Source of the DNA: Leptolyngbya sp. FACHB-8
GTDB lineage: Bacteria > Cyanobacteriota > Cyanobacteriia > Elainellales > Elainellaceae
NCBI RefSeq assembly: GCF_014695575.1
Contig: NZ_JACJOO010000026.1
Span: forward strand, 1-32,960
DNA: 32,960 nt
Direction: 5' to 3'
The translations under genes and the position numbers were made by a program. The notes below the pieces were generated by a model. That model was not told the origin of the DNA. It was given only the letters and a program-made list of their open reading frames with translations, and did not search any database. Each line of letters opens with the position of its first letter. Within the stretch, counting starts at the first letter, position 1. This document shows, piece after piece, positions 1 through 32,960 of the stretch.

Positions 1-1
1 A

Positions 2-82
2 GCTGCTTGGTCGCTGGGGCTAAGGGTCAAAACTGGAGGGCGGAGTCCAGGCATAATCTTAGGGAGCAGTGCAACCCTCTAA
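2..82 (+). CDS. Possible 3' end of a truncated upstream gene
   Basis: An open frame runs in from the left edge and stops at TAA 80-82, giving 26 residues that end in GRSPGIILGSSATL. Nothing in it is diagnostic. It is offered only because a gene tail is a natural explanation for coding-like sequence before the hairpin-rich gap. It could equally be chance. Confidence 0.2.
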   Translation, partial: AAWSLGLRVKTGGRSPGIILGSSATL

Positions 83-136
83 TCATAGGCAAACTTAAGC
101 CGCTGAGTACTAGTAGGTTGAGGCGGAAATCCATCA

Positions 137-183
137 CCTATGTTTTTGTGTAGGGTGCTTCGCACCCTACACAAAAACATAGG
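137..183. repeat. Perfect 22-bp inverted repeat, TTC loop
   Basis: Left arm 137-158 and right arm 162-183 are exact reverse complements around the 3-nt loop TTC (159-161). The apex reads GTGC-TTC-GCAC. The tight loop closed by GC pairs is shared with other hairpins in the window. It has no obvious T-tract on either side, so a simple intrinsic terminator is not clearly supported. Confidence 0.85.
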
Positions 184-442
184 TTGCGAACTTAGGCCGC
201 AGCCTACTAGCCAGTAGTAGGAGAATGAAGCGGGACTGAAAGAGTAAGTGGACCTGCAATATGTTTGTTGGTAGCTGCGATGATGAACAAGAGCATGTGA
301 AAATGATGGTAGCCTGTTCGCGGACAGACGCCACAGCAATCCTGAGCCCTTATAAAGAGCCTGCGGCGGTGATTCTTCGCACAGAAGCTTCAACCGAGAG
401 AGTTTCTGCTTCTTGCAACGCTTTGCGCTTGAATCAACCACA

Positions 443-489
443 GTTATTTTTGTGAGAGCTGCGCAGAGCGCGGCTCTCACAAAAATAAC
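443..489. repeat. Inverted repeat, 17-bp perfect outer stem, AGA loop
   Basis: Arms 443-459 and 473-489 are exact reverse complements. The stem continues through a T-G wobble into GCGC/GCGC, closing on the loop AGA (GC-AGA-GC). Same architecture as the hairpin at 137-183, but with unrelated arm sequence. Confidence 0.8.
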
Positions 490-612
490 CAGACTTTAAA
501 CGCTTGAAAAGCGGTGTAATTGCGATCGCTTAAAGCTTCTAATCAAGAATAGTCTGGTGTATTGTTCCGCGCTTTTCTCATTCATTTCCCAAGCAGCTTA
601 GGATCCGGCACC

Positions 613-682
613 GAATAGAACTTAGATTTTTTGTGGGAGGCGCAGCTAAACCACGCCTCTCACGAAAATCCGGGTTCTATTC
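613..682. repeat. Imperfect inverted repeat upstream of the TRAP receptor gene
   Basis: GAATAGAAC (613-621) pairs with GTTCTATTC (674-682). Further in, a GTGGGAGGCG-like arm pairs imperfectly with CGCCTCTCAC. Several mismatches indicate an older, decayed palindrome. It ends about 125 bases before the receptor gene. Confidence 0.6.
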
Positions 683-807
683 TATTTGCATTCCTTAGGA
701 ACGCTATAGATGAAAACTTTTTTTGACTTCTGCGCTATACAAACATGTCTTGTGCTGGAATGCTCTAAATACACAATTGTCATCTTCCCCTTGAATCCCC
801 TCCTGAT

Positions 808-1932
808 ATGAAACGTCGAAATCTTTTAAATGCCGCAGCTTTGGGTGCCAGCAGTGCCGTAGCTATGGCGGCCTGTAGCCAGAACAGCACTGCAGGCACT
901 ACCACTGCATCAGCTGATGACTTACCCACAATTGAATGGGAAATGGCTACTAGCTGGCCCGTTTCCCTGGATACTATTTTCGGTGGGGCACAGGTTTTGA
1001 GCGATCGCCTTGCAGCGTTAACCAATAACAAATTTAAGATTACTCCTCGGGCAGCCGGCGAACTGGCCCCCCCTCTGGAAGTGCTGAATGTTGTCTCCCA
1101 GGGGGCAGTTCCCTGTGGGCACACCGCCTCTTATTACTATTTGGGTAAAAGCCCGGCTTTGGCCTTTGGAACGACAGTGCCCTTTGGCCTGACCCCACAG
1201 CAGCAAAACGCCTGGCTCTATGAAGGAGGCGGCTTACAGCAACTTCAAGATTTGTATGCCAGCAAGTTTAATGTCATCCAATTTCCGGCGGGTAACACTG
1301 GAACTCAGATGGGGGGATGGTTCCGCAAGGAAATTACATCTCTAGCAGATCTGCAAGGACTAAAAATGCGGATTCCGGGACTGGGGGGCCAGGTGATGGC
1401 GAAGCTGGGAGTTACCGTACAAAATTTGCCGGGGGGTGAAATTTTCCAGGCATTGCAAACGGGTGCGATCGATGCTGCTGAATGGGTTGGCCCCTATGAC
1501 GATGAGAAGTTAGGACTCTACAAAGTTGCCAACTATTACTACTACCCGGGCTGGTGGGAACCGGGGGCGACCCTGGAAGTACAGGTCAACCTGAATGAGT
1601 GGAAGAAGTTGCCGCCATCCTATCAGGCGGCTCTGCAAACGGCTGCCTATGAAGCGAATCTCACGATGCTGGCTCGGTATGAGTCCCGCAACAATGAGGC
1701 GTTGCAAAAGCTGACGGAGAATGGTGTGCAGCTACGGTCCTACGGCGAGGAGATTATGACAGCGGCTGAGTCTGCCGCCTTTGCCCTCTACGATGAGTTC
1801 GCGGGTAAGGACGCGGATTTCAAAGCGGTGTATGACGGATGGAAGCAGTTTCGCGATCGCGTCTACGCCTGGAATAACCTTAATGAGGCGAATTTTACCC
1901 GCTTCACTTACAGCAAACTGAATACCAAGTAA
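808..1932 (+). CDS. TRAP transporter substrate-binding protein (DctP family)
   Basis: Periplasmic receptor of a tripartite ATP-independent (TRAP) importer that hands an organic anion to the DctQ/DctM membrane pair. 374 residues. The N-terminus has a twin-arginine-like start (RR at 3-4), a hydrophobic stretch and a lipobox-like AMAAC with Cys23, so it is probably a lipoprotein anchored outside the plasma membrane. The mature part has DctP hallmarks: KMRIPGLGG, whose Arg usually clamps the substrate carboxylate, and [15 protein letters not shown] followed by an aromatic run. It most resembles the branch annotated for mannitol/chloroaromatic or 2-oxoacid uptake; the Synechocystis glutamate TRAP receptor is in the same family. 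The true substrate cannot be read from the sequence. No clear ribosome site precedes ATG 808. It is transcribed convergently toward the dctM-like gene. Confidence 0.92.
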
Positions 1933-1952
1933 GTTGCTGAAAATCTTTAAAG

Positions 1953-1983
1953 AACTGGTGCAGCATAAAATACTGCACCAGTT
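1953..1983 (+). terminator. Rho-independent terminator of the TRAP receptor gene
   Basis: AACTGGTGCAG (1953-1963) and CTGCACCAGTT (1973-1983) form an 11-bp perfect stem with a 9-nt A/T-rich loop, running into TTTTGTG. It starts 20 bases after the receptor stop codon. Confidence 0.75.
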
Positions 1984-2132
1984 TTGTGTGAAATCTTATG
2001 GTCTGAATTCCAAACTTGGAAGATAGGTTGCCCAGAAGTTCGTATCCCTATCCAATGCTTATGGATTAACGATACCCATTACCCAATACGGATAGTCTTC
2101 TCATTTTTAACAGAATTCTCTGTCAATACTCT

Positions 2133-2207
2133 GGACAGTTTTTCTAAAACCCTTGATTTTGCGTGCGCGAAGCGCACGCAAAATCAAGGGTTTTAGAAAA
2201 ACTGTCC
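2133..2207. repeat. Perfect 36-bp inverted repeat, GAA loop
   Basis: Arms 2133-2168 and 2172-2207 are exact reverse complements of 36 bases around the loop GAA; the apex reads GCGTGCGC-GAA-GCGCACGC. It is the longest perfect palindrome in the window and lies between the convergent dctP-like and dctM-like genes. Lack of any mismatch over 36 bp suggests recent origin or active correction. Confidence 0.9.
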
Positions 2208-2222
2208 GAACTAATGAAACAT

Positions 2223-2280
2223 GTGAATGGGGTGTGGTGAAGGGGGGCACGACACATCCCTTTCACCACATCCCATTCAC
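2223..2280. repeat. Near-perfect inverted repeat at the 3' end of dctM-like gene
   Basis: The arm starting GTGAATGGGG at 2223 pairs with the arm ending CCCATTCAC at 2280 over about 23 bases with two mismatches. It begins about 12 bases beyond the dctM-like stop codon. It may help end that transcript, but no T-tract is obvious. Confidence 0.7.
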
Positions 2281-2292
2281 TACCGGACGCTG

Positions 2293-3627
2293 TTATTGAA
2301 ACGATAAATCGACTAGCCAGCGAACGGTTTGTGGAAAGATAATCACGATCATTAATACTAAAAATTGCAATGCCATAAACGGCAATGCACTTCGGTGAAT
2401 ATCCACTGTGCTCACTTCCTTAGGAGCCACACTTTGCAAGTAGAAGAGCGAGAAACCGACAGGAGGTGAGATAAAGGCAGTCTGTAGGTTGATGGCCATA
2501 ATTACCCCAAACCAGACCATATCAATTCCCAAGGCTTCGGCAGCAGGTACGAGTAGAGGCATGGCGATAAAGCAAATCTCGATGAATTCGAGAAATACCC
2601 CAAGGGCAAAAATCACCAGGTTGCTGACAATTAAAAAGCTGAGGTAGCCACCGGGCAGGTTTACCAGCAGCTCAGTAATGAGTCGTTTTCCTCCTAAATC
2701 GTCGAATACCAGACTGAACAGTGACGAGCAGAAGAGAATCATTAAGACGAGAGCGGTAATCACCGCTGTCGAATGGGCAGCATCGTGAATGAGCTTTTGA
2801 TTCCAGCGGCGATTCATAACCGCGAGTAAACACGCACCGACGGCACCTACTGCGCCTGCCTCTGTTGGAGTCGCGAACCCGAAGAAAATGCTACCGAGAA
2901 CGGCAAAAATTAGGATGATGGGTGGTAGGACGGCCTTCAAAACTTTTTTGAAGAGAGCCGCTCCTCCAATGTCTCGCACTTCCAGGGGCAGGGCTGGGGC
3001 TATTTGCGGCTTTATGAGAGCCAGAATCAGCACGTAAAGGGCGTAGGAGCCGGACAGCATGAGCCCTGGAATCAGTGCCCCCAGAAAGAGATCACCTACC
3101 GAAACCCCAATCTGGTCACTGAGTACCACCAATACCAGGCTGGGGGGAATGAGCTGGGCCAGAGTTCCCGATGCGATGATGATCCCTGCCGCCAGTTGCT
3201 TGTCGTAGCCATAGCGGAGCATCACGGGGAGGGATAGTAGGCCCATAACGATGACGGTAGCGGCGACAACTCCGGTAGTTGCGGCCAAGAGCGTGCCTAC
3301 TACAATCACGGCTAGAGCCAACCCACCCCGGAGCCGCCCCATAAGGATGCCAATGGTTTCCAATAACTCCTCGGCAATGCCAGATTTTTCCAGCACGGCT
3401 CCCAGAAAGACGAAGAAGGGGATCGCCAACAGGGTGAAGTTTGACATGGTGCCGAACCAGATGTTGGGCAGCAACAACAAACGGTTCAGGTCAAACGCAC
3501 CAACGGCGAGACCAATGCCGCCAAAGATCAGAGCTGTACCCGCAAAAGAAAAAGCAACGGGATAACCCGTAATCAAGATGACGAAAAAACCGACGAACAT
3601 GGCGATCGCCAGCCACTCATACCCCAT
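2293..3627 (-). CDS. TRAP transporter large permease subunit (DctM family)
   Basis: Main membrane subunit of the TRAP importer, coupling substrate entry to a Na+ (or H+) gradient. 444 residues, usual for DctM, with about 11-12 hydrophobic segments. Family signatures include [10 protein letters not shown] near the start, [19 protein letters not shown], the [16 protein letters not shown] segment and [17 protein letters not shown] chose ATG 3627 because GAGG lies six bases upstream; a GTG two codons earlier (3633) is the alternative. It is transcribed after the DctQ gene, 206 bases downstream, with a hairpin at 3743-3809 between them, so the two are probably co-transcribed with possible differential expression. 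Confidence 0.93.
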
Positions 3628-3742
3628 AACCACCCCTCACAACACCATCTAAATAACAGCGAACAGGCTGGTTGTGTGGAATTATTGCTGGACAACCAAC
3701 TTGTCTTCGATGGACACGAACGATATTTTTCATAGTAATTGG

Positions 3743-3809
3743 GATATGTTTGAGTGCTTCAAATGTCTATGCGTAAAATGCATACATACCTCAAGCTCTC
3801 AAACATATC
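3743..3809. repeat. Inverted repeat between dctQ-like and dctM-like genes
   Basis: GATATGTTTGAG (3743-3754) and CTCAAACATATC (3798-3809) are perfect 12-base reverse complements separated by 43 bases. The position inside the presumed permease operon could let it protect or attenuate mRNA and set the ratio of small to large permease. That role is inference. Confidence 0.65.
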
Positions 3810-3832
3810 GGTCGAAGTATGTTCATAGTGGT

Positions 3833-4450
3833 TTATTCATAGGGAAGCTGCTCTGTGTCTTGCTGGATTTGTTCTGTAACAGTGTTGTAACCCAGTAATA
3901 CCGCTGTGTACTTAATGCTCTGAGAAATGGCCTGCAGTAACAGTAGGGCTAATCCAACTAGCACCATAGCCTTGATGGGAGCCCGAGGTAATCCATTGGC
4001 GTCTGAAGACACTTCCCACGGGCCCCAGGTGCCATCCGGCAGCCGGCCCCAAGATGCCAGCACAGGATTAAAGGTGACATACAAGCCAAGGATGCAGAAG
4101 GGAATGAGAAACAGTAAGGTACCCAACAGATTGACCCAGGTGCGGCGGCGATCGCTCCAATGGGCGTACCAGAAATCCACTCGCACATTCTGGTCATGCT
4201 TGAGAATGTAAGCAAAGCCCAGCAAGAAGAGGATCGCGAAGAGGTACCATTGCAACTCAATGAGGACGTTGGAGGAAAGCTGAAGACCAATAAAGCGGCC
4301 AACATAACGAACTAGAACGTTATAAAAACTAATGGCGATCGTTAAAACAACCAACCCTACCGATAGCTGCCCGACCCAGTCTGTGAGTCGGTCAATGGCT
4401 TCAGATAACCGTAATAGAGCCCGTACAGGGCCTAAACTTCTTCTGTGCAA
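3833..4450 (-). CDS. TRAP transporter small permease subunit (DctQ family)
   Basis: Small membrane subunit that pairs with DctM. 205 residues, four predicted transmembrane segments. It carries the family motif ELQWYLFAILFLLGFAYIL followed by the charged KHDQNVRVDF. The start is read as TTG 4450 (frame opens with MHRRSLG): AGAGGA stands eight bases upstream, an in-frame TAG lies just above, and no ATG or GTG alternative exists before the first membrane segment. The C-terminal tail beyond the fourth membrane segment is hydrophilic and glutamine/glutamate rich. First gene of the minus-strand permease pair. Confidence 0.9.
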   Translation of the reverse strand: MHRRSLGPVRALLRLSEAIDRLTDWVGQLSVGLVVLTIAISFYNVLVRYVGRFIGLQLSSNVLIELQWYLFAILFLLGFAYILKHDQNVRVDFWYAHWSDRRRTWVNLLGTLLFLIPFCILGLYVTFNPVLASWGRLPDGTWGPWEVSSDANGLPRAPIKAMVLVGLALLLLQAISQSIKYTAVLLGYNTVTEQIQQDTEQLPYE

Positions 4451-4541
4451 AGTGCCTATCCTCTAAAGCCGATGAGAAAAATTGATGGTCATCAGAATAC
4501 AGCAGTGGGTCCACTCTGATGAAACTTCCTGGGGAAATCTT

Positions 4542-4787
4542 ATCGAGGCTTGGTTAAGGGCATTTTCGAGTGCTCCGTATAGCATTCGAAAACGCCCCTT
4601 TTGGCGTGGGCTTCGTGCCTACTAAAATAACCTCAGTTCGGGTTAAGGGCTTTTTCGAGTGCCGCGCGACGCGCGGCACTCGAAAAAGCTCATTGTTGCG
4701 TGCGCGAAGCGCACGCAACAATGAGCTTTTGGGCTTATCCCGAACTGAGGTTAAAATAGGCGATTCAGCTTATTTCGCATAGATGTT
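4542..4787. mobile_element. Decayed copy of the palindromic element, split by a younger copy
   Basis: The flanks of the intact copy at 4629-4752 are themselves a degraded version of the same element. The left part (about 4542-4628) carries GGTTAAGGGCATTTTCGAG and CATTCGAAAACGC as in hairpin A, then GGCGTGGGCTTCGTGC as in hairpin B. The right part resumes after the duplicated AAAAT (from 4758) with the TTCAGCTTAT block found at the same place in the copy at 32691-32814. Removing 4629-4757 rejoins one continuous, mutated element ending next to the pentapeptide gene stop. Outer ends are approximate. Confidence 0.6.
4629..4752. mobile_element. 124-bp composite palindromic element, copy 1 (MITE-like)
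   Basis: Outer arms 4629-4647 and 4734-4752 pair over 19 bases with one mismatch (AACCTCAGTTCGGG... with ...CCCGAACTGAGGTT). They enclose hairpin A (arms 4649-4667 and 4671-4689, perfect 19 bp, loop GAC) and hairpin B (arms 4690-4705 and 4709-4724, perfect 16 bp, loop GAA), giving a cloverleaf-like fold. The direct repeat AAAAT flanks it at 4624-4628 and 4753-4757, as expected of a target-site duplication. A second copy of identical length is at 32691-32814. No coding potential, so movement would need help in trans. Confidence 0.8.
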
Positions 4788-4789
4788 AA

Positions 4790-5680
4790 TTAGGCTGTAC
4801 GCTCCTGGGGAAAACCTGTATGTTGAAGCCGGCAGTAGCCCCGACTCAGGGGCGAATTGACGACACGCATCTCAGGGGTGAGGCGAACACCTGCAAGGTT
4901 GGCACCTGTCAAATTGACGTCCGTTAAATCAGCTTCTTGCAGATTGGCATCGCTCAGGTTGGCATGGCTTAAATCAGCTCGCATGAGAGATGCTCGATAG
5001 AGATTAGCAGCATGTAGATCGGCGGCGGTTAATGTAGCAACGCGCAGATAACTATTGCTGAGATTGGCAACACTCAGATTCGCCCGGTCTAGATTGACGC
5101 CGCTGATCTTGGCTCCGCTTAAATCAACCCCATCTAAATCAACCCCATGTAAATCGATGCCGTTGATGAAGGCTTTACGCAACTGCACTCCTGTTAGCCT
5201 TGCCCCAGTTAAATTGGCACCGCTGAGCTTGGCTCCTGTCAGGTTTGCCCAGGCCAAATTGGCCTTCTGCAAATCGGCTCCCCGCAGGTTGATCCCACAT
5301 AAACGTGCTGCACACAGATTTACCTCTGGAAGCTGGGCTTCCCGCAGATTAACTCCCGTTAAAATGGCCCCACTCAGGCTGGCTCCTGTTAATTTGGCCT
5401 TGACTAGGTACGCTCCCGTTAAATTTGCTTTGGTAAAATTTGCCTCGCTGAGATTGGCTTGCCCCAGCTTGGCATAGGTCAAATCTGCACCATAGAAAAA
5501 GGCACCCACCAGAGAAGCTCCCGTGAGAACCGTACGCGTCAGGGTAGTGAAGGACAAAAATGCTCCATCCAAAATAATGCCGCTTAAATTTAGTTCTGAT
5601 AAATCGGCCTCGGCTAATTCCACTCCAGCAAAGTTCCGTTCTCCAGCGGCGTAGCGTGCCACGAGTTCATTGATGTTCAT
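4790..5680 (-). CDS. Pentapeptide-repeat protein
   Basis: 296 residues. From about residue 18 to 265 the protein is a nearly unbroken run of A(D/N)LXX-type five-residue repeats (for example ANLTGAKLSGANLTGARL), which fold into a right-handed quadrilateral beta-helix. The short N-terminus (MNINELVARYAAGERNF) is the usual entry to such solenoids, and a 25-30 residue non-repeat tail closes it. No signal peptide or membrane segment, so probably cytoplasmic. Cyanobacteria encode many such proteins, mostly of unknown function; nothing here marks a gyrase-protecting type. Start ATG 5680 has GGGAGG six bases upstream. It lies 60 bases downstream of the kinase gene on the same strand and may share its transcript. 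Confidence 0.93.
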   Translation of the reverse strand: MNINELVARYAAGERNFAGVELAEADLSELNLSGIILDGAFLSFTTLTRTVLTGASLVGAFFYGADLTYAKLGQANLSEANFTKANLTGAYLVKAKLTGASLSGAILTGVNLREAQLPEVNLCAARLCGINLRGADLQKANLAWANLTGAKLSGANLTGARLTGVQLRKAFINGIDLHGVDLDGVDLSGAKISGVNLDRANLSVANLSNSYLRVATLTAADLHAANLYRASLMRADLSHANLSDANLQEADLTDVNLTGANLAGVRLTPEMRVVNSPLSRGYCRLQHTGFPQERTA

Positions 5681-5740
5681 CCCTAACCTCCCGAGGTGAA
5701 TTGAAGTGACAAACCTCTACAAGGTGTTGAGCAACGGGCT

Positions 5741-8470
5741 CTATGGTCGATGGGTGTGAAGTGGTAAATCCACCGTAAAGCACGTTTGCTTAGCATTACT
5801 TGTGACGTTAATCGAACCGTCTAAGTATTGTACCAATCGCTTCACCAATGCCAATCCTAGCCCTGTACCACTATGTTTCCAGGGGTCGTGGGAGGGAATG
5901 CGGTAAAACTGCTCAAAGATGTGGGGTAACTCGTGGGGAGGAATCTCTGCCCCTGTATTGGTGACGTATAGGCGAATACGCGATTGTTGAGACAAGGATT
6001 CAACTAGCTCGGCCTTAACGATAATTTCTTCGCCAGCGGGCGTAAACTTGTAGGCATTGGTGAGTAGCTCATCAAACACACGGTTGAAGGTGAAGAGATC
6101 GGTGACGATGAGCGGTAGATCTGGGGGGATCTCAACCCAACAGACCTGTTGATGTTCTTTAAATCGTTCTTCAAAGGTTTCGATAATTTGGGGAAGCCAG
6201 TCTTGCAGATGGAAGATGCTGGAGATAAAGGGTTGGGTTTCAGCATTGATCTGCTGGAGCAGCAACAGGTCATTGATCAGGTTGATTTCGCGATCGCACT
6301 CATCCCGCAGAATGTTCAAACACCGCTCAATTTTAGGGTGGATGGGCTCACCATTTTGCCGCAGCAGTACATCCATCAATTGAGCAGACATTTTGATGCT
6401 GGAAAGAGGAGTGCGCAGCTCATGGGAGGTGGTGCTGAGGAAATCATCTTTCAGCCGATTTAATTTTTCTAGCTCGCGAATTTGGGTTTGAGCGGACTGG
6501 TAGAGCCGGGACTGGCGAATGGCGATCGCACACTGTTTCGCCACCTGCTGCACCAGTTGTACCTCCCGCTCATCAAAGACTCGCTCCTTCCAGGACAGCA
6601 GCTTTAGATCCCCTAAAATGCCCTGCTCATCATCGACGATGGGGTGGCACAGGATAGCCATCGGCTCCGAATTTTTGTGAAAGAGCTGAGAGCAAAACTG
6701 TCGATACTCTCCCTCCATCAGCGGGGCGTAAACTTCTGGGTAGTTTGCCATAGAAATAACGGTTCCCAGAAGCGATGAGCTCGCATCGGCGTACTCATAA
6801 CTCACGGTTGCCTTCTGCTGTTCAAGGTTATAGAGGCTGGCATAACAAGTATGGAGATTTAAGGCTAGCCCCAGTTCTTGTACAGCCGTTTGAAGAATTG
6901 CCTGCTCGCTGAGCGTGCCATGAATTCTGTCGGTAATGTGTCGTAATACGGCTTCTGAACCCAAGGACCTCTGCAGTTGAATGGTCCGTTGGCGTACCTC
7001 AAATTCCAGATCGGTGTTCAGCTTTTGCACCTGCTGGTACAGCTCGGCTTGTTGAATCGCAACAGCCAACTGGGTTTCTAACCGTTGCAGCATGGCTATT
7101 TCCCAGTCTTGCCAGGGATGGTTAAAAGCACATTGATGAACAATCAAGAGCCCCCAAATTTGCTCCGGTTGAGATTTTGGGGAAGGTGATAGATCACCCA
7201 CAGGACTTGCCCTTGGCAACCCTTTCGATAATCGCTGGTTTTTGAGCGATCGCGGGCTTGTATGCAGGATGGGAATAACCAGTTGGGATTTGACATGAAA
7301 GGTTTCGAGCAGTTGCACGTAGGCTGGATCTAAGTTGGATTGTGAGATGTTGGCGATCGCCTGATACTGCCCCTGTTGGTAGGGCTGAATAAAACGCCGC
7401 TGCTCTATCCCCACATCTCCAATTTCCCAGCCCAGAAGCGGTGGATAGGTTGGGGAGCAGGACTCGACCAGCACAGATCCAGAACTGCCAGATAGGGTGG
7501 GGCGGTAAATAATGACGCGATCGGCCCCCAGCATCTCTTGAACCTGGTGGACCGTGGTTTGCAACACTACTTTGAGATCTAATGATTGGCGAATCGCCTG
7601 GGTAACTTCTTCTAGCAGTTGTTCTTGCTTTAACTGAGAGGCCAGAGCGTCTTCAAAACGCTGGCGATCCGTTACATCATGAACGATGGAGTAAAGGAGT
7701 TCGCGGCCCTGAAGATGCAGCAGGCTGGAATGTACCTCTACCTGACGAATCTCCCCTGAAGCGAGGCGATGGGGGAAGTAACAGCAGCAAGGTTGATGGG
7801 AATGATGGTGATCCAACTCCCCATGCATGAGGTCAGTGGGCAGACGATTAATGTCTGAAATTTTCATCTGCCGTAATTGTTCTAATGGGTAGCCGTAGAA
7901 GGCGATCGCCGCCGAATTGGCGTCCACAATCATGTCCGTTCTCAGGTCACTCAGCAGTTTAATGGTTGGACTTGAGTCGAAGGATTGTCGATAAAATTCC
8001 AGCGCGTCTTGCTGAATGCGTTGGCTGTGGATGTGTTCTGTAATATCCGTCACTGAAAAAACAACGTGGTGGATATTTCCTACCACGTCTTTTAAGGGGG
8101 AGCCATTAATAGATAGGTATCGTCGCTCCCCCGTCGGCCACTCAATGGCGTGCTGTATGTCAAAGACCGCATTCCCGGTTTGCATAACCCGTACGAAAGG
8201 TAGCTCTTCGTTCGGGAAAGGATGTCCTTCAAAATCTGTAACCTTCCAGCCAAGGGAATTGTACGATCGCTGCGTGACTTGAGATTTTTGAAGACCTAAT
8301 ATCTTTTCTGCAACATCGTTTGCAAAGACGATGTTGCCCTGGGTATCCACTACAGTGATGGCAGCTGCGCTAGTTTGAAGAATGCCTGCCAGTAAATCCT
8401 GGCCAAGGAGTTCATCCGTATCGGATACGAGTGATGGCTCAGTCTGGAATGAATCGATCGATGAAACCAT
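5741..8470 (-). CDS. PAS-PAS-GAF-GAF sensor histidine kinase, soluble
   Basis: 909-residue two-component sensor. Domains in order: PAS about 22-148, PAS about 155-270, GAF about 285-475 (with a low-complexity insert near 405-435), linker coiled coil about 475-505, GAF about 508-655, HisKA with phospho-acceptor His683 in STTSHELRTPLSS, and HATPase about 765-905. The HATPase shows Asn805 in the N box (LLTNAYKFTP), an NTG in place of the usual DTG of the G1 box, IFEQFYRIPSHDPWKHSGTG, and GTGLGLALVKRL. No transmembrane segment, so it senses a cytoplasmic cue. The GAF domains lack an evident bilin-binding cysteine motif, so a phytochrome role is not supported. No receiver domain is fused and no regulator is adjacent; the regulator at 22462-23076 is far away. 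Start ATG 8470 has GGAGG seven bases upstream. Confidence 0.92.
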   Translation of the reverse strand: MVSSIDSFQTEPSLVSDTDELLGQDLLAGILQTSAAAITVVDTQGNIVFANDVAEKILGLQKSQVTQRSYNSLGWKVTDFEGHPFPNEELPFVRVMQTGNAVFDIQHAIEWPTGERRYLSINGSPLKDVVGNIHHVVFSVTDITEHIHSQRIQQDALEFYRQSFDSSPTIKLLSDLRTDMIVDANSAAIAFYGYPLEQLRQMKISDINRLPTDLMHGELDHHHSHQPCCCYFPHRLASGEIRQVEVHSSLLHLQGRELLYSIVHDVTDRQRFEDALASQLKQEQLLEEVTQAIRQSLDLKVVLQTTVHQVQEMLGADRVIIYRPTLSGSSGSVLVESCSPTYPPLLGWEIGDVGIEQRRFIQPYQQGQYQAIANISQSNLDPAYVQLLETFHVKSQLVIPILHTSPRSLKNQRLSKGLPRASPVGDLSPSPKSQPEQIWGLLIVHQCAFNHPWQDWEIAMLQRLETQLAVAIQQAELYQQVQKLNTDLEFEVRQRTIQLQRSLGSEAVLRHITDRIHGTLSEQAILQTAVQELGLALNLHTCYASLYNLEQQKATVSYEYADASSSLLGTVISMANYPEVYAPLMEGEYRQFCSQLFHKNSEPMAILCHPIVDDEQGILGDLKLLSWKERVFDEREVQLVQQVAKQCAIAIRQSRLYQSAQTQIRELEKLNRLKDDFLSTTSHELRTPLSSIKMSAQLMDVLLRQNGEPIHPKIERCLNILRDECDREINLINDLLLLQQINAETQPFISSIFHLQDWLPQIIETFEERFKEHQQVCWVEIPPDLPLIVTDLFTFNRVFDELLTNAYKFTPAGEEIIVKAELVESLSQQSRIRLYVTNTGAEIPPHELPHIFEQFYRIPSHDPWKHSGTGLGLALVKRLVQYLDGSINVTSNAKQTCFTVDLPLHTHRP

Positions 8471-8718
8471 ACTGTCGCCTCCATGATTGCGCAGTGCCGA
8501 TTTATGGCCCTTCGGCTGAGAGGAAACACCCTTACTGATATATCTACATTTACACCGTTTTTATACGGATGCCATCCGCTAAATTATGAGACTTTAACAG
8601 AATGAATCCGCATATGCTTAGTATTCCCCCGGAACTCATTACTCACGCAGATGGAGATTATCAGTTTTGCAAAGGATAGAAGTCAATTGCCTACCTTCTC
8701 TAGAACTACCCGTTGTTG

Positions 8719-8778
8719 AATAGAGCGATGAAATAGGATACAGCACTGTGGTTCTACGTCCCATTTCATCGCTCTATT
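8719..8778. repeat. Inverted repeat, 16-bp perfect arms
   Basis: AATAGAGCGATGAAAT (8719-8734) pairs exactly with ATTTCATCGCTCTATT (8763-8778) around a 28-base loop. The left arm and the bases before it resemble a segment near 19508-19532 (TTG-TGAAT-GAGCGATGAA core), so this may be a dispersed repeat. Confidence 0.75.
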
Positions 8779-8941
8779 TAGCCGCACCCAAAACTAAGTG
8801 AGGAACCATCATAAAATATGAGAGCTACAATACTGTGCTACCTGTAAAGGAGACGGTACAACACTTTGAGCTCTCTGTTTCATTAAGTTGAGCTACGTAC
8901 CTCTAGCCCTTCAGCGAATACCATTTTTACATGACGCTATA

Positions 8942-8984
8942 CAGAATGGGATGGGTAGTGCGCAATGCCACCCTTCCCATTCTG
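8942..8984. repeat. Inverted repeat with TGCGCA-containing loop
   Basis: CAGAATGGGATGGGT (8942-8956) pairs with the arm ending CCATTCTG at 8984 with one mismatch. The apical sequence GGGTAGTGCGCAATG (8953-8967) nearly matches GGGTAGCTGCGCAATG in the hairpin at 27063-27124, although the arms are unrelated. Confidence 0.7.
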
Positions 8985-9410
8985 CGCAACTTCATATTAA
9001 TTCGATATATACGGGTTGCCCAATTTCCGGGCTGGCGTTAGCCAACACATTTCCTAAAAAAGAGGTTAATAGCTAGAGGCTTCTAGCAGGGTTGTTTTTC
9101 ATTCTCGGAGAAGTATTTTTGCCGGAAAAGTAAATTTTAAAGAGACACTTCAATTGATTCTGGACAAAAGCTACCCAATATAGTTCCTGTAGAAAAATAC
9201 ATTCTTCAATATCTTCTAAGCCACAGTTTTTTCTGTCACTAAGCAGGGATATGAGGCGTGATTGGGTTGATAGGTTAGATGGGCAAAATTCTCAATGAGC
9301 CTGTTGTTCAGGGTGAATCTGCCAGCTTCACTCTTAACAAAGGTTCATGCATTTCTAAGCTGTTGATCCCCTTCCTGTCGCCATAACATTCCTATCTAAT
9401 TTATGGAATG

Positions 9411-9451
9411 GTTTTTGCAAGGTGGAGTGGCGCAGCCCACCTCGCAAAAAC
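9411..9451. repeat. Hairpin just upstream of the DUF3419 ribosome site
   Basis: GTTTTTGCAAGGTGG at 9411 pairs with the CCCACCTCGCAAAAAC arm ending at 9451 with one mismatch. It ends four bases before GAAGG (9455-9459), the ribosome site of the gene starting at 9468. Depending on where transcription starts, it could be a 5'-UTR structure that affects translation or mRNA stability. Confidence 0.65.
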
Positions 9452-9467
9452 TATTGAAGGTTCCTAT

Positions 9468-10568
9468 ATGATGACCCGTGACATTACTAGCCGTGCTAGT
9501 TTTTCCCAAATTCGCTATGCCCAGTGTTGGGAAGATGCTGACATTTTGCTCGAAGCATTGGATTTGCAACCGGGGGAGACGTACCTGGGGATTGCCTCTG
9601 CTGGAGACAACATCCTCGCCATGCTCAGCAAAAATCCGAGTCGGGCGATCGCTGTTGACCTTAGTCCTGCCCAACTGGCTTGCCTGGAACTGCGAGTTGC
9701 CGCCTATCGTGAGTTAGAACATAAGGAATTGTTGGGATTGATGGGCTCAACGGATTGGGGCGATCGCCTTGCCCTCTACCAGCGCTGTCGAAGCCTGCTA
9801 TCGAGCGATGTCCAGTATTTTTGGGACCATCATTCCGACCTGATTGAAGCTGGCATTGGACAGGCCGGAAAGTTTGAGCATTACTTCACGTTGTTTCGTC
9901 GCTACGCGTTGCCATTGGTGCATTCACGGCAACGGGTGGAACGGCTGCTGCAAGGAGGCACCCTGGAACAGCGCCGCGCCTTCTACCGACGAGAATGGGA
10001 TACCTGGCGTTGGCGGACCATGTTTCGCGTGTTCTTCTCGCGCACGGTGATGGGGCAGATGGGACGCGACCCCGAATTTTTCAAGTACGTGGAGGGGAAT
10101 GTGGGCGATCGCATCTTAGCCCGCACTCAGTATGCCCTCAGCGAACTTGATCCTGCCAAAAATCCTTACTTGCAATGGATTCTGACGGGGCACCACACCA
10201 CTGCCTTACCCTATGCCCTGCGTCCAGAACACTTTGATGCTATCCGCCAAAACCTGGATCGGCTAGAGTGGCACTGCATGGCCCTGGAGGACGTGCTGGA
10301 TCGAGTGGACGATCACACCATTCACCGCTTTAACCTGAGCGATATTTTTGAATATTTGTCGCCGTCTAATTCTCAGGCGCTACTGCAACGGCTGGTGCAG
10401 TCTGCGGTGCCCGGTGGTCGGCTGGTTTACTGGAACATGCTGGTTCCTCGTTCTCGCCCGGAAGCTATGGCAGATCAGTTATTGCCCTTAACGGAGTTGA
10501 GCGATCGCCTATTTACACAGGATAAGGCGTTTTTCTACAGTGCCTTTGTGGTGGAACAGGTGCAGTAA
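9468..10568 (+). CDS. DUF3419 family protein, BtaA-like aminocarboxypropyl transferase fold
   Basis: 366 residues. The N-terminal part has the family's conserved RYAQCWEDADILLEAL and the S-adenosylmethionine-binding-like LGIASAGDNIL (SAGDN at 44-48), then VDLSPAQLACLELR. Further on are ILTGHH, LSDIFEYLSP and YWNMLVPR. In characterised relatives (BtaA), the enzyme moves a 3-amino-3-carboxypropyl group from S-adenosylmethionine to diacylglycerol, the first step of betaine lipid synthesis. Many family members are untested, and no BtaB-like N-methyltransferase is adjacent, so the product here is uncertain. I start it at ATG 9468 because GAAGG lies eight bases upstream; the longer frame from GTG/ATG 9408 would begin inside the hairpin 9411-9451. 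Confidence 0.85.
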   Translation: MMTRDITSRASFSQIRYAQCWEDADILLEALDLQPGETYLGIASAGDNILAMLSKNPSRAIAVDLSPAQLACLELRVAAYRELEHKELLGLMGSTDWGDRLALYQRCRSLLSSDVQYFWDHHSDLIEAGIGQAGKFEHYFTLFRRYALPLVHSRQRVERLLQGGTLEQRRAFYRREWDTWRWRTMFRVFFSRTVMGQMGRDPEFFKYVEGNVGDRILARTQYALSELDPAKNPYLQWILTGHHTTALPYALRPEHFDAIRQNLDRLEWHCMALEDVLDRVDDHTIHRFNLSDIFEYLSPSNSQALLQRLVQSAVPGGRLVYWNMLVPRSRPEAMADQLLPLTELSDRLFTQDKAFFYSAFVVEQVQ

Positions 10569-10590
10569 AGTTTTTGTGCTCCGCAGGGGG

Positions 10591-11046
10591 TTATTGCGTC
10601 TCCCGCACCTTCAAAATTTGTCCGTCACATTCCACGATGGCTAGCCGGTAAGGCGTTGCAGATTGTTCTGAGAACTGCACTTCGACCACATTTTCCGTCG
10701 GAGTTCGCCATTGGCCCTGGGTAGGGACGCTGCGATCGCTAGGACCAGGTTGATAGCGAATAAACTCTCCATTTTGCCGAAATTCCAACCCATCCCGAGG
10801 CATCCGTGCCGGGGGGAAGGCATAGGTGATGGGGCGATAAACCCGAATGTCTCCCTGATCTTCTTCGCGGGAGTGAACCCACCGTCGAAAAATGGGGTTG
10901 GGTAGTGTCATAACAGCAACCTGCGAAGGAATGGAGGATGTAGCAGGGGTGTGAGCCAGGGGCCAGAACAGGACAGGGAGGAGTATCAGGGAAGCCAGGA
11001 TACCCAGCGTCTGCCCCACAAACACAGCAGCTCCAGCTATCCACAT
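10591..11046 (-). CDS. Small single-pass membrane protein of unknown function
   Basis: Not recognised. 151 residues from ATG 11046. One N-terminal hydrophobic helix (about residues 3-30, AGAAVFVGQTLGILASLIL) is followed by a polar domain predicted mostly beta, with RRWVHSREEDQGDIRVYRP, RDGLEFRQNGEFIRYQPGPSD and VEVQFSEQSATPYRLAIVECD. The frame extends to TTG 11088, but that stretch crosses a decayed hairpin (apex GCGAAGC near 11077) and has no ribosome site, whereas AAGG precedes ATG 11046. It ends 23 bases from the convergent DUF3419 gene. Probably exposed at the periplasmic face. Confidence 0.65.
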   Translation of the reverse strand: MWIAGAAVFVGQTLGILASLILLPVLFWPLAHTPATSSIPSQVAVMTLPNPIFRRWVHSREEDQGDIRVYRPITYAFPPARMPRDGLEFRQNGEFIRYQPGPSDRSVPTQGQWRTPTENVVEVQFSEQSATPYRLAIVECDGQILKVRETQ

Positions 11047-11114
11047 AAATACCTTGTATAGATAGCTTTCTGTACGCGAAGCATACAAGAAATGAATGTT
11101 TGACGGCTGAATTT

Positions 11115-11151
11115 GTTAATAGTTTGTGCATTAGATGCACAAACTATTAAC
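11115..11151. terminator. Perfect 17-bp hairpin after the metalloprotease gene
   Basis: GTTAATAGTTTGTGCAT (11115-11131) and its exact reverse complement (11135-11151) flank the loop TAG. It starts 19 bases after the minus-strand metalloprotease stop and lies upstream of the next minus-strand gene, so it probably separates the two transcripts. No long T-tract follows, so the terminator role is an inference from position. Confidence 0.6.
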
Positions 11152-11169
11152 CGTTTAAAGGACAGGTGA

Positions 11170-13011
11170 TTAAGTTGTCGGATCATAGAACAGCAAATCG
11201 GTGAAATAGTTGCTGCCGAAACCCCCGGGTACGATTAGTTTCCAGGAATTGCGCCATCCAGAATGCTTCTTCAGGAGGGACAGCTTACCCTTGCCATCGG
11301 TGGTGTAGAATTCACCTTCTCCCTTAACGGGATCGTAGAACAGCAAGTCTGTAAAACTATTTCCGCCAAAGAGCCCAGGGACGATGAACTTCCAATCCTT
11401 TCGCCAACCCGAATATTGGGCTTGCTGAGTGATGTTACCGCCCGGAGTCGTGGTGTAAAATTCCCCTACCCCAGCGGCTGCATCATAGCAGAGGAAATCC
11501 GTTAATCCACTTCCGCCAAAATTGCCGGGTACGATGAGATTCCAGGTTTTTCGCCATCCCGTATGTTTCTTCAGGAGTGTCATCCCACCCGTACCATCCG
11601 TGGTGTAGAACTCGGCTTCACCCGTTGTTGCGTCATAGAACAACAGATCTGTAAAACTATTTCCACCAAAATTACCAGGTACAATCAGGCTCCAGGTTTT
11701 CCGCCATCCCGTATGTTTTTTCAGTAGCGTCACATTACCGTTGCCATCGCTGCTGTAAAACTCACCTTCACCCGTTGTCGGGTCGTAGAACAACAAATCT
11801 GTAGAGACATTGCCTCCAAAGTTTCCAGGAATGATCAGCTTCCAGGTATTTCGCCAGCCAGAGTACTGCTTCAGGAGCGAGAGCGTTCCGCTACCATCGT
11901 TGGTGTAGAACTCACCTTCTCCGGCGGCAGCATCATAGAACAGTAAATCGAAATAGACATTGCCGCCGTAGTGCCCGGGAACGATCAGATTCCAGCTCTT
12001 CCGCCATCCAGAATGTTTTTTCAGCAGGGTGATCTGCCCAGTGCCATCCGTGGTGTAAAACTCCCCTTGTACCGGGGAAGGAGGTGGAGGCGGGGTGGGC
12101 TGCCCAATGGTTGGACGGGCTACATCCAGAGCGGACTGCATTCTTGCTACCTGCCCCGCCGTGAACATGAACATGCCGGCATCATCGGTATAGTCCATGT
12201 AATTCATGAATAAATCGCCGTTCGGGCCGTTGCTACAGGTTACCCGTGGAAAAGTGGGTACTCCAGTATTAGGACCAGCCTGGTTAGGGGTGTCCGCGAC
12301 AAAGTCGCTACCGTTACAGCCGTCGCCATCGTCGCCCCAAATGTGGCGTAGATTCAGCCAGTGCCCAATCTCATGGGTAGCGGTGCGGCCCAAATTGAAC
12401 GGAGGTGCTGCTGTGCCAACCGTACCAAAGGCCGTGTGCGTGATGACGACACCATCGGTTTCCTCTGGGCCACCGGGGAATTGGGCATAGCCCAGTAAAC
12501 CACCGCCCAGCAAGCAGACCCATATGTTGAGATAGCGATCGCTCGGCCACGCATCTGAACCACCCGTCACCTCATACTTAATCCGGTCATCATCCATAAA
12601 GGCTTCTTCCGTCGTCGTCTTGCGGATAATACCGGTGGTGGGGTTGCCGTTGGGATCGGTTGTTGCCAGGGCGAATTCGATACGCGCGTCGGCTACGAGG
12701 GGCTTAAATGGGGCTGGAACGGAAGCAATATCCGGGTTGGTAGCTCGAAAATCTTTATTTAATACATTAATCTGACTTTGAATTTGAGCATCCGAAATAT
12801 TTTGCTCAGGACTATTGGGGTTATAGACGACATGCACGACGACGGGAATGGTCGTAATTCCTGTTCGGCCTGTTGGAGTGCCCTGCTGTGCTGCCTGAGC
12901 ACTGCTTTCAATTTCTTGCCGGTTTCTTAAATAAGCGATGTTCGAGGTTAGGAGCCGGAAGTGGACGGCCATCGTGCCACAGGAACGTCGCCGGGGTAAG
13001 CCAACAGTCAT
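11170..13011 (-). CDS. M43-type (pappalysin-like) zinc metalloprotease with six C-terminal repeats
   Basis: 613 residues. The catalytic domain (about 50-300) has the extended zinc site [11 protein letters not shown] (His213, Glu214, His217, His223) and a Met-turn NYMDY with Met272, as in pappalysins/ulilysin. Cys11 in the early RRRSCGTM motif is typical of this family and may act as a cysteine-switch ligand holding the zymogen silent (inference). A proline-rich hinge (TPPPPPSP) leads to six repeats of 50 residues (314-613), each with [15 protein letters not shown] and PGNFGGN-TDLLFYD blocks resembling FG-GAP/VCBS propeller blades. No standard signal peptide is visible, so the export route is unclear. 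Start ATG 13011 has AAAGGAG eight bases upstream. The C-terminus stops exactly at a repeat boundary. Confidence 0.9.
11173..12072 (-). repeat. Six tandem 150-bp coding repeats (propeller-like blades)
   Basis: Residues 314-613 of the metalloprotease split into six contiguous 50-residue units without indels. Repeats 2 to 4 are very close to one another, repeat 5 is the most divergent ([17 protein letters not shown]). Exact 150-bp periodicity and DNA-level similarity point to duplication with homogenisation. Confidence 0.85.
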
Positions 13012-13078
13012 GTATCAAACTCCTTTGGTAAGGGGGCTGAGTTTGGAATCAGAAGATGTTTAAAGCGTTCCGGAAAAG

Positions 13079-13116
13079 GTTACTTTTTTGAGGGGAAGTT
13101 CCCCCGAAAAAGTAAC
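13079..13116. repeat. Imperfect hairpin upstream of the metalloprotease gene
   Basis: GTTACTTTTTTGAGGGGAA at 13079 pairs with the arm ending AAAAAGTAAC at 13116 with minor mismatches. It lies 68 bases upstream of the metalloprotease start, so it could be part of the leader or a boundary element. Confidence 0.65.
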
Positions 13117-13273
13117 TCTTGATAGGCTATTTCAAACATCTGTTCAACGCAATTATCACAATTATTAACACGTTCAATCATAAGGGGGGATACCCCCTGA
13201 GGGTACTTTATTGAGGCGTTTGAGCGGCTTTAATTCTTATATCAGATCCGCCAATAGCCGGTACATTTCTTCT

Positions 13274-13323
13274 GAAACCCTTAATTTTGTGTGCGCTCGG
13301 TACAAATAGAATTAAAGGTTTCA
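13274..13323. repeat. Decayed inverted repeat
   Basis: GAAACCCTTAATT at 13274 pairs with AATTAAAGGTTTC ending near 13323, allowing a mismatch. Inner bases include GTGTGCGCTCGG. It is an older member of the hairpin population. Confidence 0.5.
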
Positions 13324-13437
13324 TGCCAAACTCTTATGAAGCTGCTCAGAATAGGCAGCTTTGTAAAGAAACGGTATCAGGAGCTATTTGAAGTAGTTGC
13401 TTGGCGCGATTTTTTGGAGAATTGATAGAAGTATCGA

Positions 13438-14022
13438 CTAACGTCCTAACTCCTTACGTCGCTGTGGTTTTCTCACCAAGAAGTAGATCAGCGCACCCAG
13501 AAAATTCGTAAATAGGATGATAATAACCCAAGCGATCTTGGTGTTGCCTTCTGGAGCTTCTTGGGTGGCACAATCTATTAGCATCCATATCCAGAATCCC
13601 AGAAGAATGCTAGGAATTAGTAATGCACTGGCGGTTCGTGCGAGGACATTATCTCCCCGTGGAGGTGCTACGGCAATCTGAACATCTGCTTGGTCTAGAA
13701 TGTTCATGAGGTTGGGATCATTCGGGAGATCAACCATGGCTGTTTCACCCGTTTTCGTTACGGAGATTGCTTGAGTGCGATCGGCTGTGATGGTAACTTT
13801 CTCAACACTGTTCTGTTCAACGGCTTGAATGAACTGCTCGTAAGTCCAGGTATTCCTGTCTACGTTTTGGTTACAGGCCGCAGTTGTTAATAGAAAACTG
13901 AGAATGACAACCCAGATAAAGCTGTTTTTGAACCTTGTTCGTGTGTAATTCAGCGTTGTTTGTAACGGAGTGCAGCTTCTGAAATGGTGCTGGTTTTTAG
14001 GGAATGAACATTCAACTCTCAT
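13438..14022 (-). CDS. Lipoprotein-like protein with FtsH periplasmic domain and PLDc_N-like tail, no AAA or protease domain
   Basis: 194 residues. A hydrophobic segment (35-49) ends in a lipobox-like TTAAC with Cys50, suggesting a lipoprotein. Residues about 59-120 (YEQFIQAVEQNSVEKVTI...ADVQIAVAPP) match the FtsH extracellular domain. Then come a membrane helix (130-149) and CATQEAPEGNTKIAWVIIIL...GALIYFLVRKPQR (about 151-188), the pattern of the PLDc_N membrane domain. The AAA+ ATPase and zinc-protease parts of FtsH are absent, so it cannot degrade proteins itself. It might join or modulate FtsH hexamers (inference). ATG 14022 has GGAGG unusually close (two-base gap); the 34-residue lead before the membrane segment may be untranslated, but no other standard start is present. 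Confidence 0.7.
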   Translation of the reverse strand: MRVECSFPKNQHHFRSCTPLQTTLNYTRTRFKNSFIWVVILSFLLTTAACNQNVDRNTWTYEQFIQAVEQNSVEKVTITADRTQAISVTKTGETAMVDLPNDPNLMNILDQADVQIAVAPPRGDNVLARTASALLIPSILLGFWIWMLIDCATQEAPEGNTKIAWVIIILFTNFLGALIYFLVRKPQRRKELGR

Positions 14023-14733
14023 GGCCCTCCAAGACGTTGCTGGTTGTGTGCTTGATTGTTATTCTAATCAGCACAAATTGGGTCGTGCTAAATAACCGTC
14101 GCGTTGAGCATCTAACCTTGGCGACGGGAGATATGGAGGGAGAGAGCTATATTGTGGGGCAGGCGATCGCCCTACCTTCATTTCCACCGTTATTTCATTC
14201 CTGACTAACAATGGTGGCTTGCTGATCGCGGTAACGACATCCCGGCGGGGAGTCTGGTGGGGCTGTGGGAGTGGTGGCAGCGGCTGAAGCAGCGGGCGGA
14301 TGAGCGGAAGGTAAGGGGCGATCGCTATATTGATGCGGCAATTAGAAGTATGGAAGTTCCGGTAGAAATGGAGTTGGGCGATCGCCAGAACCAAATCCGC
14401 ACTCAGCAAAAAGTTCTGGAACAATTGCTAGTAGAAGCGGCTAATGCTCTAGCGCAGGATCAAATTTCTCAAGAATCCTTCCGTACGTTTAACGATGCGT
14501 ATGAAACAGCTCGTGCAGTTTTACAACGATGTGTGGAAAACATTTCTGAAGACTTATGTGAACAATATATTCAACAGCTCATTGGTCTTCAGCAAGCTTC
14601 CGAAAGTGAATTGTATACCTTATTGCAAACAGTAGAAACGAGCTTGATTAAGAAAGAAATGACACAAACGTCCTTTCGCACCTTTATGGATGCGTATAAG
14701 GCAGCAACAGCAAAGAATGAAAAAAGTATGTAG
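14004..14733 (+). pseudogene. Wreck of a TAXI-family TRAP receptor gene
   Basis: Three reading frames together look like the two ends of one TAXI-type solute receptor. Frame one (14004-14204) gives a membrane anchor and HLTLATGDMEGESYIVGQAIA, the typical TAXI start. The next frame reads a hydrophobic TNNGGLLIAVTTS segment (about 14204-14243). The third (to 14733) reads GLWEWWQRLKQRADERKVRGDRYIDAA followed by a coiled-coil tail of the kind found at the C-terminus of long TAXI proteins. The substrate-binding core (roughly 300 residues) is missing and at least two frameshifts are needed. The last part (14257-14733, GTG start, 158 residues) is open and might still be expressed. Its 5' end overlaps the divergent FtsH-domain gene. 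Confidence 0.55.
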
Positions 14734-14791
14734 CTTGTGTAACCTTACTAATCATGTTAAGGCAGGTGATTCTCACAAAATCTCTAAAAAC

Positions 14792-14836
14792 CAGATTTTT
14801 CAGTATTGGGGCTTCGTCCCAATACCAAAAAATCTG
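14792..14836. terminator. Hairpin terminator after the SLC13-type permease gene
   Basis: The arms beginning CAGATTTTT (14792) and ending AAAAAATCTG (14836) pair over about 21 bases with two mismatches, and the apex is GGGGC-TTC-GTCCC. On the minus strand the stem is followed by GGTTTTTAGAG. It lies 23 bases past the permease stop and after the + strand wreck, so it may end transcription from both sides. Confidence 0.7.
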
Positions 14837-14858
14837 ATTCCGTAGTAAGGAATGTATA

Positions 14859-16217
14859 TCATCCCTTGAAAACTATGAATCGCACTACTAAATAAATGCC
14901 GACCGTGAACAGTTGTAGCACCGTAACGGGCAAACCATAGCGCAGAAAGCCGCGGAAGCTGATGCGACGTCCATGTTGTTCCGAAATTCCGGCAGCCACA
15001 ATGTTGGAAGATGCACCCACTAATGTCCCGTTGCCACCTAGAGTTGCGCCGTACATCATGGCATAGAACAGGGGTAGCACCTCTGGAGGAAACTGGCCTG
15101 TAAAGTCAGGACTGAGCACCTCGGCAGGAGCCAGTCCCACATTCACTACATACTCCTTCAGTAAGGGAACCATGGCAACAACGAGGGGAATATTGGGAAT
15201 CAGACTGGAAATTAATCCAATCAGCACCATCAGAACGATCGCTCCCAATGCGATATTCTGGCCCAGAATAAACGCTAAGACCCTTGATGCATTGCTGATA
15301 ACCCCCGTTTTTTCCAGAGCCCCAATCATTACAAAAGTGCTCATGAAAAAGATGAGGGTACTCCAATCTACATCCCGCAGGATGTTTTGTACGGAGTCAA
15401 TTTTGGTGTGTTGTGTCAGAAGTAGGCAGAGTCCAGCTCCTGTTAACGCGACGGTAGCCGGCGAAACCGGGATCGGAAGGGCCTCTCCAATGACGAAGAA
15501 GATCAGCACAAAGGCGACGATAAGGCTACCGATCACTAGGGTGCGAGGATGATTAATTTGTGGGCGCGGTAGATGTTCGAGGTCATCCAACTGGCGATTC
15601 CAAATTTTGGGAAAGAGCCAGGGCAGAATGAGCGTGATGGTAAGGACGGCGATCACCCCCCCTAAACTCAACTTCATCAAGTAGTCGAGAAACCTGATAT
15701 TGATGGCATCCCCCACAATAAACGTGGCCGGGTCACCCACCAGCGTCAACAAGCCAGCACTATTGGCAACAAAGACCATCAAAATCAGCAGGGGCACAAA
15801 GTTGACATTCAACTCTTCCGCCATAGGGGGAATGAGAGGAGCCAGCAGCATAACTGTTGTTGCGTTAGGCAATACCGCACAGATCGGTGTTGTAATGGCC
15901 ACAATGCCCAGCAGTAGCCGCTTTCCCTGCCCCTTGGCCAGAATGATCATTTGGGTCGCCAGGTACTCAAATACCTTGGTAGGTTCAAACGCCCGCACCA
16001 TCACCATCACCCCAAAAAACAAACCTAGAGTTGCATGGCTGCGGCCGATATAACTAATGGCTTCAGGCAGCGTGAGAATATTGAGCCCAATCAATAGCAT
16101 CGCCCCCAAGTAGGCTGCGATGGTGAGATGAACCCATTCGCCAATAATGACGACTAAAACGCCGACGAAAATTACCAGGGAGGCGATCGCCTGCCAACTA
16201 TCCATATCTATGCCCAT
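14859..16217 (-). CDS. SLC13/ArsB-NhaD-type (CitMHS family) permease
   Basis: 452 residues, about 11-12 membrane helices. Motifs of the ion-transporter superfamily are visible: the paired re-entrant-loop-like segments PNATTVMLLAPLIPPMAEEL and GDPATFIVGDAINI in the first half, and LIPNIPLVVAMVPLL and GATLGGNGTLVGASSNIVAAG in the second half. Family members move dicarboxylates, sulfate, arsenite or exchange Na+ for H+, and the substrate cannot be told from sequence alone. Start read as ATG 16217; ATG 16205, four codons in, is equally possible, and neither has a strong ribosome site. It stands alone, with 356 bases to the upstream minus-strand gene. Confidence 0.88.
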   Translation of the reverse strand: MGIDMDSWQAIASLVIFVGVLVVIIGEWVHLTIAAYLGAMLLIGLNILTLPEAISYIGRSHATLGLFFGVMVMVRAFEPTKVFEYLATQMIILAKGQGKRLLLGIVAITTPICAVLPNATTVMLLAPLIPPMAEELNVNFVPLLILMVFVANSAGLLTLVGDPATFIVGDAINIRFLDYLMKLSLGGVIAVLTITLILPWLFPKIWNRQLDDLEHLPRPQINHPRTLVIGSLIVAFVLIFFVIGEALPIPVSPATVALTGAGLCLLLTQHTKIDSVQNILRDVDWSTLIFFMSTFVMIGALEKTGVISNASRVLAFILGQNIALGAIVLMVLIGLISSLIPNIPLVVAMVPLLKEYVVNVGLAPAEVLSPDFTGQFPPEVLPLFYAMMYGATLGGNGTLVGASSNIVAAGISEQHGRRISFRGFLRYGLPVTVLQLFTVGIYLVVRFIVFKG

Positions 16218-16573
16218 CGAAGGTTAATACAAAAGCGATAGACAGCAGAACAATCAGCTACCGCAGTCAGATGAGCAGTACCCGTGACCCGAACAATGGA
16301 CTCAAAAACTTATCCAACCTGTTCTATCTCAGTGCTGACGGAGTTAGCTGATGGGCTAGAGGTGAGAAATCCTTCTCCCTGCAAGGGCGAGCCCCAAGTA
16401 TTGTTCCTCCATTCCAGGCTGAGCTATCCAAGCCTCAGCCTAGATTAAGCTGACCTACTCTTGAATTCCAAGAAATCTATCACCTTGCTTAAGGTTCGGC
16501 AAGGAAAAAATAGTTAGGGAGGCTTCCAAACGTGTACTGGTACGCAAAGCGCACAAATACACGTTTAGAGTTT
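16218..16573. other. Intergenic stretch between permease and ABC gene
   Basis: Should hold the permease promoter. It contains the hairpin 16528-16566 beside the ABC stop and a weak CCTTGC/GCAAGG pair near 16480-16503. Nothing else is recognised. Confidence 0.45.
16528..16566. terminator. Hairpin after the ABC exporter gene
   Basis: AAACGTGTA (16528-16536) pairs exactly with TACACGTTT (16558-16566), and the inner bases close as GC-AAA-GC. It begins seven bases past the ABC stop codon, so it is a likely transcript end, though no strong T-tract follows. Confidence 0.6.
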
Positions 16574-18322
16574 TTACTGCAACACCTGCTCCAGCGTATG
16601 CTGCTCCCAGAGCACCTGATACAGCCCGCCCTGGGCTAACAACTCGTCGTGGGTGCCCTGTTGGACGATACGACCCTGGTCCATGACAAGGATGCGATCA
16701 GCGATCGCTGCTGCTGCCATCTGGTGCGTAATAAACAAGACCGTTTTGCGCTGAGTGCCTGTTTTGAGATTCTGCAGAATTTGCGTAGCGGTCTGGTTGT
16801 CCACACTGGAGAGGGCGTCGTCCAGGATCAGGATAGGGGCGTCAACCAACAGTGCGCGGGAAAGTGCAGTGCGCTGACGTTGGCCGCCGGAGAGGGTGAT
16901 GCCCCGCTCGCCCACAATGGTCTTGTACTGCTGGGGGAAGTTGAGAATTTCAGGGTGAATTTGGGCTTGTTTCGCCGCTAATTCCACTTCGTCTTGCTCG
17001 GCGCGAGGGTCGCCGTAGCGCACGTTATTTTTGATGGTGGTGCTGAACAGGAAGCTTTCCTGGGGGACATAGGCGATCGCCGACCGCAGATCCCGCAAGC
17101 GAATTTGCGTAATGTCATAGCCATCCACAAAGAGCTGGCCGGGTGCCACATCCAACAGGCGCGGCAGGGCGTTCGCCAGGGTAGATTTGCCAGAACCAAT
17201 GGGACCCACCAGGGCAACGGTCTCTCCTGGCTTCAGAGTGAACTCCACATCCTGGAGAGCGGGAGTGCGGGAGTCGGGGTAACTGAAGGTGAGGTGATGA
17301 GCACTGACCCAACCCCTTACATCTTGAGGATTTAGCCGCACAGCATTAGGGGCATCCTGAACCTTGGGTTCCTCTTGCAGAATGAATTCCACCCGGTCGA
17401 TACTCACTTCCCCTCGCTGGTAAGCCGTGATGGTAAAGCCTAACAGGGCCGTTGGGAAAACGAGCCGCTCTACATAGAGCAGCAGGGCGATAAAATCTCC
17501 AACGCTGAGGCGACCATCGGCGATCGCCCCCGACCCAAACCACAGCACCACCAGCAGGCTCACACTGGCCATTCCACCCAATAGGGGAAATAGGGTTGTA
17601 CGGGTACGGGCCAGGGTCAGGTTGCCTTCCAACAAGCTCTGGTTGCGTTCCCGAAATGCCTCCCGCTCGTTTTCCTCCTGAGCGTAGATTTTAATCAGGG
17701 CCATGCCACTGATGTCTTCCTGAATCAGGTCGCTGAGATTAGAGGTGCGTTGTTGCACATCAAGCTGCTGTTGGCGCAGGCGATCGCTAAATAAATGCAC
17801 CAGGAAAAACATCGCCGGATAGATCGCCAGAGAAGCCAGGGTGAGCTGCACACTAATGGAGAGCATCACGGGTAGGGTAAAGGCATAGGCGAAGATCGTG
17901 TTGACCAGGCTTAATACCGCAAACCCCAGCAGACGGCGCACGTTGTCTACATCACTGGTAGCCCGACTGATTAAATCCCCGGGAGTGTTGGTGACAAAGT
18001 AGGCCGGTTCCATAGTCAGCAGGTGGTTAAAGATGCGCTGCTTCAAATCAAACTCCACCTGTCGCCCCACCCCAAACAGGGAAATACGCGACACCATCCG
18101 CACAACCCACATGCCAGACGCCAGGGCCATGATGATCAGGGAGTAGCGCACCACATCCCCATAGCTAAAGTTGGCTTGTAGCTTGTCCACCCCATTCCGC
18201 AGCACCAGGGGGATGCTAATCCCCAGAAGATTTACCACCAGGAGTGATAGAACACCTGTGAGTGCCGCTTTCCAGTGAGGTCGTAGATACGAACCCAGAA
18301 TGGGTAGTTTTGAACGGGCCAT
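16574..18322 (-). CDS. ABC exporter half-transporter (MsbA/MdlA type)
   Basis: 582 residues: six-helix exporter domain (about 15-305) and ATPase domain (about 335-575). Visible motifs are Walker A GPIGSGKST (373-381), Q-loop Gln421, signature LSGGQ (477-481), Walker B ILILDD (497-502), D-loop ALSSVD and H-loop His533. The residue after Walker B is Asp502, not the usual catalytic Glu. This is seen in one partner of heterodimeric exporters such as MdlA/BmrC types, so it may work with a canonical partner encoded elsewhere. Export of lipid, peptide or drug is possible; the substrate is unknown. Start ATG 18322 has AGGGA seven bases upstream. It lies 38 bases downstream of the YdcF-family gene and is probably co-transcribed with it. 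Confidence 0.93.
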   Translation of the reverse strand: MARSKLPILGSYLRPHWKAALTGVLSLLVVNLLGISIPLVLRNGVDKLQANFSYGDVVRYSLIIMALASGMWVVRMVSRISLFGVGRQVEFDLKQRIFNHLLTMEPAYFVTNTPGDLISRATSDVDNVRRLLGFAVLSLVNTIFAYAFTLPVMLSISVQLTLASLAIYPAMFFLVHLFSDRLRQQQLDVQQRTSNLSDLIQEDISGMALIKIYAQEENEREAFRERNQSLLEGNLTLARTRTTLFPLLGGMASVSLLVVLWFGSGAIADGRLSVGDFIALLLYVERLVFPTALLGFTITAYQRGEVSIDRVEFILQEEPKVQDAPNAVRLNPQDVRGWVSAHHLTFSYPDSRTPALQDVEFTLKPGETVALVGPIGSGKSTLANALPRLLDVAPGQLFVDGYDITQIRLRDLRSAIAYVPQESFLFSTTIKNNVRYGDPRAEQDEVELAAKQAQIHPEILNFPQQYKTIVGERGITLSGGQRQRTALSRALLVDAPILILDDALSSVDNQTATQILQNLKTGTQRKTVLFITHQMAAAAIADRILVMDQGRIVQQGTHDELLAQGGLYQVLWEQHTLEQVLQ

Positions 18323-18360
18323 GAATCAGTCCCTATGAAACAGCCTATGCTCCATCTTGC

Positions 18361-19395
18361 TTAAAAAGAGCCCGGATCGACTACCCAGCCCCGCAGGAAA
18401 TAATAAACAGAAGTCAGATATTCATCTACTACCCGAGTGGTGAGAGCCAGTGCATCTACGTTAGGAATTAGGTCTAACGGGCTAGCCATGAGGCGGCCGC
18501 TTTCCAATTGAAAGGCAAACTGATCCGTAGGTTCGGGTAAAACATCGACATCAAGGCGGGCAAAGGTAGAAGTCGCACGGCTAATGCTCAGTGCGGGAGC
18601 AATCAATATAATCCCATCTGTACCTGGCTGAAAACCACGAGCTACCAGAGCCTCCCGCACACTGACAATGGTGGTGTAGAGGTCGTACCCTTCGGTTTCG
18701 ATCAGAATGCGATTGTTAGGTACCCCTGCCCCTTCCAACAAATTACCAATGGTCTGTACGGCCTGACCCGTTTCCTCATCCGAACGATCTTGAAGTTGTG
18801 GCCCCGCTCCGACAACCACCAGCGGGTCATTCCCCTGGGTGGCCTGAGTAGCATAGAGACGGCCCGCATAGGCTAACCGTGAGGCTAGAGAATTGTTGAA
18901 TCCCTCTTCAACATTGCTGACCTGTACCCGGCTACGGAAAGACGGATCTAAGAGGCCAGTCGGATCCCCAAGAACAACAATGGCTCGAACATTAGCTACC
19001 TGGTTTGCATTAGCGCGTAATGCTTCGGTATCCACAATGGAACGCTCTGCCTGCCCCGCCAACCAGTAAGCCACAATCGGCATGCTGGTAAGAATTAACA
19101 TCAGCAAGGCTGCGACGACGAGATTGGCTGCAATTTTCTTGGTTCCTTCCTTAAGCGACATTAAGAGCAGAAAGATGACCAAGCCCAGGGGCTTAAAGAA
19201 TATGGAGGAGATCATCCCCCAAACCATGGCGACTGTTCCACTCGCGGGAGACAGGAATGCCAATACGACAAAGGTAAAGACAATTAACCCGCCCAGCCAG
19301 GTCAGGTAAGCCCGGGGAATAAATTGGATAAAGACGTACCAAACTATCGCTGCGATTAGCAACCAGAGCAGGATTCGGGTTAGCAGTTCAAACAT
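18361..19395 (-). CDS. YdcF/SanA-type (DUF218) membrane protein
   Basis: 344 residues. About four hydrophobic helices fill residues 5-110, followed by a DUF218-like domain (about 135-310). It has the family strand-loop AIVVLGDP, then RLAYAGRLY, PLVVVGAGPQ, a TEGYDLYTTIVSVREAL segment and LIAPALSISRATSTFARL. Family members have been linked to envelope integrity and vancomycin sensitivity (SanA), but their chemistry is poorly known. The soluble domain is preceded by an unusually long membrane part. First gene of a probable two-gene unit with the ABC exporter. Confidence 0.82.
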   Translation of the reverse strand: MFELLTRILLWLLIAAIVWYVFIQFIPRAYLTWLGGLIVFTFVVLAFLSPASGTVAMVWGMISSIFFKPLGLVIFLLLMSLKEGTKKIAANLVVAALLMLILTSMPIVAYWLAGQAERSIVDTEALRANANQVANVRAIVVLGDPTGLLDPSFRSRVQVSNVEEGFNNSLASRLAYAGRLYATQATQGNDPLVVVGAGPQLQDRSDEETGQAVQTIGNLLEGAGVPNNRILIETEGYDLYTTIVSVREALVARGFQPGTDGIILIAPALSISRATSTFARLDVDVLPEPTDQFAFQLESGRLMASPLDLIPNVDALALTTRVVDEYLTSVYYFLRGWVVDPGSF

Positions 19396-20004
19396 TACGG
19401 CAGCTTCCGCAGGATTGGCTCAACAGACACCCACTATTTTGGCAAGACACGGGTACAACGTTGCAGAAATCTATGCGTCTCCTGGGTATGGGGCGGGATG
19501 ATGGGTGTTGCTGAATGGAGCGATGAAGTGAGAGGTCATGAGTGCCCTATGCCGCAGCGGGGAAAGGAACTTACTTGTAACTGTTTGTGAAAATGAAATG
19601 TGTCGCTCTGTCAGGGGATATGAAGTTTCCTGATCGGGGCTTTTCCCTTAAAGGGATGGGTGTTAGTTTAAATGCAAGGCACAAGACAAGTTTTGAAAAC
19701 AACCCCCGGAATCATGCCTGTGCCTCCTGCTTTGATTCCAGCGTGACGGTAGGTTAACAAATACATCATTCAATAATAGGAGTGATTCAGTTTTCTTGAT
19801 TGCTGTTATCAACATCCTCAGATGACAGGGCAAGAGCTCGATCCTCATATCTCACCGTCTCCTTAAGAGATGGATGTATTGCTAGCTGAACCCGTTGCGA
19901 TTTTGTAAACCCCTAGTTGATTTACCCTATCTAAACGACTGCTAACGGCAACATAACTCCATCGTTGCTAAAGCTGATACCGTTCAGTAAAGCCTAATCC
20001 CGGG

Positions 20005-20026
20005 AGCCTGGTGTAACAACCAGGCT
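20005..20026 (+). terminator. Short hairpin, terminator-like
   Basis: AGCCTGGT (20005-20012) pairs with ACCAGGCT (20019-20026) around a six-base loop, followed by TCTTGTGG. GC-rich stem and short T-containing tail. What transcript it would end is not clear, because no + strand gene lies just upstream. Confidence 0.45.
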
Positions 20027-20066
20027 TCTTGTGGTATTGGCGTGACTGTTACCTCAGAGGTCAATT

Positions 20067-20121
20067 CCCCAATTTCCATAGTAGGCGACACGCTCTTTAC
20101 CCCTCGCTATGGAAGTTGGGG
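20067..20121 (+). terminator. 15-bp hairpin followed by TTTT
   Basis: CCCCAATTTCCATAG (20067-20081) pairs with CTATGGAAGTTGGGG (20107-20121) with one mismatch, and TTTTATATT follows on +. It could end a + strand transcript arising in the gene-free region. Confidence 0.55.
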
Positions 20122-20157
20122 TTTTATATTGCAAGCCTCGATACAGGACAAAACTTT

Positions 20158-20216
20158 CAAACCCAATTTTTTCCCTTGTGGGAGCTTTGTTTCCACAAGG
20201 AAAAAAATTGGGTTTG
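20158..20216. repeat. 24-bp inverted repeat, one mismatch
   Basis: The arm starting CAAACCCAATTTTTTCCC at 20158 pairs with the arm ending AAATTGGGTTTG at 20216 around an 11-base loop (GAGCTTTGTTT). Part of the hairpin cluster. Confidence 0.75.
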
Positions 20217-20304
20217 AGAGGTAGTTTGATTTTTTGTTCCGTTTCAAATGAGCTATCAAAAAGCTTTTGAGACATAAGCTTACTCACATCTTGCAGCTTT
20301 CTAA

Positions 20305-20375
20305 AACCAAACCCCAGAAGCCCTATTTTTCATGCATGTAAAGCATATGAAAAATAGGGCTTCTGGGGTTTGGTT
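20305..20375. repeat. Perfect 29-bp inverted repeat
   Basis: Arms 20305-20333 and 20347-20375 are exact reverse complements of 29 bases, starting AACCAAACCCCAGAAGCCC, around a 13-base loop that itself begins and ends with GCAT. Second-longest perfect palindrome in the window. Confidence 0.85.
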
Positions 20376-20744
20376 CACAATCCAAGCTTACTTTTCTGAA
20401 CTTTCCTGAACTCATGATCTTACCTGAATCCATACTTTCCTGTAAGGACAGCTCAAATATTTTCCCGTATCGTTAGAAATATCAGAAATTGCTCAATGAA
20501 AGGCATTGTTTTGAATAGCTAAATTCCTAAACTTTCCCGTACACGTGAGCGATTGTTTCTCTGTCAAGTGCTGAATTAGCTCCGCAAGTTCAGTCTAATT
20601 TCTTATGAGAACTGTGTTTTTGAGTAATCGTTATTGTTGTTAAGTGATCAAGACCTATTTTCTTCTGTGCTGAGCTTATAGAAAGTAACGTCTTAAGTTT
20701 TGAATTTTTAGTTCAATTTCTATTATCTGTAGGAGATTAGTTTA

Positions 20745-21170
20745 ATGAGGCGATCGCCATTACTCTACTCAGTTGTCATTCTTCTAAATGTTGGGACTTG
20801 GTTTTCACCTTGGGCATTGAAATGGCCCGCAACTCAAGCAATGCCTGTAACGGCTACGAAGGATATTGCCATTGATGAAAGCGGGTATGTCCGGGATTAC
20901 GGCACCATCATGGGTCAAATTGATAGCAGTGGCTATGTACGAGATGCCTACGGTAGTATCGTTGGGCGCATTGACTCCGTTGGTTATGTTCGCAGTGCCG
21001 ATGATGCCATTATTGGGCAGCTCGATAGTAGTGGCTATATTCGCAATAGCGATGGCAGTATTGTGGCTCAAATTGATAGTAGTGGTTATCTCCGTGATGG
21101 GAGTGGTAATCGGGTCACCAGTAACCCTGTTAGCCCAAATCTAGCTCTGTTTCTAACCTTTTTTCAATAA
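20745..21170 (+). CDS. Secreted 17-residue-repeat protein (beta-flower-like)
   Basis: 141 residues. An N-terminal signal peptide (MRRSPLLYSVVILLNVGTWF..., cleavage possibly near residue 32) is followed by five repeats of 16-17 residues (about 43-123) with the pattern (I/L)DSSGY(V/I/L)R-DGSI(V/I)GQ. Such G-rich repeats match the small 'beta-flower' proteins with 4- or 5-fold symmetry known from structural work. No enzymatic motif is present and the function is unknown. The last residues (SPNLALFLTFFQ) are hydrophobic. Start ATG 20745 has AGGAG nine bases upstream. The TPR gene follows 168 bases later on the same strand. Confidence 0.75.
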   Translation: MRRSPLLYSVVILLNVGTWFSPWALKWPATQAMPVTATKDIAIDESGYVRDYGTIMGQIDSSGYVRDAYGSIVGRIDSVGYVRSADDAIIGQLDSSGYIRNSDGSIVAQIDSSGYLRDGSGNRVTSNPVSPNLALFLTFFQ

Positions 21171-21338
21171 GGAATTTATAGCTATTGGGATTGCTTAAGT
21201 ATCTCAAAAATTACGTCGGTCTCTGTTATAGCTTCCCCTAATAAATCCCTCCTATTCCTATTTAAATAGCTCCTTCTGAGCTGTTTTGCCTCGTTTATCT
21301 ACATCCCTTTGTACTTCAACCTGTAAGGATTCATTATC

Positions 21339-22352
21339 ATGACCTCTGAACTGTATCCCTCCAAGCCTCAGCCATCCAAATCCAAATCCATTTTTCGCCG
21401 GGTTGTGGAGTTAGGATTAGTCGTCTTATTTGGCAACATGGCCTTCAATAGTTACCTCAGCTATTCGCGTTTTAATAAAGCAGAGGTTGCTTTTCAGGCA
21501 CAGGACTGTGCAGCGGCTATTCCCTATCTAGATCGTGTCATTGAGGCAGGTGGTTTTCTGAATCCCGTTAACCCTGCCATTGCCATGAAAGATGAGTGCA
21601 ATCTGCTGACCCAAGTGATCGCAGCTCAGGCCGGCAGCGACGCCCCTGCTAGTTTAGTGGTGACTCATGATTACCTCACGGCCTACCCCAACAGCATCCA
21701 TGTCGATGTAATTCGCCAACACAGCGTTGAAAAGGTGGAGGCGATTAAACCAGACGCCTTGGCTACAACGGGGGTGTGCGATCGCCTGAACGGCCTGCGT
21801 GCCCACCAATTAGTGCCCCAATCTCCTGATATGACCCCTGCCTTAGGCTATGCCTGTGGGGAACACTACCTGTCTAAGCAAGAGTATGGGAAAGCGATCG
21901 CCAGCTACCAACTGGTGGAACAGAACTACCCCAAACATGAGTTGTTGCCGCAGATTGAGGCTGGTTTGGCAAAAGCTATGGTGGCCCAGGCTGAGGCGGC
22001 AGGAGCGGGTAACATTCCTCAACCCGGTCGCAGTGGTCGTGCGCCTGCTGGCAGCACTGTCGTTGTCATCCAAAACGATTCCCCTGAGCCGATGAAAATC
22101 GTGTTCTCTGGGCCAGAAGGCCGGATTGAAACCCTGGAAGCCTGTACGAATTGTCAGGCTTTTCTGGAGGCGTCAATCCCTGACGGTTGCCCAAAACTTG
22201 GGCCGGTAGGAGTTTATACCCTCAAACCGGGGGATTACAGCGTGGTGATCTCATCTTCCAGTGATACCTCCATCACCCCCTTCACAGGTAGCTGGAGTTT
22301 GCGTAACCGGACGGAGTACAGCAGTTGTTTCTACACTGTGCAACAGTCTTAG
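21339..22352 (+). CDS. Membrane-anchored TPR-like protein with Cys-containing beta domain
   Basis: 337 residues. One membrane helix (about 22-42) follows a short basic, serine/proline-rich tail. Then come TPR-like helices (FNKAEVAFQAQDCAAAIPYLDRVIE about 45-70; YGKAIASYQLVEQNYPKHELLPQIEAGLAKA about 185-215). After a Gly/Pro-rich linker (PQPGRSGRAPAGS), the last 100 residues look like a beta-sandwich with several Cys (EACTNCQAF, DGCPKLGPVG, YSSCFYTV) and KPGDYSVVISSSSDTSITPF. The Cys may form disulfides outside the cytoplasm. I know of no assigned function for this architecture. Start ATG 21339 has AAGGA nine bases upstream. Confidence 0.7.
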   Translation: MTSELYPSKPQPSKSKSIFRRVVELGLVVLFGNMAFNSYLSYSRFNKAEVAFQAQDCAAAIPYLDRVIEAGGFLNPVNPAIAMKDECNLLTQVIAAQAGSDAPASLVVTHDYLTAYPNSIHVDVIRQHSVEKVEAIKPDALATTGVCDRLNGLRAHQLVPQSPDMTPALGYACGEHYLSKQEYGKAIASYQLVEQNYPKHELLPQIEAGLAKAMVAQAEAAGAGNIPQPGRSGRAPAGSTVVVIQNDSPEPMKIVFSGPEGRIETLEACTNCQAFLEASIPDGCPKLGPVGVYTLKPGDYSVVISSSSDTSITPFTGSWSLRNRTEYSSCFYTVQQS

Positions 22353-22390
22353 CATCAGGGGAGTGGGGAGCGGCGCTCTCTCCCTGCCAA

Positions 22391-22445
22391 ACCCAAACAT
22401 CCGATTTTGCAGTCACAACGTGGCTGCAAAATCGGATGTTTGGGT
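22391..22445. terminator. 22-bp perfect hairpin between convergent genes
   Basis: Arms 22391-22412 and 22424-22445 are exact reverse complements, and the inner TCAC/GTGG extends the stem to an AAC loop with one wobble. It lies between the 3' ends of the TPR gene (+) and the response regulator gene (-), so it can serve as a two-way boundary. No T-tract follows on either side. Confidence 0.65.
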
Positions 22446-22461
22446 GCAAAACTTGCTCAGG

Positions 22462-23076
22462 CTATTTCACTTTTTGGCGGATGTAGCTAACCACCTGCAT
22501 CATTTGCTTTCTAAGAGATTCCATCTCTTGCTGAAGTTTGACGTTTTGGATGCGGAGTTGTTGGACTTCGGCTTTGAGGGAACGCAACTCATCCTTTCCG
22601 GCGGGTGTGGGTTCTGTGGATGGGGAGGCGATCGCCTCAATCACCACTGCCTCCACTTTTTGAGGGGCCAAGGGAGCCAGGGTTTTCATATCCTGCCGCT
22701 CCTTCGCCTTCACCGTAGCGGCTTTGATAGCGCGGAACAAATGGGCGGGTTCAAAAGGTTTACCGACGAACTCAAAGTAGTTGAAGAGTTCGGGGGCGGT
22801 TTTCTCCACGTCTTCCCGCCGCCCCGACATCATCACCACCGGAATGGCTTTCAGCTTGGGATCGGCCTGAATATGCTGCACGACTTCCCAGCCATTCATC
22901 CGGGGCATGAAAAAATCTAACAGAACGAGACTGGGCATTTCGCGGCTGATCACATCCAGCCCTTCGACCCCGTCCCGCGCTTCCAATATCTCAAAATTGC
23001 CCTTGGGGAGAAGATCGCGCACTTGCATCCGGATCGTCTTACTATCATCAACAATGAGAATTTTTTGGCCGGTCAT
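22462..23076 (-). CDS. Response regulator receiver protein with C-terminal coiled coil
   Basis: 204 residues. Receiver domain about 4-125 with acidic pair Asp10/Asp11, phospho-acceptor Asp54 (LVLLDFFMPRMNGWE), Ser84 (MMSGRRED) and Lys106 (EFVGKPFEP). A variable linker (about 130-158) leads to a leucine-heptad coiled coil (about 160-204, ELRSLKAEVQQLRIQNVKLQ) in place of a DNA-binding or enzymatic output domain. It probably works by protein-protein contact or dimerisation. No kinase gene is adjacent; the kinase at 5741-8470 is a conceivable but unproven partner. Divergent from metH, with 175 bases between starts. Start ATG 23076 has GGGGGA upstream. Confidence 0.9.
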   Translation of the reverse strand: MTGQKILIVDDSKTIRMQVRDLLPKGNFEILEARDGVEGLDVISREMPSLVLLDFFMPRMNGWEVVQHIQADPKLKAIPVVMMSGRREDVEKTAPELFNYFEFVGKPFEPAHLFRAIKAATVKAKERQDMKTLAPLAPQKVEAVVIEAIASPSTEPTPAGKDELRSLKAEVQQLRIQNVKLQQEMESLRKQMMQVVSYIRQKVK

Positions 23077-23251
23077 ACAGCAATCCCCCAGACTTGGGAG
23101 CGTTGGAGCGAAGGCTTGGACAACCTCATTCTAGAAGCAATTGGACAAATCTCAGGGAATTTCTGGGTAGGAAACATCCTCTAGAATAATGAGCGGTTGG
23201 TAATGTAGATGTATCGCCTGCTGCTGTCTGCTCCTTCACTCAGAAATCCAT

Positions 23252-26200
23252 ATGGAAAGCTTGTTTCTTAAGCGCCTTTACAGTCCCGATCGCCCGGTTA
23301 TCGTGTTTGACGGCGGGATGGGCACAAATCTGCAAACCCAAAACCTGACGGCAGAGGACTTTGGGGGGCCAGAGTACGAAGGCTGCAATGAGTACCTGGT
23401 GATGACCAAACCCCAGGCGGTGGCGAATGTTCACCGGGGGTTCCTGGAGGCTGGGGCCGATGTAATTGAGACGGATACCTTTGGGGCCACCTCTATCGTT
23501 TTGGCAGAATATGGCCTGGAAGGCCATACCTATGAAATGAATAAACTGGCGGCGGAGTTGGCGAAGCGCTGCACTGCTGAGTTTTCCACGCCCGAAAAAC
23601 CTCGCTTTGCGGCAGGTTCTATTGGCCCGACGACGAAGTTGCCCACCCTGGGCCATATCGACTTTGACACCATGAAGGCCTCCTTCGCAGAGCAGGTGGA
23701 GGGGTTGTATGACGGTGGCGTCGATCTGCTGATTGTGGAAACCTGTCAGGACGTACTGCAAATTAAGGCGGCGTTGAACGGTATTGAAGAGGTGTTCGCG
23801 AAGAAGGGCGATCGCCTTCCCCTGATGGTTTCCGTCACCATGGAAATTCAGGGCACCATGCTGGTCGGCTCCGATGTCTCGGCCATGCTGTCGATTCTGG
23901 AACCCTACCCCATCGACATCTTGGGTCTGAACTGCGCCACGGGTCCCGACCGGATGGCCGATCACATTCGTTACCTCTCCCAAAATTCTCCCTTCGTCAT
24001 TTCCTGTATCCCCAATGCTGGGATTCCTGAGAACGTCGGGGGGCACGCCCACTACAAGCTGACACCCATGGAGCTGCGGATGGCTCTCCATCACTTCGTG
24101 GAAGATCTGGGGGTGCAGGTAATTGGCGGTTGCTGCGGTACCCGCTTCGACCATATCCAGCAGTTGGCGGAGGCTTCTACTCAACTGAAGCCCAAGGAGC
24201 GGCCTGTCCGTGTGCCCCGATGGGAGCTGAACGGCCAGGCTGACCCCCATGATCCCCGTCCAGCCCTGAGCTATGTGCCCTCAGCGGCCTCTATCTACTC
24301 GGCACAACCCTATGAGCAAGACAACTCCTTCCTGATTATTGGTGAACGGCTAAATGCCAGTGGTTCTAAGAAGGTGCGGGAATTGCTGAATGCTGAGGAC
24401 TGGGATGGATTGGTTTCGGTAGCGCGATCGCAAGTCAAAGAAGGGGCTCACATCCTCGACGTCAACGTGGACTATGTGGGCCGCGACGGCGAGAAGGACA
24501 TGAAGGAACTAGTGTCCCGCCTCGTTACCAATGCCACCCTGCCGCTGATGCTCGACTCCACCGAGTGGCAAAAGATGGAAGCGGGCCTTAAGGTAGCGGG
24601 CGGCAAGTGCATCCTCAACTCCACCAACTACGAGGATGGTGACGAGCGTTTCTTTAAGGTGCTGGAACTGGCGAAGGAATACGGTGCCGGGATCGTCGTT
24701 GGTACCATCGATGAGGATGGGATGGCTCGGACGGCGGAGAGAAAGTTTGCGATCGCTCAACGGGCCTACCGCGACGCTCTCGAATTCGGCATCCCCCCCC
24801 ACGAAATTTTCTACGACCCCCTCGCCCTCCCCATCTCCACCGGGATTGAGGAGGATCGGGCCAACGGTAAGGCGACTATTGAATCGATTCGGATGATCCG
24901 CGAGAACCTGCCGGGGGTCCACATCATCCTGGGGGTTTCCAATATCTCCTTTGGTCTGAGCCCAGCGGCGCGGATTGTGCTGAACTCCATGTTCCTGCAT
25001 GAAGCGACGGCAGTGGGTATGGATGGGGCGATCGTCAGTGCGGCCAAGATTCTGCCCCTGGCGAAAATTGACCCGGCCCATCAAGAAGTGTGCCGCAAGC
25101 TGATCTATGACCTGCGGGAGTTTGATGGCGATGTCTGCACCTATGACCCCCTGGGTGAACTGACCCATCTATTTGAAGGGGTTTCGGCCAAGGAAACCCG
25201 CCAGAAGGATTCCCTGGATACCTTGCCGATTGAGGAACGGCTGAAGCGCCACATTATTGATGGGGAGCGAATCGGGTTGGAAGCGGCATTGGCGATCGCC
25301 CTCGAATCCTACAAACCCCTCGACATCATCAACACCTTTCTGCTGGACGGTATGAAGGTGGTAGGTGACCTGTTCGGCTCCGGCCAGATGCAACTTCCCT
25401 TCGTATTGCAATCTGCTGAAACCATGAAGGCAGCCGTGGCTTACCTGGAGCCCTTTATGGACAAGGAGGATTCCAACAGCACCAAGGGCACCTTCCTGAT
25501 CGCGACGGTAAAGGGCGATGTGCATGACATCGGCAAAAACCTGGTGGACATCATTCTGACCAATAACGGCTACAGGGTGATCAACCTGGGCATTAAACAG
25601 CCCGTGGACAACATCATTGATGCCTACAACGAGCACAAAGCCGACTGTATCGCCATGAGCGGCCTGCTGGTAAAATCCACCGCCTTCATGAAGGAAAACC
25701 TGGCCGTGTTCAACGAGCGGGGCATCACCGTTCCCGTCATCCTGGGTGGCGCGGCTCTAACGCCAAAATTTGTCTACGAGGACTGCCAGAATACCTACAA
25801 AGGCCGGGTGATTTACGGCAAAGATGCTTTCTCCGACCTGAACTTCATGGACAAGCTGATGCCTGCCAAAACCGCAGGTAACTGGGATGACTTGAAGGGC
25901 TTTTTAGACGAAGAGCCCCAGGCGAATGGCAAGGTAATGGATACCGCTGAAGTGGAAAAGGCTGCTTCTAAGGAGCCAGCCGAACCCGTTGTGATCGACA
26001 CTCGCCGTTCAGAAGCGGTTGCCCTCGATATTGCTCGACCCACCCCCCCCTTCTGGGGCACCAAAATCCTCAATCCCGAAGACATTCCCATGGAGGAATT
26101 GTTCTGGCATCTGGATCTACAAGCACTCGTCGCGGGCCAGTGGCAGTTCCGCAAGCCAAAGGAGCAATCCCGCGAAGAGTATGACGCATTCCTGGCGGAG

Positions 26201-26866
26201 AAGGTCTATCCTGTGCTGGAGGAATGGAAACAACGGGTTGTGGCGGAGAACCTGCTGCATCCCCAGGTGGTTTATGGCTACTTCCCCTGTCTCGCTGAAG
26301 GAAATTCTTTACACATTTACGATCCCGACGGGGTAGGGACGTTAAATGCAACGTCCTTACCTAGCCCGGTAGCGATGTTTGAATTTCCTCGGCAGCGATC
26401 GCTCCGCCGCCTTTGTATCGCCGACTTCTTTGCAGAAAAAGAAGGAGCCACCCGTTTCGACGTTTTCCCCATGCAAGCGGTCACCGTGGGCGAGATTGCC
26501 ACAGAGTACGCCCAAAAACTCTTTGGGGCTAACCAGTACACCGACTATCTCTACTTCCACGGCCTTGCGGTGCAGATGGCCGAAGCCTTAGCGGAATGGA
26601 CACACGCGCGTATCCGCCGCGAACTGGGTTTTGGAGATCAAGACCCCGAAAACATTCGCGATATCCTGGCTCAGCGCTACCAGGGATCGCGCTATAGCTT
26701 CGGCTACCCCGCCTGCCCCAATATCCAGGATCAGTATGTGCAGTTGGATTTATTGGGGGGCGATCGCATTGGCCTTCACATGGACGAAAGCGAGCAGCTT
26801 TACCCCGAGCAATCAACAACGGCAATCATCGCTTACCACCCCGTAGCGAAGTACTTCAGTGCCTAA
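23252..26866 (+). CDS. metH: Cobalamin-dependent methionine synthase
   Basis: 1204 residues, full length. It transfers the methyl group of 5-methyltetrahydrofolate through cobalamin to homocysteine. Homocysteine domain about 1-320 with zinc ligands Cys228 (GLNCATGP) and Cys294/Cys295 (GGCCGTR); folate domain about 355-620 ([27 protein letters not shown]); cobalamin module about 650-880 with DVHDIGKN (cobalt-ligating His758), SGLL and GGAALT; reactivation domain about 930-1200 ([30 protein letters not shown]) that remethylates the cofactor with S-adenosylmethionine. Odd point: residues about 1027-1037 are encoded by a palindrome at 26332-26361 that looks inserted in frame. Expression may depend on B12, but I see no cobalamin riboswitch in the 175-base leader. 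Confidence 0.98.
26332..26361. repeat. Palindromic repeat inserted in frame within metH
   Basis: GGTAGGGACGTT (26332-26343) pairs with AACGTCCTTACC (26350-26361), one G-T wobble, loop AAATGC. Thirty bases, so the frame is kept, encoding roughly [10 protein letters not shown] in a surface loop of the reactivation domain between HIYDPDG and the conserved FEFPRQ. From memory, GTAGGGACGTT-type palindromes are dispersed repeats in many cyanobacterial genomes. Confidence 0.7.
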
Positions 26867-26932
26867 AATCCAGCTCTAAACGCAGGTTAAACGAACCGGC
26901 CTAAATCTGGTCTAAGCCCCACAGATGCGAAG

Positions 26933-26992
26933 CGGCCTAACACATCCTACAGGGAGCACCTTGGCCGAGAAGCCCTGTGGGATAGGCGGCCG
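26933..26992. repeat. Imperfect inverted repeat downstream of metH
   Basis: CGGCC-CTA-ATCC-ACAGGG on the left (from 26933) pairs, with gaps, with CCCTGTGGGATAGGCGGCCG ending at 26992. It is a decayed hairpin about 65 bases after the metH stop and may contribute to ending its transcript. Confidence 0.5.
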
Positions 26993-27062
26993 TTCCCCAG
27001 ATGGGAGGTTTCTAGGGCGACACGCCTCCAATCCAGGTCTTTGCAACCCATCTACAAAATCA

Positions 27063-27124
27063 AAAGACCTCCTGTGTGAAACATTGTGTGGGTAGCTGCG
27101 CAATGTTTCACACAAGAGGTCTTT
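27063..27124. repeat. 24-bp inverted repeat, one mismatch, between metH and glutaredoxin-like gene
   Basis: Arms 27063-27086 and 27101-27124 (AAAGACCTC-TGTGTGAAACATTG) are complementary except for one position. The apical GGGTAGCTGCGCAATG is almost the same as in the hairpin at 8942-8984. It lies between the 3' ends of convergent genes. Confidence 0.75.
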
Positions 27125-27163
27125 GAGTCGTAACCGAGTGATCGATTAGACGAGCACAATCGA

Positions 27164-27421
27164 TCACTCGTTCTCATACTGCTGTAGCATTTTCTCCACC
27201 TGAGCCACCGAAGCCCTCGGAGAAAGGCGCGGAAGTTGTGTGGGATTCACCCCACCCCGGAACAAGACAGGGATTTCGAACTGGTAAGCGTCATACCACA
27301 CCTCGTTGGTGGTGATATCGCGAACCTCCAGTTCGATAGGGATACTTTGAACCTGCTCCAGTTTTTCCTGAAGCCCCTTGCACAGATGACATCCGGGCTT
27401 GCTGTAAAGGATTAACTTCAT
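27164..27421 (-). CDS. Glutaredoxin-like (thioredoxin-fold, DUF836 type) protein
   Basis: 85 residues, a single small thioredoxin fold. Active site CHLC (Cys11/Cys14) after a beta strand LILYSKPG; the cis-proline strand reads FEIPVLFRGG; a C-terminal helix follows (ASVAQVEKMLQQYENE). It likely performs dithiol-disulfide exchange in the cytoplasm. Its neighbour cysH, divergent from it, encodes a reductase that needs thioredoxin or glutaredoxin as electron donor, so a functional link is attractive but unproven. No strong ribosome site is seen before ATG 27421. Confidence 0.85.
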   Translation of the reverse strand: MKLILYSKPGCHLCKGLQEKLEQVQSIPIELEVRDITTNEVWYDAYQFEIPVLFRGGVNPTQLPRLSPRASVAQVEKMLQQYENE

Positions 27422-27523
27422 AATTTCTACGCGTTAATTCAGGCGGTAGTGGGGGACGATGAGCGCTTTACTACTACCAACTGGATCAAAGCACACCAAG
27501 CGATCGGTTTTTTACTCTTTTTG

Positions 27524-27547
27524 AGAACTCCCTTTAGTAAAGGGTTC
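27524..27547 (+). promoter_or_regulatory. Small hairpin in the cysH leader
   Basis: AGAA-CCCTTT-AGT-AAAGGG-TTCT with a bulge forms a short stem about 105 bases upstream of the cysH ATG. A role in cysH control is only a possibility. No NtcA-type GTA-N8-TAC site was found nearby. Confidence 0.3.
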
Positions 27548-27651
27548 TAGCGATTTAGGTAAGGATTCAATCAAGAAATCTCGTATCCCGATAGGAATAT
27601 GTGCCTTTTCACGATATTATTGATTTACCGAAACGAAGAAATTCTAAAGAT

Positions 27652-28386
27652 ATGGTCATCTCTCAATCTGCCACCCGTGTTCAGGATTTGAACCTGACTG
27701 TACTCAACGAGAAATTTGAGACAGCCCATCCCCAAGAAATTCTGGCTTGGGCTCTGGAAAATCTTCCCACCCAAATCGTACAGGCAAGTGCTTTCAATGT
27801 AGATGACATCGTCATCTCACACATTCTCTACAAGCAGTTGGCTCCCAGCAAGCCTGTGCCCGTTATCTTCCTGGATACCCTCTATCACTTCTCCCAAACC
27901 CTGGAAACTGTTGCCAAGGTAAAAGAAGCCTACAATCTAGATCTCCGGGTTTACAAAATGCCCGAGCTGAACAACCGAGAAGAATTCGAAGCCAAGTATG
28001 GCCCCGCCCTGTGGGAAAGCGATGTACGCGAATTCCACCGGATTACCAAAATTGAACCCCTGTTCCGTGGTTTGAGCGAACTGCAAGCTGGCGCTTGGAT
28101 TACTGGCCGTCGCCGCGATCAGGCTCTAACCCGCACCCGCCTGGAGATCTTTGAATTCGACAACGATCAGCGCCTGAAGATCAACCCCATCGCGACCTGG
28201 ACTCGTAAGGAAACCTGGGCTTACGTTCAGGAGCACGGTGTAATCTACAACCCTCTGCACGACCAGGGTTACCCCAGCATTGGTGATGAGCCTTTGACCA
28301 CCCCTGTTGCAGAAGGCGAAGACGAGCGTGCTGGACGCTGGCGCGGTATGGACAAAACTGAGTGTGGCATTCACATGGAAGACTAA
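27652..28386 (+). CDS. cysH: Phosphoadenylyl-sulfate (PAPS) reductase
   Basis: 244 residues from ATG 27652. It reduces activated sulfate to sulfite in assimilatory sulfur metabolism. Seen: substrate/phosphate-loop region (VQASAFNVDDIVISHIL), LDTLYHF, the WITGRRRDQA arginine cluster, YNPLHDQGYPSIGDEP, and the C-terminal catalytic TECGIH. That Cys is the only cysteine in the protein. The two CC pairs that bind an iron-sulfur cluster in APS reductases are missing, so the thioredoxin-dependent PAPS type is favoured. The frame extends to GTG 27601 (AGGA four bases upstream), but family proteins begin near ATG 27652, which I prefer. Confidence 0.95.
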   Translation: MVISQSATRVQDLNLTVLNEKFETAHPQEILAWALENLPTQIVQASAFNVDDIVISHILYKQLAPSKPVPVIFLDTLYHFSQTLETVAKVKEAYNLDLRVYKMPELNNREEFEAKYGPALWESDVREFHRITKIEPLFRGLSELQAGAWITGRRRDQALTRTRLEIFEFDNDQRLKINPIATWTRKETWAYVQEHGVIYNPLHDQGYPSIGDEPLTTPVAEGEDERAGRWRGMDKTECGIHMED

Positions 28387-28515
28387 AGGCAGAGGGCAGA
28401 AGGGACGTAAGCCGTTTTGCTCTGGGCGATCGCCCAACCCCTTAAATCATCCATAGGATTTTTTCGGTCAACCTGTCTCTGGCACTAAGCTGGGGGCAGG
28501 TTGTTTATGTGGATT

Positions 28516-28660
28516 AAAAGAATCGTGCTGTTGATATAAGACCCGCCCGACCTGCGAGGTACGAGAGATGGGTGTAGCGAAGTCCCATACATCTCTCGTA
28601 CCTCACAGGTTGGAAAATGCTGTAAAACCATTGGGTTTATATCAATGGCACGGTTCTTTT
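28516..28660. repeat. Nested inverted repeat (outer stem enclosing a hairpin)
   Basis: Outer arms 28516-28544 and 28633-28660 pair imperfectly over about 27 bases (core TTGATATAA/TTATATCAA with GTGC and CCC blocks). They enclose a stronger hairpin, 28550-28610, built on GAGGTACGAGAGATG with one or two mismatches. The plan (outer stem plus inner hairpin, about 145 bp) recalls the 124-bp element, but the sequence is different. It fills most of the gap between cysH and the acetyltransferase gene. Confidence 0.6.
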
Positions 28661-28685
28661 AGAACTTAAATGAGGGGGCTTGATT

Positions 28686-29261
28686 ATGAATGGTGGTGGA
28701 ATCGAGATTGTGGATTTGCTCCCAACCCAGAGTGCTTACCTGCGGCAAACGGCGCAACTTTTGGTGGAAGAATTTCGGGAGATGGCTCCAGATGCCTGGC
28801 CGACTTTTGAAGATGGCCTACAGGAGGTGCAGGACTCGCTCTACCCCGATCGCATCAGCCGCATTGCTTTGGAGAGCGGTGCCGTAGTCGGCTGGATTGG
28901 CTCGGCACCGCAATATAACGGTCATACGTGGGAGTTGCATCCTCTGGTCGTCGCAAAATCGCATCAACGGCAGGGGGTAGGACGGCGGTTAGTCCAGGAT
29001 TTAGAGATTCTAGTTCAGCAGCGGGGAGGGCGTAACCTTTATGTTGGTACTGATGATGAGGCAGGGTTTACGTCGTTAGCCGGAATTGATTTGTATCCAG
29101 ACCCTTTGAATCATTTGGCATCGATTCAAAATGTGAAGGGGCATCCCTTCGAGTTTTACCAGAAGATGGGGTTTGCAATTGTGGGAGTGATTCCCGACGC
29201 CAATGGTTTTGGCAAGCCCGATATTTTTATGGCAAAGCGTATTGGGACAGAGGGTGGTTGA
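28686..29261 (+). CDS. GNAT acetyltransferase, aminoglycoside 6'-N-acetyltransferase-like
   Basis: 191 residues from ATG 28686, preferred over TTG 28680 because GAGGGG lies eight bases upstream. GNAT fold: [25 protein letters not shown] precedes the acetyl-CoA loop [15 protein letters not shown] (consensus Q/R-x-x-G-x-G). The C-terminal part [14 protein letters not shown]...[32 protein letters not shown] resembles AAC(6') enzymes closely. Whether it acts on an aminoglycoside or another amine cannot be told; chromosomal homologues often have unknown natural substrates. Convergent with the cysteine desulfurase gene. Confidence 0.85.
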   Translation: [191 protein letters not shown]

Positions 29262-29292
29262 GGGCGATCGCACTCCCACACAACATTTACAA

Positions 29293-29348
29293 AATGGCTA
29301 AAACAGAGCTGCGAGACATTAGCGTCTCGCAGCTCTGTTTTAGCCATT
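29293..29348 (-). terminator. Perfect 25-bp hairpin terminator of the cysteine desulfurase gene
   Basis: Arms 29293-29317 and 29324-29348 are exact reverse complements (AATGGCTAAAACAGAGCTGC...) around the loop ATTAGC. On the minus strand the stem ends in ATTTTG, nine bases beyond the desulfurase stop. It may also stop read-through from the acetyltransferase gene on +. Confidence 0.75.
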
Positions 29349-29356
29349 GCATCTCA

Positions 29357-30529
29357 TCAAGACACTTTCCGTTGATCAACTCCACGCAACGCGTTGATCG
29401 TTTGTGTAACAAGGGTGCCCGCTTGGACAATATGCTCAGGGGTAGTGAAGCGGCCCAGCCCGAAACGTAGAGATGCGTAGGCGAGATCATGACTCCGTCC
29501 GATCGCACTAAGCACATGGGACGGTTTGCTTTTCGCAGAGCTACAGGCGGATCCAGCAGAAACCGCCATGTAAGGCTGAAGACCCAGGAGAAGCGCTTTG
29601 CCATCTACGCCAGCAACACTGATGTTGAGGTTGCCCGGAAGCCGTTGAGTGAGGTGCCCGTTCAGATAAATCCCGCCGCATTCTTGAATATGTTGGAGAA
29701 GGAGGTTGCGCAATCCCACCAACCGCGCAAACTCGGTTTCCCGCTCGGCTAACCCCAGTTCCACAGCTTTGGCAAGACCAACAATCTGCGGTACATAGAG
29801 CGTACCCGATCGCATCCCTCGCTCATGACCGCCACCGTGGAGCTGAGCTGCCACCTGTACACGGGGATCGCGCCGCCGCACATAGAGTGCGCCAATGCCT
29901 TTAGGACCATAGATTTTGTGGGCCGTCAGGGACATCAGGTCGATGTTCATAGCCTGGACATCGAGGGGAACTTTGCCGATCGCCTGAGCCGCATCCGTAT
30001 GGAACAGCACTCCGTGGTGGCGACAAATTTCGCCAATGGCAGCCAACGGTTGCAACACGCCAATCTCGTTATTGGCTGCCATGACCGAAACCAGAATGGT
30101 ATCCGCTCGAATCGCATTTTCCAGGCTTGCCAGATCCAGTAAGCCATCACTCTGAACCGGCATTCGGGTGATTTCAAACCCCAGGGTTTCTAGATACTTG
30201 CAGGTATCCAGCACGGCATCATGTTCGGTGGCGACGGTGATGATATGTCGTCCCTTATCCAGATAAGATTCCGCAACGCCTTTGATAGCCAGGTTGTTAG
30301 ATTCTGTTGCGCCGCTGGTGAAGATGATTTCCTCAGGTTCAGCGTGAAGGGCCTCGGCCAGTAGCTCACGGCTTTGTTTAACGGCGGCTTCCGCTTCCCA
30401 TCCGTACATATGAGTTTTGCTGGCGGCGTTCCCAAAATGCTCGCGGAAGAAGGGAATCATGGCATCCAGTACGCGATCATCCACGGGTGTTGTGGAGTTG
30501 TAATCAAGATAGATGGGTCGATTAGACAT
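29357..30529 (-). CDS. Cysteine desulfurase (NifS/IscS group I type)
   Basis: 390 residues, a PLP enzyme that takes sulfur from cysteine for iron-sulfur clusters and other thio-cofactors. Seen: YLDYNSTTPVD start, FTSGATESNNLAIKG, TEHDAVLD, NNEIGVLQP, FHTDAAQAIGK, PLP-binding Lys205 in TAHKIYGPKG, GGGHERGMRSGT, and the flexible-loop catalytic Cys329 in SAGSACSSAKSKPSHVLSAIG that is typical of the NifS/IscS group. No iscU, nifU or iscR gene is adjacent, so it is not in a classical isc or nif cluster. Start ATG 30529. Confidence 0.95.
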   Translation of the reverse strand: MSNRPIYLDYNSTTPVDDRVLDAMIPFFREHFGNAASKTHMYGWEAEAAVKQSRELLAEALHAEPEEIIFTSGATESNNLAIKGVAESYLDKGRHIITVATEHDAVLDTCKYLETLGFEITRMPVQSDGLLDLASLENAIRADTILVSVMAANNEIGVLQPLAAIGEICRHHGVLFHTDAAQAIGKVPLDVQAMNIDLMSLTAHKIYGPKGIGALYVRRRDPRVQVAAQLHGGGHERGMRSGTLYVPQIVGLAKAVELGLAERETEFARLVGLRNLLLQHIQECGGIYLNGHLTQRLPGNLNISVAGVDGKALLLGLQPYMAVSAGSACSSAKSKPSHVLSAIGRSHDLAYASLRFGLGRFTTPEHIVQAGTLVTQTINALRGVDQRKVS

Positions 30530-31055
30530 AACTCTAAACTCAAGTTTTGCTGCGATTTTAGTCAGCCTGGTTCAAAAGCGCTAATGTTTGACCAAGGCAA
30601 AATACTTTCTTTGTCGTTGAGAAAATTCGTTGTTTCAGCTTGACGCGAGTGAAACAGCGAACTGAAAGGCTCTCTAGCCTTCCTTAGACTTTTTTTTGAT
30701 ATGTAGATTTTATGAAGTAACCGTAGTTTTACGTGTTTTCAGGGAGAAATGCGTCTCAGAAGCAAACGCATCGATCCAATCGACGAAATCGGTGCTGTTC
30801 CAGACGTGTGGTTGATGGCTATGAAAGGGGGCGCTCAGCACCTTTCTTACAATAACCAACTACGCATTTGAAGCACGACCGCCAAATAGCGCATCCTCTA
30901 CGAATTGCCTGACCCCATTGATACTCCGTCACGTTTATCAGAGGATGGTGGGCTTCCAGTGTCTTTAAAAACACTGGAAGCCTGGCTTTTTCACCGTCAG
31001 GTATTTTGCTGCATGCGGAACCTCCGCTGTCGGCAGTAACACTAAAGGCCTGAGT
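30530..31055. other. Intergenic stretch upstream of the cysteine desulfurase gene
   Basis: About 525 bases that must hold the desulfurase promoter and the malic enzyme 3' end. It contains a small AAGGCT/AGCCTT hairpin (30666-30681) followed by a run of T (30689-30697) on +, and the stronger hairpin 30952-30981. The T-run hairpin would fit the end of a + strand small RNA starting near 30540, but no promoter or known RNA is recognised. Confidence 0.45.
30952..30981. terminator. 11-bp perfect hairpin downstream of malic enzyme
   Basis: GCTTCCAGTGT (30952-30962) pairs exactly with ACACTGGAAGC (30971-30981), loop CTTTAAAA. It lies 75 bases past the minus-strand malic enzyme stop. The nearest T-tract (CTTTTT, 30986-30991) follows on the + strand, so its working direction is uncertain. 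Confidence 0.55.
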
Positions 31056-32447
31056 CTAACTCTCAGCAACACCATCCTGGCGGGCCGCAAATTGAACCGC
31101 AGAGGAAACAGCGGTGACAACGCGAGTATCAAACACCGAAGGAATGATGTGTTCGCGGTCGAGCTCCGTTGATTTAATCAGGGAGGCGATCGCATTGGCC
31201 GCTTCCAGGTACATGCTGGTGGTCATTGTGGCCGCACGGCAGTCGAGGGCTCCTCGGAAAACCCCAGGGAAGGCCAGTACGTTGTTGATCTGGTTGGGAT
31301 AGTCGCTGCGGCCCGTCGCCATCACCGCGACATCATCCGTCACCAGTTCCGGCTGAATTTCGGGGATTGGGTTGGCCATGGCAAAGACAATGGGGTTTCC
31401 TTCCATGGAGCGCACCATCTCGGGTGTGACTACACCGGGAGCACTCACACCCAGAAACACATCTGCACCTTCCATGGCATGAGCCAGATTGCCATTGTCA
31501 TCCACCGCAAACTCTTTCTTCTCGGCAGTCAGGTTCTCCCGAGCGTTGCTCAGAATACCTTTGGAATCACACATGAGGATGTTGTTGGCTCCAGCCTTAC
31601 GGAGGAGGCGGGCGATCGCTACTCCAGCAGCACCCGCACCGTTAATCACAATTTTGACGTCAGACATGGACTTTTTCACCAGTCGCAGTGCATTAAACAG
31701 AGCGGCGAGGGTAACAATGGCAGTGCCATGTTGGTCGTCATGGAAGATGGGAATGTTCAGTTCTTGCTGCAGCCGTCGCTCAATATCGAAGCACCGGGGC
31801 GCACCAATATCTTCCAGGTTCACGCCACCAAAGATGGGAGCCACGTTCTTGACAGTTTCGACAATGGCGTCGGGATCTTGGGTTGCCAAACAGAGAGGAA
31901 ATGCATCGATTCCGGCGAATTCCCGGAATAGCATAGCTTTTCCTTCCATCACCGGCAGGGCTGCTTCTGGCCCCAGGTTACCTAACCCCAGCACGGCACT
32001 ACCATCCGTCACGATGGCAACGGAGTTACTTTTCATGGTTAGACGATGAACCTGGGTGGGATCTTCGGCGATCGCCTTACAAATGCGCCCCACTCCTGGG
32101 GTATAGGCCATGGCCAGGTCGTCTTGATGGCGCAGGGGAATTTTAGATTCCACACGGATTTTGCCACCCCGATGCAGATCGAAAGTGCGATCGGAGACGC
32201 TGAGCACCTTCACATTGGGCACGTCCTTGATGACCGCCACAATAGCCTCAGCCTGGTCTGTGCTGGCGGCATCTACAACAATATCGCGCACCAGGGTTTT
32301 GCGGTTTTGCTCAACCAGGTCAATCTGGCCGATATTTCCTCCGGCCATACCAATGGCCTGGGTCAGGCTGCCTAGCGTTCCCACCTGATTTGAAAGCTGC
32401 ACTCGGACGGTCACACTATAGCTAGGATTCGGCGTCAGACTCACCAT
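31056..32447 (-). CDS. Malic enzyme (NAD(P)-dependent) with N-terminal ACT domain
   Basis: 463 residues from ATG 32447 (GTG 32456 is an alternative; neither has a good ribosome site). It decarboxylates malate to pyruvate and yields NAD(P)H. An ACT domain (about 8-85; VRVQLSNQVGTLGSLTQAIGMAGGNIGQIDLV) suggests allosteric control by an amino acid or other small ligand. Catalytic half: AYTPGVGRIC, SNSVAIVTDGSAVLGLGNLGPEAALPVMEGK, NLEDIGAPRCF, FHDDQHGTAIV. Cofactor half: INGAGAAGVAIARLL, DSKGIL, FAMANPIPEI, GRSDYPNQINNVLAFPG. This short bacterial form with an N-terminal ACT domain is the usual cyanobacterial type. Confidence 0.95.
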   Translation of the reverse strand: MVSLTPNPSYSVTVRVQLSNQVGTLGSLTQAIGMAGGNIGQIDLVEQNRKTLVRDIVVDAASTDQAEAIVAVIKDVPNVKVLSVSDRTFDLHRGGKIRVESKIPLRHQDDLAMAYTPGVGRICKAIAEDPTQVHRLTMKSNSVAIVTDGSAVLGLGNLGPEAALPVMEGKAMLFREFAGIDAFPLCLATQDPDAIVETVKNVAPIFGGVNLEDIGAPRCFDIERRLQQELNIPIFHDDQHGTAIVTLAALFNALRLVKKSMSDVKIVINGAGAAGVAIARLLRKAGANNILMCDSKGILSNARENLTAEKKEFAVDDNGNLAHAMEGADVFLGVSAPGVVTPEMVRSMEGNPIVFAMANPIPEIQPELVTDDVAVMATGRSDYPNQINNVLAFPGVFRGALDCRAATMTTSMYLEAANAIASLIKSTELDREHIIPSVFDTRVVTAVSSAVQFAARQDGVAES

Positions 32448-32647
32448 ACATTGCACTCAACTTACTGTGGCGATAGAAAACGTGGACTTCGATTTTACCG
32501 TTCATCGGGTTCCTCTAGTCCTGAACTGGCTTGAGGGGCGCTCTGTTCACAACGTCTCAATACCAACATCCTCCCAGACTAAGGGAGCAGGAAGGATAGG
32601 ACTGTCTTAGTTCACACCATTCTGTCGATGGATTCTAGAGGTCTGTC

Positions 32648-32684
32648 AATGTTTAAGTGTGGGGTAGCCTTACACTTAAACATT
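32648..32684. repeat. 13-bp inverted repeat abutting element copy 2
   Basis: AATGTTTAAGTGT (32648-32660) pairs exactly with ACACTTAAACATT (32672-32684), loop GGGGTAGCCTT. It ends one base before the direct repeat flanking the 124-bp element, so the element seems to have landed at the foot of an existing hairpin. Confidence 0.75.
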
Positions 32685-32690
32685 AAATTT

Positions 32691-32814
32691 AACCTGAGTT
32701 CGGGTTAAGGGCGTTTTCGAGTGCCGCGCGACGCGCGGCACTCGAAAACGCTCATTTTGGCGTGCGCTTTGCGCACGCCAAAATGAGCACTTCAGCTTAT
32801 CCCGAACTGAGGTT
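32691..32814. mobile_element. 124-bp composite palindromic element, copy 2 (MITE-like)
   Basis: Same length and plan as copy 1 (4629-4752), about 110 of 124 bases identical by hand alignment. Outer arms 32691-32709 and 32796-32814; hairpin A 32711-32729/32733-32751 (loop GAC); hairpin B 32752-32767/32771-32786 (loop TTT). The direct repeat AAATTT flanks it at 32685-32690 and 32815-32820. Stem differences from copy 1 keep pairing in both inner hairpins. Confidence 0.8.
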
Positions 32815-32855
32815 AAATTTAAGGAATTTTTTAGGGGTTATAGGCCCCAGCCCTT

Positions 32856-32960
32856 TCAAGGTGCTTTTTTATCTTTTTTAGATTTCGATTCACTCAGCAA
32901 TCGAGCAGTGGAGACATGAGGTTTGTCTTTTTGCCGTTCGGGTTTTGGAACTTTCTTTTT
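32856..32960 (-). CDS. 3' end of a lysine-rich protein, cut by the window edge
   Basis: Reading in from the right edge on the minus strand, an open frame gives 34 residues (KKKVPKPERQKDKPHVSTAR... ending SKSKKDKKAP) before TGA (32856-32858). The highly basic, low-complexity tail is typical of the C-terminus of nucleic-acid-binding or membrane-linked proteins, but no family can be named. The lack of any start in the visible part means it is either a real gene tail or chance. Confidence 0.4.
   Translation of the reverse strand, partial: KKKVPKPERQKDKPHVSTARLLSESKSKKDKKAP

Follow-up and report, generated by a model that had tools for sequence, protein, structure and literature searches.

A 124-bp palindromic unit lying inside what looks like an older copy of itself raises three questions: whether such a unit moves as a discrete piece, which enzyme would move it, and how the arms and tips of its hairpins change once it has spread. 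We addressed them starting from a window of 32,960 nucleotides, which is the entire contig C19 of a 6.93-Mb genome of Leptolyngbya sp. FACHB-8 assembled in 95 contigs.

The nested pair and its surroundings

The window holds two full-length copies of the unit, one of them nested at 4540–4787. Their parts are listed below by window position.

4540..4623, forward strand: left part of the older, decayed copy, from the joined-flank alignment
4624..4628, no strand: left AAAAT target duplication, preceded by T
4629..4752, forward strand: inner (younger) MITE, 124 bp, ends matched to IS982 elements
Left end of the inner MITE, forward strand: IS982 3' end type, GGGTTAAG
4629..4647, forward strand: left terminal inverted repeat, 19 bp
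4649..4689, no strand: hairpin 1 (H1), arms 4649–4667 and 4671–4689, tip 4668–4670
4690..4724, no strand: hairpin 2 (H2), 16-bp core arms 4690–4705 and 4709–4724, tip 4706–4708
4734..4752, reverse strand: right terminal inverted repeat, 19 bp
Right end of the inner MITE, forward strand: IS982 5' end type, GGGATAAG
4753..4757, no strand: right AAAAT target duplication, followed by A
4758..4787, forward strand: right part of the older copy, from the joined-flank alignment
32685..32690, no strand: left AAATTT target duplication of the second copy
32691..32814, forward strand: second full-length copy, of another subfamily, with G at element position 23 and H2 tip TTT
32815..32820, no strand: right AAATTT target duplication of the second copy, whose joined flanks match related empty sites in L196 and L195

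The 124-bp element is nested in an older copy of itself. The sequence-only reading had described AAAAT direct repeats bracketing a 124-bp element at 4629–4752, and both the coordinates and the repeats are as it gave them. It had also taken the sequence outside the repeats, once joined, for an older copy of the same element. The joined flanks, with one AAAAT, are indeed collinear with the 32691–32814 copy from GGTTAAGGGC through the right end, and this alignment scores 48 against a maximum of 12 in 300 shuffles. The left flank alone scores 38, as do the flanks in swapped order; the right flank alone scores 12, within the range of its own shuffles (maximum 13), so that the right part is convincing only when joined and in order. 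Compared with the family consensus, the joined flanks score 46, and the next best place in the window, at ~2040–2140, scores 26.5 and is a different palindrome with a common hairpin core. Without its insert, the older copy comprises 119 nt; the alignment has a 5-nt gap at the first hairpin, and the initial 12 bases of the left repeat are unaligned and unrecognisable. A BLAST search with the joined flanks returned 28 rows spanning the junction in loci of the same genome, which overlap and therefore represent fewer distinct places. The pairing of hairpin 2 in the inner copy can be extended outward over the 3' arm of hairpin 1, to 4684/4730, and the target duplication of the 32691 copy is 6 bp long (AAATTT).

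The nested element sits between a DctQ ORF (3833–4450) and a pentapeptide-repeat gene (4790–5680). The former belongs to a set of TRAP transporter genes at 808–4450, with DctP on the forward strand and DctM and DctQ on the reverse strand. An imperfect palindrome with 49-bp arms, a 3-nt spacer and 82% arm complementarity occupies positions 110–210. The earlier statement that the window contains no transposase is true of the 19 ORFs scanned with Pfam (45 ORFs of at least 100 aa are listed).

A dispersed family with IS982-type ends

From the letters of the window, the unit had been taken for a discrete, non-autonomous piece of MITE type, and three places had been named in which to look for support: the rest of the genome, sites lacking the element but keeping one duplication, and a transposase with the same terminal repeats. 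All three yielded evidence for that reading.

The unit is present far beyond the window. A motif composed of the left end and hairpin 1, allowing up to 2 mismatches, gave 330 matches in its own genome (170 + 160; control, 2), and the pattern AACCTSAGTTCGGGTTAAG gave 152 exact matches (reversed control, 0). Since some elements give two motif matches (at least three pairs among 100 listed places share one element), the copy number of about 300 is only a rough figure. From the collected loci, which represent a part of the whole-genome total, we parsed 140 distinct copies; 117 of them are exactly 124 bp long and comprise 107 distinct sequences, and a single 124-bp sequence is present at four places. 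The unit is short, carries 19-bp terminal inverted repeats and has no coding capacity, and its dispersed copies are flanked by target-site duplications, as in other MITEs.

Target duplications of at least 4 bp flank 112 of the 140 copies, compared with a mean of 4.3 and a maximum of 10 for shuffled flanks. They measure 4 bp in 76 copies, 5 bp in 31, 6 bp in four and 11 bp in one; 28 copies have none. The AAAAT duplication first noticed in the window represents the 5-bp class, 4 bp being the usual length in the family. Among the 107 copies with 4–5 bp duplications, T precedes in 102 and A follows in 102, which defines the target T-N4/5-A. An alternative parse, with an element TAACC...GGTTA and a 2–3 bp duplication, was rejected because exactly repeated duplications such as ATGCA, AACCA, ACGA and AATAC have a last base other than T.

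Seventy-one copies had enough flank for their gene context to be assigned: 28 lie between convergent genes, 27 between tandem genes, 3 between divergent genes and 5 within ORFs, with 8 unclear. The raw count between divergent genes is small, which would fit selection against promoter insertion. Some copies are closely set, such as those at 1503–1626 and 1713–1836 of L007 and two about 150 bp apart in L041, and L353 carries element-like halves within a 224-bp span.

Empty sites were sought by comparing the joined flanks of copies that have a duplication and enough flank with part of their own genome; a match had to cross the junction and cover 15 bp or more to either side. Related (paralogous) empty sites, with one duplication, were found in this genome for 9 of the 111 copies tested, including both window copies. 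Six of the nine are gapless, and 5–10 gap positions occur in the alignments of the nested window copy, L056 and L007. The clearest matches, all without gaps, are L146 with L366 (99% over 97 nt), L042 with L380 (91% over 97 nt) and the 32691 copy with L196 (83% over 84 nt); two of the matched loci, L366 and L380, belong to another palindromic repeat, P2. A same-genus genome aligns with window positions 2000–9500 in fragments only, at 67–77%, and is too diverged for orthologous sites. The duplications, the dispersed copies and the paralogous empty sites agree with a unit that moves as a discrete, non-autonomous piece.

The transposase with matching terminal repeats belongs to the IS982 family, has the ends AACCTGAGTTCGGGATAAG / AACCTGAGTTCGGGTTAAG, and was found in related genomes. 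A narrower repeat pattern occurs in 10 of 60 genomes and a wider one in 120 of 291 Cyanobacteriia genomes, our genome being included in both counts. Single-ended repeat matches in G057 and G030 adjoin IS982 transposase remnants, which fall below the family cut-off because they are partial, Pfam detecting the first alone. One transposase fragment has relatives in 81 of the 291 Cyanobacteriia genomes. At 28 of the 30 listed transposase loci, a pair of ends lies 850–1300 bp apart with no more than 4 mismatches per end. Position 15 of these ends is A at the transposase-5' end and T at the 3' end in 26 of the 28 paired loci (L110 and L113 are the exceptions). Apart from scattered mismatches, the 5' and 3' ends read ...GGGATAAG and ...GGGTTAAG, respectively, and the MITE has one of each. 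The position-15 asymmetry is thus common to the IS982 elements and the MITE; with the 124-bp copies of this genome (G000) oriented by interior sequence, 3 of 77 have T at this position in both ends.

In a named set of 80 loci, 45 were inspected, and 22 of these carry both ends with no more than 6 mismatches in total; the 14 loci without ends show less than 55% identity or are partial matches. The nearest relative in this set is the filamentous cyanobacterium LEGE 07170, which carries a transposase with 100% identity to that of the same-genus genome G001. Nodosilinea nodulosa PCC 7104 contains many IS982 copies with perfect ends; its loci L234–L246 include forms of 966 bp and 1068 bp with identical ends, a difference of 102 bp. 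The same-genus transposase (L107) scores 260.6 bits on the profile NF033520, for which the cut-off is 130, placing it in the IS982 family. Among 110 pooled IS loci, 42 are distinct elements with no more than 3 mismatches at each end, and 35 are Streptococcus matches with 31–36% identity. The duplications of the 22 IS elements in which they reach at least 4 bp measure 4 bp in 10 cases, 5 bp in 11 and 6 bp in one, and T before with A after the duplication is seen in 21 of the 22, as for the MITE.

The ends of the MITE therefore match autonomous IS982 elements of other cyanobacteria. In its own assembly, a search with the IS982 family profile gave a single match, of 23.7 bits (cut-off, 130), and a search by protein gave none at E 1e-20, an absence that is not absolute in an assembly of 95 contigs. 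A parental element in the same genome, which is usual in reports of IS982-derived elements and not part of their definition, was accordingly not found in this assembly. The weak match there (C91, L088), considered as a possible IS982 transposase, was set aside: it is below the cut-off and looks IS5-like by eye. Evidence for the partner comes from other species, and its shared ends and target rule suggest that an IS982 transposase would be the mover of the element; it may have been lost from this genome or may never have resided there.

Hairpin arms and tip orientation

Folded as single-stranded DNA, the window copies reach −63.9 and −61.2 kcal/mol, with z-scores of −15.9 and −14.1. The 124-bp plan is common to G000, G016 and G013, which represent three genera of one family. 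To compare arms, we used a hand-picked alignment of 37 sequences (23 of the 117 G000 copies of exact length, nine of the 23 in G016 and all five 124-bp copies parsed from G013), in which 96.7% of cells across the three genera are paired. Arm change on both sides was found in 185 cells, compared with 65 in shuffles and no more than 23 when the partners were slid, and of the 19 pairs that changed on both sides, 18 belong to the hairpins and one to the terminal repeats. A measure of further pair types was not above shuffles in this alignment (496 of 500 were as high). Among 48 nearest-neighbour pairs of G000 copies, 8 two-sided Watson–Crick changes were seen in the hairpins, where ~0.7 would be expected if the arms changed independently. 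One-sided hairpin arm changes in the same pairs numbered 53 and thus outnumbered the two-sided ones, indicating that the arms also decay freely. The terminal repeats showed no two-sided Watson–Crick change in these pairs and 3 two-sided changes without pairing.

Other elements share these ends but not the two-hairpin interior, at 103 bp in G037 and G271 and at 164 bp in G009, which suggests that mobility does not depend on the hairpins.

Both orientations of the three-nucleotide tips are found. Among the 117 copies of exact length, the H1 tips are GTT in 44 and AAC in 25, TTC in 26 and GAA in 8, and GAC and GTC in 4 each; the H2 tips are TTT in 34 and AAA in 28, GTC in 21 and GAC in 6, and TTC in 9 and GAA in 6. 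The remaining tip types are rarer than these reverse-complement pairs. Two randomly drawn copies carry reverse-complement tips with a probability of 0.195 for H1 and 0.168 for H2, compared with at most 0.079 and 0.060, respectively, under column shuffles. Copies with a tip outside every tested reverse-complement pair were dropped from the tip tests. Among eleven copies identical outside the tips, H1 GTT/AAC and H2 TTT/AAA appear in all four possible combinations, and the two orientations are independent in the main subfamily (Fisher p 0.78). The minor orientation there accounts for 24 of 63 copies at H1 and 27 of 59 at H2, compared with a second base in no more than 10 of 69 copies at ordinary sites.

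On a tree built without the tips, H1 GTT/AAC requires 18 steps (20.6 when shuffled) and H2 TTT/AAA requires 20 (20.7 when shuffled). In the control tree, from which the tested site and its partner were left out, nine subfamily-defining sites fit, with 1–9 steps versus about 29–36, and site 102 barely fits, with 9 versus 11.7. When only the 69 copies of the main subfamily are considered, each of the eight ordinary sites that vary is at the shuffled level too. The tree thus splits the subfamilies, resolves nothing inside them and cannot rank tip inversion against substitution; it was rejected as evidence that tips invert at a higher rate than the copies diverge, ordinary sites being equally at the shuffled level. 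The argument for the tips now rests on the frequency contrast and on the groups identical elsewhere. In our reading, a subfamily passes on its tip class, while tip orientation is much more prone to change than single bases are. Exchange between copies could also mix tip orientations.

Outside G000, the H1 centre in the 23 exact-length copies of G016, read from a listing in which two copies stand in reverse orientation, is A in 14, T in 8 and degenerate in one; this is a single-base difference and may be a plain transversion. The H2 tip of G016 is GTC in 15 and GAC in 2, so that H1 varies about evenly in this genome and H2 rarely, and the H2 tip of G013 is GAC in 3 and GTC in 2.

Inverted tips are also found in palindromes other than the MITE, two of which were sampled in its own genome.

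Window 2123..2217: P3 repeat, TCAATACTCTGGACAG...CTGTCCGAACTAATG, ~94 bp; 40 of 259 candidate places in its own genome scored
L140:639–733: P2 repeat, TATAGC...GCTATA, 95 bp; 40 of 178 candidate places in its own genome scored

The repeat at 2123–2217 shows compensated arm changes and inverted tips, and has a hairpin core similar to hairpin 2 of the MITE; P2 serves as an insertion target of the MITE (L042, L146). The tips are GAA and TTC in 18 and 9 loci for P2 and in 26 and 2 for P3 (30 loci each), and GAA is over-represented in these samples, each made up of the 30 loci that best match a query with a GAA tip. P2 orientation takes 5 steps on its tree, compared with 7.7 when shuffled (minimum 3). 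A first, small control with non-MITE palindromes of the same genome gave 10 inverted and 4 same-orientation pairs. In the single-contig genome G202, of which 400 kb were sampled, 33 palindrome pairs had the same orientation, 23 were inverted and 14 were of other kinds; within-family pairs are not independent, and IS982-type ends were left unmasked. When the two of the eight families that mostly lie near such ends were excluded, the counts were 26, 19 and 10. The second single-contig genome, G271, contained no orientation-informative palindrome pair. An assembly artefact as the source of the inversions was considered unlikely, inverted pairs being present in single-contig G202 as well. Given P2, P3 and the G202 palindromes, tip inversion is probably not special to the element and belongs to general replication biology.

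Origin of the inversions and related elements

We consider it very probable that the unit is a MITE served in trans by an IS982 transposase, with a young copy nested in an old one and with tips most likely inverted by template switching. An IS982-family transposase would recognise the 19-bp ends of the non-autonomous 124-bp element and insert it into T-N4/5-A, the inner 4–5 (sometimes 6) bases being duplicated; the young copy at 4629–4752 would have entered AAAAT inside the older one in this way. During replication, DNA polymerase would switch template between the two arms of a hairpin, which would keep the arms complementary and invert the 3-nt tip, and the same switching would act on other palindromes.

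REP/BIME repeats of the RAYT type are palindromic, lack target duplications and depend on an HUH (RAYT) transposase for their movement. It is hardly credible that the family is such a chromosomal repeat, a terminator or a structured RNA, and that recombination or a RAYT system has spread it in place of terminal-repeat transposition: the strong folding of the window copies and the gene contexts of the 71 copies would suit this view, but it is contradicted by the exact boundaries, the 4–6 bp duplications, the empty sites and the ends common to IS982, and a scan of the window with Rfam gave no family at gathering score. More room is left for causes of arm and tip change other than general template switching. 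Selection on the hairpins, through protein binding or RNA, could keep the arms perfect by later, independent compensation, and the 96.7% pairing over three genera and the excess of two-sided cells over shuffled and slid controls are what it predicts. Block inversion of a 3-nt tip, however, is not something that selection on structure produces by itself, the two-hairpin interior is missing from other elements with these ends, and further pair types do not rise above shuffles; we consider this explanation unlikely.

Arm co-change and tip inversion might instead arise from transposition itself, for instance when a hairpinned intermediate is replicated. The 11 otherwise identical copies with all four tip combinations look as if the tips had been reset near insertion, but P2 and P3, which are not IS982 families, are also tip-inverted (they may be mobile themselves, so this is not decisive), the G202 pairs include inversions even after the family exclusion, and in G016 only H1 varies about evenly. 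We judge this origin to be rather improbable. Template switching remains the most likely cause of the inversions, and switching between the arms of inverted repeats is described elsewhere as yielding homogenised arms and inverted spacers (PMC8604942, PMC8794818). Small hairpin-linked inversions are known from chloroplast DNA (PMC2903610), and loop-only inversions also occur in bacterial rRNA, with 69 cases in the whole data set of a report that calls tip inversion combined with compensatory change in rRNA hairpins extremely rare (PMC8794818). The likeness lies in the homogenised arms and the inverted spacers or loops; they deal with rRNA and microRNA genes, yeast coding genes and plastid spacers, whereas here the hairpins belong to transposable-element copies of one genome. 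Among the open-licence papers listed in our literature searches, we saw no report of tip inversion in bacterial MITEs or cyanobacterial repeats.

IS982-derived MITEs are already known from Cardinium, a bacterium of a different phylum from the cyanobacteria, and the present family adds another. MITECca01 and MITECca02 of Cardinium cOegibbosus derive from ISCca4, an IS982-family element, and 169 copies of MITECca01 are reported (PMC9769881). They resemble our family in being short, transposase-less, bounded by IS982 ends, numerous and mostly intergenic, and they too are found inserted in other mobile elements; they measure ~240 bp and have an intact parental IS in the same genome (PMC9769881). 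In contrast, the present MITE is 124 bp long with two near-perfect hairpins, and no parental transposase was found in its assembly. The nearest autonomous relatives, the IS982 elements of Nodosilinea nodulosa PCC 7104 and LEGE 07170, share the asymmetric 19-bp ends, with 0 or 1 mismatch per end. Cyanobacterial IS982 elements also have the same 4–6 bp duplication and T...A target, but they are about 966–1068 bp long and encode a transposase, and no match was found between MITE interiors (positions 20–105) and 59 IS loci at E 1e-3. A further cyanobacterial MITE, Nezha, was reportedly described by Zhou et al. in 2008. Nezha has been attributed to ISNpu3-like elements (PMC3049150), and its likeness to the present family is that both are cyanobacterial MITEs.

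The IS982-type ends can be used to search for MITEs across cyanobacteria, and more than 100 near-identical copies with tips apparently free to vary provide a data set on tip inversion and arm homogenisation. A bolder idea, to which we give little credence, is that the hairpins are working parts of the element and that each transposition or replication step re-rolls both tip orientations independently. If this were true, a 124-bp design kept in three genera of one family, with arms turned over in a compensated manner, would be a natural recorder of template switching in bacterial transposition.
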